The position numbers and the translations under genes were made by a program. The notes under the pieces were generated by a model that was given only the letters and a program-made list of their open reading frames with translations, was not told the DNA's origin and did no database searches. Source: Paenarthrobacter sp. GOM3 (lineage in GTDB: Bacteria > Actinomycetota > Actinomycetes > Actinomycetales > Micrococcaceae). Taken from it: a stretch of DNA of 64,000 nt. Shown here piece by piece: positions 1 through 64,000 of the stretch (within the stretch, counting starts at the first letter, position 1; each line of letters starts with the position of its first letter). The stretch lies in contig NZ_CP136562.1 in NCBI RefSeq assembly GCF_018215265.2, positions 3,038,001-3,102,000 on the forward strand, in the 5' to 3' direction.

Positions 1-226
1 CGGCAAGCCTGGCGCGGTCATCACCCCTGATGGCACAAGCCTGGGTGAACAACCGGGCGTATCCTCCTTTGAAGTCCGCCACGGCGTGATCCATGGTTCC
101 GTCCAGGAATCCACCCTCGCCACGCAGAACCTGATCCGCTGAATCAGCAGCACTGATCAAAGCGTCGGCAGCGCCATCATCAAAGACGATTCCGACGGCT
201 GGGCTGTCATCATAGGTAAAACTCAT
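1..226 (-). CDS. Partial small alpha-helical protein, WXG100/ESX-like (3' end outside window)
   Basis: The frame opens with ATG at 224-226 on the minus strand, 4 bases after a GGGGGAC ribosome-binding site. It stays open to the window edge, giving 75 visible residues. They begin MSFTYDDSPAVGIVFDDGAA and continue as an Ala/Asp/Gly-rich, probably helical stretch containing DFKGGYARLF. The opening residues and a short helical hairpin with an aromatic/Gly turn resemble WXG100-like partners of type VII-secreted polymorphic toxins in Micrococcaceae, but no WxG motif is visible. The neighbour is an integrase remnant, which fits an accessory region. The family assignment is tentative; the reading frame itself is well supported. 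Confidence 0.5.
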   Translation of the reverse strand, partial: MSFTYDDSPAVGIVFDDGAADALISAADSADQVLRGEGGFLDGTMDHAVADFKGGYARLFTQACAIRGDDRARLA

Positions 227-324
227 GCCCGTCCCCCATAAAGCGAACAATAAATCCAACGACTAGCATAACCCCTGTTTGTTCTGCTGACGGACTGACC
301 AGCCGGACTGTTTAGGATGTATGG

Positions 325-932
325 ATGCCCGATGAAATCAATAAGCCTGGGTTCGTGCCCTTCGTGGCCATGTGTGCATTCGCTGGACTGCGTCTCGGGG
401 AGGCAGCTGCCGTTCAACTCACCGATATTGACTTCCTGCGACGGACATTGAAGGTGCAGCGCGCCGGCAAAGGCGAAGTGACCATCACTCCCCCAAAGTA
501 CGGATCCGAGCGACTCGTGCACATCCCGAACGGGCTTGTGACGATGCTGGCCCAGCAAGTGGAGCAGATCGGAGTGCACAGTCCGCAGCAGTGGCTCTTC
601 CTTGGTGACGGAGGCCTGCCGCCACATCAGAACACGGTGGGCTATTGGTGGCGGAAAACGGTAAAGGCCGCAGGTCTTGAAGCTGTGAAGCTCCATGACC
701 TGCGGCACTTTTACGCGTCAGGGTTGATTGCGGCGGGCTGCGATGTCGTGACCGTTCAGCGGGCCTTGGGCCACTCCAAGGCGACCACGACGCTGAACAC
801 TTATGCCCACCTGTGGCCCACGGCCGAGGACCGCACGAGGTCTGCTGCCGGCGCCATGATGGATGATGCTCTCGGCATTACTGCGGACTCGGAACGCCTA
901 GGCCCTGAAAACAAGCGGGAAAACGGCCAGAA
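325..932 (+). pseudogene. Remnant of a tyrosine recombinase (phage-type integrase), catalytic domain only
   Basis: The translated frame carries the C-terminal catalytic half of a tyrosine integrase: the first Arg box (FAGLRLGEAAAVQL), the HDLRHFYASGL box, GHSKATTTLNTYAH with the nucleophilic Tyr, and a tail like actinophage integrases. The N-terminal SAM-like and core-binding domains, normally about 150-200 residues, are missing: an in-frame TAG lies at 313-315, just upstream. There is no stop at the natural end either. The frame reads on into the antisense strand of ychF up to 1182, so both ends appear to have been lost. Recombinase activity is unlikely. I mark the end at the ychF stop codon because everything beyond is antisense to a core gene. 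Confidence 0.85.
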
Positions 933-2024
933 TCACACGTTGAAGCGGAACTCAACCACGTCGCCGTCGGCCATTACGTATTCTTTACCTTCAATACGGA
1001 CCTTGCCGCGGGACTTTGCCTCAGCCATGGAGCCGGCGTCGACGAGGTCGTCGAAGGAGACAACCTCAGCCCTGATGAAGCCGCGCTGGAAGTCGGAGTG
1101 GATGACGCCGGCTGCCTGGGGTGCGGTGTCACCCTGGCGGATCGTCCATGCGCGGGTTTCCTTCGGGCCAGCAGTGAGGTAGGTCTGTAGGCCTAGAGTG
1201 TGGAATCCGACGCGCGCCAGCTGGTCGAGGCCAGACTCGCTCTGACCGTTCATTTCCAGCATTTCGCGGGCTTCTTCCTCGTCCAGTTCAACGAGGTCTG
1301 ATTCAAGCTTGGCGTCCAGGAAGACCGCGTCGGCCGGGGCAACGAGGGCACGGAGTTCTTCCTGCTTGGCCGGGTCGCCCAGGATGCCTTCATCGGCATT
1401 GAAAACGTAGATGAAGGGCTTGGCCGTGAGAAGTCCGAGCTCCTTGAGGTGCTCCATCTCCAGTTTGTCGCTCTTGATCGAGCTGAAAATGGTGTCGCCG
1501 CGCTCCAAGACAGCCTGGGCCGCTTTGATGGCCGCCAGTTCGGCAGCTTCGCGCTTCTTGATCTTGACTTCTTTTTCGATGCGCGGAATCGCGTTTTCGA
1601 TGGTCTGAAGGTCGGCCAGGATCAGTTCAGTGTTGATGGTCTCCATATCGGAGCGGGGATCCACTTTGCCGTCCACGTGGATGACATCCGGGTCATCGAA
1701 CACACGGACCACCTGGGCAATGGCCTCGGCCTCGCGGATATTGGCCAGGAACTTGTTGCCCAGGCCTTCACCCTCGGAGGCGCCCTTCACAATGCCCGCG
1801 ATGTCCACGAAGGATACCGGCGCAGGCAGCAGCTTCTGCGAGCCGAAGATCTCGGCCAGCTTCGCGAGGCGCGGATCCGGCAGGTTGACTACACCCACGT
1901 TCGGCTCGATCGTCGCGAACGGATAGTTCGCGGCGAGCACCTGGTTACGGGTCAGTGCGTTGAAAAGGGTTGATTTGCCGACGTTGGGCAGTCCGACGAT
2001 GCCAATAGTAAGAGCCACGAGCAT
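933..2024 (-). CDS. ychF: Redox-regulated ATPase YchF (OLA1/Obg-family)
   Basis: This is a P-loop protein of the Obg/OLA1 branch of TRAFAC NTPases. It binds ribosomes and, unusually for the class, prefers ATP. The N-terminus holds the G1 motif GLPNVGKS (about residues 11-18), then the YPFATIEPN switch I and [10 protein letters not shown] switch II. In place of the NKxD specificity motif it has FNADE, typical of YchF. The C-terminus ends in the TGS-domain sequence [11 protein letters not shown]. Length is about 361-363 aa, normal for the family. The frame extends further upstream, but homology begins at LTIGIVG. I chose ATG 2024 (GGTAG five bases upstream); GTG 2018 is an equally reasonable start. 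It is divergent from rmuC with about 110 bases between. Confidence 0.95.
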
Positions 2025-2133
2025 TGATTCTACCCGTTGATACCTTGTCCATGCTTGTTCGGCCCGACTCTGTGGCGACCCCCACGGCCGCAGCCTCACT
2101 AAAACTGTCGTACCCCTGTGACAGGGTTGCCAC

Positions 2134-3363
2134 ATGGATGGATTTGGATTCGTTTTGGCACTGCTCATGCTGCTGATCGGCGCGGCCGTGGGTCTGGCGG
2201 CCGGCTACGTCGTCTTCCGACGCCGGGGCGCCGGCCTGGAGGAGGACTTCGACGCCGTATCGTCGCGCCTTTCGGAGGTGACGGCTCAGCTCGCAGCGGC
2301 CGACGCCGAGCGGCGGCTTTTGTTCACACAGAACCGGGAACTCAGCGCAGCAAGGAACTCTGATGGAAGTGTCCTGCGCGCCCTGGCGCCCGTGGCGGAA
2401 AAGCTGACCGCGGTGCAGCAGCAGGTTTCGCTGCTCGAACGTGACCGGGTGGAGCAGTACGGACAGCTCGCACAGCAACTGCAGGACGCCCGTTCGTCCG
2501 ACGAACAGTTGCTCCGGTCAACCCATGCCCTTGCCTCCGCCCTACGTTCAAACAGCGCACGCGGGCAGTGGGGCGAAGTCCAGCTTCGCCGGGTGGTTGA
2601 AGCTTCCGGAATGCTCAGGCACGTGGACTTCCATGAGCAGGTCCACTCGGGCCGCACCGAGAACACGCTGCGACCGGACCTTGTGGTCCAGCTACCCGGG
2701 GATAAGCAGTTGGTGGTGGACGCCAAGGTCCCACTGGCCTCATACCTCGCGGCACAGGAACAGCTCCACGGAGACGGGGCATTCGGTGAATCGGTAACGC
2801 AAGCCTCCACCCATGATTCCAAGACCCTCCTGGCCCAACACGCCAAGGCCCTGAAGGCGCACATCGACGCCTTGGCCGGAAAGAAGTACTGGGACATCCC
2901 TGGGAACTCACCGGAACTGGTGATCTGCTTCCTCCCGGCCGAGTCCATCCTGGCCTCTGCCCTTGAGGCTGACTCCGGCCTGCTTGAACACGCGCTGTCC
3001 AGGAACGTCGTCCTGGCGTCACCCGGGACGTTGTTGGCGGTCCTCAAGTCGGTGGCCTTCACGTGGCGGCAGGACGTCCTCACCGATAGCGCCCACGAGC
3101 TGTTCGAGCTCGCCAAACAGCTCTACGAGCGCATGGGCACACTGGGAGAAAACGTCAGCAAGCTGGGAAGCTCCCTCAAGACGTCCGTGGACCGCTACAA
3201 CGCCATGGTGGGCACCCTCGAAGCCCGGGTGCTCCCGACCGCACGGAAGTTGAACACCATGGACGATGCAGGCCTCACGGCCCCCCTGTCCGTGGAAGCT
3301 GTTCCTCGGGCATTGGCAGCCCCGGAACTTCTCACCGAGGAGCCCCAGGAGTCTGCTGCTTAA
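2134..3363 (+). CDS. rmuC: DNA recombination protein RmuC
   Basis: This 409-aa protein has one N-terminal membrane-spanning helix (about residues 5-28), then a long Ala/Glu/Arg-rich coiled coil (about 35-125), then the RmuC core with WGEVQL, VVDAKVPLASYL and WDIPGNSPELVICF. The RmuC family is thought to be nuclease-like (restriction-endonuclease fold) and limits DNA inversions in E. coli. The membrane anchor plus coiled coil is the usual RmuC architecture, so the core probably faces the cytoplasm. The start lies in the ychF-rmuC divergent gap. A long hairpin directly follows the stop and separates it from convergent ispH. Confidence 0.93.
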   Translation: MDGFGFVLALLMLLIGAAVGLAAGYVVFRRRGAGLEEDFDAVSSRLSEVTAQLAAADAERRLLFTQNRELSAARNSDGSVLRALAPVAEKLTAVQQQVSLLERDRVEQYGQLAQQLQDARSSDEQLLRSTHALASALRSNSARGQWGEVQLRRVVEASGMLRHVDFHEQVHSGRTENTLRPDLVVQLPGDKQLVVDAKVPLASYLAAQEQLHGDGAFGESVTQASTHDSKTLLAQHAKALKAHIDALAGKKYWDIPGNSPELVICFLPAESILASALEADSGLLEHALSRNVVLASPGTLLAVLKSVAFTWRQDVLTDSAHELFELAKQLYERMGTLGENVSKLGSSLKTSVDRYNAMVGTLEARVLPTARKLNTMDDAGLTAPLSVEAVPRALAAPELLTEEPQESAA

Positions 3364-3369
3364 CGAACT

Positions 3370-3418
3370 GGCCCGCAGTGGCGACCACTTCCGTCAGGAA
3401 GGGCGCCCGCTGCGGGCC
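3370..3418. terminator. Bidirectional hairpin between rmuC and ispH
   Basis: GGCCCGCAG at 3370-3378 pairs with CTGCGGGCC at 3410-3418. The arms continue inward (TGGCG with CGCCC-type pairing) and there is an inner CTTCC-gtca-GGAAG stem. The element lies exactly between two converging genes, as expected of a shared terminator. No long U-tract is present, which is common in GC-rich actinobacteria. Confidence 0.7.
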
Positions 3419-3438
3419 AAATCCATAAGCGCTTCTTG

Positions 3439-4524
3439 CTAGGACGTAGGACGGTTCCCGCGGCCACCCAGGGCCCGGGTCACGTCGCCGGCCTTCTTCA
3501 ACGTAGCTCGCAGCTCCTTGGGGAGCGAGAACAGGAGATCTTCCTCCGCTGTTACCACTTCCTGGACTTCGCCATAGCCGTAGTCGGCCAGCAGGCGCAG
3601 GACATCCTGGACGAGAACTTCGGGGACGGACGCACCGGAGGTTACGCCGACGGTCGCGACGCCTTCGAACCAGGCTTCGTCCACCTCGTTGGCGAAGTCC
3701 ACGCGGTAGGAGCTCTTGGCCCCGTACTCGAGGGCAACTTCAACCAGGCGTACCGAGTTCGATGAGTTGGCCGAACCAACCACAATAACCAGGTCAGCCT
3801 GCGGCGCGATCTTCTTGATGGCCACCTGACGGTTGGTGGTGGCATAGCAGATGTCGTCGCTGGGCGGATCCTGGAGCGTCGGGAAACGGTCCTTCAGGAG
3901 GCGGACGGTCTCCATGGTTTCGTCCACGCTCAACGTGGTCTGCGAGAGCCAGATGGTCTTCTCGGGATCGCGCACTGTGACCTTGTCCACCTCGTGCGGA
4001 CCGTTGATGATTTGGATGTGCTCGGGAGCCTCGCCGGCTGTGCCCTCGACTTCCTCGTGGCCTTCGTGGCCGATGAGAAGAATGTCGTAGTCGTCCTTGG
4101 CAAAGCGCACGGCTTCGCGGTGGACTTTGGTGACCAGCGGGCACGTCGCGTCAATGGTGCGCAAGCCACGGTCCTCTGCCGACTGGACCACTGCCGGTGA
4201 AACTCCGTGGGCGGAGAAAATGACCAGTGCGCCTTCGGGAACCTCGTCCGTTTCCTCAACGAAGATGGCCCCTTGTTCTTCCAGCGAGCTGACCACGTGG
4301 ACGTTGTGGACGATCTGCTTGCGAACGTAGACGGGAGGACCGTAGTGCTCCAGTGCCTTTTCGACGGCGATGACAGCCCTGTCCACGCCGGCGCAATAAC
4401 CGCGGGGAGCTGCCAGCAGGACCTTCTTGGGACCTGTGACGGGTGCCGCCGCCTGTACCTCTTCCGGCGATCGCCGTCTCCGGGGCACGCTGGGCATCGG
4501 AATGGAAATTGCTGTGGAGGTCAT
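3439..4524 (-). CDS. ispH: 4-hydroxy-3-methylbut-2-enyl diphosphate reductase (LytB)
   Basis: IspH carries out the last step of the MEP isoprenoid pathway, reducing HMBPP to IPP and DMAPP with a [4Fe-4S] cluster. The three cluster cysteines are visible: C44 in PRGYCAGV, C128 in DATCPLV and C226 in [11 protein letters not shown]. The signature SAHGVSP (about 104-110), HEGHEE and the [10 protein letters not shown] region are also present. The protein is 361 aa, with about 30 extra poorly conserved residues before the catalytic core, common in actinobacteria. The product is cytoplasmic. The start ATG at 4524 follows a TGTGGG stretch. It points away from the upstream membrane-protein gene by a 24-base gap, so the two may be co-transcribed. 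Confidence 0.97.
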
Positions 4525-4548
4525 CCCACAATGTTACCGGTCAGGTCA

Positions 4549-5454
4549 TTAACCCCGGGCATAAGGTGATGGCCGTCTCGCGGAAATGATCCAAACGACG
4601 AAGCCGATCACCAACAATGCCGCCGAGACCAGGGCTGCCACCGTTGTCCAGGGACCGAAACTGGACTGGACTGCCGACAGGAACTTACTGGCGAACAGCC
4701 CCGCCAGTTCGTTGCCGTTGGAGAGGTTACCGACTGCGCCTGCGGCGACATTCAGTCCAGCCCACCAGAGACCCGCCACGGCCAAACCACCCAGTCCGAG
4801 GAACGTGAGGACGGCCGTCCGCCTGCGTGCCACGAGCAAAGCCAGCAACGCCGACACGAGAGCTCCCAGGGCGGCAACCCACCACAAGGGGGCAAAGGTT
4901 GCGACCCGTTCCACCAACTGGCGGTGGGACGGCTCACCCAACGAAATCAGCCTTTCAGAGGGGACATCTAGGCGGACGCGCGTGGCCTCGGCAAAGTGGT
5001 CACGGATCAGCCTGACCAGGGGCGCAATGTCCAGGACCAGGGCCGTGGAAGCACCGGATTCTTCCGGCTGCCCAGCCGCACCGAAGTTCAGTTTGTGGCT
5101 GTTCCTTACTGTCTCTTCCCAAGCCTGCGGATAGTCGCTCCAGGACTGCATCCCGGACGCCGCCTGTTCAAGAACCCCGGCGGCCAGGGATTTGATGGGA
5201 CCCGGGAGGTTGACTGAGGATTCGAAGGAGCCGACGGCGGCGTCCGCCAGACGCGCCTGGAAATCGGGATCACTGCCCAATCCACCGGCGATGCGGGTGA
5301 AACCATCTTCCTGAACAATGTTTTGGTCCACCCACGCGGCTGGAACGGCGACGGCGGTGAGCACCAGGGCGAGGATCACTCCCAGTGCTGAAACGAAGGT
5401 ACGCAAGGTCATCCTCGGGGTCGGGGCCAGTGCCACCATCCTAGGTCTGTCCAC
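4549..5454 (-). CDS. Conserved actinobacterial multi-pass membrane protein of unknown function
   Basis: I do not recognise a named family. The protein (up to 301 aa) has an N-terminal membrane helix (about 18-42), an external domain of about 145 residues rich in Ala, Asp and Glu, then three hydrophobic helices near the C-terminus (around 190-210, 216-238, 265-290) and a short Arg-rich cytoplasmic tail. The external segment between the first and second helices suggests a surface or periplasm-facing role. It lies between ispH and xseA, a position I associate with conserved hypothetical membrane proteins in Arthrobacter relatives. The start is uncertain: ATG 5454 has no ribosome-binding site, and ATG 5439 is the alternative. 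It is divergent from xseA. Confidence 0.75.
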   Translation of the reverse strand: MDRPRMVALAPTPRMTLRTFVSALGVILALVLTAVAVPAAWVDQNIVQEDGFTRIAGGLGSDPDFQARLADAAVGSFESSVNLPGPIKSLAAGVLEQAASGMQSWSDYPQAWEETVRNSHKLNFGAAGQPEESGASTALVLDIAPLVRLIRDHFAEATRVRLDVPSERLISLGEPSHRQLVERVATFAPLWWVAALGALVSALLALLVARRRTAVLTFLGLGGLAVAGLWWAGLNVAAGAVGNLSNGNELAGLFASKFLSAVQSSFGPWTTVAALVSAALLVIGFVVWIISARRPSPYARG

Positions 5455-5521
5455 ATGATACGAAAAATGTCGGAGCCACCCGGTAAAGCTATGGATAGAG
5501 TTGGAAGGCGGTCGGCACTCC

Positions 5522-5559
5522 TTGCCGCACCCCGAGCAAGTTGCCGCACCCCGAGCGAG
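5522..5559. repeat. Two tandem 19-bp repeats in the divergent region upstream of xseA
   Basis: The 16-base unit TTGCCGCACCCCGAGC occurs at 5522-5537 and 5541-5556. The full 19-base units differ at one position (AAG versus GAG ends). They lie 54-91 bases upstream of the xseA start, between it and the divergent membrane-protein gene, so they could be a duplicated regulator site or a replication-slippage product. Confidence 0.6.
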
Positions 5560-5612
5560 GATTGTGATGATGCTGGTACAACCACGGCTTCCGGCCCAGT
5601 CGCGGACCTGCC

Positions 5613-6890
5613 ATGTCCGCTGAAGCGACTCCCGAGTCCACCCTCCCCGGGACTGCTGCCGAGACCAGTCCGGATAATCCCTGGCCTTTGCAGCTGCTTT
5701 CGCGCAAGCTCAAGGCCCACATTGAGAGGGCACCGGCAGCCTGGATTGAGGGCCAGGTCATCGAGTTGAACCGCAGGGGTGGCAATGCGTTCCTGACGCT
5801 GCGTGATGTTGACGCCGAGATTTCACTGCCGGCATCTGTGTGGTCCACAGTCCTGGACCGGCAAAAGGTACCGCTTGAGCGCGGGTCGCGGGTAGTCGCC
5901 CTGGTCAAGGCGGATTTCTGGGTCAAGACCGGACGCCTGAACATGTCGGTCAAGGACATCCGGCCGGTTGGCCTGGGCGACCTGTTGGCTCGCATTGAGC
6001 GGCTCCGCCAGGCTTTGGCCGCGGAAGGCCTGTTCGCTGATTCGCGCAAACGGAAGCTGCCCCTGCTCCCCCACCGCATAGGTCTCATCACGGGCCGTGA
6101 CTCGGACGCCAAGAAGGACGTGTTGCGTAACGCGGCCCTGCGCTGGCCAGCCGTGGAGTTCGATGTTCGAGAGGTTGCCGTGCAAGGCAACACGGCGGTG
6201 TCCCAGATCATCGCTGCCCTGAAGAAGCTGGACGCAGATCCGCATGTGGACGTCATTGTCCTGGCCCGTGGCGGCGGCGCACTGGAAGATCTGCTCCCCT
6301 TCAGCAACGAGGACCTGATCCGTGCTGTCTCTGCAGCAACCACTCCTATTGTCAGTGCGATTGGCCACGAGGCAGACCGGCCGATTTTGGACGACGTCGC
6401 CGACCTCCGCGCCTCCACGCCCACCGATGCCGCAAAGCGGATCGTCCCGGACGTCGCCGAGGAACTGGCCATGGTTCGCCAGGCCAGGGACCACCTCCGC
6501 CGGAGTATTGGCCGGATGGTGGATCGCGAAACTGACCGGCTCCACTCCTTGAGGTCCCGTCCGGTCCTGGCATCCCCCGCGTCCATGGTGGACGCGCGCG
6601 CCGAGGACATTCACCGCCTGCAACTGCGCTCACATTCGGCGGTCAGCACAGCCGTTGTGCGCGCGCTGGACCAGGTGCACCACCTGCGGGCACAGGTCAG
6701 GGCGTTGTCGCCGCAGAAAACACTGGACCGGGGCTATGCCGTTGTCCAACTGGTCGGCGATGACCAAGCCGGACACCAGGTGGTCAGCAGCCCTGAGGAC
6801 GCGCCCGAGGGCGCGGAACTGGCGATCCGCGTGGCCGACGGTCGCTTCAGGGCTGTCTCCGGCGGCCAAGGACAGCTCCTGGAGCATTGA
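5613..6890 (+). CDS. xseA: Exodeoxyribonuclease VII large subunit
   Basis: This is the catalytic large subunit of exonuclease VII, which degrades single-stranded DNA from either end in complex with many XseB subunits. An OB-fold nucleic-acid-binding domain occupies about residues 24-115 (IEGQVIELNR, FLTLRD). The catalytic core follows, with GLITGRDSDAKKDV and the family hallmark ARGGGALEDLLPFSNE (about 219-234), then VSAIGHEADRPILDDVADLR. A long helical region and the C-terminal LDRGYAVV element complete it. Length (425 aa) is typical. It overlaps or abuts xseB, with its stop 42 bases before the preferred xseB start, so the two subunits are made from one transcript. Confidence 0.97.
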   Translation: MSAEATPESTLPGTAAETSPDNPWPLQLLSRKLKAHIERAPAAWIEGQVIELNRRGGNAFLTLRDVDAEISLPASVWSTVLDRQKVPLERGSRVVALVKADFWVKTGRLNMSVKDIRPVGLGDLLARIERLRQALAAEGLFADSRKRKLPLLPHRIGLITGRDSDAKKDVLRNAALRWPAVEFDVREVAVQGNTAVSQIIAALKKLDADPHVDVIVLARGGGALEDLLPFSNEDLIRAVSAATTPIVSAIGHEADRPILDDVADLRASTPTDAAKRIVPDVAEELAMVRQARDHLRRSIGRMVDRETDRLHSLRSRPVLASPASMVDARAEDIHRLQLRSHSAVSTAVVRALDQVHHLRAQVRALSPQKTLDRGYAVVQLVGDDQAGHQVVSSPEDAPEGAELAIRVADGRFRAVSGGQGQLLEH

Positions 6891-6931
6891 GTCCGCAGCC
6901 AACATTGTCAGCATCACAATCGAAGGACATC

Positions 6932-7189
6932 ATGACCGAGAACAATTCAGCGGCGCCAACACCTGATTCCCTGGACGCCTTGAGCTACGAGGAGGCCCGG
7001 GAACAGCTCGTTGCCGTTGTTGGCCGCCTCGAAGCCGGCGGGGCCAGCCTCGAAGAATCACTGGCGCTCTGGGAGCGTGGCGAGGCCTTGGCCAAGCGCT
7101 GCGAGGATTGGCTTGAGGGCGCCCGCAAGCGCTTGGCCTCGGCACGGGATGCCGGCAACGACGGCGGACCTGCCGCCAGCACCGACTAA
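6932..7189 (+). CDS. xseB: Exodeoxyribonuclease VII small subunit
   Basis: XseB is the small helical-hairpin subunit that decorates XseA. The 85-aa product has the family signature LSYEEAREQLVAVVGRLEAG followed by GASLEESLALWERGEALAKRC. I chose ATG 6932 because GAAGGA lies six bases upstream and the conserved region begins soon after. An upstream ATG at 6887 overlaps the xseA stop but adds 15 residues not seen in the family. The C-terminal tail is low complexity (Gly/Ala/Ser/Asp). The gene converges on the PPK2 gene with only 15 bases between stops. Confidence 0.95.
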   Translation: MTENNSAAPTPDSLDALSYEEAREQLVAVVGRLEAGGASLEESLALWERGEALAKRCEDWLEGARKRLASARDAGNDGGPAASTD

Positions 7190-7204
7190 CGGCCAAGCAG
7201 GGGC

Positions 7205-8056
7205 TCAGGACTCCTCGACGAGCTTCCTTTCAGCAGCGACGTCGAAGTCGGCTTTTGGCCAGTTCAGCTGCATCCCTTCGAGCGCATCCAACAGCAACTG
7301 CTGAACCGCGATACGGGCATACCACTTCTTGTTGGCTGGTACGACGTGCCACGGGGCAATGTCCGTCGAGGTCTTCTGGAACGCCACGCTGTACGCGTCC
7401 ATGTAGTCGTCCCAGTAGGCCCGTTCCGTGAGGTCGCCGCGGCTGTATTTCCAGTGCTTGCTGGGATCGTCCAAGCGGGCAATGAGGCGCTTCTTCTGTT
7501 CCTGCTTGCTGATGTTAAGCATGACCTTGACGATCGTGGTGCCCTGCTCCGCCAGGCCCGCCTCGAAAGCGTTGATGGCCGCGTACCGGCGCTCCAACTC
7601 GGCAGGGTCGGCCCACGCGTGGACGCGATGGATCAGGACGTCCTCGTAGTGCGATCGGTCAAAAACCCCCACCATGCCGGCATCCGGAACGTGCTTCTCG
7701 ATCCTCCAGAGGAAGTCGTGGGCCTTCTCCTCGTCCGTTGGCGCCTTGAACGCGGCCAGTTGCACCCCTTGCGGGTCCATGGCACCTACGACGTGGCCAA
7801 CGATTCCGCCTTTACCCGCAGTGTCCATGGCCTGCAGAATCAGCAGGAGCCGCTTAGTGCTGCCGAACTTGCCCTCCGCGAACAGTTTCTCCTGCAGTTC
7901 TGTCAACCGTGAATCCTGGGCAGAGAGTAACGATTTTCCGTCAGATTTCGCACCGTCGTAGCCCGGGGTGGATTCCGGATCCACCTCCGCCAGCGAAAAC
8001 CCCGGTCCGACCCTCAGTACGCTGGCCGGACTCTTGGCGAACTCAACTTCAGCCAT
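7205..8056 (-). CDS. Polyphosphate kinase 2 family nucleotide phosphotransferase
   Basis: PPK2 proteins transfer phosphate between inorganic polyphosphate and nucleoside mono- or diphosphates. The Walker A motif is AMDTAGKGG (about residues 76-84), and the Walker B region is FDRSHYEDVL (about 132-141), followed by the lid region (HWKYSRGDLTERAYWDDYMDAY). The single PPK2 domain and 283-aa length suit one-domain class I/III enzymes; the class (AMP- or ADP-phosphorylating) cannot be settled by eye. The start ATG 8056 gives MAEVEFAKSP. It stands between convergent xseB and the aminotransferase gene, probably as its own unit. Confidence 0.92.
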   Translation of the reverse strand: MAEVEFAKSPASVLRVGPGFSLAEVDPESTPGYDGAKSDGKSLLSAQDSRLTELQEKLFAEGKFGSTKRLLLILQAMDTAGKGGIVGHVVGAMDPQGVQLAAFKAPTDEEKAHDFLWRIEKHVPDAGMVGVFDRSHYEDVLIHRVHAWADPAELERRYAAINAFEAGLAEQGTTIVKVMLNISKQEQKKRLIARLDDPSKHWKYSRGDLTERAYWDDYMDAYSVAFQKTSTDIAPWHVVPANKKWYARIAVQQLLLDALEGMQLNWPKADFDVAAERKLVEES

Positions 8057-8075
8057 CAGGCGTGCCTTTCTGCCG

Positions 8076-8098
8076 GGCCGCGCCCCCGCGGCGCGGCC
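8076..8098 (-). terminator. GC-rich hairpin after the aminotransferase gene
   Basis: GGCCGCGCC at 8076-8084 and GGCGCGGCC at 8090-8098 form a perfect 9-bp stem with a 5-base loop, directly downstream of the aminotransferase stop and upstream of the PPK2 start. There is no U-tract on the minus strand, so it may be a weak terminator or an RNA-stabilising hairpin. Confidence 0.5.
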
Positions 8099-8110
8099 AT
8101 GGACCTCAGG

Positions 8111-9331
8111 CTAGTTGCCCGGGTACCTCGACAGGAAGTCCGCCATGCGGCCAATCGCTTCTTCGATGTCCTTGACGTTGGGCAGCGTGACCATCCGGAA
8201 GTGGTCTGGGCGTACCCAGTTGAAGGCTCGCCCGTGGGAGACCAGGATTTTCTGTTCCTTCAGGAGGTCCAGGACAAATTTCTCGTCGTCCCTGATGTGG
8301 TAGACCTCCGGGTCCAGTTTGGGGAAGAGGTAGAGAGCTCCCCTGGCCTGCTGCGTACTGACCCCGGGAATGGCATTGAGCAGATCGTAGGCCTTGTTGC
8401 GCTGTTCCAGCAGGCGGCCTCCGGGCAGGATGAGGTCGTTGATGCTCTGGTAGCCGCCAAGAGCCGTCTGGATGGCGTGCTGCGCCGGGACGTTGGCACA
8501 CAGGCGCATGTTAGCCAACAGGTTAATGCCTTCAAGGTAGTCGGCAGCGTCCTTCTTGGGCCCTGAAATAGCCATCCAGCCTGCGCGGTACCCGCAGACC
8601 CGGTAGGCCTTGGACAGCCCGCTGAAAGTCAGGCACAGGACGTCGTCTCCGGTCAGCCCGGCAAGATTGACGTGGACTGCGTCCTCATAAAGGATTTTCT
8701 CGTAGATTTCATCCGAGAAAAGAACCAGCCCATGCTTTTCGGCCAAGGCAACAATCTTCTTGAGGGTTTCCTCGGGGTAGACGGCTCCGGTGGGGTTGTT
8801 GGGGTTGATGACCACGATTCCCTTGGTGCGCGGGGTGATCTTGGCTTCGAGGTCCTCGAGGTCGGGCTGCCAACCGGAATCTTCGTCGCAGAGGTAGTGA
8901 ACGGGACGGCCGCCGGCCAAAGCAACCGATGCCGTCCACAGAGGGTAGTCCGGAGTGGGAATCAGGACCTCGTCGCCATCTTCGAGGAGGGCCATGAGGG
9001 ACATGGTGATCAGTTCGCTGACCCCGTTGCCCAGGTAGATATCGTCGACGTGGATGTTCTGGATCCCGCGGGTCTGGTAGTACTGCGAGACCGCGGTCCT
9101 CGCCGAGAAAATGCCGCGCGAGTCGCTGTAGCCCTGGGCGTTCGGCAAGTGGCGGATCATGTCCACCAAAATGGCGTCAGGCGCTTCAAAGCCGAAAGGA
9201 GCCGGGTTTCCGATATTCAGTTTGAGGATCCTGTGACCCTCCGCCTCCATCTGCTGGGCGGCCTGAAGAATCGGTCCACGGATGTCGTAAAGGACATTAT
9301 GAAGCTTGGTGGACTGCTTGAAATTCGCCAT
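8111..9331 (-). CDS. alaA: AlaA-like alanine/aspartate aminotransferase (PLP fold type I)
   Basis: This class I/II PLP enzyme of 406 aa matches AlaA-type glutamate-pyruvate aminotransferases: LNIGNPAPFGFEAPD near the N-terminus, the NPNNPTG motif (about 176-182), SDEIY (about 206-210), and the Schiff-base lysine K241 in FSGLSKAYRVCGYRAGW. A C-terminal Arg in DHFRMVTLP should bind the substrate carboxylate. It probably interconverts pyruvate and alanine with glutamate in the cytoplasm. The substrate assignment rests on resemblance to AlaA and could be broader. It is a single-gene unit, with a strong terminator upstream (from the osmoprotectant operon) and a hairpin downstream. Confidence 0.9.
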   Translation of the reverse strand: MANFKQSTKLHNVLYDIRGPILQAAQQMEAEGHRILKLNIGNPAPFGFEAPDAILVDMIRHLPNAQGYSDSRGIFSARTAVSQYYQTRGIQNIHVDDIYLGNGVSELITMSLMALLEDGDEVLIPTPDYPLWTASVALAGGRPVHYLCDEDSGWQPDLEDLEAKITPRTKGIVVINPNNPTGAVYPEETLKKIVALAEKHGLVLFSDEIYEKILYEDAVHVNLAGLTGDDVLCLTFSGLSKAYRVCGYRAGWMAISGPKKDAADYLEGINLLANMRLCANVPAQHAIQTALGGYQSINDLILPGGRLLEQRNKAYDLLNAIPGVSTQQARGALYLFPKLDPEVYHIRDDEKFVLDLLKEQKILVSHGRAFNWVRPDHFRMVTLPNVKDIEEAIGRMADFLSRYPGN

Positions 9332-9390
9332 CCCTCAAATATGCCACACGGGTGATGGACTTCTGCTGAGACTTGACTCACACAAACGAC

Positions 9391-9430
9391 GACGGCGGTG
9401 ACGGGCCCGCGCGGGTCCGTCACCGCCGTC
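9391..9430 (-). terminator. Strong terminator of the osmoprotectant transporter operon
   Basis: GACGGCGGTGACGG (9391-9404) pairs perfectly with CCGTCACCGCCGTC (9417-9430), a 14-bp GC-rich stem with a 12-base loop. On the minus strand it follows the substrate-binding-protein stop and is trailed by a T-rich stretch (CGTTTGTGTG). This fits an intrinsic terminator separating the operon from the aminotransferase gene. Confidence 0.85.
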
Positions 9431-9451
9431 GTACGCGGTTTTCGTCAGGTG

Positions 9452-10408
9452 TTACTTAACGATGCCCTTGTCCTTCAGCCATGCGGCTGCGGCATCCTTG
9501 GGGCTCTGCTTCTGATCGCCGCTCACTGCACGGTTCAGGTTGATCAGGTCATCGGTGGTCAGGGTCTTGGAAACGTTATTGAGCGCTTCCTTGGCCTTGT
9601 CCGTCATCTTGGCCTTGCTGTAGAGCGGCACGACCTGCTGGGCCTTGAAGTTGTTCTTGGGATCCTCAAGGACCACGAGGTCGTTGTCGACGATGGAGGG
9701 AGTGGTGGTGTAGATGTCAGCCACCTGGACCTTGTCCTCCAGCAGCGCCTGCAGGGTCAGGTTACCGCCGCCGTCGTTGAACGGCTGCAGTCCCTTGAGT
9801 TCGCAGTTGTAGTTCTTCTTCAGCCCCGGGAAGCCGTAGGAACGGGTCTCGAACGTGGCCGGAGCTGCCATGGTGAAGTCCTTGCAGACCTTGGCCAGGT
9901 CCTCGATGGACTTCAACTGGTACTTCTCGGCGGTGGCCTTGGTAACCACCATGGCGTCCTTGTCCTCTGCCTTCGAGGCTTCCAGGACGGCCAGCCCATC
10001 GGGGAGCTTGCCCGAAAGTGCCTTGTAGACGTCCTCAGCTGACACCTCGGAAGCCTCGGTATCAACGTAGGACAGCAGGTTGCCCGAGTAGTCCGGCACG
10101 AGGTCGATGGAGCCATCCTGGACGGCCTTGAAATAGATCTCGCGCGATCCGATGTTCGGCTTGGACGTTGCTGTGAGGCCTGCGGCGTTCAGGGCACCAA
10201 CGTAGATTTCTGCGATGACCTGGCTTTCCGGGAAGTCGGCAGAGCCGACCACCAGCGAGCCACCGGCAGCTGAGCCGCTGGGCGCCGAGGTGGATGGCGT
10301 GGCCAGCGGGCTGCCGCCACAGGCGCTCAACGCGAGGGCTACACCCAGGCCGGCTGCGAGGCCGCCAAGTCCACGGCGCGTAAGGGTCATGGGGACGGGA
10401 TTTTTCAT
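9452..10408 (-). CDS. Osmoprotectant (glycine betaine/choline/carnitine) ABC transporter substrate-binding lipoprotein
   Basis: This OpuCC/OsmF-type binding protein catches quaternary ammonium compatible solutes outside the membrane. It starts with a lipoprotein signal peptide whose lipobox ALSAC places the lipidated cysteine at residue 30. A twin arginine (TRRGLGG, residues 10-16) precedes the hydrophobic stretch, so Tat export is possible. The mature part has the type II fold signature: VVGSADFPESQVIAEIY, NIGSREIYFKAVQDGSIDLVPDYSGN and LLEDKVQVADIYTT. Its ATG lies 9 bases after AAGGAGGT and overlaps the permease stop by 4 bases (ATGA), so it is the last gene of a four-gene operon. Which solute is bound cannot be read from sequence alone. 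Confidence 0.92.
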   Translation of the reverse strand: MKNPVPMTLTRRGLGGLAAGLGVALALSACGGSPLATPSTSAPSGSAAGGSLVVGSADFPESQVIAEIYVGALNAAGLTATSKPNIGSREIYFKAVQDGSIDLVPDYSGNLLSYVDTEASEVSAEDVYKALSGKLPDGLAVLEASKAEDKDAMVVTKATAEKYQLKSIEDLAKVCKDFTMAAPATFETRSYGFPGLKKNYNCELKGLQPFNDGGGNLTLQALLEDKVQVADIYTTTPSIVDNDLVVLEDPKNNFKAQQVVPLYSKAKMTDKAKEALNNVSKTLTTDDLINLNRAVSGDQKQSPKDAAAAWLKDKGIVK

Positions 10409-11148
10409 GGTGTACCTCCTTGAACGGCAGCCCCGGCGGGAGCTGTGGCTGTGAGATCGTCGGCCGCCTTCTGGCGGCCGCTTGAATCGAGGGTCAGGCC
10501 GGGTGAGAGAACAAGCCTCTGCACGCCGGCAAGGATCAGGTCCACGGCGATGGCGAGCCCGGCAATGAGCAGGGAACCGCCAAGCATGCGTGGGAAGTCC
10601 TGCAGGACGAGCCCGTCAAACAGGTAACGTCCCAAACCGCCCAGGGGCAGGTAGGCCACTACCGAGACGGTGGCAATGACCTGCAGGACCGCGGTGCGGA
10701 TGCCGCCGAACATGACTTGCAGGCCGTTGGGGAGTTCCACCCGGAAGAGGATCTGGAGTTCGGTCATGCCCATGGCCCGGGCAGCGTCCACCACCACAGC
10801 GTCGACGCTGGAGATCCCGGCGTAGGTGCCGGCGAGGAGCGGAGGGACCGTCAGGATCACCAGGGCCCACACCGGTGGCATCAAACCACTTCCGGCGAGC
10901 AGGGCAAACAGGACCAGCAAGCCGAGCGTTGGCAAGGCACGCAGCGCACCGGCCACCGCCACGGCAACCACCCGCCCACGCCCTGTATGGCCGATGAACA
11001 GCCCGATGGGTACGGCGATGATTGCGGCGATGAGGAGCACCAAAGCGCTGTATTGCAGGTGCTCGAAGGTACGGGTGGGGATTCCACCGCTTCCCCTCCA
11101 ATGGATGGGATCGGTCAACCACGCTATGGTCTCGGCGAAGATGTTCAC
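10405..11148 (-). CDS. Osmoprotectant ABC transporter permease (second)
   Basis: This is an integral membrane subunit of the OpuC-type importer (BPD_transp_1 fold). The 247 residues contain about five or six hydrophobic helices. The EAA-type loop that contacts the ATPase reads DAARAMGMTELQILFRVELPNGL (about 117-139). It begins with GTG overlapping the stop of the preceding permease by 4 bases and ends with TGA inside the start of the binding-protein gene, so translation is coupled on both sides. The C-terminal 35 residues are a polar Ala/Asp-rich tail. Two different permease genes suggest a heterodimeric channel. Confidence 0.9.
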   Translation of the reverse strand: MNIFAETIAWLTDPIHWRGSGGIPTRTFEHLQYSALVLLIAAIIAVPIGLFIGHTGRGRVVAVAVAGALRALPTLGLLVLFALLAGSGLMPPVWALVILTVPPLLAGTYAGISSVDAVVVDAARAMGMTELQILFRVELPNGLQVMFGGIRTAVLQVIATVSVVAYLPLGGLGRYLFDGLVLQDFPRMLGGSLLIAGLAIAVDLILAGVQRLVLSPGLTLDSSGRQKAADDLTATAPAGAAVQGGTP

Positions 11149-11885
11149 GAGGACGCCCCCGGATCGGGGTGCAGGGCCGCGTGCGGAACGACGGGCCCGG
11201 ACTTGGGGTCAGTCAGCAGCGTGTTGGCGTCCTGGCGTTGGGACTTGCCGCCGACGGCCCGGGTCCACGGGGTCAGCAACCGCTCGAGGATGACCAGGAC
11301 GGCGTCCATGATCAGCGCCAGGACAAGGATGGCGATGATGCCCACAACCACTTCGGTGATGAAGGTCCGCTGGAGGCCGTCTGTGAACAGGACCCCAAGG
11401 TTTCCCACACCAAGGAGCGCCGCAACGCTGACCAACGAAATATTGCTGACCGACACCACGCGGAGGCCCGCGAACAGGACAGGCAGGGACAGCGGGAGGT
11501 CCACCTGGAAGAACCTGGGCAGCGGTTTGAAGCCCATGGCTACGGCCGCGTTGCGAAGGTCGTCGTCAACGGAGTCGAAGGCGTCCATGGCGGCACGGAC
11601 CAGAAGCGCCACCGCATAAATGGTCAGCGCAACCACCACGTTGATGGGATCCAGGATCCGCGTGCCGAGGACGGTGGGAAGAATGATGAAGAGGGCCAAG
11701 GACGGAATCGTGTAGAGCAGCGACGTCGCGGTGGCTACCACCGACCGGAGTGCGGCATTGCGCCGGGCCAGTTGGGCCAGGGGAATCGAAATCAGCAGCC
11801 CAAGGATCATGGGAACAATGGCGAGCACCAGATGCTGCCCGGCCAGTCCCAGGACCATGCCACTGTTGGCAAGGAACCACTCCAT
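11145..11885 (-). CDS. Osmoprotectant ABC transporter permease (first)
   Basis: This is the partner permease of the importer. The open frame extends upstream to 12140, but that part is antisense-like noise within the ATPase gene. The real start is ATG 11885, overlapping the ATPase stop as TGATG and giving MEWFLANSGMVLGL (246 aa). About five hydrophobic helices are visible. The cytoplasmic coupling loop is NAAVAMGFKPLPRFFQVDLPLSL (about 126-148). The C-terminus is a polar tail ending in PGASS. It is the second gene of ATPase-permease-permease-binding protein. Confidence 0.9.
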   Translation of the reverse strand: MEWFLANSGMVLGLAGQHLVLAIVPMILGLLISIPLAQLARRNAALRSVVATATSLLYTIPSLALFIILPTVLGTRILDPINVVVALTIYAVALLVRAAMDAFDSVDDDLRNAAVAMGFKPLPRFFQVDLPLSLPVLFAGLRVVSVSNISLVSVAALLGVGNLGVLFTDGLQRTFITEVVVGIIAILVLALIMDAVLVILERLLTPWTRAVGGKSQRQDANTLLTDPKSGPVVPHAALHPDPGASS

Positions 11886-12979
11886 CAGGTGGCGTCCTCC
11901 CTGTGGTGCCGGACTTCCTCGATCAGGGCAAGGACTTCCGCCCCCTTCAGCACTCCGGCCACCCGACCGTCGTCGTCCACTGCGACGCCAAGGCCCGACG
12001 GCGACGACAACGCGGCATCGAGCGCGCGGCGCAGGGTGTCGCCCTTGCGGAACAGCGAACCTCCCGGGATCAGGCCTGCCCCGTCGCGCGGAGAGGACCA
12101 GCCAAGGGGCCTTGAGTCGGCGTCCACCACCAAAGCCCACTCCCCCGACTGGCGGCCTGCATGGAGGCCGTCGGAGGGGCTGACCATGGTCACGGGGTGC
12201 AACGTCACGGCATCGGCGGGGTTGAAGGCAAGGTGGCGGAAACCGCGGTCACGTCCAACGAAGGAAGCAACGAAGTCGTTGGCTGGCGCCCGGAGGATTT
12301 CTTCCGGCGCTGCGTATTGGGCGAGCTTGCCGCCGACAGCGAACACGGCGACTTTGTCCCCGAGCACAGTGGCTTCGTCGATGTCGTGCGTGACAAAAAC
12401 GATGGTTTTGGCCAATTCCCGCTGGAGCCGCAAAAGTTCCTGTTGCAGTTCGTCGCGGACCACGGGGTCGACGGCGCTGAAGGGTTCGTCCATGAGCAGG
12501 ACGGGCGGGTCGGCAGCGAGCGCACGGGCCACCCCAACGCGCTGCTGCTGGCCACCTGAGAGTTGAGACGGATACCGCTTGCCAAGCACTGAAGCCAACC
12601 CGACGACGTCGAGCAGTTCCGCTGCGCGCTTCCGCGCCGCCGCCTTGGAAACACCGTTGAGCCGCGGAACCGTGGCGATGTTGTCCAGCACTGAGCGGTG
12701 CGGGAGCAAACCGGAAGACTGCATGACGTACCCCATGGAGCGGCGGAGCTGCGCCGCGGGAACCCGGGAGACGTCGTCGCCGGCCACCGTGATGGTTCCG
12801 CTGGTGGGCTCCACCATCCGGTTGATCATGCGCAGGGACGTGGTCTTGCCGCAGCCCGAAGGTCCGACGAAGACGGTAATCGAGCCTTCGTCGATGGACA
12901 TACTCAGAGCGTCTACCGCCGGCTGCCCGCCTTGGTATTGCTTAGTGACGCTCTTGAACTCAATCATGGCTTCAGCCAT
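11885..12979 (-). CDS. Osmoprotectant ABC transporter ATP-binding protein (OpuCA/ProV-like)
   Basis: The nucleotide-binding subunit energises the importer. Walker A GPSGCGKT is at 39-46, signature LSGGQQQR at about 139-146, Walker B LLMDEP at about 160-165 and the H-loop in FVTHDIDEA. After the ATPase core (about 240 aa) comes a C-terminal extension of about 120 residues ending in a CBS-like half (ALSSPSGLGVAVDDDGRVAGVLKG). OpuCA-type CBS modules sense ionic strength, which would fit osmotic gating here. It is the first gene of the operon; the start ATG 12979 could also be ATG 12967 (MIEFKS). The 154 bases upstream, before rsgA's stop, should hold the promoter, but I see no clear boxes. Confidence 0.92.
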   Translation of the reverse strand: MAEAMIEFKSVTKQYQGGQPAVDALSMSIDEGSITVFVGPSGCGKTTSLRMINRMVEPTSGTITVAGDDVSRVPAAQLRRSMGYVMQSSGLLPHRSVLDNIATVPRLNGVSKAAARKRAAELLDVVGLASVLGKRYPSQLSGGQQQRVGVARALAADPPVLLMDEPFSAVDPVVRDELQQELLRLQRELAKTIVFVTHDIDEATVLGDKVAVFAVGGKLAQYAAPEEILRAPANDFVASFVGRDRGFRHLAFNPADAVTLHPVTMVSPSDGLHAGRQSGEWALVVDADSRPLGWSSPRDGAGLIPGGSLFRKGDTLRRALDAALSSPSGLGVAVDDDGRVAGVLKGAEVLALIEEVRHHREDAT

Positions 12980-13133
12980 ACCCGGGCTTACCTATCTTTG
13001 GCGGACATTATCGGTAGAGCCAAACGATCATATGCAGGCTTATTACTCGGCTGCAAAGCAATCTTCACCCAGCGTAGCCAGCGGCACCGACGATGTCAGC
13101 GCCGCCACGGATTCCGTAATGAATCGGCAATGT

Positions 13134-14297
13134 TCACCGTTTGCGTCGTTTACCGCCCTTCCCTGCGCGTTCTTCAGCTTGATCGTGCCTGTACCGCTCC
13201 GCGGCGCGCTGGCCCCTGTCCGCGGACATGACCTTTTGGTGCCATTCCCGCTGGTAGGCCCGGCGTGCTGCGGCGTCATGTTTCCTGGTGAGGGCGGCCA
13301 GTTCGCGCTGAAGTTTCAGGTAGCTGGCCCAACGCCTGGGATCGAGCGACTCGTCCGCGAGCGCCTCCTGGACGGCGCATCCAGGCTCTGCCTGGTGGGC
13401 GCAGTCGGCAAAGCGGCATTGGGTGAAGAGTTCGTCGAGGTCCCCGAACATCTCGTCCATTCCGTCATCCGCGTCGAAGAGCCCAAAACCGCGCACGCCC
13501 GGAGTGTCCATCAGCACAGCGCCCCCGGCCAAGGGCACCAATTCGCGTGAGGTTGTGGTGTGTTTTCCTTTGCCGTCGCCCGCTCTGACGGCGCCGGTCT
13601 GCTGGATCTCCCGTCCGGCGAGTGCGTTGATGAGGGTTGATTTGCCAGCGCCGGACGGACCCAGCAGGACCAGCGTTGCGCCCCCGGGAATGTGGCGCAT
13701 CAGTTCGTCGAGGCCGTCGCCCTGCTCAGCGGAGGTGGTGACGACCTCCACACCGGCTGCCTGGAGGATCACTTCCCCCACGACGTCATCAGCCAGATGG
13801 GCAAGGTCCGCTTTGGTAATGACGACCAGTGGCGTGGCGCCCGAGTCCCACGCGGCAACGAGGGTCCGTTCCAGTCGGTTATGGGTCAACGGACGGTCCA
13901 CGGGAACCACCACTGCCACGATGTCGATGTTGGAGCCCAGGATCTGCTCCTCCGAGGAAGCCTCGAAGGCGCGCTTGCGGCTCAGGGCCGAATGCCGCGG
14001 CAGGACGTCGACGACGGCTGGCTCGCCGGCGTTGTTGTGGCCGAGCCACACCCAGTCCCCGGTGGCTGGAACCAGGCCGTGTGCCGGATAGGGCAGGTGG
14101 AGGAGACCGTCACGTGATGCCACGAGGACCCGGTTCCGGTCGAGGCGGACGACGCGGCCGGGCGTGGCCCGCGCATCAGGAGCCGCATTGGCGCGGAAAA
14201 GCTCCGCAGTCCTCCCGGTGAAGCCATATTCCACGGGTCCGTGAAGTTCCTGGCTGGTATTGGTTGAAGGGTTGCTTGAGGAAGCGTAAGTGTTCAA
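13134..14297 (-). CDS. rsgA: Ribosome small-subunit-dependent GTPase RsgA
   Basis: RsgA is a circularly permuted GTPase that checks late 30S maturation. An N-terminal OB fold (about 45-105) is followed by G4 TKAD (161-164), then G1 GPSGAGKS (213-220) and G3 DTPG (264-267), the permuted order. The C-terminal zinc site is intact: C294, C299, H301 and C307 in QCRFADCAHQAEPGCAV. The last 50 residues are a basic tail (RKHDAAARRAYQREW, KGGKRRKR). No ATG or GTG exists near the expected start. I chose TTG 14297, which has AGAGG seven bases upstream and gives 387 aa; the frame extends farther, but that part overlaps a separate small ORF. Confidence 0.92.
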   Translation of the reverse strand: MNTYASSSNPSTNTSQELHGPVEYGFTGRTAELFRANAAPDARATPGRVVRLDRNRVLVASRDGLLHLPYPAHGLVPATGDWVWLGHNNAGEPAVVDVLPRHSALSRKRAFEASSEEQILGSNIDIVAVVVPVDRPLTHNRLERTLVAAWDSGATPLVVITKADLAHLADDVVGEVILQAAGVEVVTTSAEQGDGLDELMRHIPGGATLVLLGPSGAGKSTLINALAGREIQQTGAVRAGDGKGKHTTTSRELVPLAGGAVLMDTPGVRGFGLFDADDGMDEMFGDLDELFTQCRFADCAHQAEPGCAVQEALADESLDPRRWASYLKLQRELAALTRKHDAAARRAYQREWHQKVMSADRGQRAAERYRHDQAEERAGKGGKRRKR

Positions 14298-14325
14298 TGG
14301 AAGCCTCTGCTGAGGCCCGGCCGCC

Positions 14326-14418
14326 CTAGTTTTGGCAGGCTGATGCCGGGACAGGAATGGTGGGGTGATGACGGTGCGCCGCAACTGTGTGCGGGGCGCG
14401 CAAGATCGTGGCAATCAT
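14326..14418 (-). CDS. Possible 30-aa leader peptide upstream of rsgA
   Basis: On the minus strand a near-ideal Shine-Dalgarno (GAGGAGGTGG) stands six bases before ATG 14418. It opens a 30-codon frame, MIATILRAPHTVAAHRHHPT and ten more residues ending ASACQN, stopped by TAG at 14326-14328, 28 bases before the rsgA TTG start. The peptide has an AHRHHP cluster and one Cys near the end. The ribosome-binding site is stronger than that of rsgA. It could be a regulatory leader ORF, a small protein or, less likely, chance. There is no homology I recognise. Confidence 0.45.
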   Translation of the reverse strand: MIATILRAPHTVAAHRHHPTIPVPASACQN

Positions 14419-14477
14419 CAAATCCACCTCCTCGGCATCAAGGGCCGGCTACTCAAAGTCCGGCAACGATGTTCAGA

Positions 14478-14505
14478 CTAGCCAACAGCCATCGCTTTTG
14501 GCTAG
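14478..14505 (-). terminator. Hairpin downstream of the NUDIX gene
   Basis: CTAGCCAA (14478-14485) pairs with TTGGCTAG (14498-14505), and an inner AGC/GCT extends the stem. It starts 10 bases past the NUDIX stop on the minus strand. It probably ends that transcript before the rsgA leader region. Confidence 0.6.
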
Positions 14506-14514
14506 GCCTGCGGG

Positions 14515-14967
14515 TTAGTTGAGCTTCCCGTCCTCGGGTCGCTCCCGGTGGAGGCGCAGGGCAGTGTCCACCAGGGAGACCCTGTTCAGCTTTCCCACAT
14601 CCTCCAGGGGGATCCACGCCGCATGCGTGGTGCTTCCGTCCACCTCATGGGTGAGCTCGCCTCCCACCACGGTGGCTTCATAGACCAAGCGGAGCGCCTC
14701 GAAGTCCGTCACGGTCCCATCGGGCCGGGTTTCATCCTGCCAGTGGCCCACGTCTATGCCCAGCATCCGTTCGATCTTCGCTTCATAGCCGGTTTCTTCG
14801 AAGACTTCCCGCCGGCATCCGTCCACCGGATGTTCCGCAAAGTCGAGTCCCCCGCCGGGAAGCGTCCAGCCTTCCTTATCGTCCTGTTTCCAGTAGGCCA
14901 GCAGGATTCGCCCATCCCTGACGATCACGGCGTAGGCGGCTGGGCGGGTATCGAACTGCAGCGTCAT
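14515..14967 (-). CDS. NUDIX hydrolase
   Basis: The 150-aa single-domain protein carries a complete NUDIX box: G39, E45, R53, E54, E57, E58 and G60 in the pattern Gx5Ex7REUxEExGU. It therefore hydrolyses a nucleoside diphosphate linked to another moiety with Mg2+. Flanking beta strands (AAYAVIVRDGRILLAYW) match MutT-like folds; the substrate cannot be assigned. The start ATG 14967 gives MTLQFDTRP. A hairpin follows its stop. The beta-galactosidase gene ends 36 bases upstream in the same direction, so read-through transcription is possible. Confidence 0.92.
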   Translation of the reverse strand: MTLQFDTRPAAYAVIVRDGRILLAYWKQDDKEGWTLPGGGLDFAEHPVDGCRREVFEETGYEAKIERMLGIDVGHWQDETRPDGTVTDFEALRLVYEATVVGGELTHEVDGSTTHAAWIPLEDVGKLNRVSLVDTALRLHRERPEDGKLN

Positions 14968-15003
14968 GGTGCCAGCATATGCGCCGCTCCGGACGCCCTT
15001 CTC

Positions 15004-16800
15004 CTACGAAAGCTCCGCAGCAGTTATCGGCCCAGCTTCCTCCGGGCCCAGGTCCGGCTTTTCGCGAAGCTCGACGACGGTCCCCGGCTTAGTCAGTTCA
15101 AGAACCTTGATCGTGTTGCGGCCGGCTTTTACCAAGGGGGCCGGGGCGTAAAGGGCTCCCTGCGGGCCCTTCTCCCAATACCGCCCAAGCAGGAAGCCGT
15201 TGAGCCAGACGAATCCTTTGCCGGAATCGGGCAGCGCAATGTAGGTGTCGGCGGGCTGCCCGACGTCGAAGTGGGTTCCTGCCAGGTCCTCCAGGTCTTC
15301 TTCCTTCCAGTCCGCCAAGGCAACTGGGATCTGGGTCCAGTGGAAGGTGTAGCGCTGGTTGATGAGGACGCCGCCCAGGATGCCTTTCCCGTGTCCGGTC
15401 AGCGGGCCGTAATTAATGCGGCCAAGGTTCTCAACGAGGATCTCGAGCTTGGCCGGCACGCCACGTCCGGTGACAACCAGCCCCTCAGCACCAGTGACAT
15501 CATCCAGGACCCCGGCGAAGTCGCCATCCACCCACACATAGGCCCGATCGTTCAGCCCAGCGATCTTCAGGCGGCTTTCCGTGGGGGCATCGGCGCGTCC
15601 GGGAAGGATGGCTTCGGAGGCGTAGAGGACCATTCCGGCATCGAGCCCCAATTGCTCGAAGCTGAGGGGTTTGACGCTGCTCGTGGGCTTACCGGCTGCC
15701 CGGAGCAAGTCCAGCAGGTCCGGAGCTTCCGGCAAAGCCAACGACCGGGCGGGGACCACCGGAGCTTCGGCGAGCAGTTCTGCGGGGATTTCCGGCAGGT
15801 CCTCAATGCCCTGCGCGCGGTAGAACTCAGCGCGGAAAGCATGGAACTTGGCAGTCAAGGCACCATTTTCGGCGATGGGTGCGTCCGAGTCGTAGCTGGT
15901 GACTGTCGGCTGCAGCATGGTGCCGTCGTGGTTACTGCCGGACCACAGGCCAAAGTTGGTTCCACCATGAGCCATGTAGACGCAAAGCGAGCCGCCAAGG
16001 TCAAGCATTTTCCGCGCTTCCAAGGCCGCGTCCTCGGCATCCCTGCGGTGGTGGTGCTCGCCCCAGTGGTCGAACCAACCGCCCCAGAATTCGACATTGA
16101 AGAATGGCTCATCAGGCCTTCGTCGCTGCCAGGTTGCCACAGCTTCGTCACCCCGGCTTCCCAGGGTTGCTGTCGCCCAGGTTCCTTCCACCGAACCGCC
16201 GTCGAGGAAGTAGTCGGTGCCGCCGTCGGCTGTGAAAAGCAGTTCCGTGATCCCGTGCTCCTCCAGGACACGCCGGTTCCAGCGGATGTACTCGTGGTCG
16301 TCGCCGTAGCTGCCGTACTCGTTTTCGATCTGGACAGCCACCACGGGTCCACCCACGGATGCCTGGCGCGGGGTAATGATGGGCAGGAGGTGGGCGAACC
16401 ACTCCTCCACTGCTGAAGTAAATCCAGGATCCATGCACCTGAGGCCGATGCCTGGGATGCCGGTCAGCCAGGCGGGGAAGCCACCGTTGTCCCATTCTGC
16501 GCAAATATAGGGCCCCGGGCGGACAATCACGTCCAGGCCCTCCTCGGCGGCCAGGTCAATGAACCGTCCCAGGTCACACCATCCGCTAAAGTCCGGGGCC
16601 TGATCCGGCCTGGGCTGGTGGAAGTTCCACGCGACATAGGTGTCCACCGTGTTGGCGCCCATGGCCTTGAGTCGACGCAGCCGGTCCTGCCACAGCTCCG
16701 GGTGGACGCGGAAGTAGTGGATGGCTCCGGCGAGGATGCGGTACGGTTCACCCGAACGATAAAGGACAGCGTCGTGGTAGCTCAAGAGGGCGTTGTTCAC
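15004..16800 (-). CDS. Glycoside hydrolase family 35 beta-galactosidase
   Basis: GH35 enzymes remove terminal beta-galactose by a retaining mechanism. The 598-aa protein starts the TIM barrel with RILAGAIHYFRVHPELW and TYVAWNFHQP. The acid/base is E161 in QIENEYG and the nucleophile is E237 in FFNVEFWGGW, at the positions expected by analogy with human GLB1. C-terminal beta-sandwich domains follow (YVWVDGDFAGVLDD, FVWLNGFLLGRYW). There is no signal peptide, so it should act inside the cell on imported oligosaccharides. GTG 16800 is used as start because homology begins immediately after; no clear ribosome-binding site is seen. It is divergent from the pirin gene. Confidence 0.93.
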   Translation of the reverse strand: MNNALLSYHDAVLYRSGEPYRILAGAIHYFRVHPELWQDRLRRLKAMGANTVDTYVAWNFHQPRPDQAPDFSGWCDLGRFIDLAAEEGLDVIVRPGPYICAEWDNGGFPAWLTGIPGIGLRCMDPGFTSAVEEWFAHLLPIITPRQASVGGPVVAVQIENEYGSYGDDHEYIRWNRRVLEEHGITELLFTADGGTDYFLDGGSVEGTWATATLGSRGDEAVATWQRRRPDEPFFNVEFWGGWFDHWGEHHHRRDAEDAALEARKMLDLGGSLCVYMAHGGTNFGLWSGSNHDGTMLQPTVTSYDSDAPIAENGALTAKFHAFRAEFYRAQGIEDLPEIPAELLAEAPVVPARSLALPEAPDLLDLLRAAGKPTSSVKPLSFEQLGLDAGMVLYASEAILPGRADAPTESRLKIAGLNDRAYVWVDGDFAGVLDDVTGAEGLVVTGRGVPAKLEILVENLGRINYGPLTGHGKGILGGVLINQRYTFHWTQIPVALADWKEEDLEDLAGTHFDVGQPADTYIALPDSGKGFVWLNGFLLGRYWEKGPQGALYAPAPLVKAGRNTIKVLELTKPGTVVELREKPDLGPEEAGPITAAELS

Positions 16801-16850
16801 GTGGAACAGATTAGCTCAATTTCCAACATTTATGCACAGGTGATGAACAC

Positions 16851-17882
16851 ATGACCAATCTTGATACGTCCCCAGCGCAGGAAGTTTGCCCTGCTGCACC
16901 GGAGGGGCAAGGTCCATGCGTCCAGCTGTGGCCTGAACGGGAAGTTCCCCTGGGTGGGGTCCGCGCCATGAACGTCATGCGCACCCTGCCGCAGCGCGGG
17001 CTGCCAACAGTGGGAGCCTGGTGCTTCCTGGACAGCTTCGGGCCCGATCGGGTAGCCATGAGCGTCCTTCCCCACCCGCACTGCGGACTCCAAACGGTCA
17101 CTTGGCCACTGGAAGGTGCCGTTCGGCACCGCGACAGTGTCGGCAGCGATGTGGTGGTGCGGCCGGGCGAGCTGAATATCATGACGGCGGGCCACGGTAT
17201 TTCGCACTCGGAATTTTCCGTCCTTCCCGCAACCACCGAGTCAGGCTCCAGCCCCCTGGTGGCTGAGATCCCCGTCTCCCGCGGGCTTCAACTGTGGGTT
17301 GCCCTGCCTGAAGAGCACCGCCACCGGGCCCCGTCCTTCGAGCAGGTCCGCGATCTTCCGGTAGCTACCGGACTGGGCTATACCGCGACGGTCATGGTGG
17401 GCGAGTTCGCCGGACAGCGCTCCCCGGCCACCATGTTTAGTCCCATTGTTGGTGCCGACATCGTGGGCACGGGACGCCTTGAGCTGCCGCTCCGCCCGGA
17501 CTTTGAACACGCAGTGCTGGTATTGGATGGCGGCGTTGCCATCGACGGACAAGACATCGAAGCCGGCCCGTTGGCCTACCTCGGTGCCGGGAGGAGCAAC
17601 CTTGCCGTGGAAGCCCAGCCCGACACCCGCTTCATGCTTCTTGGCGGCGAACCGTTCGGCGAAGACCTGCTGATGTGGTGGAACTTCGTAGGACGGACGC
17701 ATGAAGAAGTGGAAAAGGCCCGCGAGGAATGGGAGGCCGAAGGACTGCTCGACGACGATGCTGCCGCCACCTCGCGCTTCGGCTTCGTCCACGGCCACGG
17801 ACCCGATGCCGGCCCCGAAGCCGGACGAATCCCGGCTCCCCCTCTTCCGGGAGTCAAGCTCCGGCCACGCACGCGTTCTTGA
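16851..17882 (+). CDS. Pirin family bicupin protein
   Basis: Pirins are metal-binding bicupins; some oxidise quercetin and others act as redox sensors. The N-terminal cupin holds the predicted iron ligands H75 and H77 (LPHPHCGLQ) and H119 and E121 (AGHGISHSE). The second cupin runs from about 190 to 275, including VLVLDGGVAIDGQDIEAGPLAYLG. At 343 aa it is slightly long owing to a C-terminal tail (EAGRIPAPPLPGVKLRPRTR). It is cytoplasmic with no signal sequence. It is divergent from the beta-galactosidase with 50 bases between the starts. Its substrate is unknown. Confidence 0.9.
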   Translation: MTNLDTSPAQEVCPAAPEGQGPCVQLWPEREVPLGGVRAMNVMRTLPQRGLPTVGAWCFLDSFGPDRVAMSVLPHPHCGLQTVTWPLEGAVRHRDSVGSDVVVRPGELNIMTAGHGISHSEFSVLPATTESGSSPLVAEIPVSRGLQLWVALPEEHRHRAPSFEQVRDLPVATGLGYTATVMVGEFAGQRSPATMFSPIVGADIVGTGRLELPLRPDFEHAVLVLDGGVAIDGQDIEAGPLAYLGAGRSNLAVEAQPDTRFMLLGGEPFGEDLLMWWNFVGRTHEEVEKAREEWEAEGLLDDDAAATSRFGFVHGHGPDAGPEAGRIPAPPLPGVKLRPRTRS

Positions 17883-17935
17883 ACAGCTGGTGCCCTTAGC
17901 GGCCTTCTTAGGACATCAGCTGTACGAACCCTGCT

Positions 17936-18871
17936 CTAGCCGCGTTGCTCTGCCACGAGCCGGGGAACCCCGAACACCGGGTCCTGCTGGAGGATCCGCA
18001 CATCCACGATGCCGGCCTCAGCCAACCTGGCTTTGAAGGCTTCCTGGAGCCTTGGCACGTTCATGCCCAGTCCACTGCCCAGGATCACCGGGCCGTCCAA
18101 GCCGAGTTGTCGAATGGCCTGTTCGGCGAGGTCGGCGAGGTCGGCACCTGCCTGCTGCACGAGTGCCAGGCTCACGCCGTCACCGGCGTCGGCTGCTTCG
18201 ACCACCAGGCGGGCCTGCTGCGCCCAGAAACGGCGGCCCGTGTCCGGTGAATGGAACAGGGCAATCAGCTTGCCGGGTTCCTCCACGCCACATGACTCCA
18301 ACAGGGCACGGCTGAGCTGATCCGGCTCCAAGCCTTGGTTCATCCGCCGGAGGCTGTGGCGTACGGCCTCGCGGCCCAGCCAATATCCGCTGCCTTCGTC
18401 GCCCAAGAGATAGCCCCAGCCACCCGCCCGGGCCTCTTCGCCGGCGTCGTTCCTCCCCCAGGCCGCAGAGCCGGTGCCGGCGATGACGGCCACGCCAGTA
18501 CTCGCCCCACCAGCGGCCAACAGCAGCCGGGAATCGTGGACCACCGTGATCCGGGCTCCGGGTGCGTGCGGGGCAATCAGGTCTGCGAGCGCCTGGGCGT
18601 CCTCGTCGGTATCTATACCGCCCGCGCCAGCGTAAACCTCTTCGATAACGCCTCCGCCGATCCTGCCAAAGAGTTCGGCGAGGTTGGCTGCCGCCTGCTC
18701 GCGGCTGACGTTCTGGACGTTGGCGCTGCCGGCACTCCCGTCCCGTACGGGAGTGCCGTTTTCGAACCGCACGCCGCGGGTTTTCGTCCCACCGATATCG
18801 AGCCCGATGACGGTGCCGCTCAGGACATTCTCACGGGCAGGGGAATGTTGGGCAGAGTCAAGATTGTTCAC
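17936..18871 (-). CDS. BadF/BadG/BcrA/BcrD-type ATPase, N-acetylglucosamine kinase-like
   Basis: This actin/hexokinase-fold kinase has the phosphate-1 motif GLDIGGTKT (about 23-31), the VVHDSRLLLAAGG segment, the adenosine-side motif VIAGTGSAAWGR and the GGWGYLLGDEGSGYWLGREA signature shared with human NAGK. It probably phosphorylates N-acetylglucosamine or a related amino sugar. The 311-aa length fits. A perfect 10-bp inverted repeat lies inside the gene at 18731-18757. It is divergent from the following gene, with only 41 bases between the starts, so their promoters must overlap. Confidence 0.88.
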   Translation of the reverse strand: MNNLDSAQHSPARENVLSGTVIGLDIGGTKTRGVRFENGTPVRDGSAGSANVQNVSREQAAANLAELFGRIGGGVIEEVYAGAGGIDTDEDAQALADLIAPHAPGARITVVHDSRLLLAAGGASTGVAVIAGTGSAAWGRNDAGEEARAGGWGYLLGDEGSGYWLGREAVRHSLRRMNQGLEPDQLSRALLESCGVEEPGKLIALFHSPDTGRRFWAQQARLVVEAADAGDGVSLALVQQAGADLADLAEQAIRQLGLDGPVILGSGLGMNVPRLQEAFKARLAEAGIVDVRILQQDPVFGVPRLVAEQRG

Positions 18872-18912
18872 CGTGAAAGACTAGCTTGGAGCGTCCTGAG
18901 GAGGAACCGCAC

Positions 18913-19956
18913 ATGCCTGGATCCCTGTTTGGCACCCCGTTCATCGCCGCCCCCATGGCTGGCGGAACATCAACCCCGGCGCTGCTGCGGGCTGTCCACG
19001 AGGGCGGGGGCATGGGTTTCCTTGCCGCCGGTTACAAGAGCCCCGAGGCCATGGTTGGAGAGATAGCAGCGACGCGGACCCTCAACATCAGGTTCGGCAT
19101 GAACGTCTTTGTTCCCAACCCACAGCAGCTTCGACCCAGCCCGGAAGCGGTGGCACGTCTCGAGGCGTACCGGCGCGAACTGGAGCCCGAAGCCGCCCGC
19201 TACGGCGTGACCCTGCCTCCGCTGCGCCTGGACGACGACGACGCGTGGCAAGACAAGATCGATGCGCTGCTTGCCGATCCGGTGGAAGTGGTGAGCTTCG
19301 CTTTTGGCCTGCCGGGAAAAGCAGTTGTCCAGGCACTGCAAAAGGCTGGCACTACGGTCGTATCGAGTGTGACCAGCGTTCAGGAGGCCCTCGCCGCCGC
19401 GGCGGAGGGACCGGACGCCATCGCGGTGCAGCATGGGTCCGCTGGTGCCCACACCGCGGCTTTCCTCCCCAGCACCAACGAACCAGCCGACGCAGCAGCA
19501 GCCCGGACGACGGCGGAGCTGGTCGCCCAGGTGCGGGCCGCCGTCGGACTTCCGCTGATCGCGGCGGGCGCGATCATGGACAACGCCGGGCTTCGCGACG
19601 TTCTGGCGGCCGGGGCGGAAGCCGCGCAAGTCGGCACGGCGCTGGTCCGGACAGACGAAAGCGGCGCCCGACAAGCGCATAAGGATGCTTTGGGCGATCC
19701 TGCGTTCACCACAACGGCCTTGACCCGGGCGTTCACGGGACGAACGGCGCGATCGTTGGTCAACGAATTCGTTCGCGATCACGCTGACGCGCCCGAGGGC
19801 TACCCCGCCATTCACCACCTCACGGCACCGGTACGCGCGGCGTCGTCGGCTGCCGGGGACCCGCAACGCCTGAACCTGTGGGCAGGCACCGGCTGGCGGC
19901 AGTCGCGTACAGGTTCGGCATCGGACGTGGTCAGGGAGTTCCTGAACGGGCTCTGA
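18913..19956 (+). CDS. Nitronate monooxygenase (2-nitropropane dioxygenase-like) flavoprotein
   Basis: This FMN-binding TIM-barrel protein of 347 aa oxidises nitronates in characterised members. The N-terminus has TPFIAAPMAGGTSTPALL, the FMN-proximal region VQHGSAGAHTAAF replaces the classic QGxEAGGH motif, and the phosphate-binding loops read LIAAGAIMDNAGLRDVLAAG and AAQVGTALV. I chose ATG 18913 because GAGGAGGAACC stands just upstream; the longer frame from 18886 adds nine residues. The last 26 bases overlap the end of the convergent LysR gene. Substrate range is unproven, and this family is often over-annotated. Confidence 0.85.
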   Translation: MPGSLFGTPFIAAPMAGGTSTPALLRAVHEGGGMGFLAAGYKSPEAMVGEIAATRTLNIRFGMNVFVPNPQQLRPSPEAVARLEAYRRELEPEAARYGVTLPPLRLDDDDAWQDKIDALLADPVEVVSFAFGLPGKAVVQALQKAGTTVVSSVTSVQEALAAAAEGPDAIAVQHGSAGAHTAAFLPSTNEPADAAAARTTAELVAQVRAAVGLPLIAAGAIMDNAGLRDVLAAGAEAAQVGTALVRTDESGARQAHKDALGDPAFTTTALTRAFTGRTARSLVNEFVRDHADAPEGYPAIHHLTAPVRAASSAAGDPQRLNLWAGTGWRQSRTGSASDVVREFLNGL

Positions 19957-20905
19957 CAAGTTCGGCCAGCAAGCCGCCACCCTCGGCGACCACCATTTCG
20001 CGGAAGAGCCGGACGGCGTCGGGTTCAAAGCTCCGGTCCCGCCACGCCAGGCCGATCTGCCTGAATGCCAGCCCGGACTCGATGGCCACCTCAACGAGTC
20101 CAAGTTCAGCTTCCGGAAGGAACTGTCCGGTTCCTGAGCCGGGCCCTGCAGGTGGGAGGATGCTGAAGCCCAGTCCGGCGGAAACCAACCCGCGTGCCGT
20201 GGTGGATTCCTGGACTTCGAACGCGATCCGGGGGCGGAATCCGGCTTCCCGGAACAGCGCCTCACCCAGGGCCCTGAGGCCAACACCGGTGGGCAGGGTT
20301 ACGTAGGGCTCGTGCCGAAGTTCAGAAAGGCGTACACTGGGCTGCTCCGCCAGTGGGTGGCGGTAGTGGAGGACCGCCCTCAACGGTTCACGGTAGAGCG
20401 GCAGGGAACGGATGCCCTTGCCGTCCGGCGCCATGGGTGCGATCAACGCGAAGTCGGTTTCCCCTGCCGCCAGTTCCTGCAGGCAGTCGTCGCGCGGACC
20501 CTGCCTGAGTTCAAAAACGGTATGGGGATGGCGCCCGCGGAAGGCGCTGATGAGCAGTGGCAGGGTGGCTTCACCGAACGTGTGTTGGAACGAGACGCCT
20601 ATGCGCCCCCGCACGACGTCGGACTCGAGCCTTACCCTATCCAGTCCGGCCTGGAAGTCCTCCAAAGCGGCCTCAATGTAGGGCAACAATGTCTTGGCGG
20701 CGGGAGTGAGGCGGATGCCCCGGCCGTCCCGGATCAGCAAATCCATCCCGACAATCGCGCTGGCCCTGGCCACGGCCCGGCTGACCGTGGACTGGGGTAC
20801 CCCAAGCAACTCGGCCGTTTCGGTCATGTGTTCGGTGCGCCCCAGTTGCGCGAGGACAGGCAGGAGCGGGAGAAGCTGGATGAGTTGGTGATGATCGGGC
20901 TCCAT
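19931..20905 (-). CDS. LysR-family transcriptional regulator
   Basis: The 324-aa protein has an N-terminal winged helix-turn-helix (about 20-65: MTETAELLGVPQSTVSRAVARASAIVG) and a two-lobed periplasmic-binding-protein-like effector domain (from about 95: RGRIGVSFQHTFGEATLPLL). It is transcribed away from an MFS transporter gene, the classic LysR arrangement, so it probably activates that transporter in response to a substrate. An inverted repeat TTCATG-N8-CATGAA lies in the shared intergenic region. Its stop overlaps the NMO gene stop by 26 bases tail to tail. Confidence 0.92.
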   Translation of the reverse strand: MEPDHHQLIQLLPLLPVLAQLGRTEHMTETAELLGVPQSTVSRAVARASAIVGMDLLIRDGRGIRLTPAAKTLLPYIEAALEDFQAGLDRVRLESDVVRGRIGVSFQHTFGEATLPLLISAFRGRHPHTVFELRQGPRDDCLQELAAGETDFALIAPMAPDGKGIRSLPLYREPLRAVLHYRHPLAEQPSVRLSELRHEPYVTLPTGVGLRALGEALFREAGFRPRIAFEVQESTTARGLVSAGLGFSILPPAGPGSGTGQFLPEAELGLVEVAIESGLAFRQIGLAWRDRSFEPDAVRLFREMVVAEGGGLLAELVRARSGTP

Positions 20906-20931
20906 GAAGCTCCCTGGCTGGTCGGAAACAA

Positions 20932-20951
20932 TTCATGCTCTATCGCATGAA
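20932..20951. promoter_or_regulatory. Inverted repeat, candidate LysR operator
   Basis: TTCATG (20932-20937) and CATGAA (20946-20951) form a 6-bp inverted repeat with an 8-base spacer, 27 bases upstream of the lysR start. A further ATGCAT/ATCATGAA-like stretch follows at 20965-20981. The position between divergent lysR and MFS genes fits an auto-regulated site. Confidence 0.5.
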
Positions 20952-21006
20952 TCGTATCGAACTTATGCATTGGATCATGAAGAGGGCCCGGGCCTACTGT
21001 TGCCCG

Positions 21007-22236
21007 GTGAGTAAAACGACGGTCATGGGAAACACGCAAACGTGGGACGGGCACGCCAAAGGATCCCCCGGATACCGTCGCGTCCTGGCCGCATTGGCCC
21101 TCGCCGGGGTGGCAACATTCGCCCAGCTGTACTCCACCCAGGCCGTCCTGCCACTCATGGCAAGCGACCTCCACATCACCGCCGCCGAGGCCGCGCTCAG
21201 CATCTCCCTCGCAACCGTGGGACTCGCTGCCACGGTTTTGCCGTGGTCGTTCGTGGCAGACAGGATCGGCCGCGTGCGAGCCATGGCCATCGGCATCGCC
21301 GCAGCCACCCTGCTGGGGTTGATGGTTCCGCTGGCACCGACCCTCCCCCTGCTGCTGGGTCTCCGGACGCTTGAAGGGATGGCCCTGGGCGGTATTCCGG
21401 CCATCGCGATCGCCTACCTGAACGAGGAAGTCACCAAGATCCATACCGCCCTGGCAGCGGGCAGCTATGTTGCGGGAACCACGCTGGGCGGTCTCGCCGG
21501 ACGATTGGTTGCAGGCCCTGTTGGCGAATTGTTGGGCTGGCGGGCCGCCGCACTGGCCGTCTCCCTGCTCGCCACAGTCTCGGCCGTGCTCTTCCTGGTA
21601 CTCGTCCCCAAGCAACGCCGGTTCAGTCCCTCACCGGCCATGGGATTCCGGGGTGCGCTGGGTACCTTGGGCGGACATTCCCGCAATCCCAAACTCCTGG
21701 CGCTCTACTTGCAGGCGTTCCTGCTGATGGGCGGCTTCGTGGCCGTCTACAACTACCTGGGCTTCCGCCTCCATGCTGAACCGTTCGGTCTCCCCGCCAC
21801 AGTGGTGAGCCTCATCTTCCTGGCCTACCTTTCCGGCACCGTCAGTTCACGATGGGCCGCCGGCCTGACCACCAGGTTCGGCAGGCGCAACGTCCTCCTG
21901 GCCGGAATTGCCGTCATGTCCGGAGGCCTCGCCCTTACCCTGGCGGAGAATCTGGCAGCTACGCTGGCCGGGCTCGTTATTTTTACGGGAGGCTTCTTCG
22001 CAGCGCACAGCGTCGGCTCGGGATGGACCGGTGCCATCGCCACCACGGATCGCACCCAGGCAGCATCGTTGTACAACCTCTCCTACTATCTGGGGTCGAG
22101 CATCATCGGCTGGGCTGGCGGCCTCGCCTTCCAGGCCTACGGTTGGCCGGCTTTGGCGTGGAGCGTCATGGCGCTTTCATGCACGACGGCGGTTGTCACC
22201 TTGGCGGTACACCGCCAGCCCAGCCACGCCAGTTGA
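21007..22236 (+). CDS. MFS transporter (YnfM-like drug/metabolite efflux)
   Basis: This major facilitator protein has about 12 hydrophobic helices. The cytoplasmic loop 2-3 motif reads FVADRIGRVRAMAIG, the family signature, and ATFAQLYSTQAVLPLMASDL near helix 1 is like YnfM/arabinose-efflux-type proteins. The longest frame opens at 20935, inside the operator region. I prefer GTG 21007 (MSKTTVMGNTQ); ATG 21025 is another choice. Neither has a strong ribosome-binding site. It is divergent from lysR, so probably its target. It should export an unidentified small molecule. Confidence 0.88.
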   Translation: MSKTTVMGNTQTWDGHAKGSPGYRRVLAALALAGVATFAQLYSTQAVLPLMASDLHITAAEAALSISLATVGLAATVLPWSFVADRIGRVRAMAIGIAAATLLGLMVPLAPTLPLLLGLRTLEGMALGGIPAIAIAYLNEEVTKIHTALAAGSYVAGTTLGGLAGRLVAGPVGELLGWRAAALAVSLLATVSAVLFLVLVPKQRRFSPSPAMGFRGALGTLGGHSRNPKLLALYLQAFLLMGGFVAVYNYLGFRLHAEPFGLPATVVSLIFLAYLSGTVSSRWAAGLTTRFGRRNVLLAGIAVMSGGLALTLAENLAATLAGLVIFTGGFFAAHSVGSGWTGAIATTDRTQAASLYNLSYYLGSSIIGWAGGLAFQAYGWPALAWSVMALSCTTAVVTLAVHRQPSHAS

Positions 22237-22267
22237 TCCCCGCCCGCCTGGACCTACAATCGGAGGC

Positions 22268-22909
22268 ATGACACAGGTCACGAAAACCCGGGAGCTGTCG
22301 TCGCCAGAACGTTTGCAGGCATTTACCGATGCCGTGGTGGCGATTGCGTTGACGTTGCTCATCCTGCCGCTCATGGAAAGCGTGGGGGAACTCGGGGGCC
22401 ATGACGGCACCACCGCGCAATGGTTGGCTGACGAACGCTACGCGTTGCTCGGCTTTGCCCTGAGCTTCGTCCTGATCGCAGTTTTCTGGCGGCACCATCA
22501 CCGGCTTTTCATCCAAGTACGCCAAGTGGACAGCAGCCTGCTCTGGTTGACGGTGCTGTGGATGTTCACTATCGTCTGGATGCCTGTCGCCACTGCCCTG
22601 TCCACGCAGATGCGAGCGGACTGGGCCCAGCCACTGGTCTATATCGGAACGCTGTTCGCGACCAGCCTGATGCTGGTCCTGGCCCGGGTGTATTTGCGCT
22701 CGCACCCGGACCTGCACACCATGGACGACGACGAAGCCCGGGACGGAATCCGCGCCGGAAGCATCGTGTCAGGACTTTTCCTGGCGGCGTTGCTGCTTGC
22801 CTTGGCCATTCCCTCTGCCGGCAACCTGCCCTTGCTGCTGATGCTCCTGTCCGAACCGCTCCAGCGCTTGGCCCGGCGGCGCGGACGGCAGAGGTCCACT
22901 GCCCGATAG
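22268..22909 (+). CDS. TMEM175-family (DUF1211) potassium channel-like membrane protein
   Basis: The 213-aa protein starts at ATG 22268, after CGGAGG. Helix 1 carries RLQAFTDAVVAIALTLLILP (residues 12-31), a variant of the RxxxFSDAVxAIAxTLL hallmark that lines the pore of bacterial and lysosomal TMEM175 K+ channels (here Thr replaces Ser in FSD). Six hydrophobic segments in total are visible; bacterial members act as tetramers of six-helix subunits. A basic tail (RLARRRGRQRS) closes it. It follows the MFS gene by 31 bases and may be co-transcribed. Selectivity has not been shown for this protein. Confidence 0.85.
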   Translation: MTQVTKTRELSSPERLQAFTDAVVAIALTLLILPLMESVGELGGHDGTTAQWLADERYALLGFALSFVLIAVFWRHHHRLFIQVRQVDSSLLWLTVLWMFTIVWMPVATALSTQMRADWAQPLVYIGTLFATSLMLVLARVYLRSHPDLHTMDDDEARDGIRAGSIVSGLFLAALLLALAIPSAGNLPLLLMLLSEPLQRLARRRGRQRSTAR

Positions 22910-22963
22910 TCAGCTGAAGATTTCACCGTCTAGGATGAATGAAAGGCAATTTCAGGAGGATCC

Positions 22964-23470
22964 GTGAGCAACCCCACGAAGAATGTTCGGTCAACCACGG
23001 GCAGCACTGAGCCCTTGGATGCGATCGACGAACGGATCCTGGCGGCTTTGGTGGATGATGCCCGTATCTCGAACAAGCAATTGGCCGAGCTCGTCGGGAT
23101 CGCCCCCTCCACGGCTTTGATGCGGACCCGGGCGCTTTCCGAGCGCGGCATCATCGAAGGCTTCGAGGCGGTCCTGAGTTTGCCAGCCATTGGCCGCTCG
23201 GTCCAGGCCCTTATCGCTGTTCGGCTCCGCGCCCACGACCGCGACCAAATCGACCGTTTCACGGCACGCGTTCCCAAGCTTCCCGCAGTGATCTCCACGT
23301 TCCACACCACAGGCTCGGTGGACTACCTCCTGCATATCGCGGTGGCCAACACCGATGATCTCCGGAATTGGCTCCTGGACAATCTCGCCACCGACCCCGT
23401 GGTGGGTCATACCGAAACAACCATGGTCTTCCAGCACATTCCGGGAAACCGCGGACCACTGCCGGAATAG
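22964..23470 (+). CDS. Lrp/AsnC-family transcriptional regulator
   Basis: The 168-aa regulator has an N-terminal HTH (about 20-65: LDAIDERILAALVDDARISNKQLAELVGIAPSTALMRT) and a RAM/AsnC ligand-binding domain (about 80-150). GTG 22964 follows AGGAGGATCC, a strong ribosome-binding site. It converges on an MFS gene only 10 bases away, and a second Lrp gene lies on that MFS gene's other side. Lrp proteins usually sense amino acids; the ligand is unknown. Confidence 0.93.
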   Translation: MSNPTKNVRSTTGSTEPLDAIDERILAALVDDARISNKQLAELVGIAPSTALMRTRALSERGIIEGFEAVLSLPAIGRSVQALIAVRLRAHDRDQIDRFTARVPKLPAVISTFHTTGSVDYLLHIAVANTDDLRNWLLDNLATDPVVGHTETTMVFQHIPGNRGPLPE

Positions 23471-23479
23471 CCTCGACTG

Positions 23480-24721
23480 TCAGGCTCGCAGGGCGCTCCG
23501 AAGTGAAAAAACCGCCAGGGCCAAGGCAGCCACTCCGCAGAGAATGGTGAAACCCACGACGGCGGCCTGCAGCCCGAGCGACGAGACGGCCAGTCCCAGC
23601 CCAATCACCGGAACGGCGCTCCCCAAGTACGTGATCACGTAGACCGTGCTGATGACCTGTGCATGGCGTGCCGCTTCGACTTTTCCGGCCACCTCGTTGA
23701 AGACTTGGCGGAAAGCAATGCCTTGGCCCGCGCCTGCCGTAATGCTGGCGGCGACAAGAAGCCATGGGCTCGACCACGCGGCCGCCGCTCCCACCAGAAC
23801 CACAGAAACACCCAGGACGGCGAGGGCGACAGGGACCACGAATCGTCCACGGGCCCCCAGCAGTTGGCTCAGGGCCGAAGCACCCAGGGTGACACCCGCC
23901 AGAAGTCCTATCAACGGCCGCGAATCGGCGTGCACCACCGTGGCGAAGTACCCCGGCGCCAGGGACAAGCAAAAACCGAACACCGCAAAGCTCAGGAACC
24001 CGGTGGCTGCTGCCATCCAGAATGCTCCGCGTGCGTCTTTGGAAATGGACGGCTTCCTGGGGGCAAGGACCTTCAATGGCCTGGGGCCTTCCGCCGGTGC
24101 GATGGCCGGCCGGGCTTTGAGCAACCACAGTGGAATGAGTGCCGCCAGCAACACTGCGGAATGAACGTAGTAGGGCGTACGTGTGGGGTCCGGCAGGAGT
24201 GACAACAGGCCACCGATTGCGGGGCCGGCGGCGACGCCACCGGCTGAGGAGAGCAACGTGAACCGCGACGCCCAGTCCGGCCGTTGGGGCAGCAGTTCGC
24301 GGAGGGCTGCGGAGCTCGCACCCGTAGCGAGACCCACGGCCACGCCTTGGAGGGCCCGTCCCATGGACAACGACACCAGGGTGTCGGCGTTTGCGAAGAT
24401 CACGCCGCCTACCAGGCCCACCATCACCGCAAGGACCAACGCGGCCCGGCGGCCGATGTGGTCGGACCAGTGGCCGGCCACCATGAGGACCGCAACCAAG
24501 GCCAGCACATAGCTTGAAAAGGCTATTGTCACGTCAAGCGAGGACATGCCGATCCTGGCCTGAAGCAGCGGGTACAAGGGCGTGGCAAGGTTGGCTCCAA
24601 CCAGCAGCGTGAAGATCACCACCCCCGCGAGGACCAGCCGGGCGGTGGTGGAGGCATCCCATCCCCAGCGTGCAGCGGTGGCCGGACGCATGCGGAGTTC
24701 GCTCAAGACAGTCATTTCCAT
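23480..24721 (-). CDS. MFS transporter, 12 helices
   Basis: This MFS protein of 413 aa has the loop 2-3 signature GHWSDHIGRRAALVLAVMVG and about 12 hydrophobic helices in two halves. I chose ATG 24721 (MEMTVLSELRMRP) because GAAGG precedes it; the longer frame from 24772 starts with GTG and no ribosome-binding site. It is divergent from an Lrp-family gene, with a direct repeat between them, so it is probably an Lrp-controlled exporter. Many actinobacterial Lrp/MFS pairs handle amino acids or amides, but the substrate here is not known. Confidence 0.88.
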   Translation of the reverse strand: MEMTVLSELRMRPATAARWGWDASTTARLVLAGVVIFTLLVGANLATPLYPLLQARIGMSSLDVTIAFSSYVLALVAVLMVAGHWSDHIGRRAALVLAVMVGLVGGVIFANADTLVSLSMGRALQGVAVGLATGASSAALRELLPQRPDWASRFTLLSSAGGVAAGPAIGGLLSLLPDPTRTPYYVHSAVLLAALIPLWLLKARPAIAPAEGPRPLKVLAPRKPSISKDARGAFWMAAATGFLSFAVFGFCLSLAPGYFATVVHADSRPLIGLLAGVTLGASALSQLLGARGRFVVPVALAVLGVSVVLVGAAAAWSSPWLLVAASITAGAGQGIAFRQVFNEVAGKVEAARHAQVISTVYVITYLGSAVPVIGLGLAVSSLGLQAAVVGFTILCGVAALALAVFSLRSALRA

Positions 24722-24787
24722 GCCTTCGGGCTCGGTGGCCGGGCTGGGGAGTCCTTGTGGGAGAACCAGCACGACTGAACAGTGATG

Positions 24788-24805
24788 GCAATAGAATGCA
24801 ATAGA
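24788..24805. promoter_or_regulatory. Direct repeat GCAATAGA x2 between divergent MFS and lrp genes
   Basis: GCAATAGA occurs at 24788-24795 and 24798-24805, a 10-base period equal to one helical turn. It sits 67 bases from the MFS start and 65 from the lrp start. The phase and position suit an Lrp-type multimeric binding site. Confidence 0.5.
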
Positions 24806-24869
24806 GCTGCGCTCAACGAACCAAGCGAGTGCAAGAATTGATCAAAAGACTCAAAGTGTAGCCATCAAA

Positions 24870-25412
24870 GTGAGCCGGAGTGACCATTTGAACAGTCTTG
24901 ACCCCATGGACCTGAAAATCCTGTTGGAACTGATCCGGGACCCCCGCATCCAGATTGCCGAACTGAGCGAAGCCTTGGGGATAGCCCGCAACACTGCCCA
25001 AAGCCGGATCAAGCGTCTTCTGCGCTCCGGAGTCCTACAGGCAGCAGGCCGTGAAGTGGACCTCGAAAAGGTGGGGTACGACGTCGTCGCTTTCGTCACC
25101 ATCGAGGTCACCCACCGTGAACTGGACGGCGTCATTGGGGCGCTGCGCCTGATACCGCAGGTGCTGGAAGTTCACGAGATCTCCGGCCGGGGTGATCTCT
25201 GGTGCCGGGTGGTCGCCACGGACACCCACAACCTCCAGTCCGCCCTGCGTGCAGTCCTGCGCACCAAGGGCGTGATCAGGACCGAAACAGTGTTGGCCCT
25301 GCACACTCATATTCCGTACCGGACGGAGCCACTGATCGGAAGGATGGCAGCGGCCCCAACACGGGGCAAGTCCGAAGGGCAGAGCGCCGGCGCTGCGGCC
25401 CAAGCGGACTAG
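24870..25412 (+). CDS. Lrp/AsnC-family transcriptional regulator (second)
   Basis: The 180-aa regulator has an HTH at about 13-55 (MDLKILLELIRDPRIQIAELSEALGIARNTAQSRIKRL) and an AsnC effector domain with the typical VLEVHEISGRGDLWCRVVA core. GTG 24870 gives MSRSDHLNSLDPMDLK; ATG at 24906 is the alternative start. It has an unusual 20-residue C-terminal tail (AAPTRGKSEGQSAGAAAQAD). It is divergent from the MFS gene, and DUF1761 follows 10 bases downstream in the same direction. Confidence 0.92.
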   Translation: MSRSDHLNSLDPMDLKILLELIRDPRIQIAELSEALGIARNTAQSRIKRLLRSGVLQAAGREVDLEKVGYDVVAFVTIEVTHRELDGVIGALRLIPQVLEVHEISGRGDLWCRVVATDTHNLQSALRAVLRTKGVIRTETVLALHTHIPYRTEPLIGRMAAAPTRGKSEGQSAGAAAQAD

Positions 25413-25422
25413 GATTTCTTGC

Positions 25423-25848
25423 ATGGATTGGCTTTCACACATCTCCCAGATCAATTGGCTCGCCGTACTTTTGGCTTTCGTTTCAAGCATGGTGATCGGC
25501 TTTGTCTGGTACATGCCGGCCGTTATGGGAGGACGGTGGATGCAGGCAATCGGCAAGACCGAAGACGACCTCAAAAACATTGACGGCGGCGCCGGAATTT
25601 GGGTTCCCATGATGGTCGCAGCGGCCGTTACCAGCATCCTGCTGGCCATACTCATCAACGCACTGGACCTCAACACATTCCTTGCAGGTGGCTTCTTCGC
25701 CTTGGTCATCGCCCTGGTTTTCCGGTCCGGCGGCCACGTCATCCACAACGGATTCGCAGGGCGCCCCACGGCGGTGACGTTGATCGACTCCGGCCACGAC
25801 ATCGCGGCGATGACTGTCGCCGGGGCCATCATCGGGGCCATGCAGTAG
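25423..25848 (+). CDS. DUF1761 family four-helix membrane protein
   Basis: The 141-aa protein begins MDWLSHISQINWLAVLLAFV and contains GFVWYMPAVMGGRWMQAIGK, the Trp/Tyr-rich motif typical of DUF1761, then three further hydrophobic helices ending in AAMTVAGAIIGAM. No function is established for the family. It lies 10 bases after an lrp gene and 10 before corA, so the three may form one transcript with zapE. Confidence 0.85.
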   Translation: MDWLSHISQINWLAVLLAFVSSMVIGFVWYMPAVMGGRWMQAIGKTEDDLKNIDGGAGIWVPMMVAAAVTSILLAILINALDLNTFLAGGFFALVIALVFRSGGHVIHNGFAGRPTAVTLIDSGHDIAAMTVAGAIIGAMQ

Positions 25849-25858
25849 CGTTCAACCA

Positions 25859-26854
25859 GTGACCATTATCGACAATGCCGTATATGTAGACGGCGTACGC
25901 ACTGCCACCCCGAACAGCCTTGAGCAGACTTTCGAAACCCTTTCGGTGCACGGGGGCATGGCCTGGATCGGCTTGTACCGGCCAACACAGGAGGAAATGG
26001 CGGCGGTCGCCGCCGAGTTCGGCCTCCACGAACTGGCAGTGGAAGACGCTGTCTCGGCGCACCAGAGGCCCAAGCTGGAACGCTACGACCACAGCCTGTT
26101 CACGGTCCTCCGCCCCGCCCGCTACCTGGACGAGACCGAGACCGTGGAATTCGGCGAACTCCATGTCTTCACCGGTCCGAACTTCGTGGTCACCATCCGG
26201 CATGCTGAAACGGGAGGAGTGGCCCGCGTCCGCAAGCGTTTGGAAGAACGCCCCGATCTGCTGCGGCACGGTCCGGAGGCGGTGCTGTATGCCCTGGTGG
26301 ACCAAGTGGTGGACGATTATGCGCCCGTGATTGCCGGTCTGGAGAACGATATCGACGAGATCGAAGACCAGCTCTTCAGCGGCGACAGTGCGGTCTCGCG
26401 CCGTATCTACGAACTGGCGCGCGAAGTCATCCAGTTCCAGCGGGCCATCCATCCCCTCCCGGAGATGATGGTCCTGCTTGAAAAAGGCTTCGAAAAATAC
26501 GGGGTGGACATCGAATTGCAGCGTTCACTGCGCGACGTCGAGGACCACGCACAGCGTGTCATTTCCCGTGCGAACTCGTTCCGGGACCTCCTCCAGAACG
26601 CCCTCACCCTGGACGGAACGCTGACGGCGAACCGCCAAAACGAGGCAAGTGCCGCGCAGAACGAGCAGGTCAAGAAGATCTCCTCCTGGGCGGCCATCCT
26701 CTTCGCCCCGTCCTTCGTGGCAGGCGTTTACGGGATGAACTTCGACAATATGCCTGAGCTGCACTGGGAATACGGGTATCCGCTGGCCATCGGCCTGATG
26801 TTCGGCGCCGCCCTGCTCATGTACCTCATCTTCAAGCGAAAAGGGTGGCTGTGA
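25859..26854 (+). CDS. corA: CorA-family magnesium/cobalt transporter
   Basis: CorA is a pentameric Mg2+ channel. The 331-aa protein has a large cytoplasmic funnel domain (about 1-270), then two C-terminal helices with the selectivity motif GMN at 292-294 (FVAGVYGMNFDNMPEL) in the loop, and a basic end (FKRKGWL). GTG is the start. Its stop codon lies inside the zapE start region with a 4-base GTGA overlap, so the ATPase gene is translated from the same message. Confidence 0.95.
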   Translation: MTIIDNAVYVDGVRTATPNSLEQTFETLSVHGGMAWIGLYRPTQEEMAAVAAEFGLHELAVEDAVSAHQRPKLERYDHSLFTVLRPARYLDETETVEFGELHVFTGPNFVVTIRHAETGGVARVRKRLEERPDLLRHGPEAVLYALVDQVVDDYAPVIAGLENDIDEIEDQLFSGDSAVSRRIYELAREVIQFQRAIHPLPEMMVLLEKGFEKYGVDIELQRSLRDVEDHAQRVISRANSFRDLLQNALTLDGTLTANRQNEASAAQNEQVKKISSWAAILFAPSFVAGVYGMNFDNMPELHWEYGYPLAIGLMFGAALLMYLIFKRKGWL

Positions 26855-28002
26855 CTCCTGCCCTTGGGGTGGGTCCGCGTTCATTGCCGAACTCTGGCCG
26901 CGCCATGGTTGACGACATAGCGAACGACGCCGGCCGCTCGGGTTTCGAACTCGAGCACAGCCAGCGGCTGGCAGCCGAGCGGTTGGCGGCTTTCGGCGCC
27001 CAGCTGACCGGCCGCCGTCGTGCACTATCCCGAAAGGCGCCCCGGAGCCTCTACCTTCACGGACCCGTGGGCCGCGGCAAGACCTGGCTGATGGACCGCT
27101 TCTACTCGAAGTTGCCGGTCCGGAAGCGGCGAGTGCATTTCCACGATTTCTTCCGCTCGCTCCACGCCGGAACGCATGGTTCCACAGCGGGTAACGGAAC
27201 CATGATCCAGCGGTCGGTGGACGCGCTGCTGGCTGACATCGATGTGCTGTCTTTTGACGAGTTCCACGTCCATGACGTTGGAGACGGCATGTTCATCGCA
27301 CGCCTCCTCCGGGATGCGGCCAAACAACGCATTCCCTTGGTGGTGACCTCAAACTACGCTCCGGACGAGCTGCTGCCCAACCCCTTGTGGCATGAGCATT
27401 TTGTGCCCACCATCCAGGCCATCAAAGAAATGATGGACATCGTGGAGATCTCCGGAGCGTCGGATTTCCGACGTTTGCCTGCAGGCGCGGCCAAACCGGA
27501 GGGCCCTTCGGAAGGGTTCCGGTCGGGGCGCATCATTACGCCTGGGACGTCCACCCAACTGGGTCGCTTGGGCCTCTTCGTGCCTACCCCGTCGCAGAGC
27601 CGCGTTTTGACCCCCACCACGCAGCCGATCGTTGTCAGGAATTCCGATCCGGACCTGCTCTGGGTGGGCTTTGATGAACTATGCGGAGGGCTGACGTCGC
27701 CCGCGGACTACCTTGCCCTGGCGGACAGCTACACCACATGGGTGATCGACAATGTTCCCTCACCAACCGGAAACCATCCTGCGCGGGCGCCCGCCTGGCA
27801 GCGGTTCAGCAACGTAGTGGACGTGCTCCACGATCAGGACATCACCCTGTTCCTGGTAGGCAAGGGTCCCCTGGAGTGGGACGGCACCGGTTCCGGAGGC
27901 GTACTGCCGGTGGATCTGGCACGCATCGCGAGCCGCTTGTCATTGCTGACCCGCGACGAATCGGCCGGATCTCTTCACAGCGAAGAGTCTGCCGGAAGCT
28001 GA
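26851..28002 (+). CDS. zapE: ZapE/AFG1-like ATPase
   Basis: This AFG1-like P-loop ATPase belongs to the ZapE family, linked to FtsZ-ring dynamics in E. coli and to mitochondrial protein turnover in yeast. Walker A is HGPVGRGKTWLMD (about 70-82) and Walker B is VLSFDEFHVHD (about 132-142), followed by VVTSNYAPDELLPNPLWHEHF. At about 383 aa it has normal length. GTG 26851 overlaps the corA stop by 4 bases (AAAGGG five bases upstream). The stop codon sits in the loop of a 14-bp terminator stem. The CorA linkage has no obvious functional explanation. Confidence 0.9.
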   Translation: MTPALGVGPRSLPNSGRAMVDDIANDAGRSGFELEHSQRLAAERLAAFGAQLTGRRRALSRKAPRSLYLHGPVGRGKTWLMDRFYSKLPVRKRRVHFHDFFRSLHAGTHGSTAGNGTMIQRSVDALLADIDVLSFDEFHVHDVGDGMFIARLLRDAAKQRIPLVVTSNYAPDELLPNPLWHEHFVPTIQAIKEMMDIVEISGASDFRRLPAGAAKPEGPSEGFRSGRIITPGTSTQLGRLGLFVPTPSQSRVLTPTTQPIVVRNSDPDLLWVGFDELCGGLTSPADYLALADSYTTWVIDNVPSPTGNHPARAPAWQRFSNVVDVLHDQDITLFLVGKGPLEWDGTGSGGVLPVDLARIASRLSLLTRDESAGSLHSEESAGS

Positions 28003-28016
28003 GCTTCCGGCAGACT
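27986..28016. terminator. Perfect 14-bp terminator hairpin spanning the zapE stop
   Basis: AGTCTGCCGGAAGC (27986-27999) pairs with GCTTCCGGCAGACT (28003-28016). The 3-base loop is the zapE TGA stop codon, 28000-28002. TTTCC follows. The last codons of zapE form the left arm, and ferritin converges from the other side. Confidence 0.85.
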
Positions 28017-28035
28017 TTCCCTAGTGTCCAGATGC

Positions 28036-28566
28036 CTAGAGGGCTCCGCCAGCGGCGCCAGGGGCGCTGGCATCGTTTCCGCCGTCGCCGACGGTCTCGC
28101 GGGCCACATAGTTTTCGATGTCGAAGAGGTTTTCGGCGCGTTCGGTGATGTTCAACAGGGTGGTCATTGAAGCCACTTCCTCCACCTGTTCTTTCAGGAA
28201 CCACAACATGAACTGCTCGCCCAGGGCATCCCCCTCAGCACGGGCGACGCGGAACATCTCCTCGATATCGCGGGTGACTTGTTTCTCCTGCTCCAAAGCC
28301 AACGCAATCGGCTCTTTGGCGTTGGCAAAGTTATTGCGCACAGGGGCGACGCCCGGAATCTCCACATGCACATTACGGTCCAGCATGTACTGAACCATCA
28401 TCATGGCGTGGTTACGTTCCTCAAGTGACTGACGATAGAAGTGACGGGCCAGTTGCGGCAGGTCCTCGCCGTCAAAGTACACAGCCACAGCGATGTACTG
28501 CTGGGACGCTGCAAACTCGTTGGCAACCTGGGCGGACAACAGTTCATTGAATGTCTTCTTAGCCAT
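28036..28566 (-). CDS. Bacterial ferritin (non-haem iron storage)
   Basis: The 176-aa four-helix-bundle protein has the ferroxidase-site pattern: E in ANEFAASQQYIAVAVYFDGE, the SLEERNHAMMMVQYML helix and WFLKEQVEEVASM in helix 4. No haem-binding Met typical of bacterioferritin is obvious, so it is closer to FtnA/BfrB-type ferritin. The tail is low complexity (GNDASAPGAAGGAL). It stores iron as a 24-mer in the cytoplasm. It is transcribed alone, convergent with zapE. Confidence 0.93.
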   Translation of the reverse strand: MAKKTFNELLSAQVANEFAASQQYIAVAVYFDGEDLPQLARHFYRQSLEERNHAMMMVQYMLDRNVHVEIPGVAPVRNNFANAKEPIALALEQEKQVTRDIEEMFRVARAEGDALGEQFMLWFLKEQVEEVASMTTLLNITERAENLFDIENYVARETVGDGGNDASAPGAAGGAL

Positions 28567-28610
28567 GGCACGATCCTACAGTCGGGCCCGGACAGTTCAC
28601 GGCCTCCGAT

Positions 28611-28982
28611 TTACGGGAGAAGAGCAGCGATCCACACGCCTGTCGCAGCCGCCAGCACGCTCGCGGCCATGGTTCCCAAACCATTGACAAGCGCCAAACC
28701 CGTTCGCCCGCTTCGGACCAGGCGAATGGTCTCCAAGCTGGCCGTGCTGAACGTGGTGTAGCCTCCCAGGAAGCCTGTGCCGACGATCAGCAGCAGCGAC
28801 TCGGGCGCCTGACCACGCATGACGAGTCCGGCGAGGAAGCCCAGGACCAAGGACCCGGAAACATTGATGAGGATCGTGCCCCAAGGCAATGCCGTCCGGA
28901 AGCGGGCGCGGACCAGCCCGTCCACCACGAAACGTGCCGCCGCGCCCAGTCCGCCGGCGAGCGCCAGAAGGATGACTGTCAC
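28611..28982 (-). CDS. crcB: Fluoride channel CrcB/FluC (first copy)
   Basis: FluC channels export fluoride as antiparallel dimers. The 123-aa protein begins with GTG 28982, overlapping the previous crcB stop by 4 bases, and reads GGLGAAARFVVDG, then NVSGSLVLGFLAGL and the signature GFLGGYTTFSTASLE, whose Asn and Phe/Thr line the pore. Four hydrophobic helices are visible. The pair of adjacent crcB genes suggests a heterodimer or two opposite-topology partners. The gene ends the usp-crcB-crcB operon. Confidence 0.92.
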   Translation of the reverse strand: MTVILLALAGGLGAAARFVVDGLVRARFRTALPWGTILINVSGSLVLGFLAGLVMRGQAPESLLLIVGTGFLGGYTTFSTASLETIRLVRSGRTGLALVNGLGTMAASVLAAATGVWIAALLP

Positions 28983-29422
28983 GGATTTCGGCCTTTGGTG
29001 AGCCTGTGCTGCCATGAACCCAACCAGATACCTGCAGTTGTAGCGGCCACACCGCCCACGAGGCTGGCAGCAAGGTAACCCAACGCTGCGGGCCCCGTAC
29101 CTGCGGCAAACAGGTGAACAGCGTCCACCGCCAATGTGCTGTACGTGGTGTAGGCGCCTAAGAACCCCGTACCCAGGGCGAGCCTGATGACCCGGCGACT
29201 GCCGACGTCGGGCCCTCTGCGTGACAGCCCTTCGAGGAGTGCGCCGAGCGCCAACGCTCCGGTCAGGTTGATGGCCAGGGTGGGAAGAGGCCACCCTCCT
29301 GGCGCCGGGATGACGAGGCCGAGGCCGTAGCGCGTGAGCGCGCCCAGGACTCCGCCTGCAGCCACCATTCCAATGAATCGCCAATGAAGGTGGACTGGGC
29401 GCTTGGCCTCAGTCGTCGTCAT
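28979..29422 (-). CDS. crcB: Fluoride channel CrcB/FluC (second copy)
   Basis: This paralogue of 147 aa has a 15-residue polar extension (MTTTEAKRPVHLHWR) and the same family core: GVLGALTRYGLG, NLTGALALGALLEG and GFLGAYTTYSTLAVD. Its start overlaps the Usp gene end by 14 bases, with GACGACGAC shared in two frames, and its stop overlaps the next crcB by 4. The key motifs are intact. I saw no fluoride-riboswitch-like sequence ahead of the operon. Confidence 0.92.
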   Translation of the reverse strand: MTTTEAKRPVHLHWRFIGMVAAGGVLGALTRYGLGLVIPAPGGWPLPTLAINLTGALALGALLEGLSRRGPDVGSRRVIRLALGTGFLGAYTTYSTLAVDAVHLFAAGTGPAALGYLAASLVGGVAATTAGIWLGSWQHRLTKGRNP

Positions 29423-29933
29423 CGTTGGCCGGGACCCTGGGGTTTACGGGGACGACCAGCACGGGACGGTCTTGACGATGGAACAGATGGCGGGCAACGG
29501 AGCCGGAGGTCATTTCCTTGAGTGCGGCAGTCAACGTATGGTCGCGTGTGCCCACCACGATCATGGCCGCGCCCAGCTCGTGGGCTTCGCGGGCCAGTGC
29601 GTGCGCAGGCTCCCCCGCCAGTGGCACCAGTGACCATTCGACGCCGGCACCAGCCAGTTGGGCGGCCAGCGATGCCTTCAGCGAGCGGGGAATGGCCTCG
29701 GTTTCTTCGTCAACACCGTCCGGATCGATCGGGGCCGAGGGACCCCCTACGGTGCCATCAACCGGATAAGCCGTTGTGTCAGCGTAGGCGCACACCAGAG
29801 GCCGTCCCGAGAGGGCAGCCATGTGGACGGCCTGTTCAACCACGACGGGATGTTGGCCAGGCATGACGCCTACCAGGATTGGTCCGGTCATGCGGCCGGG
29901 CTCCGGTGAGCGGCGTTCGGGCGTGTCAGTCAC
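29409..29933 (-). CDS. Universal stress protein (UspA) domain protein
   Basis: The 174-aa protein has one Usp domain: PILVGVMPGQHPVVVEQAVHMA at the start, ALAREAHELGAAMIVVGTRDH, and the nucleotide-binding G-rich motif GSVARHLFHRQDRPVLVVP at the end. Binding of ATP or AMP is likely from this motif. It carries a Pro/Asp/Glu-rich insert (about 55-80). It is the first gene of an operon with two CrcB channels, which suggests stress-linked fluoride resistance or a role in channel control; this is inferred from position only. Confidence 0.88.
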   Translation of the reverse strand: MTDTPERRSPEPGRMTGPILVGVMPGQHPVVVEQAVHMAALSGRPLVCAYADTTAYPVDGTVGGPSAPIDPDGVDEETEAIPRSLKASLAAQLAGAGVEWSLVPLAGEPAHALAREAHELGAAMIVVGTRDHTLTAALKEMTSGSVARHLFHRQDRPVLVVPVNPRVPANDDDD

Positions 29934-29993
29934 ACGGCAAGTCTAAGACGCCCTCCCGGCCGCACCTGCAACGCCTTGCCCGTCCCGCCGGAA

Positions 29994-31709
29994 TCATCGA
30001 CGGCGACCCGCCCACCAGCCGGCCAGCAGCGGGAGCACCGAACCGAACATCAGCACGGTACCCAAAGTGGGGTCGGCTTGCCGAACCACGGCGCCCGCAA
30101 TCAGGACGGCGCCAAAGATCACCGCGCCCACTGCCCTGTGTGCCAGTCGAATGAGTCGTCCCACTTGCCGTTCCAACCGTTGGCTGGAAATCTGCAGCGA
30201 GCCGTCCTCGATGTGCGTGATCACGCCATCCAGGCGCTTGGGCAAGCGCAAGGCAACGACTGCGGCATCAAACGCCTGGGCCGCCACATCCTTGGCAAGC
30301 CCGCCGCGCTCATCGCGGAGCAACTGCGCCGCGTAAGGTTCCACGGAGTTCCAGAGATTGAACCGGCTGTCCAATGAGCTGCAAACCCCGGACGTGAGGG
30401 ACATTGCCCGGATGATGAGCAGGAAATTCTCCGGCAACTGGAAGGGCAGCGATCGGACCACCGTGCCGAACTCGGCACCGAAATCGCGGAACTCGCGCGG
30501 ATCCACGTCCCTCAATTCGGCGAAGCCCATTCCGCCAAACCGGTCGAAGAGCTGGGACATGGCCCGCTCCAGCTCAGGTTTGTCAGCCGAAGGCATCAGA
30601 ACGCCAACGTCGCCGATGGCCTCCACCAGCCCCTTGCCATCCCGGGAGGCGGCTGCGATCAAAAGTTTGCGCAGGCCACTTCGCGTCCTCGGGGCAACCT
30701 CGCCCATCATGCCAAAATCGATGAACGTCAGCTTCCACGGATGCTCCGCTGGGCCCTTGGCTGGCGTGACGAAAATATTGCCCGGATGCGGGTCGGCGTG
30801 GAAAAAGCCGTTCGTGAACAACTGGTCAAACATGACGGAGGCGAAAACTGGTGCGACCTTGGCCGGGTCTATGCCGGCTTCCCGCAAAGCCCCAGCGTCG
30901 GTGATTTTGATGGCCGTGACATCTTCCAGGGTGAGCACGCGCCTTGTTGTCCGTTCCCAGACGATCGCGGGCACCGTTACGCGGGCATCGTTGGCGAAAT
31001 CAGCCGCGAAGCGCTCCGAATTCGCCGCCTCGTTCAGGTAGTCGATTTCCTCGAGGCTGGTCTTCTCGAACTCTTTGATGAGGGCCGACACATCGGCACG
31101 GTCTGACACCAGGCGGATGCGGCTTAGCCAGCCGCCCACCCGGCGCAAGGCGGCCAGGTCGACGTCGACAATGGCTTGGATACCCGGGCGCTGAACTTTG
31201 AACACCACGCTGCTGAGTCCGGTGTCGGCGGCATTAGCGGGCAGGAGCTGTGCCCGATGCGCCTGGCCCAGGGACGCCGCGGCGATTGGCACTTCCTCGA
31301 TCGAAGCAAAAATTGCCCCCAACGGCGCGCCCAACTCGGCCTCGGCAAGGGATCGGATCGCAGGGAAAGGCACTGGAGGCACCTCGTCCTGCAGCCCTTC
31401 CAATTCGGCGGTTATTTCCGGCGGAAGGACATCCAAGCGGGAAGACATGAACTGTCCCACCTTGATCATCAGTCCCCCCAGCTCCACCGCCAGGTCATGG
31501 AACCGTTGCGCGAAAGTGCGCATCCTCCTGGCCCGGTTGCGCTCCCCAATCCGACGCAACCCCACCCGCGGCAGCATGAGCTCAAACCACCAGGTGACAG
31601 CAAGATGCCAAGCGGCGAAACGCAGGATTCGGCGATAGCGGGCACGGGTGTCCCCCGCGCCCGGTGCTGGATCTGCCCGGTCGCGCCGAACCGACGCCAC
31701 CCCTGTCAA
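29994..31709 (-). CDS. AarF/UbiB (ABC1) family atypical protein kinase
   Basis: These proteins share an atypical kinase fold and affect quinone synthesis or lipid handling. The 571-aa protein has the family motif LGGLMIKVGQFMSSR (KVGQ at 83-86), the Ala-rich nucleotide loop AAASLGQAH (143-151), catalytic HADPHPGN (304-311) and DFG (331-333). Two C-terminal hydrophobic helices (VIFGAVLIAGAVV, VLMFGSVLPLLAGWW) anchor it to the membrane. Its start (ATGA) overlaps the PadR stop by 4 bases, so the regulator and kinase are translated together. The substrate is unknown. Confidence 0.92.
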   Translation of the reverse strand: MTGVASVRRDRADPAPGAGDTRARYRRILRFAAWHLAVTWWFELMLPRVGLRRIGERNRARRMRTFAQRFHDLAVELGGLMIKVGQFMSSRLDVLPPEITAELEGLQDEVPPVPFPAIRSLAEAELGAPLGAIFASIEEVPIAAASLGQAHRAQLLPANAADTGLSSVVFKVQRPGIQAIVDVDLAALRRVGGWLSRIRLVSDRADVSALIKEFEKTSLEEIDYLNEAANSERFAADFANDARVTVPAIVWERTTRRVLTLEDVTAIKITDAGALREAGIDPAKVAPVFASVMFDQLFTNGFFHADPHPGNIFVTPAKGPAEHPWKLTFIDFGMMGEVAPRTRSGLRKLLIAAASRDGKGLVEAIGDVGVLMPSADKPELERAMSQLFDRFGGMGFAELRDVDPREFRDFGAEFGTVVRSLPFQLPENFLLIIRAMSLTSGVCSSLDSRFNLWNSVEPYAAQLLRDERGGLAKDVAAQAFDAAVVALRLPKRLDGVITHIEDGSLQISSQRLERQVGRLIRLAHRAVGAVIFGAVLIAGAVVRQADPTLGTVLMFGSVLPLLAGWWAGRRR

Positions 31710-32248
31710 TCCTGGGCGAGGATGGAGTAGAGCCGGCGTCGTGCCTCTTCAAGCACGGTGACCGCTTCCTGCACTTGCTTGGGCGTTCCGGTGCGACCCA
31801 CTTGGGCCGCGGCTTGCGCAAGCGCCATTCCGGCTTTGGGTAGTGCCCCGAACCCTGGGCCCGACCCCGTGCCCGTGGACTCCCATGGTGAAGAGGTTTC
31901 AGAGTCGGCCAGGTACTCCCGTCCGGCCTCAGTCAAGGAGTAGATCTTGCGTCCGTTGGATTCCTCCGAACTGACGAATCCTTCGTCCGCGAGCAGTTGC
32001 AGCGTGGGGTATACGGACCCGGCGCTTGGCTTCCAGCTTCCTTTGCTGCGCTCATCGATTTCACGAATGATCTGATAGCCGTGCATGGGGCGCTCTGCCA
32101 GCAGCGCCAGGACGGCCGTGCGGAGTTCGCCCCGCCCTGCCCTGGTTCCGGAACGTTTCTCGAACCGCGAACGAAACTCGTCAACGGCCTGCCACATCCC
32201 GTCAAAACTGTTGCCCATGAATCCGCCTGCGGGGAATGAATCCTGCAT
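31706..32248 (-). CDS. PadR-family transcriptional regulator
   Basis: The winged-helix domain lies at about 45-120 (LRTAVLALLAERPMHGYQIIREIDERSKGSWKPSAGSVYPTLQLL, the PadR hallmark), with a C-terminal helical dimerisation region. I chose ATG 32248, which follows GAGGTGG; the frame opens nine bases earlier with GTG. Three TATCGTT direct repeats stand 24-50 bases upstream, so autorepression is likely. It is the first gene of a two-gene unit with the AarF-like kinase. Confidence 0.93.
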   Translation of the reverse strand: MQDSFPAGGFMGNSFDGMWQAVDEFRSRFEKRSGTRAGRGELRTAVLALLAERPMHGYQIIREIDERSKGSWKPSAGSVYPTLQLLADEGFVSSEESNGRKIYSLTEAGREYLADSETSSPWESTGTGSGPGFGALPKAGMALAQAAAQVGRTGTPKQVQEAVTVLEEARRRLYSILAQD

Positions 32249-32271
32249 CTTGCCCACCTCAATTTGTAGCG

Positions 32272-32298
32272 AACGATACTGAACGATAGTTAACGATA
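32272..32298. promoter_or_regulatory. Three phased AACGATA direct repeats, candidate PadR operator
   Basis: AACGATA (TATCGTT on the minus strand) occurs at 32272-32278, 32282-32288 and 32292-32298, exactly 10 bases apart, in the short region upstream of padR. Repeats one helical turn apart place binding faces on one side of the DNA. Confidence 0.65.
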
Positions 32299-32351
32299 TG
32301 CCTCGATCAAGGCCCAGACAATGGCCGTGACGGCCTCCAGGTACAGGAAAT

Positions 32352-32389
32352 CCCGGGCAGACGCGTGGATGGAAACGCGTCTGCCCGGG
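32352..32389. terminator. Perfect 15-bp terminator hairpin after the EmrB-type MFS gene
   Basis: CCCGGGCAGACGCGT (32352-32366) pairs with ACGCGTCTGCCCGGG (32375-32389), with loop ggatggaa. On the minus strand it begins 15 bases beyond the MFS stop and is followed by ATTTCC. It insulates the MFS gene from padR. Confidence 0.8.
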
Positions 32390-32404
32390 GCGATGCCGGA
32401 TTGG

Positions 32405-33865
32405 CTATGCTGCGACCCGCGAGGGCTTCTTCAGGAACAGTGCCACAACCAGCGCAGTGAGCAGGCAGAGTCCTGCGTTCACGCAGATGGCGGTAGTGAC
32501 GCCGCTAAGGACGGCGGGAGCCTGGTTGTTGCCGACGGCCAGGATCTGAGCTGTGAAGATTGCGCTCATGACCGGGATACCCATGGTGATGCCGACCTGC
32601 TGGCTCATGGTCGCCAGCCCCGTTGCCAAGCCCTGTTCCCCATCCGGGAGTCCGGAGGTTGCGGTGACCATGAACCCGACAATGACTACCAGGTTGGCGA
32701 CTCCGCCAATGAACGTGGCAACCAGCAACAAGACAATGGATGCGGGATCCGCGCTCAAGAGCACCAAGGATCCGGTGGCAATGGCCTGGACGATGAAGCC
32801 GTAGACAATTGCTTTCTTGCTACCGATCCTGCCAATGACCTTGGGGCCAAGAACCCCGCCCAGCACCGTGCCGAGGCCAAGGACGGCAAACGCCAAACCT
32901 GCGCCCAACGGCGTATAGCCGAGGACCTGCTGCAGGTACAGCGTCAGCAGGAACACCAACGACGTTTCGGTGACGAAAGCAAGAATGCCTGCGATATTGC
33001 CCCAAGCGACAGTGGAGCGCTTGAGGATATCAAGTGGAACCAACGGGGAGGCAGCACGGCGCTCGACGGCAACAAAAGCCACAAACAGCACGACGGCGGC
33101 CGCCAACGCTCCCAGCGTCAGCGGATCCGTCCAGGAGTGCTCTGCAGCGTTCGTCAGACCGAATACGAGGGCCAGCAGCCCCAGGGTTACGGTGATGGCA
33201 CCGGGGACGTCCAGTCGCAGTTTCGTGGCGGGCTTGCTTTCGGCCAGCACGACCGGAGCGATGATCAACACGGCGATGGCTACTGGGACGTTGAAGAAGA
33301 ACGCCCACCGCCAACTGAGCAACTCGGTCAACAGGCCGCCGAGAATGGCTCCGGTAGTGAACCCGGCCGCCATGAGTGAACCGTTGAGCCCCAGGGCTTT
33401 GTCGCGCAATGGCCCTTCCGGGAATGAGGCCAGGAGAAGTGACAAGGCCGCTGGCACCACGATGGCCGTGGCAACACCTTGTCCAACGCGGGCAATCAGC
33501 AGTAACGCGGGATCCGCGGCCAAACCACCGGCCAGGGACGCGGCTCCCAGCAGGGCCATACCGAGGATGAACATTTTGCGACGGCCCGCAATGTCGGCAA
33601 CCCGGCCGAAGAGCAACGTCAGGCCCGCGGCGCAGAGGGCGAAAGCCGTGGCGATCCACTGCAGGTTCTCAAGGCTGAAACCGACGTCGGCGCCAATCGC
33701 CGGCAGGGCGACGTTCAGAATGGAGAAGTCGACAGCGAGGGTGAAGCTTGCCGCGAGCAGGACGATGAGGGCGAGTCGTTGCCGGCCGGTCATGTCCACA
33801 CCCTTGTTCCGAGGCGGCGTATCGATGAACGTTGGGCCGGTGGTGACATCCGGTTGTGTGGTCAT
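32405..33865 (-). CDS. EmrB/QacA-type MFS multidrug exporter, 14 helices
   Basis: This DHA2-type drug:proton antiporter of 486 aa has helix 1 with DFSILNVALPAIGADVGF, loop 2-3 FGRVADIAGRRKMFILGM, the antiporter motif C-like GLNGSLMAAGFTTGAILGGLL (about 135-155), and about 14 hydrophobic helices. I chose ATG 33865 (MTTQPDVTTGP) since GGAAG precedes it; the frame extends to 33949. It is divergent from an XRE-type regulator gene, which probably controls it. The substrate is unknown. Confidence 0.9.
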   Translation of the reverse strand: MTTQPDVTTGPTFIDTPPRNKGVDMTGRQRLALIVLLAASFTLAVDFSILNVALPAIGADVGFSLENLQWIATAFALCAAGLTLLFGRVADIAGRRKMFILGMALLGAASLAGGLAADPALLLIARVGQGVATAIVVPAALSLLLASFPEGPLRDKALGLNGSLMAAGFTTGAILGGLLTELLSWRWAFFFNVPVAIAVLIIAPVVLAESKPATKLRLDVPGAITVTLGLLALVFGLTNAAEHSWTDPLTLGALAAAVVLFVAFVAVERRAASPLVPLDILKRSTVAWGNIAGILAFVTETSLVFLLTLYLQQVLGYTPLGAGLAFAVLGLGTVLGGVLGPKVIGRIGSKKAIVYGFIVQAIATGSLVLLSADPASIVLLLVATFIGGVANLVVIVGFMVTATSGLPDGEQGLATGLATMSQQVGITMGIPVMSAIFTAQILAVGNNQAPAVLSGVTTAICVNAGLCLLTALVVALFLKKPSRVAA

Positions 33866-34013
33866 TTGGGTGATCTTCCTGTGGAGGTGTGCCCGCCCCT
33901 TGGCGGTGTCTTCGCTTCCACACTCTCCGAATGTCCACTCGCCAACCACACCCCCTTTTGCCTACCCCTGACAGGGACAGGACAGCGTCCGTCGAGACAG
34001 GCAGAATGGGGCC

Positions 34014-34886
34014 ATGAGTAATTCAAGTGAACTTGGGGAGTTCCTTCGGGTCCGGCGGGCTGCCCTACAGCCAGAGGATGTCGGCCTCCTGAATTACGGC
34101 ATCCGCCGCGTACCGGGCCTACGCAGGGAAGAGTTGGCGATGCTGGCAGGCGTCAGCAACACCTACTACACCCGGCTGGAGCAGGGTCAGAGCACCAATG
34201 CCTCCGAAGCCGTCGTCGACGCCATCGCCCGTGCCCTCAACCTCAACAGCGACGAGCGTGCCCACCTGTTCAACCTAGCCAGGCCCAGGACCACCAAGCG
34301 CCGTACGTTGTCCAAACCGGACAAAGCCCGACCGGGAACGCTGCGACTGATCCAGTCGATGGCAGGCACCCCCGCCGTCGTTCTGGGCCGGCGCAGCGAA
34401 GTCTTGGCCTGGAACAGGATCGGCCACAGACTCGTCGCGGGCCACGTGGACTTTAACTCACCAGGGAACCCCGCAATCCGACCCAACATGACCAAAATGT
34501 TGTTCCTGGACCAGCACACCCGCGAACTTTATACCCGGTGGCGGGAAGAAGCCACCCGCGCAGTATCCTCCCTGCGACTTGTTGCCGGAAACTCCACCGA
34601 CGACCCCGAACTCGCCTCCCTGGTGGGCGAGCTGACCATGAACAGCGAAGAATTCGCCGGGATGTGGGCACGGCACCCTGTTGAGAACTGCATGTCAGGC
34701 CTGAAGTACATGCACCACCCTGAAGTCGGCGATCTGGAACTTAACTTCGAAGTCCTCACACCCCCTGACGACTCCGGGCATCGCATCCTGATGTATGCAG
34801 CCGACCCCGGCTCACCAGCCGCCGAAGCACTCCAGTTGCTGGCTTCCACCGATGCAAGGGTTTCCGAAACCGAGCATGCCAGATGA
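34014..34886 (+). CDS. XRE-family regulator with MmyB-like ligand-binding domain
   Basis: The 290-aa protein has an XRE helix-turn-helix (about 1-80: LGEFLRVRRAALQPEDVG, PGLRREELAMLAGVSNTYYTRLEQGQ) and a C-terminal MmyB-like PAS-related domain (about 105-275: GTPAVVLGRRSEVLAWN, FNSPGNPAIRPNMTKMLFLD, MWARHPVENCMSGLKYMHHPEVGDLEL). In characterised relatives this domain binds small hydrophobic or fatty-acid-like ligands. It overlaps the downstream aminotransferase gene by 4 bases (ATGA) and is divergent from the MFS gene, so it is likely the regulator of both. Confidence 0.93.
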   Translation: MSNSSELGEFLRVRRAALQPEDVGLLNYGIRRVPGLRREELAMLAGVSNTYYTRLEQGQSTNASEAVVDAIARALNLNSDERAHLFNLARPRTTKRRTLSKPDKARPGTLRLIQSMAGTPAVVLGRRSEVLAWNRIGHRLVAGHVDFNSPGNPAIRPNMTKMLFLDQHTRELYTRWREEATRAVSSLRLVAGNSTDDPELASLVGELTMNSEEFAGMWARHPVENCMSGLKYMHHPEVGDLELNFEVLTPPDDSGHRILMYAADPGSPAAEALQLLASTDARVSETEHAR

Positions 34887-35671
34887 CGGCTGACGCCATC
34901 CGGATCTGTATCGACGGGGTGGATATCGAGCACGGTGCCCTCACACAACTGGCTACGGTGAACTACGGACATTTCACGGCCATGCAGATCCGCGACGGTC
35001 AGGTGCGTGGCCTTGCCAAACACATCAAGCGGCTGCAGAACGCTCACACCGAACTCTTTGGAAATGTCGTCCACCCGGCAACCATTCTCGAACGGATCCA
35101 GCAGGCGGCATCCGCCGCTCCGAACTCCTACCTCAGAGTGACTCTCTTTGAAACCGAACCCGGCGAAGTCCATATAGTGACGGCAATCCGCGCCCCCGTC
35201 GACGCCCCGACGGCTGCCGTTGACCTCCTGCCAGTGACTTATCAGCGACCCGTGGCCCATATCAAGCATGTTGGGAGCTTTGGCCAGCTCTACCAGGGAC
35301 GGCGAGCCAGGGCAGACGGATTCCACGATGCCCTCCTGACGACTACAGCCGGGGAAATCTCCGAGACCAGCACCGCAAATATTGGCTTCATAGACTCAGA
35401 AGGCGACATAGTTTGGCCTTCAGCCAATGCCCTGCATGGCATCACTTGGCAACTCCTCGACGAGGCCTTCGCCACCAAGGGAATCAATTTCCGGACACGG
35501 CCTGTGACGCTGGGAGATCTGTCCAGATTTATCGGCTCGTTTGTTGCCAGCTCCTTGGGCGTCTCAGGGGTAGGCAAAATCGGCGGGATTGGATCCTACG
35601 ATGCGAATGCCGCACGGGAGGTCAGCAGGGTCTACGCCGCCATCCCGTGGGAACCCATCCACAGGGAGTGA
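34883..35671 (+). CDS. Class IV aminotransferase (PLP fold type IV, PabC/BCAT-like)
   Basis: Fold-type IV enzymes include branched-chain aminotransferases and aminodeoxychorismate lyase. The 262-aa protein has a candidate Schiff-base lysine K128 (PVAHIKHVGSF), the E161 region GEISETSTANIGFI, and HGITWQLLDEAF near the cofactor phosphate site. It is shorter than BCAT and the substrate cannot be assigned. The 4-base overlap with the XRE-MmyB gene is unusual for a metabolic PLP enzyme and suggests one regulatory unit. It is cytoplasmic. Confidence 0.82.
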   Translation: MTADAIRICIDGVDIEHGALTQLATVNYGHFTAMQIRDGQVRGLAKHIKRLQNAHTELFGNVVHPATILERIQQAASAAPNSYLRVTLFETEPGEVHIVTAIRAPVDAPTAAVDLLPVTYQRPVAHIKHVGSFGQLYQGRRARADGFHDALLTTTAGEISETSTANIGFIDSEGDIVWPSANALHGITWQLLDEAFATKGINFRTRPVTLGDLSRFIGSFVASSLGVSGVGKIGGIGSYDANAAREVSRVYAAIPWEPIHRE

Positions 35672-35713
35672 TGAGCCAAGAAGGTGCTATGAGACCAGCC
35701 AAGCGACACCCAC

Positions 35714-35965
35714 ATGTTTTCGGTTGACGACGCACCCTGCAGACCTGAAACTGAGCCCATGGCCAAAGAAGACGAGGGACAAGCCGTTGCTGCTGTGATC
35801 GGCAGGTTGGTGAACAAGTTCCCGAACGCTCCCCGACCCCTGGTCGAAGAAATTGTCAGCGAGGAATACAACGCACTCAATGACGGCCCGATCAGGGACT
35901 ACGTACCTGTGCTGATCGAAAGAGCAGCCAAGATCCGGCTCAAGGACTCTCTCAAAAGAACCTAA
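35714..35965 (+). CDS. Small three-helix-bundle protein (DUF3562-like)
   Basis: The 83-aa product contains AVAAVIGRLVNKFPNAPRPLVEEIVSEEYNALNDGPIRDYVPVLIERAAKIRL, matching the pattern of actinobacterial three-helix dimerisation proteins that are typically 60-80 aa long. ATG 35714 or ATG 35759 (MAKEDEG) could be the start; neither has a good ribosome-binding site. No function is known. It follows the class IV aminotransferase by 42 bases and has a hairpin after its stop. Confidence 0.7.
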   Translation: MFSVDDAPCRPETEPMAKEDEGQAVAAVIGRLVNKFPNAPRPLVEEIVSEEYNALNDGPIRDYVPVLIERAAKIRLKDSLKRT

Positions 35966-35986
35966 AAACACCACTATTTACCGAGC

Positions 35987-36008
35987 GGTTCCCGCCTGGC
36001 GGGACACC
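35987..36008 (+). terminator. Hairpin after the DUF3562 gene
   Basis: TCCCGCC (35990-35996) and GGCGGGA (35998-36004) form a near-perfect palindrome extended by GGT/ACC with one bulge. It begins 21 bases past the stop and probably ends the upstream transcript before the repeat-protein locus. Confidence 0.5.
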
Positions 36009-36079
36009 TTCGGGCCCATTTGTCTGCCTGACAGTCGGAGGCAAAGAGATTAGATGGGTGGAGGGTGATACCAATAATT

Positions 36080-36097
36080 TAGTAATCATGCTTACTA
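36080..36097. promoter_or_regulatory. Inverted repeat TAGTAA-N6-TTACTA upstream of the repeat-protein operon
   Basis: TAGTAA (36080-36085) and TTACTA (36092-36097) flank TCATGC, about 80 bases before the GTG start at 36175. The surrounding stretch (36070-36100) is the most AT-rich in this area and could hold the promoter. It is a candidate operator; no regulator gene is adjacent. Confidence 0.5.
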
Positions 36098-36174
36098 TTA
36101 GGCGTCGTTAGGCACGTCGGAGGGACACTGCTCACTGGGGGCAGCGGAACCCGTGCCGGAAATTGGAGCCAATC

Positions 36175-36924
36175 GTGAGTGCTGAATCCGCCACCAGCGG
36201 GCTGTCCGATGAGGAACTGATGGCGGAAGGTGCAACGCCGCTGCCCGACAAGGAGGTCGCCTCCGTCTTGGACTTGAACGCCGATCTCAACCTCGGCATT
36301 AGTGCCGCGGCCCCGATCGACCTCGGCGTCGCAGCCAACGCCAACGTTGCCGCCCCGATCGACGCAGCCGCCTCTGCCAACGTTCTGTCCTTCGGCTCCG
36401 AGTCCCAGGCCCTTGCTGACCAAGGCACCTTGATTACCCAGGGCGTCACCGGAGACGCTACCGCCCACTCAGTGCAGGACAGCGGCATTGACCAGGGCAC
36501 CGCTGCACCCGCGGACGGCAGTGGCACCGCCGCCACCACAGAACCGACGACGACGGACCCGGCCACCGCGGGTGCGACGCTTCCCGCTGAAACCAGCGAC
36601 GGCGCTCTTCCCGGCGGTGTGCTTCCGGCAGGAAGCACACCGGATCTTGGCGGGACCGCAGCTGGAGCTGCGGGCGCCCTGAATGGCAACCTGCTTAACG
36701 TCGACGTCAACCTCGATGCGAATGCCGGCATTGCCGCACCCATTAACGGCGCAGTGGCCGCCAACGCCAATGTTGCTGCCCCGATCGATGCTGCCGTGGG
36801 CGCCAACATCGGCTCGATCGACAGTAACGCGGTCGCGGTCGCCCAGCAGGATGCCATCATCAACCAGGACATCAACGGCAACGCCACGGCAGGGGCTGAG
36901 CAGCAGTCCACCATGAAGCAGTAA
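36175..36924 (+). CDS. Two-block Ala/Asn/Asp-rich repeat protein with RiPP-leader-like N-terminus
   Basis: I do not recognise a characterised family. GTG 36175 follows GGAG. The 249 residues contain no Cys, Arg, Trp or Tyr, and only one Phe, one His and two Lys, so the protein is strongly acidic. The N-terminus (LSDEELMAEGATPLPDKEVASVL, about 10-32) resembles RiPP precursor leaders, and there is no signal peptide. Block A (about 33-108) and block B (about 176-249) share the 13-mer AANANVAAPIDAA, then a Gln/Asp-rich stretch, separated by a Thr/Pro/Gly-rich linker. The next gene, a membrane zinc protease, begins 7 bases later. It may be its substrate, or a structural/exported repeat peptide. 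Confidence 0.8.
   Translation: MSAESATSGLSDEELMAEGATPLPDKEVASVLDLNADLNLGISAAAPIDLGVAANANVAAPIDAAASANVLSFGSESQALADQGTLITQGVTGDATAHSVQDSGIDQGTAAPADGSGTAATTEPTTTDPATAGATLPAETSDGALPGGVLPAGSTPDLGGTAAGAAGALNGNLLNVDVNLDANAGIAAPINGAVAANANVAAPIDAAVGANIGSIDSNAVAVAQQDAIINQDINGNATAGAEQQSTMKQ
36331..36370 (+). repeat. Copy A of a 40-bp internal repeat (encodes AANANVAAPIDAA)
   Basis: This 40-bp stretch and the one at 36757-36796 match at 35 of 40 positions. All five differences are third-codon-position changes that leave the 13-residue peptide identical. Confidence 0.85.
36757..36796 (+). repeat. Copy B of the 40-bp internal repeat
   Basis: This is the second copy of the 40-bp unit at 36331-36370. Adjacent codons in both blocks also encode similar residues (AAPI, APIDAA), so the repeat is wider at protein level. 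Confidence 0.85.
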
Positions 36925-36931
36925 CCAGTCC

Positions 36932-39373
36932 ATGACCAGCGTTCAAGACGGGCCGTCCATGCCGGACGGCCCGTCGACCCCTGCCCCGGCATCCGAATCC
37001 TCGGCGCACCCGGACATCCTGCCGCCGCCCGTGCTGGCCGACGGCGTCGAACTGATCGGCGAAACCAGAGGTTCCGGCTACAAGCAGGCCCCGTCACTCG
37101 TTCGGCGCGCCGACGGCCAGACAATCCAGTTGACCCGGCTGCTGTACGTGATCCTCGAAGCGGTGGACGGCTACCGCGGCCTGGAGGAGATCGCACAGCA
37201 TGCCAGGAGCGCCGTCGGCAAGGATGTCAGCGCCGCCAACGTGCGTACCCTGATCGACACCCAGCTGCTCCCGCTTGGTCTGCTGCGGCTGGCCGACGGC
37301 TCGCAGCCGCAGGTCCGCAAGGCCAACCCGCTCTTGGGCATGCGGTTTCGCTACTCCGTCACTGATCCGGAACGCACCCGAAAAATCACGGCTCCGTTCG
37401 CCGCGCTGTTCAACCCGCTGATCGTCATCGCCGTGACCGCGGCCTTCCTGGTCATCTGCTGGTGGGTGCTGATGGTTAAGGGGCTTGCTTCCGCCACGCA
37501 TGAGGCCTTCGCGAACCCCGGCCTGGTGCTGCTGATCCTCCTGGTCACGGTCCTGTCGGCGGGCTTCCACGAATTCGGCCATGCCGCCGCTGCCCGCCGC
37601 GGCGGCGCGACCCCCGGGGCCATGGGCGCCGGCCTGTACTTGATGTGGCCGGCCTTCTACACAGACGTCACCGACTCCTACCGGCTGGGCAGGGGCGGCC
37701 GGATCCGCACCGACCTGGGCGGCCTTTACTTCAACGCGATCGTGGCAGTAGCCATCATGGGCATCTGGTGGGCTACTGGCTTTGATGCACTGCTGCTGGT
37801 GGTCGTGACACAGATTCTGCAAATGGTCCGGCAACTGATGCCGATGGTCCGCTTCGACGGTTATCACATCCTCGCCGACGCCACCGGCGTCCCCGACCTC
37901 TTCCAACGAATCAAGCCAACGCTGCTCGCACTCATCCCTTGGCGCAAAACAGACCCACAGGCACAACTGCTCAAACCTTGGGCCCGCGCTGTCGTCACTA
38001 TCTGGGTCCTGGTCACAGTGCCCCTGCTGGTGTTCAGCCTGGCCACCATGGTGCTCACCCTGCCCCGCGTCGTCGGCACCGCCTGGGACCACGGCGAGAA
38101 ACAGCAAGCCGCCCTGGCTCACAGCCTGGCCGCCGGGGACCTGCCCGACGCCGCTGTGCGGGTGCTCGCTCTGGTGTGCATCGCCCTTCCAGTGGTGGGC
38201 ATCTTCTACATCCTGGTTCGCCTGGGCCGCCAGGCCATTACCGGCCTGTGGCAAAAAACCCAGGGCAAAACCTGGCAGCGAGCCGTCGCCATGGCCGCCG
38301 TCGCAGCCGTCACCGCCGGCCTCGTCTGGGCATGGTGGCCCAGCGCCGGGACATACCGTCCGGTCCAGCCCTACGAGAGCGGCACACTGACCGACGTCAC
38401 CACCACGATCTTCCCAACCTCAGCTGGTCATAACCTCAAACAAGGCCAAGCCGGAGGGACTGTGGCCCTTTGGCCACAAGATGCCCGCAAACCCACCAGG
38501 GACGAACCGCAGCTGAGCATGGTTCTGGTCCCCCACACCTCCTCGGCGACACCAACAGCCTCCGACACAACGACGCCGGCCCCGTCCTGGGTGTTTCCTT
38601 TCGACAAACCGCCAGCGCCCGACGACGGCGACAACCAAGCCCTCGCCGTCAACACCAAAGACGGATCCGTGGTCTACGACATCGCCTTCGCCCTGGTCTG
38701 GGCCGAAGACGGCAAGGACGTACTCAACTCCAACGAGGCTTACGCCTTCGCCAGCTGCAAAGACTGCGCCGCTATAGCTGTGGGCTTCCAGGTGGTCCTG
38801 ATCGTAGGACAAGCCAACGTAGTAGTCCCGGAAAATCTCTCCGCGGCGGCCAACTACAACTGCATCCGCTGCCTCACGTACGCACTTGCAAACCAGCTGG
38901 TCCTGACCCTTGACGGGCCACTAAGCGCCGACGGCATGGCCAAACTGAATGCGCTCTGGCAACAGATCGCCGAGTACGGCAGGAACCTGCAGAACGTACC
39001 GCTGTCCGAAATCCAAGGAAAGCTCGAAGGCTTTAAAAGACAGATCGTGGAGATCATCCAAACCGACCCCAGCACCACCTCACACGTAGCCGGGACCCCG
39101 ACACCAACGTCGTCAGCACCCCTCGGACCAACGCAGTCCACGGGCCCGCTCTCCACCCCAAATCCAGGGACAACCACACCAGCGTCCGGCGTCGAAACAG
39201 TGCCGCCGCCCGCACCAGCGGCTCCAACACCGGCACCGTATCCAACCCAGGCCACCGGCCCCGCCCAGCCGACCGCCGCCCCCACCGTCCCGGCACCCGG
39301 TCCAGCCCCCTCCGGCCCGGGCCTGCAAACAGCGGAGCCCGCACAGACACCAATCACCGCGCCCACACCATAG
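36932..39373 (+). CDS. Membrane zinc metalloprotease (M50-like peptide processing type) with PqqD-like N-terminus
   Basis: This 813-aa protein combines a PqqD-like winged-helix region (about 35-122: LIGETRGSGYKQAPSLVRR, LLYVILEAVDGYRGLEEIA), a zinc-peptidase core and an external C-terminus. Helices lie at about 160-182, 196-218, 266-298, 350-376, 407-430 and 450-468. The zinc site is HEFGH at 213-217, with D309 in RFDGYHILAD as likely third ligand, as in YydH-type putative peptide zinc metalloproteases. After the last helix, an external domain of about 240 residues has two CxxC pairs (C609/C612, C644/C647). The end is a Pro/Thr/Ala-rich, probably wall-spanning tail. It starts 7 bases after the repeat-protein gene. 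I infer maturation or export of that protein. Confidence 0.85.
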   Translation: MTSVQDGPSMPDGPSTPAPASESSAHPDILPPPVLADGVELIGETRGSGYKQAPSLVRRADGQTIQLTRLLYVILEAVDGYRGLEEIAQHARSAVGKDVSAANVRTLIDTQLLPLGLLRLADGSQPQVRKANPLLGMRFRYSVTDPERTRKITAPFAALFNPLIVIAVTAAFLVICWWVLMVKGLASATHEAFANPGLVLLILLVTVLSAGFHEFGHAAAARRGGATPGAMGAGLYLMWPAFYTDVTDSYRLGRGGRIRTDLGGLYFNAIVAVAIMGIWWATGFDALLLVVVTQILQMVRQLMPMVRFDGYHILADATGVPDLFQRIKPTLLALIPWRKTDPQAQLLKPWARAVVTIWVLVTVPLLVFSLATMVLTLPRVVGTAWDHGEKQQAALAHSLAAGDLPDAAVRVLALVCIALPVVGIFYILVRLGRQAITGLWQKTQGKTWQRAVAMAAVAAVTAGLVWAWWPSAGTYRPVQPYESGTLTDVTTTIFPTSAGHNLKQGQAGGTVALWPQDARKPTRDEPQLSMVLVPHTSSATPTASDTTTPAPSWVFPFDKPPAPDDGDNQALAVNTKDGSVVYDIAFALVWAEDGKDVLNSNEAYAFASCKDCAAIAVGFQVVLIVGQANVVVPENLSAAANYNCIRCLTYALANQLVLTLDGPLSADGMAKLNALWQQIAEYGRNLQNVPLSEIQGKLEGFKRQIVEIIQTDPSTTSHVAGTPTPTSSAPLGPTQSTGPLSTPNPGTTTPASGVETVPPPAPAAPTPAPYPTQATGPAQPTAAPTVPAPGPAPSGPGLQTAEPAQTPITAPTP

Positions 39374-39386
39374 CCCCCACCGGGTC

Positions 39387-39408
39387 GGCGCCCAGTATGA
39401 AGGGCGCC
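39387..39408. terminator. Hairpin after the zinc-protease gene
   Basis: GGCGCCC (39387-39393) pairs with GGGCGCC (39402-39408), a 7-bp stem with an 8-base loop. It starts 14 bases after the protease stop, between convergent genes. Confidence 0.65.
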
Positions 39409-39435
39409 CGTAAGTAACGCCTCGAAATGGCTTGA

Positions 39436-40218
39436 TCAGGCGTCGTCCCGGGCGGCTATCCAGACGGTCCAGTAGTCGATTTCCTCAATCGGCGCTTCGG
39501 CATGGACCCTGGCAGAAATGTAATCGATGAGGCGCTCGAGCTCCGGGCTAGAGAGCTCATGCAGAATGGACCGTCCCGTACGTGCCGCCAGGTCGTCGGA
39601 CAGTTCATCTATTGACGTGTAGGTGCGGCGCCTTTCGGCGAGCGTGTGTCGTTCAGGGTTGCTGAACCCAGCCGAGCGAAGATCGGCCTCCACCTGTTGT
39701 TCCTTAGGGCGGCGTGCTGCCTCGAAGTCAAGAAGGCGGGGGTAAAGCTCGAAGAAGTAGCCGCGGAGGTGTGTCGGGGATCCAGGTCGACGCACGTCCG
39801 TCATCGTCCGGTCCTGGATCATCAGACGCCCCGCCGGGCTAAGGATTCTTTTGGCTTCCCGGTAAGCGAGAACTGGATCGTTGAGGTGATGGACCAGTGC
39901 CCGCTGAAAGACCAGATCGGCTGAGTGATCCGCCAACCCGGTCGCGGTGGCATCTGCCACCAAAAACGTAAGGTCCGGCGACTCGTCGGCGCGTGTGACG
40001 GCATCTTCGATCATCTGGGCGGAGAAGTCGACGCCGACCACGGACTCAGCTCCGAGTTCGAGCCATGAGGTCGAATAGATCCCTCCACCGCATCCTATGT
40101 CCGCCACCCGCAGGCCTTGGGGATCGATCAGCGCGGTGATCCCTTGCGTCCACGTCTGGTCGGCAACGCGCAGGGCATAAGTATTGCGGTTGGCAGGGCT
40201 GGAGAAGTCGATGGGCAT
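39436..40218 (-). CDS. Class I SAM-dependent methyltransferase
   Basis: The 260-aa protein has motif I VADIGCGGGIYS (about 38-49), GVDFSAQMIEDA (acidic loop after strand 2), VADATATGLADHSADLVFQ and the LSPAGRLMIQD post-motif. It methylates an unknown small molecule. ATG 40218 is preceded by ACGGAG. Its promoter region is shared with the divergent marR gene. On the minus strand a TTGACG (-35) inside the MarR palindrome and TAGCGT (-10, 18-base spacing) form a reasonable promoter, so MarR probably represses it. Confidence 0.9.
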   Translation of the reverse strand: MPIDFSSPANRNTYALRVADQTWTQGITALIDPQGLRVADIGCGGGIYSTSWLELGAESVVGVDFSAQMIEDAVTRADESPDLTFLVADATATGLADHSADLVFQRALVHHLNDPVLAYREAKRILSPAGRLMIQDRTMTDVRRPGSPTHLRGYFFELYPRLLDFEAARRPKEQQVEADLRSAGFSNPERHTLAERRRTYTSIDELSDDLAARTGRSILHELSSPELERLIDYISARVHAEAPIEEIDYWTVWIAARDDA

Positions 40219-40272
40219 AGGGCGCTCCGTTCGAGACCGGTTTGGGTTACGAGTGTGACGCTACCCGCGTAA

Positions 40273-40292
40273 ATATCTTGACGTCAAGATAT
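40273..40292. promoter_or_regulatory. Perfect 20-bp palindrome, MarR operator
   Basis: ATATCTTGAC at 40273-40282 followed by GTCAAGATAT at 40283-40292 is a perfect palindrome centred between methyltransferase and marR. It overlaps the methyltransferase -35 (TTGACG on the minus strand) and the marR -10 (TATAAT, 40290-40295), placing one dimer on both promoters. Palindromes of this length and AT/TTGAC-type core are typical MarR sites. Confidence 0.8.
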
Positions 40293-40295
40293 AAT
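40290..40295 (+). promoter_or_regulatory. TATAAT -10 box of marR, leaderless start expected
   Basis: A consensus TATAAT lies seven bases before the GTG start at 40303, so transcription should begin at or beside the start codon. No -35 consensus is visible upstream at the usual spacing (around 40267-40272), which is common in actinobacteria. Confidence 0.55.
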
Positions 40296-40302
40296 CGGTG
40301 GT

Positions 40303-40806
40303 GTGAAAGCAACCCATGACTCCCCTGCCGACAGCGTCGACCTGCTCGTCGAGGGGTGGCAACGCGCTCTTCCCCAGGTCGATGCTTCTCCGCTTCAGAT
40401 TTTCAGCCGCATTGGCCGGATCGCGCAGCGTCTGGACGCCGCGCGCAGGGAAGCTTACGCACTGCACAATCTCCAGGGGTGGGAATTTGATGTCCTTTCC
40501 GCCCTGCGACGGTCGGACCCGCCCCATGAACTCACCCCGGGGGAACTGATTCAGCAGACCCTTGTCACTTCCGGCACGATGACCAACCGGGTGAACCGAC
40601 TGTTGGACAGATCTCTGGTAGAGAGGCGCGTCAGTGACCGTGATGGTCGGGTGGTCCTTGTGCGGCTCACCGGTAGTGGTCAAGCCATTGTCGAAGCGGC
40701 GTTCACCACGCTGATCGAGAAAGAACGGATGCTGATAGCCGACGTCCCTAGTCGTCATGAGGAGCTCATCGGACCCCTGCGGGCGATGCTTCTGGCCCTC
40801 GAGTAA
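40303..40806 (+). CDS. MarR-family transcriptional regulator
   Basis: The 167-aa protein has the winged-helix core: NLQGWEFDVLSALRRS, LTPGELIQQTLVTSGTMTNRVNRLLDRSLVERRVSDRDGRVVLVRLT (recognition helix and wing). It has an N-terminal helix of about 40 residues. GTG 40303 is probably the start of a leaderless message and lies 11 bases after the palindromic operator, so it should be autoregulated and should control the divergent methyltransferase. Confidence 0.93.
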   Translation: MKATHDSPADSVDLLVEGWQRALPQVDASPLQIFSRIGRIAQRLDAARREAYALHNLQGWEFDVLSALRRSDPPHELTPGELIQQTLVTSGTMTNRVNRLLDRSLVERRVSDRDGRVVLVRLTGSGQAIVEAAFTTLIEKERMLIADVPSRHEELIGPLRAMLLALE

Positions 40807-40870
40807 GGTCCGATGGGGTTGGAGACGCCAGCGGATGTAGCAGATTCCTGTGTTTATGGCCTGAAAACTG

Positions 40871-40943
40871 TGGAGCTAAGGAGATTCGAACTCCTGACCT
40901 CTTCGATGCGAACGAAGCGCTCTACCAACTGAGCTATAGCCCC
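40871..40943 (-). tRNA. tRNA-Ala (anticodon CGC)
   Basis: Read on the minus strand, GGGGCTA is the 5' acceptor arm, GCTCAGTTGGTAGAGC the D arm, CTTCG-TTCGCAT-CGAAG the anticodon arm with CGC at positions 34-36, and AGGAG-TTCGAAT-CTCCT the T arm. The 3' arm TAGCTCC plus discriminator A pairs with the 5' arm (one G-U). CCA is not encoded. CGC reads GCG, alanine. It lies downstream of the SDR gene. Confidence 0.95.
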
Positions 40944-40979
40944 TGGGCCGGGTATTGATGCCAGACCAGTGTCCCTAGG

Positions 40980-41780
40980 CTATAAAGTTTCCCCGCGCTT
41001 TTCCAACCACGACACGAACGTCTCGGTCCCAACCTTTTGCTCTGGGACCAGGTTGTAGCCTGCACGCAGGTAAGCGCCCATCGGTCCCGGCAACGGCAGC
41101 CCGATGATCTTTCCACGTGCGCCCGTGACACGTTTCCAATCTTCGGCCAGTTGCCTCATGGTCAGCACCTCCGGACCGCCCACAGTGCGGATGTTGTGTG
41201 ATGTGGAATCGTGCCCAGCCATTGCCGCTTCCAGCAGGGAGGCAGCGGCATCCGCCGGCGAGATGGTCTGGAACCTGGCCCCCGTGAAAGTGGGAATGAG
41301 CCCTAGTCGCGCGCCGGTGGCGAAGATGATCGCTACGAGGCTGTGGAACTGTGTGGCCCTGACCACGATGCTCTGCAACGGCGACCCCGCGTACACACGC
41401 TCCTTGTCGGCCTTGGAGACATAATACGAATAATTGCTCAGGTCACAGTTAATAATGGAGAGCGCCACAACCCTGGCCACCCCGGCCAGGTGGGCGGCCT
41501 CGACGAGGCGAGCACCGCCGTCGGCGAACTGCTTTTTGGCTTTGCCAAACTGTCCCTCAAGGCAATCAATAACGACGTCGGCACCCGCCAGGGCGGCAGC
41601 CAGCCCTTCGCCCGTGGTGACGTCGGCCGCGAAGTAGGTGGCGCCGTCGAGACGCTTCTCCGAACCCGCGGCTGGCACATGGCGGCTCAGCACGGACACC
41701 GCGTGTCCCGCAGCTAGGGCGAGCCGGACCACCTCACGGCCAACCTGGCCGGTGCCCCCTGCTACGCAGATGCTGGTCAT
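40980..41780 (-). CDS. NAD(P)-binding atypical SDR (NmrA/YwnB-like)
   Basis: The 266-aa protein has the dinucleotide-binding motif VAGGTGQVGREVVRLAL (about 6-22), an ADVTTGEGLAAALAGADVVIDCLEG segment and a C-terminal substrate-like region. The YxxxK of true SDR enzymes appears as YYVSK, so redox activity is possible but not certain. It begins at ATG 41780, 8 bases after the sepX stop, so the two are probably co-transcribed. The tRNA-Ala gene lies after its stop. Confidence 0.85.
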   Translation of the reverse strand: MTSICVAGGTGQVGREVVRLALAAGHAVSVLSRHVPAAGSEKRLDGATYFAADVTTGEGLAAALAGADVVIDCLEGQFGKAKKQFADGGARLVEAAHLAGVARVVALSIINCDLSNYSYYVSKADKERVYAGSPLQSIVVRATQFHSLVAIIFATGARLGLIPTFTGARFQTISPADAAASLLEAAMAGHDSTSHNIRTVGGPEVLTMRQLAEDWKRVTGARGKIIGLPLPGPMGAYLRAGYNLVPEQKVGTETFVSWLEKRGETL

Positions 41781-41788
41781 GAAGGCTG

Positions 41789-42709
41789 TTACGCGCGACG
41801 GCGTTGAAGGACGTCATCCAGGTTGCTGAGTGCGCTCTGGCTTTTGACGGAAACCGCAGCGGCCTCTGCCTGCTCGGCATTTTGCTTCAAGATGGGCTTA
41901 CCCACAGGCTTGGGGGCTTCCGGGAGATCCAACGGCTCGGGTGCCGGGCGGGCTGCTTTAGCGGCATCGACATACGTGGGTTTTGGGACCTCAACAGGTT
42001 TCCAGCTTGCGCCCTTGGATTCCTTGGCAGTGCTGGCTGAGTGATCCCCGGCGGCAACGGCAACTGCCAGGGCAGCCTGACGCAACTCGTCCGCCGTGGG
42101 ACGGTTGGCTTCGCGGCTGGCGGCCTCAGCATCGAAGACTATGGTGGCCTTCGGCTCGGCAGGCTCTTCCTTGGGCAGGTAACGCGCCGGAGTCGGGATG
42201 GGCGCTGCCTGCGCTGCGCGCCGGGCCCGTCGTTCACGAAGGTCGCGAAGGGCGAGCCTGCGCAACACCACGACGGCGACTACCGCACCGATCACCGAGA
42301 CGAGCGGCAACCAAAACGATCCCTTACCGAAAAGGCTAAGGACGCCTGAAACTATCGCCGTCAAGAGCAGGGCAAGCCCCGACAACGCCAACGTAAACCG
42401 GGCATATCGAATAGTGAAGGGTGTGGAGGCCGCCTTCTGAGGGGCAGACGCGGCCGCTGGGGATCCTTGGGGCGACGCCGGTGCTGTCCTGTGCATGGTC
42501 TCCATCGGTTTCTCCTGCTGAGGTGCCAAAGTCAGTACCACCCCTGCCTGCGGTTCGTCTGGTTCGTCGTCGATAGCGTCTGCTGGAACAGCTACTGTTT
42601 GGACTTGCGAACGCCTGTTCCGTAAAACGTAAGGCGCCACCCAGACCATCCACAGCGCGACAGCGACCACGAGTATCACTGAGCTGCTGAGAGGGAAGTC
42701 CACATTCAA
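41789..42709 (-). CDS. sepX: Divisome protein SepX/GlpR
   Basis: SepX (Streptomyces) / GLP-GlpR (Corynebacterium) is an actinobacterial membrane protein that helps position FtsZ. The 306-aa protein has the usual topology: one helix at the N-terminus (about 10-30), an Ala/Pro/Glu-rich cytoplasmic stretch with a pair of helices (about 102-150), then a long disordered Ala/Glu/Lys-rich tail. The end SALSNLDDVLQRRRA is conserved in the family. Its position after a GNAT gene and near galU and the cyclo-ligase is the usual actinobacterial order. Confidence 0.8.
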   Translation of the reverse strand: MNVDFPLSSSVILVVAVALWMVWVAPYVLRNRRSQVQTVAVPADAIDDEPDEPQAGVVLTLAPQQEKPMETMHRTAPASPQGSPAAASAPQKAASTPFTIRYARFTLALSGLALLLTAIVSGVLSLFGKGSFWLPLVSVIGAVVAVVVLRRLALRDLRERRARRAAQAAPIPTPARYLPKEEPAEPKATIVFDAEAASREANRPTADELRQAALAVAVAAGDHSASTAKESKGASWKPVEVPKPTYVDAAKAARPAPEPLDLPEAPKPVGKPILKQNAEQAEAAAVSVKSQSALSNLDDVLQRRRA

Positions 42710-42800
42710 AACCGTAGAAGCAAATCACCGGGGGCGGCGGCATTGAGGCCGGTGTGTCGTGGGCGAGTCCGCAAATGACTGGACTTAGGGCCAAAAAGGC

Positions 42801-43427
42801 CTATGACCTGCCCGTTTGTCCGCTCAGCCACCTGCGCAGGAGTCCTTCGGGAACTTCGTCGGAAGTAAGCGCAAAGGAGCGGTGGTCGGCCCACTCACCG
42901 TTGATATGCAGGTACCGTTCCCGGTAGCCCTCATCACGGAAGCCCAGTTTCTCGACAACCCGGAGGCTAGGCGCGTTTTCGGGCCTGATATTAATTTCCA
43001 TCCGGTGCAGGCCAAGCACGCGGAAGCAATGGTCGGTGGCCATCGCGACGGCGGTGGGAGCGATGCCATGCCCGGCACGGTCCTTATCGACCCAATAGCC
43101 CAAGGTGGCCATCATCGCCGAACCCCACACAATGGAGGAAACCGTTAACTGCCCCACAATCTTCGGTTCACGAAAGCCGGGGGTCCGCTCGACGATCACA
43201 AAAGGCAGTGCGGTGGACTGGCGGGCCTGATCGTTCAGGGAGGCCACCATCTGGCGATAGCTGGGGAGGCGCCCACCCGGAGCCGGGTTGGACGCCTCCC
43301 ACGGCGCAAGCCATTCACTGTTCCGTGAACGGACTTCGGACCACTCCCGCTTATCGCGGTAGCGGATGGGCCGAAGCAACAGGTCTCCGCTTTCCAGCGT
43401 CACCGGCCAGATCGCAGAGCCGTACAT
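42801..43427 (-). CDS. GNAT acetyltransferase (RimJ/RimL-like)
   Basis: The 208-aa protein follows the RimJ-like pattern: LRPIRYRDKREWSEVRSRNSEWL, LGYWVDKDRAGHGIAPTAVAMATDHCFRVLGLHRMEINIRPEN with the acetyl-CoA loop, then LEKLGFRDEGYRERYLHINGEWADH-type sequence. It probably acetylates an N-terminus or small molecule. It follows galU by 6 bases and precedes sepX by 91, so the three share a transcript. No ribosomal substrate is proven. Confidence 0.9.
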   Translation of the reverse strand: MYGSAIWPVTLESGDLLLRPIRYRDKREWSEVRSRNSEWLAPWEASNPAPGGRLPSYRQMVASLNDQARQSTALPFVIVERTPGFREPKIVGQLTVSSIVWGSAMMATLGYWVDKDRAGHGIAPTAVAMATDHCFRVLGLHRMEINIRPENAPSLRVVEKLGFRDEGYRERYLHINGEWADHRSFALTSDEVPEGLLRRWLSGQTGRS

Positions 43428-43433
43428 CCGTTG

Positions 43434-44339
43434 TTACTTGGGAAGAGCTGCGGTGAAGTTCGGCAGCCACTCGCGCAATTCGGGACCGAGGTCCTCGCGT
43501 TCGCAGGCCAGCTCGATGCAGGCCTTGAGGTAGCTCAGCTTGTCGCCGGTGTCGTAGCGGCGTCCGCGGAACACAACGCCGTAGACGCCGTAGCCTTCAC
43601 CCTCGCCCGCCGCGAGTACCTCGAGGGCATCCGTCAACTGGATTTCCCCGCCACGGCCGGGCCCGGTCTTCTCCAGGACCTCAAACACTGCCGGGTGGAG
43701 GACGTAGCGGCCAATCACGGCCAGGTTTGACGGAGCTTCTTCCGGCGAAGGCTTCTCCACGAGCTGCTTGATGCGCACGTAGCCGTCCTCGCCTTCGTCC
43801 TCAACGTCCGCGCAGCCGTAGGCGCTGATCTTTGAGGGCTCAACTTCGATGAGGGCCACCACGGATCCGCCGGTCTTCTGCTGGACAGCAATCATCTCGC
43901 TGAGCAGGTCGTCCTTGGGATCGATCAGGTCATCACCAAGCAGCACGGCAAACGGTTCGTAGCCAACGTGCTGCTTTGCACGAAGGACTGCGTGGCCGAG
44001 CCCGTTGGCGTCGCCCTGGCGAACGTAGTGGATGTCGCCCAGGTTGGTGGCCGACTGAATGGCCTCCAACTTGGCAGTATCACCCTTTTCCGCAAGCGTT
44101 GCCTCGAGGGCAGGCACACGGTCAAAGTGATCTTCAAGGGCGCGCTTGCTGCGCCCTGTGATCATGAGGACGTCGTGCAGGCCCACCTTAACGGCTTCTT
44201 CGACGACGTACTGGATGGCTGGCTTATCAACCACGGGCAGCATTTCCTTGGGCATCGCCTTTGTTGCAGGCAGGAACCTGGTGCCAAGGCCCGCTGCGGG
44301 GATGACGGCCTTACGGACAGCATTGTTATCGAGAGTCAC
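43434..44339 (-). CDS. galU: UTP-glucose-1-phosphate uridylyltransferase
   Basis: GalU makes UDP-glucose from UTP and glucose-1-phosphate for cell-wall and sugar polymers. The 301-aa protein has the nucleotide signature AAGLGTRFLPATKAMPKEML (about 15-34), PAIQYVVEEAV, GLGHAVLRAK, LLGDDLIDP, and VEKPSPEEAPSNLAVIGRYVL. The length and motifs are typical of bacterial GalU/GtaB. It is first in a minus-strand unit with GNAT and sepX, divergent from the cyclo-ligase. Confidence 0.96.
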   Translation of the reverse strand: MTLDNNAVRKAVIPAAGLGTRFLPATKAMPKEMLPVVDKPAIQYVVEEAVKVGLHDVLMITGRSKRALEDHFDRVPALEATLAEKGDTAKLEAIQSATNLGDIHYVRQGDANGLGHAVLRAKQHVGYEPFAVLLGDDLIDPKDDLLSEMIAVQQKTGGSVVALIEVEPSKISAYGCADVEDEGEDGYVRIKQLVEKPSPEEAPSNLAVIGRYVLHPAVFEVLEKTGPGRGGEIQLTDALEVLAAGEGEGYGVYGVVFRGRRYDTGDKLSYLKACIELACEREDLGPELREWLPNFTAALPK

Positions 44340-44377
44340 CGGACTAATCTAACGGAAGGAAGACATCAACGGCTAAA

Positions 44378-44404
44378 CCCCGCCGCAGCGGCAGGGAGTT
44401 TTTT
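44378..44404 (+). terminator. Terminator-like hairpin with T6 between divergent galU and cyclo-ligase genes
   Basis: CCC-c-GCCG (44378-44385) pairs with CGGC-a-GGG (44389-44396), followed by AG and TTTTTT at 44399-44404 on the plus strand. It looks like a classic intrinsic terminator, but no plus-strand gene ends there. It precedes the cyclo-ligase start by 67 bases. Confidence 0.5.
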
Positions 44405-44470
44405 GATTCAGGAAAGGGCAGCCCTGCTGCTCCTTCCGATGGCACGGACAGACCCTAGGAACGGATACGA

Positions 44471-45073
44471 ATGGCAACGAAGGAAGACATCCGGAGCAGC
44501 CGCCGGCTGCACAGGCGAAGCCTGACCCCGGAGCAGATTGCAGCCGCCGGCACATCGATTGCACGGCACGGCACGGAGTGGGCGGCCTCAAGGACCTCCT
44601 CCGCCGGCACTTTTGCGGTCTACGTCGGCGTCGCCTTCGAACCACCCACACTGCCCCTCATTCAGGCACTCTACGACGCCGGACACCGGATCCTGCTCCC
44701 GGTCTGCGAGCCTGGGAGGCAACTGAGCTGGGTGCACTGGACACCGTCAACCGTGTTCGTGCGGTCCTCCTACGCCCCCATCGACGAGCCCGAGGGCGAA
44801 CGGCTGGAAAGTTCAGTAGTAGCGGACGCCGCAGGGATTTTCATGCCTGCCACGGCCGTAGACCGGGACGGTAACAGGATCGGCCAAGGTGGCGGCTACT
44901 ACGACCGGCTCCTCCAGGGACTCGACGCATCCGGCCAGCGGCCGCCCACCATCGCGGTGGTGTACGACGACGACCTGTTGCCTTCCGGTTCCATTCCCGC
45001 CGAACCATTCGACCGCCCCGTGCGGGAAGTGCTCACGCCCTCCGGGCTCATTCGCCTCGACGGCCTGGAATAG
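44471..45073 (+). CDS. 5-formyltetrahydrofolate cyclo-ligase
   Basis: This MTHFS-type enzyme converts 5-formyl-THF to 5,10-methenyl-THF with ATP. The 200-aa protein carries an N-terminal basic helix (SSRRLHRRSLTPEQI), YVGVAFEPPTLPLI, and the catalytic/phosphate motif RIGQGGGYYDRLL (about 136-148). ATG 44471 gives MATKEDIRSSRR. It is divergent from galU and followed by fmdB after 154 bases; this order is common in actinobacteria. Confidence 0.93.
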   Translation: MATKEDIRSSRRLHRRSLTPEQIAAAGTSIARHGTEWAASRTSSAGTFAVYVGVAFEPPTLPLIQALYDAGHRILLPVCEPGRQLSWVHWTPSTVFVRSSYAPIDEPEGERLESSVVADAAGIFMPATAVDRDGNRIGQGGGYYDRLLQGLDASGQRPPTIAVVYDDDLLPSGSIPAEPFDRPVREVLTPSGLIRLDGLE

Positions 45074-45227
45074 GCGACCGCGTCGCGATGTTATGACCTT
45101 CAGTCCGGCACGACTGCTGCCAAGGCACCGGATGATAGAATTGGCACTCAGGCCCTGCGACTGCTAACCCGGATACGCTCCGGAGGCGTGGCACAGGACC
45201 TGAACCTTGTCCTGAAGGAGGAATTCA

Positions 45228-45491
45228 GTGCCCACTTACGCATACGCCTGCAAAGACTGTGACCATGCCTTTGACATCGTCCAGTCCTTCTCTGACAGCT
45301 CCCTGACGGAGTGCCCCGAATGCAAGGGAGCGCTTCGCAAGAAGTTCAACAGCGTTGGCGTCGTTTTCAAGGGCTCCGGTTTCTACCGCACTGACTCCCG
45401 CGACGCCAAGGGAAGCACGGTTTCGGCTGCTCCCGCAGCTGCGTCGTCGACGCCCGCGGCAACACCCGCGCCGGCAGCCGCGGCCAGCTAG
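45228..45491 (+). CDS. fmdB: FmdB-family zinc ribbon protein
   Basis: The 87-aa protein has the FmdB zinc ribbon: C8 and C11 (YACKDCDHAF) and C29 and C32 (ECPECKG), then GVVFKGSGFYRTDSR. The C-terminus is an Ala/Pro-rich tail typical of actinobacterial FmdB. GTG 45228 follows GGAGGAATTCA, a strong ribosome-binding site. The family is a putative transcriptional regulator; no target is evident here. Confidence 0.9.
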   Translation: MPTYAYACKDCDHAFDIVQSFSDSSLTECPECKGALRKKFNSVGVVFKGSGFYRTDSRDAKGSTVSAAPAAASSTPAATPAPAAAAS

Positions 45492-45560
45492 GAACCGTCT
45501 TTTCCACATAGGACAGCCCGGCAGTGTTTCCGTGGGTGCCGTGCTGGCTAGCGTGGCTGC

Positions 45561-46355
45561 ATGCCACACCAGTCACGAAGCACACTCCTTGCCCGCGCCG
45601 AGCGCTCAGCTGCGGCCGTTGGGAACCGGTCTCCTCAATTACGGCCGCCCGTACGCGCCCCGTTTGATACCAAGTTCAGCCGGAACCGTCCGCGCAACCC
45701 TGACACTCGGCGTGGACTGAGGCGCAGGTTCGGATCATGGATCTCACGCAACCGCCGCCTCACTGTTGCGCTCCTGCTCTGTGCCGCTGCCGGCATCGCA
45801 GTCCAGCAACTGACACCCGCAGCAGAGCAACGCGTCAACGTACTGGTGGCTGCCCGGGACCTCCCGGGCGGCACCAGCTTGGCTGCCTCCGACTTCACCG
45901 CAATCCCCGTGTCCCGGGACCTGGCAATCTCCACCGCATTTGACGACCCTGGCGTCCTGGTGGGACGCCAGCTTGCCGCGCCCCTTGGCCGGGGGCAGAT
46001 CCCCACGGAATCGAGCCTGCTGGGTCCTGGGCTGCTCACCGGCGCACCCCCTGGCACGGCAGCAGTCCCTCTGCGGATGGCCGACCCGTCATCCATCCAG
46101 CTACTCTCCCCCGGGCAGTTAGTGACCGTGGTCCTCACCTCAGCCGGATCCTACGATGAGTCCCGCGAAAGCCAGGTCCTGGCGGGTCCTGTTGCCGTGC
46201 TCTGGACCTCTGCCCAGGGCGGGAAGCCCGGTGAGTGGCTCGGTACGGGTGACAGCGACGGCTTGGTGGTAGTGGCGGCTGATCCCCAGCAAGCAGAAAA
46301 GCTCGCCGGCGCATCAACGCAAGGCAAGCTTTTCTTTGTACTGGTCAGCCCGTGA
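45561..46355 (+). CDS. SAF-domain protein (CpaB/RcpC-like)
   Basis: The 264-aa protein has an Arg-rich cytoplasmic N-terminus, one membrane helix (about 66-85: RRLTVALLLCAAAGIAVQQL), then a SAF domain (about 90-155: VLVAARDLPGGTSLAASDFTAIPV), followed by a beta-rich region like CpaB/RcpC pilus-assembly proteins. Many actinobacterial members are stand-alone and of unknown role. No tad/pilus genes are near. It converges on the helicase-like gene, 38 bases between stops. Confidence 0.85.
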   Translation: MPHQSRSTLLARAERSAAAVGNRSPQLRPPVRAPFDTKFSRNRPRNPDTRRGLRRRFGSWISRNRRLTVALLLCAAAGIAVQQLTPAAEQRVNVLVAARDLPGGTSLAASDFTAIPVSRDLAISTAFDDPGVLVGRQLAAPLGRGQIPTESSLLGPGLLTGAPPGTAAVPLRMADPSSIQLLSPGQLVTVVLTSAGSYDESRESQVLAGPVAVLWTSAQGGKPGEWLGTGDSDGLVVVAADPQQAEKLAGASTQGKLFFVLVSP

Positions 46356-46393
46356 TGGGAAGTGCCGTCGGGACGCGCCTTCAGGGTGGACTG

Positions 46394-49300
46394 TTAGCCC
46401 CAGTGCGGGGGCTTTTGCTCCTTCAGCCACTCCTCATGGTCATAACCGGACTCGTCTCCCCACCGGCGCGGATCGTCCTCCGCGGCCTTCGTAGGAAGAA
46501 TTCCTTGCGAGGCCGGCTTGGCAGGAACAGCCTTCGACTCCTCCGGGTCCCCCGCGCTGCCTTGGACAGCATCATCAGAGCGCTCCGCGGCGTTGTCTTC
46601 CTCGCCGGTTACTTGTTCCGTCATTGGTGCTTCTTTTCCGTTGTCGGCAGCAGCATCGTCCGGCTTGGTGCCAGCCTCGTTGTTGCCGGCCGCCCTTCGC
46701 GCACTGGGCGTGAAGGATGGCTGTGCTTTGTCCAGGTTCAATTGTTCAACATCCACGTCCAGGAAGCCATGCTGAGGAGTGGAGGCGAGCTGCGGGATGT
46801 GGTTTTCAAGTCCCAGGTAGGAGCCGATACGGTCGGCACAGGACGACGGGTCAGTGAAGACTTCGATCGTCCACAGCGACATGTAGCGCCAACCCATGCG
46901 CTCCAGCAGTTGTGGTCGCAGGCGGCTTCGCTCGCGCACGCTCATACGCCTGTAACGTTCGGTTCCATCGGATTCAATGGCCACCGGAGTAGGAATCTCC
47001 GCACCCTCCCGGCCAATGGTATGCACCGGATCCGCGGCGGCAGCGATGTCCAGTACCCCATCGTAGAGATGCCAGACACGTGCTCCACGGGCACGCAGCC
47101 GCTCCCCCAGATCTGCCACCAAGGGATCCTCACCCAGTGCTTGTTCGCTGGCGACAGCACGGGAAGCAGGCGTTCCAAGGTTGCTGTTTCCAGAGAGTTC
47201 ACGGTCCAGCAACTCGTAGAAGTCCACGGCACCATGAGCCAGGCGGTCCTGGTCGAGGTCTTCGGGACGGAAGCACGTCAGCACGTGCATGGAGCGCCGG
47301 GCTCGGGTCATTGCCAAAGCGAAGCGGTTCCGCCCGCCTTCGGTGGACAAGGGCCCGAAGGAGTGCAGCGCACGGCCATGCGGAGTGCGTCCGTAACCGA
47401 GCGAGAAAATGACGTGATCCCGCACCAAACCCTGCGCGCGCTCCAGGTCCACCACCCTGAAGGACTCGGGACCCGCTCCGAAGAAGGTGGACAGGAGAGG
47501 ATGGTTGGGCAGTTGGAGCCTGATCGCCTCACCAATCCTGGCCGCGTGGCGCAGGCTGGCCGTTACTACGGCCAAGGAAGTGCGGGGGCGAAGCCGCGCG
47601 TGTTCGAACACAAGGTCCACTACGCGGTTGACCTCTGCGGTGACGGACTCGACGCCTTCGTGGTCGGCGCCCGGGAGGCCAGTACCGTCGGGGATGTATT
47701 CCACCAGGATCGAACGGTCCAGGCCGGTGACGGAATTGCCGTCGGGCAGGCGCCGCAGTCCGCCGTCGTAGTAGTTCTTGCTCAACTGGAGGATCAAGTC
47801 CTCGTCCACTGCGCGGTAGACCCAATTCAGCTGCCAGGTGGGCAGCACACGGGCAAGGGCCTTGAAGGCGCTGTCCACAACTTCGTGGCTGGCCACGCCA
47901 GCAACAGGGGGTTCCACGGCAACACTGAAAGTGCGCGCGTTGGCGATTTTCGCGTCCCCGAAGGCCACTACCTGATGTGCACGGGCAATGGCAGGAAGAA
48001 CTGCCTGCAGGGAGGTGGACTCAGCATCGATGATCACCACGGCGTCAAACTTTTGCTCGGCAGGAAGGACGCCGGTCAGCAGGTAGGGGCTGACCGACCA
48101 CACCGGCACCAGCAGCGGCACGAGGTCCGGCGCCTGCGCGCTCAGCGCTGGCAACGTCACGCGGCCGTCCTTCAACAGGGCGCGAAGCAACTCGGCCTGC
48201 CGCGGGTGTTCGAGGATGCCCTGACGCCATTTCTGGGCCAACTGCCAACGAAGTCGAGCGGCACCACTGGCTATATGGGCCTGGTCCGCGAGGCGGTATT
48301 CGGCCTCGAGGCGGCGCAGCGAGTCACCATCGGACATTGCAAGGTAATCGTCGCCACTGATCATGGCTTCCAACGCGGACTGCCACCAGGCAAGGTCCAG
48401 CTCTGCTGCCACCGAGGGTGCCGGGACTTCGCGGGCAGCGAGATCAGCGAGCAACTCACCAAGACCGTGCTCGCGCATCTCCTCGATCAACAGCGTCCGC
48501 TCGGGCAAAGTCTCCAAGGTGGCGGTGTCCGCTACCAGGCGTTCCAACCGCTCCATGAGTTCCAGGTACGGCGTTTGGTGCAGGGAGCCTCCGGCGGCAG
48601 TGTGCTTGAGGGCTTCACCGAGCCGGAGCAGTTCACCGTCCAGCTCCCGGTAGAGGGCACCGAGGTCGGCAAGCCCGGACGGCACAGCCGGGTGGCGCTG
48701 CGTCGTCGCGTAGCCGGCCCACAGGGCACGCTGTTCCTGGACCAGTACCAGCGAACTATGGAGGTCTGCGATGTGGACGCCGGGCCGTACGTATTCCTTG
48801 GCCACGCGCCGCAGCCGGGAACGCTGCATGGAAGGCATTTCCAGGTTTCGTTCACGGCGCCATGCGGAGCTGGCTGTCGCGGAGATGAGGTCGTGGACGG
48901 GCCGGTCAAAGATATCCGGGGTGAATTTGTCCAGGCTTTCACGCACTGCGATGAGCAGTTCGAGCTGCGCTCCCCACTCGGTGAAGGTTTCGCCCAGCCT
49001 GATCTCGGCGTGGTCGGAGACCTGCTTCATGCGGTCACGCAGGATGGGGAGTTTCTCCTCAGCCAGCCGCACCAACTGTTGGGCTTCTTCTGTCTCTTTG
49101 CGGGTCACCAGACGTGCGCCATACCAAGGGCTGGAAGTCGAGGCGCGGCTAAAGCTGCCCAGCTCGGCCGCACGACGCAAACGGCCGGCGAGCTCTTCAC
49201 GATCCTTGATGTTGTCCAGGACGCTGCGTTTCAACCGCACGGTCGTGGAAGGCGCAGGGTGGATGGACGTCAACTCCGCGAGCGACTGCATAGCCTGGTA

Positions 49301-50557
49301 CGGCGAGCAACCCCAGCGCTCACGGACATTGTGCAGGGACGCCACGTGGTCCATCAGGGCATGCCGGTGTTCGGTCAGCGTCTGGTGAAGGTTCCCCAGC
49401 TGAGGCTCCAGGGCCTTCTCGCTGCGCATGATGGCCCGGACCAGCTGGCCCTTAAGCTGCTGCGGCGTCGTTCCGTTGCCTGGCCGGAAGAACATCGAAT
49501 CGAGGCCCAACGATTCCAGGTGCGCGGACAGTCCGGCAAGGCTGGACTGCCTGTCCCCCACCACGAGTACGGACTTTCCTTCGCTGACCAGGGCGCCGAT
49601 GGCGTTGATCGCGGTCTGCGTTTGCCCACTTCCCGGAGGGGTGCTGACAACGAGGGAATCTCCAGCCCGGACGGCGTCCACAACGTACTGCTGGTCCGTG
49701 TCGGCGTCGAGCAGGAGGAGTTCATCGGCGGGATCCCGCTGGTCAAGATCGGCAAACCTGCCCGCTTTGATGGGTTCAGGCTCAATATCGCCACCGTTGG
49801 CGGCACTGGCCAAAGCCGCCACCGTGGGGTTGTTCATGTTGATCCACGGATCATCCAGGTTCCCCGAGAGATCAGCCAAGGTGGTGACGAGCAGATTGAA
49901 CTCCACCTCGGCCCCGTGAATGGGCTGGACCAGGGTAGCCAAACGATCCAGAACCGGCTGCGGATCGAGCCTGGCCGTGTTGTAGGCCATGCGTGCCACG
50001 GCGTTGACATCAAAAACGATGCCATGAACTGTTTTCAAGTGCCGAACGAGGGCCGGGTTCATACGGGCCTGTTCGGTGAGCTGGAGCTCAAAGTCGTCCT
50101 CGCCGGGCCGGACGGTGAGAACAATGGACGTGAGCATGACCGGCGCGGAAACGCGCTGCGGCTTGCCACCTACCGCCGATGTCCACACCACGGTGCCGGC
50201 GGACAAGTATCCGGCTTCGATACCGCGGTCGTTGCTGAGTTCGAAAATTTTGGACCGGATATTCCGGGCTGCCCGGGCGGCAACCAAATACTGTTGCCGG
50301 TCCCTGATCAGAGTGGACAAACGCGTCCTGCGGCCCGCGAGCAGCTGGGCGAGGCCGGACGGGTGGGCATTGCTGAGATCAATGGCGCCTTCCGGGGTCT
50401 TAACGAAACGCAGCATCGTATCCGCCCCGGTAACGGGCTTAAGACCAGACAGCCATTTCCTGAGCTCCTCGGAGCCCTCTTCCTGGCCTAGACCTAATGA
50501 CACAACTTCTGCCTTCTTTTCTGTACTAGCTTTAGACGCCCTGGACCATACCGGCAT
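46394..50557 (-). CDS. Very large SF1-helicase-like protein with degenerate ATPase and nuclease-like C-terminus
   Basis: This 1387-aa protein resembles DUF4011-type AAA/SF1 helicase-like proteins with a C-terminal restriction-endonuclease-like domain. The Walker A equivalent (about 307-314) reads TPPGSGQTQT: the invariant Lys is Gln at residue 312 (codon CAA at 49622-49624). The Walker B equivalent reads VVIIDAES (about 840-847), where DE is expected at its end. Late helicase motifs are better kept (FALAMTRARRSMHVL, near about 1090). The C-terminal part (VAIESDGTERYRRMS, LLERMGWRYMSLW) is like VSR/DUF559-type nucleases. A disordered acidic tail ends it. I chose ATG 50557. It is probably a conserved ATP-binding-defective relative; function unknown. 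Confidence 0.8.
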   Translation of the reverse strand: MPVWSRASKASTEKKAEVVSLGLGQEEGSEELRKWLSGLKPVTGADTMLRFVKTPEGAIDLSNAHPSGLAQLLAGRRTRLSTLIRDRQQYLVAARAARNIRSKIFELSNDRGIEAGYLSAGTVVWTSAVGGKPQRVSAPVMLTSIVLTVRPGEDDFELQLTEQARMNPALVRHLKTVHGIVFDVNAVARMAYNTARLDPQPVLDRLATLVQPIHGAEVEFNLLVTTLADLSGNLDDPWINMNNPTVAALASAANGGDIEPEPIKAGRFADLDQRDPADELLLLDADTDQQYVVDAVRAGDSLVVSTPPGSGQTQTAINAIGALVSEGKSVLVVGDRQSSLAGLSAHLESLGLDSMFFRPGNGTTPQQLKGQLVRAIMRSEKALEPQLGNLHQTLTEHRHALMDHVASLHNVRERWGCSPYQAMQSLAELTSIHPAPSTTVRLKRSVLDNIKDREELAGRLRRAAELGSFSRASTSSPWYGARLVTRKETEEAQQLVRLAEEKLPILRDRMKQVSDHAEIRLGETFTEWGAQLELLIAVRESLDKFTPDIFDRPVHDLISATASSAWRRERNLEMPSMQRSRLRRVAKEYVRPGVHIADLHSSLVLVQEQRALWAGYATTQRHPAVPSGLADLGALYRELDGELLRLGEALKHTAAGGSLHQTPYLELMERLERLVADTATLETLPERTLLIEEMREHGLGELLADLAAREVPAPSVAAELDLAWWQSALEAMISGDDYLAMSDGDSLRRLEAEYRLADQAHIASGAARLRWQLAQKWRQGILEHPRQAELLRALLKDGRVTLPALSAQAPDLVPLLVPVWSVSPYLLTGVLPAEQKFDAVVIIDAESTSLQAVLPAIARAHQVVAFGDAKIANARTFSVAVEPPVAGVASHEVVDSAFKALARVLPTWQLNWVYRAVDEDLILQLSKNYYDGGLRRLPDGNSVTGLDRSILVEYIPDGTGLPGADHEGVESVTAEVNRVVDLVFEHARLRPRTSLAVVTASLRHAARIGEAIRLQLPNHPLLSTFFGAGPESFRVVDLERAQGLVRDHVIFSLGYGRTPHGRALHSFGPLSTEGGRNRFALAMTRARRSMHVLTCFRPEDLDQDRLAHGAVDFYELLDRELSGNSNLGTPASRAVASEQALGEDPLVADLGERLRARGARVWHLYDGVLDIAAAADPVHTIGREGAEIPTPVAIESDGTERYRRMSVRERSRLRPQLLERMGWRYMSLWTIEVFTDPSSCADRIGSYLGLENHIPQLASTPQHGFLDVDVEQLNLDKAQPSFTPSARRAAGNNEAGTKPDDAAADNGKEAPMTEQVTGEEDNAAERSDDAVQGSAGDPEESKAVPAKPASQGILPTKAAEDDPRRWGDESGYDHEEWLKEQKPPHWG

Positions 50558-50680
50558 ACTTTCGAGGGTAGCCGGAATACCCGGCCAGCCCACTTCGCAA
50601 CGCTGTTCCGACGCGAAATTCGCCGCCAGTTAGCAACTGGCTGCCCGTCAACGGCTCACAATGCCTCTGGTTGAAGCACA

Positions 50681-50710
50681 GTGGCCGGCCCCCCAAGGGA
50701 GGCCGGCCAC
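50681..50710 (-). terminator. GC-rich hairpin after guaA
   Basis: GTGGCCGGCC (50681-50690) pairs with GGCCGGCCAC (50701-50710), a 10-bp stem. It begins 8 bases after the guaA stop on the minus strand and ends that transcript upstream of the helicase-like gene. Confidence 0.75.
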
Positions 50711-50718
50711 TCAGAATG

Positions 50719-52308
50719 CTATTCCCACTCGATGGTTCCCGGTGGCTTGCTGGTGACGTCCAGCACCACGCGGTTCACCCCTTCCACCTCATTGGTGATG
50801 CGGTTGGAGATCCGGGCCAGGAGGTCATACGGCAACCGGGACCAGTCAGCCGTCATGGCGTCCTCGGAGGACACCGGGCGGAGCACGATCGGGTGTCCGT
50901 AGGTGCGGCCGTCGCCCTGAACACCAACGCTGCGTACGTCAGCGAGCAAGACAACGGGCATCTGCCAGACATCGTTGTCCAAACCTGCAGCCGTCAGCTC
51001 TGCACGGGCAATGGCGTCAGCCTTGCGAAGCAGGTCCAGACGCTCTTTGTTCACTTCACCAACGATGCGGATACCCAGGCCGGGGCCGGGGAACGGCTGG
51101 CGGCCAACGATTTCCTGCGGCAGGCCAAGCTGGGCGCCTACGGCACGGACTTCGTCCTTGAACAGGGCGCGCAGAGGCTCGACAAGCTCAAACTGCAGGT
51201 CCTCGGGAAGCCCACCCACATTGTGGTGGCTCTTGATGTTTGCAGCGCCTTCTCCACCGCCGGACTCGACGACGTCGGGGTACAAGGTGCCTTGGACCAG
51301 GAACTTGATCTTCTCGCCGTCGGCCGCGGCCTGGGCGATGATGGCCCGTTCCGCTTCCTCGAAGGCGCGAATGAACTCACGGCCGATGATCTTGCGCTTG
51401 GTTTCGGGATCGCTGACGCCTGCAAGCGCCGACAGGAAGCGTTCCTGCTCGTTCGCAACATACAGCTTGACACCCGTAGCGGCCACGAAGTCCCGTTCAA
51501 CCTGCTCGGCTTCGCCTTCGCGCAGGAGACCGTGGTCCACGAAAACACAGGTCAGCTGATCGCCGACCGCGCGCTGGACAAGGGCGGCGGCAACGGCGGA
51601 GTCAACGCCACCCGAGAGACCGCAAATGACCTTGGAATCGCCGATCTGCTCGCGGATACGATTCACTTGCTCTTCGAGGATGTTGCCTGTTGTCCAGTTG
51701 GGGCTCAGGCCCGCTCCCTTGAACAGGAAGTTTTCCAGGACATGCTGGCCAAGGACCGAGTGCTTCACTTCGGGGTGCCACTGCACACCGTAAAGGCGCT
51801 TCTCGTCGTTGGCGAAGGCCGCTACCGGGGCTCCGGCCGTAGTAGCCAGCACTTCGAAGCCCTCGGGCGCTTCGTGAACGGAGTCGCCGTGGCTCATCCA
51901 GGTGTTCTGGGACGCCGGTACGCCATCGAGGATGGATCGTGCGTCACCCACAAGGAGCGCTTCGGTTGCGCCGTATTCCCGCAAACCGGTCTGGGCCACT
52001 TTGCCACCCAAGGCATTTGCCATGGCCTGGAATCCGTAGCAGATGCCGAAAACGGGAACGCCGGCCTCAAAGAGGTCCGGGCCCACGAACGGCGCGCCCT
52101 CGGCGTAGACGCTGGAGGGTCCGCCGGAAAGAATGATGGCTGCCGGGTTCTTGGCCAGAAGCTGCTCGGTGGTGAAGGTATGCGGAACGATTTCCGAATA
52201 CACATTCGCTTCCCGGACGCGGCGGGCAATCAGCTGCGCGTACTGGGCACCGTAGTCAACAACCAGCACCGGCTTCTGGGAAGTCTGGGGTGCGGTGGGA
52301 GTAGTCAC
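50719..52308 (-). CDS. guaA: GMP synthase (glutamine-hydrolysing)
   Basis: GuaA makes GMP from XMP, ATP and glutamine. The glutaminase triad is C90 in GICYGFQ, H178 and E180 in GVQWHPEV. The ATP pyrophosphatase P-loop is [11 protein letters not shown] (about 230-240), and the dimerisation domain ends in GTIEWE. The 529-aa length is typical. GTG 52308 is the start. It is co-directional with SURF1 and DUF3817, an arrangement common in actinobacteria, and its partner guaB lies 8 kb upstream in the same direction. Confidence 0.97.
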
Positions 52309-52417
52309 CCACCAAGACTACTTTGCCGGACCACCCCGGTGCACGTTGGCAGCGGCGCAGGACGGCCAAATCCGGGCCGGTCGTTAGGCATCTCACACCA
52401 GCGATGCCCAGCGGAGC

Positions 52418-52918
52418 CTAGTAACGCTTGGAGGCCTGCGGGTTGGCGGCCAGCTCGGCCTCCACCTCTGCGTGGAATTTCTTCTCGACGAAGAACGACA
52501 GCAACGGGATGACGCCGCCCAGGGCCAACAGGATCATCTTGGAGAACGGCCACCGCATGAGGGACCACAGCCGGAAGTTGGAGACCAGGTAGACCACGTA
52601 CATCCAGCCATGGACAATCAGCACCGACGTGGAGATGTTGAACCCACCGATGACGCCCTTTGGCTCGGACTCGGCAAAGCCGAAACCGAACGGCTGCCCG
52701 GTGACCGCATCAGTACCGCCTGCGAAGAGCGAGACACCGAAGGCGTAGCGGGCAATCAGCTCCGCGCACAGCAACAGAAGCATCGCACCCGTGAGGTAGG
52801 CCATCACCTTGTAGAACTTCAGCGCAGAACGGATCTGGGCTTCCGTTCCGCCGAACCGCCGTTTCTTGGGCTTGTTTCCGGATTGCTCGGGCTGGATGGC
52901 CGGTTTGGGCTCAATCAT
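52418..52918 (-). CDS. DUF3817 integral membrane protein
   Basis: The 166-aa protein has three to four hydrophobic helices (about 37-60, 93-115, 120-145) preceded by a basic cytoplasmic segment (KPKKRRFGG). The HGWMYVVYLVSNFRLWSLMRWPFSKM region matches DUF3817. Its start overlaps the SURF1 stop by 4 bases (ATGA). Its function is unknown, but the actinobacterial linkage with SURF1 suggests a membrane role near respiration. Confidence 0.88.
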   Translation of the reverse strand: MIEPKPAIQPEQSGNKPKKRRFGGTEAQIRSALKFYKVMAYLTGAMLLLLCAELIARYAFGVSLFAGGTDAVTGQPFGFGFAESEPKGVIGGFNISTSVLIVHGWMYVVYLVSNFRLWSLMRWPFSKMILLALGGVIPLLSFFVEKKFHAEVEAELAANPQASKRY

Positions 52919-53772
52919 TGCTGCACCTTTTGTTCTTGCTCTGGGCTTGTAGGTTCTGTGCTGGCTGTCGTAACTGTGCCGTTTTCGGCGTCGAACTCAT
53001 CGTCCTCGTCCTCTTCCAGGTCCCGGCGGTAGTCGTCCTTGACCAGCCGCCACCAGATGAAGATCGAGAAGCCCGCGAAGACCACCCATTCCACTGCGTA
53101 GAAGAGGTTCAGCCAGTTGACCTGCTCAGCGGGCGGCTGCGCGGGGATATTGAGGGCCTTCATCGTGTCGGAGACCGGCACTGCTACCCCATCGGCCATC
53201 TCTGACGTCGCGGCGATGAAGCCAGGATAGCTGGACACTTCCCAGTCGTTGATGAGTTCCGCGGTGGACACCGCAGACGCGCGTCCTGGACCGGCGTCGA
53301 CGTTTGGTACTGGGGCTTCAGACGGGATGAGGCGACCGGTAAGCGTGATAGTGCCCGACGGCGGCGGCCCGGCTTGGGAGGTGTCGGCCACCCAGCCACG
53401 GGCTACCGGGATCCAGGTCTGGGGCGAAGCGGCCACGCCGCTGAGCTTTGGGGCGTCGTTGACCGCGAAGGCCGAGACGATCCAGTAGCCCTTTTGGTTG
53501 TTGTACAGGCGGCCCTCTACAAGGACCTGCTTGTCGGGGTCATAGCTTCCGGTCGCGCTGACCATTTGGTCGGATACGGATCCGTGGAAGAACTCGCCCG
53601 GCTTAAGGACGTCCACCAGGGGTTTTACTTCCTCGATGCTGGACGGCGCAGGCGGTTCGTGCTGGGTGGACCGGCTGAGCTGCCACTGACTGAGCAGCAC
53701 AAACACCCCGGACAGCACAAGCGCAAAGACCAGTCCTGCGATCCAGCGGGGTTTCAACGCGGTTTTCAACAC
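52915..53772 (-). CDS. SURF1-family cytochrome oxidase biogenesis protein
   Basis: SURF1 proteins help insert haem in cytochrome c oxidase. The 285-aa protein has a membrane helix at each end (about 11-29 and 226-245), an outer domain between them with the family features PVARGWVADTSQAG, LTGRLIPSEAPVP and WEVSSYPGF, and a C-terminal acidic cytoplasmic tail (LEEDEDDEFDAENG). ATG 53772 starts it. It overlaps DUF3817 by 4 bases. Confidence 0.9.
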   Translation of the reverse strand: MLKTALKPRWIAGLVFALVLSGVFVLLSQWQLSRSTQHEPPAPSSIEEVKPLVDVLKPGEFFHGSVSDQMVSATGSYDPDKQVLVEGRLYNNQKGYWIVSAFAVNDAPKLSGVAASPQTWIPVARGWVADTSQAGPPPSGTITLTGRLIPSEAPVPNVDAGPGRASAVSTAELINDWEVSSYPGFIAATSEMADGVAVPVSDTMKALNIPAQPPAEQVNWLNLFYAVEWVVFAGFSIFIWWRLVKDDYRRDLEEDEDDEFDAENGTVTTASTEPTSPEQEQKVQQ

Positions 53773-53881
53773 CCCTTAACCGTACTTCGTCCGGCTGTAG
53801 AACAACGAAACGGGCCCTGGAGTAGGGCATCAGGGTCCCTGCGCGGCGACGGAGTCGACACGAAAGGGCCTGCCCCAATCT

Positions 53882-54370
53882 TTAGTGGTCGAAGAACACC
53901 AGGCTGGAGTTGATGAGTTCGGAGATGACTTCGGGATCGTGCGCCCGGCGCAGGGATTCCCTGAAGGATTCCTTCGATAGGGACCGGGCGAGGGTGGCCA
54001 GGACCTCAAGGTGGTCCGAGAAGGAGCTCGCCGGGGTTGCGATGAGGAGGATCAGTGTTGCGGGACCGTCGGTTGCGCCGAAATCCAGGGCGTGGCCAAA
54101 TTTGGTCACGCCCACTGCGATGGAGATCCTGTCCACGTACTCGCTGCGGGCGTGCGGCAGCCCGATTCCCCCGGGAAGTCCCGTAGCCAGCTGGTGCTCA
54201 CGGGAATGTACCTGCTCCAGGAAGCCCTCGAGGTTGGTGATCCGGCCAGCAGCGTGGAGCTTCGTGGCCAGTTGGGCCGCGGCATCGATCTTGTCCTGGG
54301 CAACAAGTTCGAGGATGACAGTATCCGGGGTTGTCAGTTCCGCGTCATACCGGTCAAGTGGTTCAGCCAA
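53882..54370 (-). CDS. PTS system IIA component (fructose/mannitol type, PtsN-like)
   Basis: The 162-aa protein has the EIIA fructose-type phosphorylation motif GIGLPHARSEY with active His at residue 73, then TKFGHALDFGATDGPATLILLIATP and the C-terminal SLVFFDH. It accepts phosphate from HPr. No EIIB or EIIC gene is adjacent, so it may be regulatory rather than a transporter part. It lies downstream of glpD by 48 bases, in the same direction, possibly co-expressed. Confidence 0.9.
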   Translation of the reverse strand: MAEPLDRYDAELTTPDTVILELVAQDKIDAAAQLATKLHAAGRITNLEGFLEQVHSREHQLATGLPGGIGLPHARSEYVDRISIAVGVTKFGHALDFGATDGPATLILLIATPASSFSDHLEVLATLARSLSKESFRESLRRAHDPEVISELINSSLVFFDH

Positions 54371-54418
54371 GTCGTGTTCCCTCCAGTGTGGCCTTCAGGC
54401 CGCATTTTCCTGAACTGG

Positions 54419-56173
54419 TCAGCGAAGGGGAACGATGTCATCCACTCCCATGCGTGCGGCATCGGCCGATTCGTCATCGGGTTGCTGTTGACTGAGTCGT
54501 TCAGCTTCCACCCGCGCCAGGTAGTGCTTGATTTCGCTTTCGCGCTGAGTCTCGCTCCAGCCAAGGATTTCTCCCATCAGCTTAGCTACTACGGGCGCGG
54601 CAGACACACCCCGGTCCCAGGCTTCGATGGAAATACGGGTGCGACGGGTCAAAACGTCGTCAACGTGACGGGCGCCTTCGTGGGTTGTTGCGTAAACAAC
54701 CTCTGCGGCCAGGTAGTCGTCGGCACCGGGAAGTGGCTCTGCCAGCTCCGGTCGGTTGGAAATGATGTCGAGGACTTCCGGGGTCATGGAGCCGAAACGG
54801 TTGAGCAGGTGCTCAACACGGGCAACGTGGACGCCCGCCTGCTCAGCGGACCTGCCCCGGCGGTTCCATGCGGCTTTGAATCCTTCGGCGCCGAGCAGCG
54901 GAATGGTGTCCGTGCAACTGGATGGAACGCGTTCGTCCATGGCCCTGGTTGCCTCGTCCACTGCATCCTTGGCCATGATCCGGTAGGTGGTGTACTTTCC
55001 GCCGGCCACAACCACCAGACCCGGCACAGGATGCGCCACAACGTGTTCGCGGGACAGCTTGGCCGTGGAATCGTTGTCGCCGGCCAAGAGCGGCCGGAGC
55101 CCTGCGTAGACGCCCTCCACGTCTTCCCGGGTCAATGGACGCTTCAAGACCTTGTTCACATGGTCCAGCACGTAGTCGATGTCCTTGCTGGAGGCAGCCG
55201 GGTGCGCCTTATCGAGCTTCCAGTCGGTGTCGGTTGTTCCGATGATCCAGTGCCGCCCCCAGGGAATGACAAAGAGCACTGACTTTTCCGTGCGCAGGAT
55301 CAACCCCACAGTGGACTGGAAACGGTCGCGGGGCACAACGAGGTGAATGCCCTTGGAGGCCCTGACCTTGAGTTGCCCCCGGTCCGTGACCATCGCTTGG
55401 GTTTCATCCGTCCACACGCCGGTGGCGTTGACTACCTGCTTGGCCCTGACTTCGAAGACACTGCCGTCCTCCTGGTTTTCCACTTTGGCGCCCACGACGC
55501 GTTCGCCTTCCCGCAGGAAGTCGACCACCCGTACCCGGTTGGCTGCATACGCACCGTAATGGGCAGCAGTCCTGACCAGGTTGACCACCAGCCGGGCGTC
55601 ATCGACTTGGGCGTCGTAATAGCGGATGGAGCCAACGAAGGCGTCGTCCTTCAGGCTGGGAGCAGCGCGCAGGGTGCCGCGCCGGAAGAGGTGCTTATGC
55701 ATGGGCACGCCGCGGCTGTGCCCGGATGTCAGGCCCAAGGTGTCGTAAAGCAGGATGCCTGCGCCGACGTAGGGGCGCTCCCAGAAGCGGCGGGTCAGCG
55801 GATACAGGAAGGGCACAGGGCGGACCAGGTGGGGTGCGATCTGCTGGATCAGGAGCCCGCGTTCCTGGAGTGCCTCCTGAACCAGTCCGAAATCGAGCAT
55901 CTCCAAATACCGAAGGCCGCCGTGAATCAGCTTGGACGAGCGGGACGAGGTTCCTGAGGCCCAGTCCCTGGCTTCGACGATGCCGACTGTCAGCCCACGG
56001 GTCACGGCATCCAGCGCGGCGCCGGCTCCAACCACACCGCCGCCCACAATCAGGATGTCGAGCTCCTTGCCGGCTTCCGCGGTGGCTTTCAGGACTTCGA
56101 TCGACGCGGCGCGGGATTCCGGGCTTAATGCTCCCTGGGAATTGCCCTGCGGACCGCCTGCGATATTGCTCAT
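54419..56173 (-). CDS. glpD: Glycerol-3-phosphate dehydrogenase (aerobic, FAD)
   Basis: GlpD oxidises glycerol-3-phosphate to dihydroxyacetone phosphate and passes electrons to the quinone pool. The FAD-binding site DILIVGGGVVGAGAALDA is at about 39-56, then SSRSSKLIHGGLRYLEM, WIIGTTDTDW and the C-terminal DAO domain ending in EAWDRGVSAAPVVAKLMGE. I chose ATG 56173 because GAGGAGGGG stands just before it. The 584-aa length is typical. It is peripheral on the inner face of the membrane. The IIA gene follows. Confidence 0.94.
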   Translation of the reverse strand: MSNIAGGPQGNSQGALSPESRAASIEVLKATAEAGKELDILIVGGGVVGAGAALDAVTRGLTVGIVEARDWASGTSSRSSKLIHGGLRYLEMLDFGLVQEALQERGLLIQQIAPHLVRPVPFLYPLTRRFWERPYVGAGILLYDTLGLTSGHSRGVPMHKHLFRRGTLRAAPSLKDDAFVGSIRYYDAQVDDARLVVNLVRTAAHYGAYAANRVRVVDFLREGERVVGAKVENQEDGSVFEVRAKQVVNATGVWTDETQAMVTDRGQLKVRASKGIHLVVPRDRFQSTVGLILRTEKSVLFVIPWGRHWIIGTTDTDWKLDKAHPAASSKDIDYVLDHVNKVLKRPLTREDVEGVYAGLRPLLAGDNDSTAKLSREHVVAHPVPGLVVVAGGKYTTYRIMAKDAVDEATRAMDERVPSSCTDTIPLLGAEGFKAAWNRRGRSAEQAGVHVARVEHLLNRFGSMTPEVLDIISNRPELAEPLPGADDYLAAEVVYATTHEGARHVDDVLTRRTRISIEAWDRGVSAAPVVAKLMGEILGWSETQRESEIKHYLARVEAERLSQQQPDDESADAARMGVDDIVPLR

Positions 56174-56263
56174 CGGACCCCTCCTCAAACGCAACAGCTG
56201 GTAGTTCCCTACCCTACTTGTTGCTCGCCGCCTTGGGCAGGGCCGCGATCGGGGCGGGCCGGA

Positions 56264-57400
56264 TCAGTTGCCCGAGTACGGTGACACGACGACGTCAACG
56301 CGCTGGAACTCCTTGAGGTCCGAGTATCCAGTGGTGGCCATGGAGCGCCGGAGCGCACCAATGAGGTTTGATGTGCCATCCGTGTGGTGACCCGGTCCGA
56401 AAAGAACCTCTTCCAACGGACCGACCGTACCGACATTGACGCGGTCACCACGGGGCGTTTCGAGGTGGTGCGCCTCCGGGCCCCAGTGCCAGCCACGGCC
56501 GGGGGCTTCCTCGGCACGTGCCAAAGCGCTCCCGAGCATGACAGCGTCGGCGCCCATGGCGATGGCCTTGACGATATCGCCCGAGCTGCCCATGCCGCCG
56601 TCGGCAATGACGTGAACGTAACGGCCACCGGACTCGTCCATGTAATCGCGGCGCGCAGCAGCGACGTCGGAGATGGCAGAAGCCATGGGCGAGTGAATGC
56701 CAAGCGCGCGGCGGGTAGTGGTGGTTGCGCCGCCGCCGAAGCCAACCAGCACACCGGCAGCTCCTGTGCGCATGAGGTGCAGGGCGGGTGTGTAGCCGGC
56801 GGCTCCGCCGACGATCACGGGAACGTCGAGTTCGTAGATAAACTGCTTGAGGTTCAAAGGCTCGTGGTTCTTGGAGACGTGTTCCGCTGAGACGGTGGTC
56901 CCGCGGATGACGAAGATGTCGACGCCGGCCGCCACCACCGTCTTGTAGTGTTCCTGCGTGCGCTGCGGGGTCAGGGAGCCTGCAACAGTGACGCCTGCGG
57001 CGCGGATCTCGGCAAGGCGGGAGCTGATGAGTTCAGGCTGGATGGGTGCCATGTACAGGTCCTGCATGCGCCGGGTGACCGCTGGGCTGCTGGTCTCGTC
57101 CGCCAGTCCTGCGATCTCGTCGAGGACCTTCTGCGGGTCCTCATAGCGCGTCCACAGGCCCTCGAGGTCAAGGACGCCAAGACCGCCCAGGCGGCCAAAT
57201 GCGATGGCCGTATCAGGGGACATCACGGAGTCCATGGGGGCTGCGATGACCGGGGTCTCGAACTTGTAGGCATCGATCTGCCAGGAGACAGAGACGTCTT
57301 TCGGGTCACGTGTCCGGCGGTTCGGAACGATCGCAATGTCATCCAGGGAGTAGGCACGACGCCCACGCTTGCCACGGCCAATCTCAATCTCATAAGTCAC
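56264..57400 (-). CDS. GuaB3 family IMP dehydrogenase-like protein
   Basis: This is a CBS-less IMPDH relative of the GuaB3 type, 378 aa. It has the TIM-barrel IMPDH frame (APMDSVMSPDTAIAFGRLGGLGVLDLEG, VHVIADGGMGSSGDIVKAIAMGADAVMLGSALA). The catalytic loop equivalent of GuaB GSICTTR reads GATTTTR (about 224-230), so the catalytic Cys is replaced by Thr227. It lacks the CBS pair and the active-site flap sequence of true GuaB. GuaB3 proteins accompany GuaB in actinobacteria; their reaction is uncertain. It ends 90 bases upstream of glpD's start and begins 71 before the ABC exporter's stop. Confidence 0.9.
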   Translation of the reverse strand: MTYEIEIGRGKRGRRAYSLDDIAIVPNRRTRDPKDVSVSWQIDAYKFETPVIAAPMDSVMSPDTAIAFGRLGGLGVLDLEGLWTRYEDPQKVLDEIAGLADETSSPAVTRRMQDLYMAPIQPELISSRLAEIRAAGVTVAGSLTPQRTQEHYKTVVAAGVDIFVIRGTTVSAEHVSKNHEPLNLKQFIYELDVPVIVGGAAGYTPALHLMRTGAAGVLVGFGGGATTTTRRALGIHSPMASAISDVAAARRDYMDESGGRYVHVIADGGMGSSGDIVKAIAMGADAVMLGSALARAEEAPGRGWHWGPEAHHLETPRGDRVNVGTVGPLEEVLFGPGHHTDGTSNLIGALRRSMATTGYSDLKEFQRVDVVVSPYSGN

Positions 57401-57471
57401 TGCTCGAGTTTATCCCACCAACTCCACGCCACCGGTCCGGCCCCGCCACGGGGCGCAACGAGACACTGTGA

Positions 57472-59349
57472 CTAAGGAACGTTCCGGCTGGTCTCGTCGA
57501 CGGACAGCTGGGACTCGAACATCCGGAAATACCGGCCCCGCAACGCAACCAGCTCCTTGTGCGTTCCTTGTTCGGCGATCCGTCCGTCCTCGAGCATGTA
57601 CACGATGTCCGCCTTCTCGATGGTGGCCAGGCGGTGGCTGATGGCAATGATGGTGCTGCTGCGGTCCGCGAAGAGGCGGGTGAAGATGCGGTGTTCGGCC
57701 AAGGCATCGATTGCCGACGTGGGCTCGTCCATGACCATGAAAGAGGCATCGCGGTAGAAGTTCCGCGCCATGGCCAGCCGCTGCCATTGGCCGCCGGAGA
57801 GTCCGCTCCCCTTGCGCCCCCGAGGGTCTTCCATCCAGTTGCTGACGTGGTTTTCCAGGCCATTGGGCAGCTTGTTGATGAACTCCATCGCCTCGGCGTC
57901 GGAAGCGGCGCGCCTGACGCGGGCATCATCCCGTGGCGCGTCGACATCGCCCAGGTAGATGTTCTCGGCCGCTGTGGCGAACTCGTATTTGAGGAACTCC
58001 TGGCTCAGGACCGCGAGGTGCCTGTGCCAGCTGGTGACGTCGATTTCTGCGAGGTCCACGCCGTCGAGCAGGACCTGACCCGAATCAGGCCGGTACAGCC
58101 CGGCCAGGATGCGGATCAAGGTGGACTTACCGGCACCGTTTTCACCGACGATGGCAATATGCTGGCCCGCCTTCATGGTCATCGAAATGCCTTTGATGAC
58201 TTCGATGTCACTGCCGGTGTAGCTAAAGCGTATGTCCTTCAACTCCACTGTCGAAGGAGAAACGGCCAGCGGCTTCTCCTTGCCACCCGGAACCGGCAGT
58301 GCCATGAAGAGTTCGTAGTCCTTGAGGTTGGCAAGGTCCTCATCAATGGAACTCAGTGACGACACGAGGTTGTTGGCCGTGGACAGGGCCCGGCTCACGA
58401 TCTGCTGGACGTAGAGGAACTGGCCCACGGGCTGAGCCCTGGCGATAATCTGCCCCACCACCCAGATCAGCGACACCACCTCTGCGCCGTATTGCAGGGA
58501 ATCGGCCACCAGTTGTTTGGGTATGTAGCGCTTTTGGAAGTCCAGGCGCCTCCGCTCGTCCGCGTCCCGCAACCGGGAGCGCAGGTCCATCAGGTACCCC
58601 ACGATTCCGTAGAGCCGCATTTCCGCGATGTGCTGCGGCCGGAGGAGGTTTTGCTCGATCATCCGCCGTTGCCGGCGCGAATCCACCTGGGTGTTCCAGT
58701 GCGCGATCTGCTCACGGGAAAGTTTGAACTGTAAATAGACGCTGGGCACAATCGCCACCAGCACGATCACTGCGATCCACCAACTGACCAGAAGCAGCGC
58801 ACCGATGGCCAGAATCACGGACACAAGCTGCGTGAAAATGGCAGCGATACGGTCCAGTACCCGGGCATACGAATCGGAGAACCGCTTGGCGCGGTCGTAA
58901 AGGTCCACCGTCTCTTTGTCGTCATAGCGCCAGAAGTCCAGCGCCAGGAAGCGTTCATACATCATGTCGCCCACGATCGCGCCAACCCGGAAGCTCATCA
59001 ACTGCTGGATGTAGCGGTCAACACTGCTGAACGCACCCCAAAACAACCCCAGCGCAGCGGTGACGACGACGTAGAGAACAGCCCGCGGACCGGCGTCGGG
59101 ATCCCCCGCATAACCGGCCGCCAGGGCGGTGGTGGTGAGCGCGGCAAAGTAGGTGGTGACCAGCGGCAGGGTGGCCGAGATCAGCGAACCAAGGACCTTC
59201 ATGACCACCGCTGCCGGTGAGGCCTTGAAACTCACTTTAAGGACCTGCCCGACGGCGCGTGCGTACGGACGCAGCGCCAGCTTGCGGGGTGATGCCTTGT
59301 TCAGCCGGACCGACTCCGGGTGCCGCGGTTCCGCGGGCTTTTCAGACAT
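57472..59349 (-). CDS. ABC transporter, fused permease-ATPase (exporter type)
   Basis: The 625-aa half-transporter has an N-terminal membrane domain of about six helices (55-330) and an ATPase domain (about 375-615) with Walker A GENGAGKST, signature LSGGQWQR, Walker B MVMDEPTSAID and the His switch SHRLATIEKAD. The protein should work as a homodimer exporting an unknown molecule. A charged N-terminal extension (about 1-45) is unusual. It has 71 bases to guaB3 downstream and a strong terminator just upstream of its start, so it forms its own unit or leads guaB3. Confidence 0.92.
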   Translation of the reverse strand: MSEKPAEPRHPESVRLNKASPRKLALRPYARAVGQVLKVSFKASPAAVVMKVLGSLISATLPLVTTYFAALTTTALAAGYAGDPDAGPRAVLYVVVTAALGLFWGAFSSVDRYIQQLMSFRVGAIVGDMMYERFLALDFWRYDDKETVDLYDRAKRFSDSYARVLDRIAAIFTQLVSVILAIGALLLVSWWIAVIVLVAIVPSVYLQFKLSREQIAHWNTQVDSRRQRRMIEQNLLRPQHIAEMRLYGIVGYLMDLRSRLRDADERRRLDFQKRYIPKQLVADSLQYGAEVVSLIWVVGQIIARAQPVGQFLYVQQIVSRALSTANNLVSSLSSIDEDLANLKDYELFMALPVPGGKEKPLAVSPSTVELKDIRFSYTGSDIEVIKGISMTMKAGQHIAIVGENGAGKSTLIRILAGLYRPDSGQVLLDGVDLAEIDVTSWHRHLAVLSQEFLKYEFATAAENIYLGDVDAPRDDARVRRAASDAEAMEFINKLPNGLENHVSNWMEDPRGRKGSGLSGGQWQRLAMARNFYRDASFMVMDEPTSAIDALAEHRIFTRLFADRSSTIIAISHRLATIEKADIVYMLEDGRIAEQGTHKELVALRGRYFRMFESQLSVDETSRNVP

Positions 59350-59399
59350 GTGCCCAGCCTATGCTTCCGGGCCGACATTTCAGCCGCCCGGCTTAAACA

Positions 59400-59433
59400 G
59401 CTGGTCCCCATGGATTACTCCATGGGGACCAGC
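59400..59433 (-). terminator. Perfect 14-bp terminator hairpin after guaB
   Basis: GCTGGTCCCCATGG (59400-59413) pairs with CCATGGGGACCAGC (59420-59433), loop attact. It follows the guaB stop on the minus strand and precedes the ABC-exporter start, ended by TGTTTAAG. Confidence 0.85.
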
Positions 59434-59441
59434 GGGTCAGA

Positions 59442-60986
<1,545 letters not shown>

Positions 60987-61013
60987 TTAACTGGTAGGGG
61001 TTGCAACTGATGA

Positions 61014-61036
61014 CCAGCCCGTCATTACGGGACTGG
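61014..61036 (-). other. Hairpin in the 5' region of guaB
   Basis: CCAGCCCGT (61014-61022) pairs with ACGGG and CTGG at 61027-61036 around one bulged base, loop catt. It lies about 60 bases upstream of the guaB ATG. It could be a terminator of the upstream acyltransferase transcript or part of the guaB leader; no U-tract follows. The rest of the 240-base gap (60954-61193) holds no other clear feature. Confidence 0.45.
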
Positions 61037-61193
61037 CCTGTGCATAGGTACTGCATGGCAGAAGGTGCTGCCGGTATTGAATAAATAGTAGAACCTCCGC
61101 GGCGATCGCCATATTCCGCGACGCCTGACTGTGAGCAACGGCACTGGCGGCAGGTCGCCGTCGTACGTTTCCTGGACGCTACAGGACGCGGGA

Positions 61194-63275
61194 CTAGCTG
61201 TCCGACCAGCCCGTGGCGGCCAGTAACCGTTGCTCGAACATCGGGATCATTGTCTGCACGTACGTCTTGCTGAGGTGGTTGTCGTCCTTGTAGACATACA
61301 CGTTGCCCACAACTGCCGGGCACGTCCCTTGCTCGCAAATGAAATCGCTCATGTCCATCAGGTAAAGCCGGTCCACCTTACCCACATAATCGTCCAGGGG
61401 CGAGGCCGCCGCCAGGGACTCTTCCAGGGGTACATTGCAGTCAGGCGAATCCTTGCCCTTTTTCTGCACGCACTCGGGCATGTTAAAGCTGAAGCGCGGG
61501 TTGTCCCGGACACCCACCACATCGATACCGAGGTCCGTGAACGGTTTGATGCCTTCGAGGTAGCCCGGCACTTCAGTTTCGAAGGGCGCCTCGACGTGCG
61601 TCAGCGACGCCACCGTGAACACGGCATCCGGTTTGTGCTCCAGGACGTAAGCGGAACTTGCCCTGTTGAACTCGTTGCAAAAATCGGCCCGCTCCGACGA
61701 TTGCGCTCCGAACCGGCAGCCACCCTTAAGGAGCGTCACCACTTCCCAGCCATGCTCCTTGGCGACGGGGCCCAGGGCAGCCATGTACTGCTGGGAATGC
61801 GAGTCCCCCAGCACCACAATTCTCTTGGTGACCACCTCAGGCTCCTCATTCTGGAGGCAGCCCTCCAGCACAGGATCGCTGGGCACGTTATCCCCGGTGC
61901 ACTCCCCATCCACGTTCGCCCATTCATCCTTCATGGCCGCCGGCGCCGGGATGACCAGGGCTTCCTCCGACGGCTTCCCCGCAAAATCCGGCGACAGCGC
62001 GGCCGCCCCCGGCGTCAGCTCGTGGGGCTGGGAGGCAATCGCGGTGGCCTCCGCAGTGATGGCACCCTGCCAGGCAGTGACCGGCAACGCCAACAACGCG
62101 CCGCAGGAGGCAATCACGACGGCGGCACGCCATGACCGTACGTCCGGCCACTTCCAGCGTCGCAATGGTTGTTCGACATACCTGGTGGTGGCCACCGCAA
62201 GCACTGCGGCAGCCGCCATGATTCCCATGCCTTCCAGGATGCTGGGCGTGGTGGTCCCGGAGGCGAGCAGGAAGAACACGAGGATGGGCCAGTGCCACAG
62301 GTAAAGGGCATAGGAGATGCCCCCCACTTTGACCAGCGGACGGGAACTGAGTATCCGGTCAACGCCCCAACGGCTGCCGCTCTGGCCGGCGACGATGACG
62401 GCCGCGGCGGCGAGGGTGGGCCAGAGGGCTACGAAACCCGGGAAGGAGCGGTCCACCGTGAGCAGCAGCCCGCAGGAGAGCATGGCTGCGATGCCGGCCC
62501 AGCCAAGGAAAACCCGGAACCGACGTCCTGGATTCAGGTAGGGCAGGGCCAGGGCAAGCAAAGAACCCAGGGCGAACTCCCACAGTCGGGCGCGCGTGTC
62601 GAAGTAGGCGTAGGCCTGGTTGCTGTAGGTCTCTTCGATGGAGAACAGGAGCGAAGCCACGAACACCACGGCGAACGCCAGGAAAAGCAACTGCCGGTGG
62701 CCAACGGCTTTGCGCTGCGGAAACCGCCTGGCCAAGTGAGGCTGCAGCAGTGCAACGCCGGCAAAGATCAGCGGCCACAGAATGAACACCTGGCCCTGCA
62801 CGGACAGCGACCAGAAGTGCTGGAGCGGGCTCGCATCCACGTGCTGCTGGGCGTAGTAATCCACCGCGAAAGCTGCAAGCTGCCAATTTTGCCGGTACAG
62901 GAGGGAAGCCCACGCCTCCGTGAGGACATCGGGCCAACGGCTCTGCGGGATAAGCGCCCACGTGCCGGCCAGGACGGCCAGCAACACCACGACGACGGCG
63001 GGCAGCAACCGCTTGAACACGTGCAGCCAGTGCTGCACAAGGCGCAAGGGCCGATTTGCCTCAAGCTTGCGGGTGAAGGACAACGTCAACAGGAACGCTG
63101 AGATCAGCAGGAAAACATCCACACCGCCGGACACCTTGCCAAGCCAGATATGGTAGGCGGCCACCATGACCACAGCCAAGGCGCGCAGGCCCTGGACTTC
63201 CGGACGGAAGCGGCGTTCCGGCGTCGTGGTTTCCGCGGTTCCTGATGCAGCCGCGCTGCCCTGGGTCTCCATCAT
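61194..63275 (-). CDS. OafA/YrhL-type acyltransferase with C-terminal SGNH domain
   Basis: This is an AT3 membrane acyltransferase fused to a SGNH hydrolase-like domain, 693 aa. The AT3 part has about ten hydrophobic helices (about 28-400) with RPEVQGLRALAVVMVAAYHIW, whose H42 is the usual catalytic residue. The external SGNH part carries Ser492 in VLGDSHSQQY and a DDNH with His667 near the end. Such proteins O-acetylate surface polysaccharide or peptidoglycan. ATG 63275 overlaps the previous gene's stop by 4 bases (ATGA); the frame extends to 63302. It is the second of two tandem paralogues. Confidence 0.92.
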   Translation of the reverse strand: MMETQGSAAASGTAETTTPERRFRPEVQGLRALAVVMVAAYHIWLGKVSGGVDVFLLISAFLLTLSFTRKLEANRPLRLVQHWLHVFKRLLPAVVVVLLAVLAGTWALIPQSRWPDVLTEAWASLLYRQNWQLAAFAVDYYAQQHVDASPLQHFWSLSVQGQVFILWPLIFAGVALLQPHLARRFPQRKAVGHRQLLFLAFAVVFVASLLFSIEETYSNQAYAYFDTRARLWEFALGSLLALALPYLNPGRRFRVFLGWAGIAAMLSCGLLLTVDRSFPGFVALWPTLAAAAVIVAGQSGSRWGVDRILSSRPLVKVGGISYALYLWHWPILVFFLLASGTTTPSILEGMGIMAAAAVLAVATTRYVEQPLRRWKWPDVRSWRAAVVIASCGALLALPVTAWQGAITAEATAIASQPHELTPGAAALSPDFAGKPSEEALVIPAPAAMKDEWANVDGECTGDNVPSDPVLEGCLQNEEPEVVTKRIVVLGDSHSQQYMAALGPVAKEHGWEVVTLLKGGCRFGAQSSERADFCNEFNRASSAYVLEHKPDAVFTVASLTHVEAPFETEVPGYLEGIKPFTDLGIDVVGVRDNPRFSFNMPECVQKKGKDSPDCNVPLEESLAAASPLDDYVGKVDRLYLMDMSDFICEQGTCPAVVGNVYVYKDDNHLSKTYVQTMIPMFEQRLLAATGWSDS

Positions 63276-64000
63276 TCTTGCCACCCGGTCGCGGCAAACC
63301 ACCTCTCGTCGAGCATATCGGCCATGCTCTTCACATACGTTTTGGTCAAGTGGTTGTCATCCAGGTAGACGAATGTGTTACCAACAATGGGAGGACAGTA
63401 GGTTTCGTCGCATATCAGGTCGGTCATGTCCAACACGAAGAGGTCCTGATACTTGCCCATGACCGCGTCGAAGGGACTCTGCGCCGCCAGCACATCTGAT
63501 TTCAACGGTCGGCAGTCAGGGCTGTCCGGCCCCTTGGAAAGCGTGCAATCCGTGAGGCTGTACGTGAACCGGGGGTTGTCACGCATCGCTACCACCTGGG
63601 TACCCACGGCGTTGACCTCGGGAATGAGTTCCTCGAACCCGTGTGTCAACTGCTCATCCGGAGTCGAGGGAGTCGCTGCGGTTCCCACCATGAAAACAGC
63701 ATCCGGTGGGTGGGCCTCTATGTGGCTCAGAACCTCGCGGTTGAACTCGTTGCACACCGGGTCCGCATCCGGATTGTCAGTCATGAAAGGGCACGCCCCG
63801 TAAAGTATGGCGTAAAGCCGCCAATGGTGTTGCTCCGCCAGCACCCCAACAGCCTCAAGCCATTGCTGGGAATGCGAATTGCCAACAACCAGCACGGTCT
63901 TGGTTGCGTCATCTCCCACGTTGTTCTGCTGGCAGTTCTCCTGCAGCAGTGACGATTCAGGCTTGGTGTCGCCGGAGCACGACTCCGTCAGGTGCGCCCA
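63272..64000 (-). CDS. Second OafA-type acyltransferase, C-terminal SGNH part only (5' end outside window)
   Basis: The frame is open to the right edge; only the C-terminal 242 residues are visible. They align with the end of the neighbouring acyltransferase: a Cys-rich lead (ESCSGD, QENCQQNN), VVGNSHSQQWLEA (GNS rather than GDS), ACPFMTDNPDADPVCNEFNRE, AMRDNPRFTYSLTDC and DDNHLTKTYVKSMADML. The membrane domain lies outside the window. Its stop overlaps the start of the second gene by 4 bases, so the two are translated as one unit. Confidence 0.88.
   Translation of the reverse strand, partial: WAHLTESCSGDTKPESSLLQENCQQNNVGDDATKTVLVVGNSHSQQWLEAVGVLAEQHHWRLYAILYGACPFMTDNPDADPVCNEFNREVLSHIEAHPPDAVFMVGTAATPSTPDEQLTHGFEELIPEVNAVGTQVVAMRDNPRFTYSLTDCTLSKGPDSPDCRPLKSDVLAAQSPFDAVMGKYQDLFVLDMTDLICDETYCPPIVGNTFVYLDDNHLTKTYVKSMADMLDERWFAATGWQE

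Follow-up and report, generated by a model that had tools for sequence, protein, structure and literature searches.

The closest described systems

The daptide leader peptidase MpaP, as described in the accessible part of its source, joins an RRE to an intramembrane M50 peptidase and removes leaders (PMC10036551). The epipeptide M50 membrane protease EpeP/YydH, according to the accessible part of a second paper, matures an antimicrobial and is thought both to cut and to export (PMC10885120). Here we describe a gene pair in the window, that is, the whole stretch of 64,000 nucleotides of Paenarthrobacter sp. GOM3 DNA that was analysed, encoding a repeat protein and a membrane protease.

Residues 51-332 of the window protease align with the MpaP family (NCBIfam NF041824) at E 2.1e-29, but the score of 102.9 bits lies far below the equivalog cut-off of 300, and the double-CxxC domain is an extra relative to MpaP. 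In contrast to daptides, the window precursor ends in Gln, no invariant C-terminal Thr appears in the precursor alignments, and the methyltransferase and aminotransferase neighbours found in the window recur in 0 of 69 loci. EpeP/YydH (NCBIfam NF058609) is matched at E 3.9e-9, but with 36.5 bits versus an equivalog cut-off of 225, and, unlike in epipeptide loci, a radical-SAM gene is absent among the eight neighbours scanned in the window. MpaP and EpeP are the closest known proteases, with the window protease falling outside both families by these profile scores. As far as the accessible parts of the two papers go, both count as precedents for reading the locus as a two-gene maturation system. 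Lasso-peptide RREs (6jx3 and TbiB1, 5v1v) share 15-16% identity with the window domain, which differs from them in being fused to a membrane metalloprotease. Among the open-licence papers listed, we found none on this pair of protease and repeat protein, which is no proof of absence, and a text search of the literature for the leader motifs gave one unrelated match and otherwise none.

Layout of the locus

The two genes and the signals around them are located as follows.

35981..36013, + strand: hairpin upstream of the pair, without a T-run (folding z)
36165..36168, + strand: GGAG ribosome-binding-site-like box, ending 6 bases 5' of the GTG (read off the sequence)
36175..36924, + strand: repeat protein (putative precursor/substrate), 249 aa, GTG start, stop ending at 36924 (ORF list, dN/dS)
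36932..39373, + strand: RRE-M50-double-CxxC membrane protease, 813 aa, ATG start
39387..39408, + strand: hairpin downstream of the pair, without a T-run (folding z)

The real start of the two-gene system is 36175 rather than 36080, and GTG 36175 is a likelier start than TTG 36163 because the GGAG box lies 6 bases upstream. The spacing given in an earlier note on this DNA holds, with the ATG of the 813-aa protein at 36932 beginning 7 bases past the repeat-protein stop at 36924. Values of dN/dS were 0.07-0.12 for the repeat-protein gene (versus five relatives) and 0.07-0.16 across both genes (five relatives, 10 comparisons, the ratios being rough in the three where dS >1), indicating that neither ORF is a product of chance. 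Hairpins do stand on both sides of the pair (z of -2.36 and -1.90), as had been noted; the idea that they isolate it as terminators failed, with no T-run in either and five terminator-like sites in the region versus a shuffled mean of 3.4 (sd 1.9), a count not clearly above chance, and hairpin isolation was rejected as evidence. A search of 35500-39900 gave 0 Rfam matches to structured RNA at gathering score.

The repeat protein and its short counterparts

The ORF starting at GTG 36175 has the composition first read from it, with Cys, Arg, Trp and Tyr all absent from the 249 aa. The two-block repeat was likewise recovered: the gene contains two related blocks, 426 bases apart, which share 73% identity over 75 bases. 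Column conservation in 40 chosen sequences divides the protein into four parts.

36202..36273, + strand: leader motif, residues 10-33 (LSDEELMAEGATPLPDKEVASVLD), 10 of 24 columns invariant in 40 aligned sequences
36274..36495, + strand: core block A, residues 34-107, 20 of 74 columns invariant
36496..36684, + strand: variable linker, residues 108-170, 0 of 63 columns invariant
36685..36921, + strand: core block B, residues 171-249, 31 of 79 columns invariant

The invariant columns at residues 10-33 are in keeping with the leader-like character ascribed to the N-terminal segment. Profile searches with the repeat protein returned no family at E ≤ 1 from either Pfam or NCBIfam. Its database label, 'peptidoglycan-binding protein', was set aside, as no known peptidoglycan-binding domain matches in Pfam or NCBIfam at this threshold. 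The Pfam chaplin family (PF03777, ChpA-C) does not match it at E ≤ 1 either; a distant precursor (L165) matches that family weakly (E 0.016, 15.5 bits versus a cut-off of 21). No TM segment stands out in the repeat protein (the highest 19-residue mean is 1.17), and the predicted structure of this protein was too poor for structure searching.

Relatives of the pair are scattered over actinobacteria, where one to four short precursors often replace the long protein beside the RRE-M50 gene. These precursors open with a motif like window leader residues 10-33, sharing the leader type ELxx...LPxREx. In 7 of the 29 class genomes that have a substrate, the partner consists of three short precursors in tandem with a similar leader, and this tandem arrangement strengthens the leader/core reading; in P0260 a single leader goes with two cores. 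The short-precursor design also occurs outside the class, in a genus with genomes of 6.8-11.3 Mb, and on a Streptomyces plasmid; plasmids searched with the protease yielded four records, all below 60% identity, two of them from Streptomyces. In other actinobacteria the CxxC domain is often a separate protein with an N-terminus that reads as signal-peptide-like, and these stand-alone proteins are apparently secreted. Short-precursor variants with a common leader beside an RRE-M50 gene are new here.

The membrane protease

The protease gene is made up of the following elements.

37028..37297, + strand: RRE/PqqD-like winged-helix domain, residues 33-122 (predicted fold)
37340..38341, + strand: M50/site-2-protease membrane part, residues 137-470, about 7 TM segments
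37568..37582, + strand: HEFGH zinc-protease motif, residues 213-217, in 69 of 69 loci
37853..37864, + strand: FDGY second motif, residues 308-311 (D309, G310 and Y311 invariant in 52 sequences)
38588..39049, + strand: double-CxxC domain, residues 553-706, predicted external to the membrane, with both CxxC present in 69 of 69 loci
38756..38767, + strand: first CxxC (CKDC, residues 609-612)
38861..38872, + strand: second CxxC (CIRC, residues 644-647)
39089..39370, + strand: Pro/Thr-rich tail, residues 720-813, letters unconserved in the alignment

HEFGH and the double CxxC, both named in the earlier note, are thus found at residues 213, 609 and 644. The protease combines an HExxH with a later DG motif and a membrane region, as expected of an M50/site-2 protease, and an N-in/C-out topology agrees with hydropathy and positive loops. 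The N-terminal domain models as the RRE/PqqD-type winged helix that had been proposed for it. In structure comparison its best rows include 6jx3_B, 5v1v_A, 5v1u_A, 4bs9 and 4v1u, the leader-bound lasso RREs among them being covered over 81-84 of their 84-88 residues, and some non-RRE winged-helix chains tie with the RREs in score. Foldseek with the protease gave 144 matches at E ≤ 10 and none at E ≤ 0.001; of the structure comparisons only the one that gave the rows above was informative, and families cannot be excluded by it. A sequence search of the PDB gave only Regulation of nuclear pre-mRNA domain-containing protein 1B, matched twice (E 0.11 and 0.92).

Conservation of the pair and its surroundings

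In 68 of 69 named loci the repeat/precursor partner adjoins the protease. Of the 29 class genomes that have the substrate, 28 carry an RRE-M50 gene, complete or truncated at a contig end, next to it, and the remaining one (G010) has the substrate at the end of one contig and the RRE-M50 gene at the end of another. None of the eight flanking genes tested in the window occurs in more than 2 of 69 loci, and a Pfam scan of these eight found no ABC transporter, in accordance with the earlier remark that no ABC exporter stands beside the pair.

A strictly two-gene unit was rejected once all ORFs of at least 120 aa from the 69 loci had been clustered, as Arthrobacter-type loci have common neighbours. 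Six common families were typed by Pfam (S9 peptidase, acetate kinase, Pta, GNAT, pyridine-nucleotide oxidoreductase and thioesterase). The S9 prolyl-oligopeptidase gene lies upstream in 39 of 69 loci (39 of the 127 loci searched), acetate kinase is a neighbour in 31 and Pta in 25, and a GNAT acetyltransferase gene lies downstream in 22; no family common to at least 14 loci was found in the 11 loci of distant genera. We read these neighbours as probably marking a conserved chromosomal position.

The interpretation in the earlier note, a leader-bearing repeat substrate with a leader-reading membrane protease, is supported. Three outcomes had been named against it, namely a pair not conserved together, an N-terminal domain that does not model as a PqqD/RRE fold and a repeat protein from a known cytoplasmic family with another role, and none of them came true.

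Computed support for two-gene maturation comprises the pairing, the conservation of leader and blocks, the RRE-like fold, the intact motifs, the short-precursor variants and the CxxC domain, which is apparently secreted where it stands as a separate protein.

Proposed maturation and its alternatives

We consider that the pair probably constitutes a two-gene maturation system in which the RRE binds the leader, the M50 part cuts and the core ends outside. The repeat protein would be the precursor, with residues of about 10-33 as its leader and two blocks as its core, compared with one block per short precursor elsewhere. The leader would be bound by the cytoplasmic RRE domain, and the intramembrane M50 core may cut the precursor close to where leader and core meet. 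The core, which lacks cysteine, would pass outside the membrane, via the protease or otherwise, and once released could meet the external double-CxxC domain. Its use would most likely be that of a surface or wall-associated structural peptide. If true, leader-guided processing would reach beyond small modified peptides, to proteins of 250-500 aa and to products that are unmodified and probably structural, and a common leader code with a defined protease would become testable in those actinobacteria in which the partner genes now carry the labels 'hypothetical' or 'peptidoglycan-binding'.

In a true RiPP pathway, an enzyme whose gene lies elsewhere, or next to the pair in some genomes, would chemically modify the cores before the RRE-M50 protein removes the leader. 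RRE, leader and M50 together follow RiPP logic, the leader, cores and single-core versions would provide the N-terminal leader and separate core of a RiPP, and several loci have tandem precursors, which are typical of RiPP clusters. Methyltransferase and class IV aminotransferase genes (Pfam) beside the window pair, and the GNAT gene downstream in 22 of 69 loci, also point this way. However, the first two are found in 0 of 69 loci, no family common to at least 14 loci occurs in the 11 loci whose genera are more distant, leaving no co-encoded core-modifying enzyme common to the 69 loci, and the window core lacks Cys, making this pathway unlikely. What the sequences depict is a RiPP-like logic without a constant modifying enzyme.

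The cores might also be unmodified bacteriocin-like or signalling peptides acting on other cells, with the CxxC domain serving immunity or reception; several short precursors per locus are in keeping with this, as is EpeP, which matures an antimicrobial according to the accessible part of its source (PMC10885120). The strong conservation of the cores between genomes argues against it, and we give it little credence. Diversifying bacteriocins are not expected to show such conservation. Regulated intramembrane proteolysis, which M50 site-2 proteases generally perform and in which the repeat protein would be a regulator cut as a signal and the CxxC domain, predicted outside, a redox or ligand sensor, is very improbable, with a substrate that is unlike a regulator because one to four short peptides replace it elsewhere, and that has neither a clear TM segment (maximum 19-residue mean 1.17) nor a known domain.

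Similarity between cores and the CxxC domain

Returning to two-gene maturation, a weak similarity connects the core with the CxxC domain of the protease: SxxS stands in the core where the domain has CxxC, at the same spacing. Profiles were built from 32 single cores, 79 block B, 77 block A and 99 CxxC domains, dropping columns less than half occupied. HHalign probabilities versus the CxxC domain were 5.5% for single cores, 13.4% for block B and 3.8% for block A, and in each of the three core sets 0 of 300 column permutations matched the observed score. An ungapped profile score was compared with the scores of 2000 full permutations and of 2000 shuffles confined to 20-column blocks. For single cores it was reached by 0 and 0 of them at widths 23 and 28, for block B by 2 and 3 at width 23 (in another register) and by 0 and 1 at width 28, and for block A by 85 and 63 at width 23 (in another register) and by 7 and 1 at width 28, where the core sets are homologous, hence not independent, and both widths were picked after the HHalign comparison had been seen.

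This likeness is suggestive only, hinting at templating. In an extended form, which we regard as doubtful, the protease would carry its own assembly template: the RRE would read the leader, the M50 part would release and pass the core, and the CxxC domain would nucleate or cap a surface fibre of cores, one leader code serving different structural cores across actinobacteria. CsgB nucleates CsgA fibres, an analogy for nucleation of cores by the CxxC domain. The templating reading would have the external double-CxxC domain built from the strand motif of the core, with CxxC replacing SxxS.

Two adjacent genes and their pairing across genomes

The genome holding the window is a single contig of 4.46 Mb, and the pair consists of two open reading frames, given here in window positions:

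36175-36924, repeat protein, 249 aa
36932-39373, protease, 813 aa, 7 bases from the repeat protein gene

The earlier note had described two proteins encoded 7 bases apart; both reading frames are present as claimed, and the composition, repeat blocks and motifs were all confirmed on the sequence. The proposed isolation of the pair by hairpins held only in part: both flanking hairpins fold moderately well, but they lack a T-run, and terminator-like sites occur near chance. Against five relatives (L001, L002, L004, L025 and L059), the repeat protein gave dN/dS values of 0.07-0.12 and the protease values of 0.10-0.16, with dS exceeding 1 in three of the ten comparisons.

The repeat protein is encoded upstream of the protease on the same strand in 68 of the 69 named loci found by the protease, and all 69 proteases carry HEFGH and two CxxC motifs. 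In 67 of the 68 paired loci the protease start codon lies -4 to +36 bases from the stop codon of its partner, the sole exception being L040, where the protease frame is interrupted. The locus from Mycolicibacterium pyrenivorans has a protease (L058:4522-8478) with no partner beside it, and searching that genome with the precursor model gave no match. Two loci (L055:4457-5995 and L060:4106-6025) encode substrates of about 460-510 aa with an extra internal VVDSAGNVVGTLD-like repeat between the two blocks.

Across 394 genomes of the window's class, the repeat protein was matched in 29 and the CxxC domain in 38. Both were matched in 28, that is, in every substrate-positive genome except G084, where the contig ends within the RRE. 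An RRE-M50 gene, whole or truncated by a contig end, adjoins the substrate in 28 of the 29 substrate-positive genomes, the window's included; in genome G010 the precursors sit at the end of one contig and the protease at the end of another. Within the window's own family, the repeat protein was matched in 7 of 120 genomes.

Of the ten class genomes with a CxxC match only, nine (all but G364) were examined. An RRE-M50 gene stands beside the match in seven of these, split over two frames in G108, and leader-bearing short ORFs lie upstream in six of the nine; the match is at a contig end in G199, and in G136 the CxxC ORF occurs without RRE-M50. The CxxC-domain ORF at L126:6926-8104, with no RRE-M50 or precursor match within 14 kb, is likely a remnant of the system. 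Two RRE-M50 proteins (L134:4618-6903 and L135:7483-9861) are extended C-terminally by what reads as MinD/ParA-like ATPase sequence, and leader-bearing short ORFs adjoin their genes.

Relation to known systems and proposed processing

With 8000 candidates scored for each protein, the protease had 4547 relatives passing E 0.001 and the repeat protein 3393, of which 120 each were listed. The best named relatives of both, among the matches listed, come from Arthrobacter, Pseudarthrobacter and Paenarthrobacter. Among the source labels are 'peptidoglycan-binding protein', for which no supporting domain was found, and 'putative peptide zinc metalloprotease protein'. The repeat protein matched no Pfam or NCBIfam family at E ≤ 1. 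Chaplin identity was rejected on the missing Pfam match. The protease matched Pfam M50 below threshold (E 0.27) and fell short of both daptide identity (NCBIfam daptide_HExxH, E 2.1e-29, 102.9 bits against a cut-off of 300) and epipeptide identity (YydH/LiaK, E 3.9e-9, 36.5 bits against 225). No description of the pair was found among the literature matches listed, which covered open-licence papers.

These tests do not prove the pair to be a RiPP system. The pair represents a variant of RRE-guided M50 processing, set apart by substrates that are long and multi-block, by having no constant modifying enzyme, and by the predicted external CxxC domain. Published work describes RRE-dependent removal of the daptide leader by MpaP (PMC10036551) and EpeP as thought to both cut and export (PMC10885120). 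In the simplest account, the RRE would capture the leader of the precursor, the M50 core would cleave the precursor, and the core would be delivered outside unmodified. Rival accounts are a RiPP pathway in which an unlinked or local enzyme modifies the core, regulated intramembrane proteolysis, and the production of bacteriocin or signal peptides.

The window's genome encodes a second, putative PqqD/M50-like protein (L071, G000:C1:3721427-3722272) next to a putative YcaO-type protein and an ABC ATPase, domain names being assigned by sequence reading; these surroundings read like a separate RiPP-like cluster.

Neighbouring genes

The eight flanking genes tested in the window (MFS transporter, HTH regulator, class IV aminotransferase, small ORF, methyltransferase, MarR, NmrA-like and a weak DUF7269) were each found again in at most 2 of the 69 loci. 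Several gene families recur among other Arthrobacter-type loci. An S9 prolyl-oligopeptidase gene, absent beside the window's pair, lies upstream in 39 of the 69 loci, or 39 of the 127 searched (for example L039:2813-5038). Acetate kinase (31/69) and Pta (25/69) genes recur as well, and a GNAT gene is found downstream in 22/69. Since the 11 loci from more distant genera contain none of the families common to at least 14 loci, we read these neighbours as probably marking a conserved chromosomal position, with a role possible in some genomes. The neighbour data concern a third partner that may act in some genomes, not the pair itself, and leave the odds of the accounts above unchanged.

Possible likeness of the CxxC domain to the core

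When three core alignments, each built separately, were compared with the CxxC domain by HHalign, all aligned best with its second CxxC unit and in one register. In block B and the protease of the window this register reads P, D/N at +2, N at +8, S or C at +11 and +14, A at +18 and +20, and Q at +22. HHalign probabilities were low (3.8-13.4%), and 0 of 300 column permutations matched the observed score for each core set. With our own profile scoring, 0-7 of 2000 permutations reached the observed score at width 28; when the width was 23, block A had a different best register and 85 of 2000 did so. The likeness may reflect common origin, mimicry or convergent evolution of a strand motif.

Short precursors in other genomes

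In seven of the 29 class genomes (L094-L100), three ORFs in tandem take the place of the long partner. Each encodes a single core of about 36 residues and a leader that follows, with small variations, the pattern L(T/S/P)xEExxxxxGE(E/Q/D)LPDRE(A/Q)MSL. In these genomes an ORF of its own encodes the CxxC domain. This ORF follows the protease gene in L102, L103, L105, L107 and L108; it is divergent in L106, as is a second copy in L107, and in G010 it adjoins the protease on the contig other than that of the precursors. Signal-peptide-like stretches are apparent by sequence reading in the separate ORFs of L103, L105, L106, L107 and L108.

The short-precursor model matched 14 further genomes outside the class, 12 of them with RRE-M50 in the same locus, and four of these 12 loci (L159-L162) have the fused, window-like architecture. 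The locus L155 runs out at a contig end; in G661 (L154) the protease is on a different contig, with no precursor within the 10 kb examined there.

A third precursor type, with the leader ELEAESAELLPGREAL, was found when 199 genomes from the genus of G163 were searched. The 19 that have it measure 6.8-11.3 Mb, and 18 contain at least two matches. RRE-M50 and CxxC genes stand beside the precursor in the four genomes of the genus examined in full (G163, G191, G208 and G101). The genus is likely Streptomyces, because a plasmid from Streptomyces sp. NBC_00557 carries the same gene set. Protein P0260 (117 aa), with one leader and two cores, is intermediate between the short precursors and the window's repeat protein.

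A leader-bearing precursor with a weak chaplin match (ChpA-C, E 0.016) adjoins an RRE-M50 gene at L165:6842-7207, with no CxxC-domain match in the 14 kb examined. Another core type is encoded on a plasmid from Streptomyces changanensis, in two Gly-rich, two-Cys peptides that both have the leader ELLPERAVLS (L176:1512-1739 and 3410-3670); the second adjoins an RRE-M50 gene.
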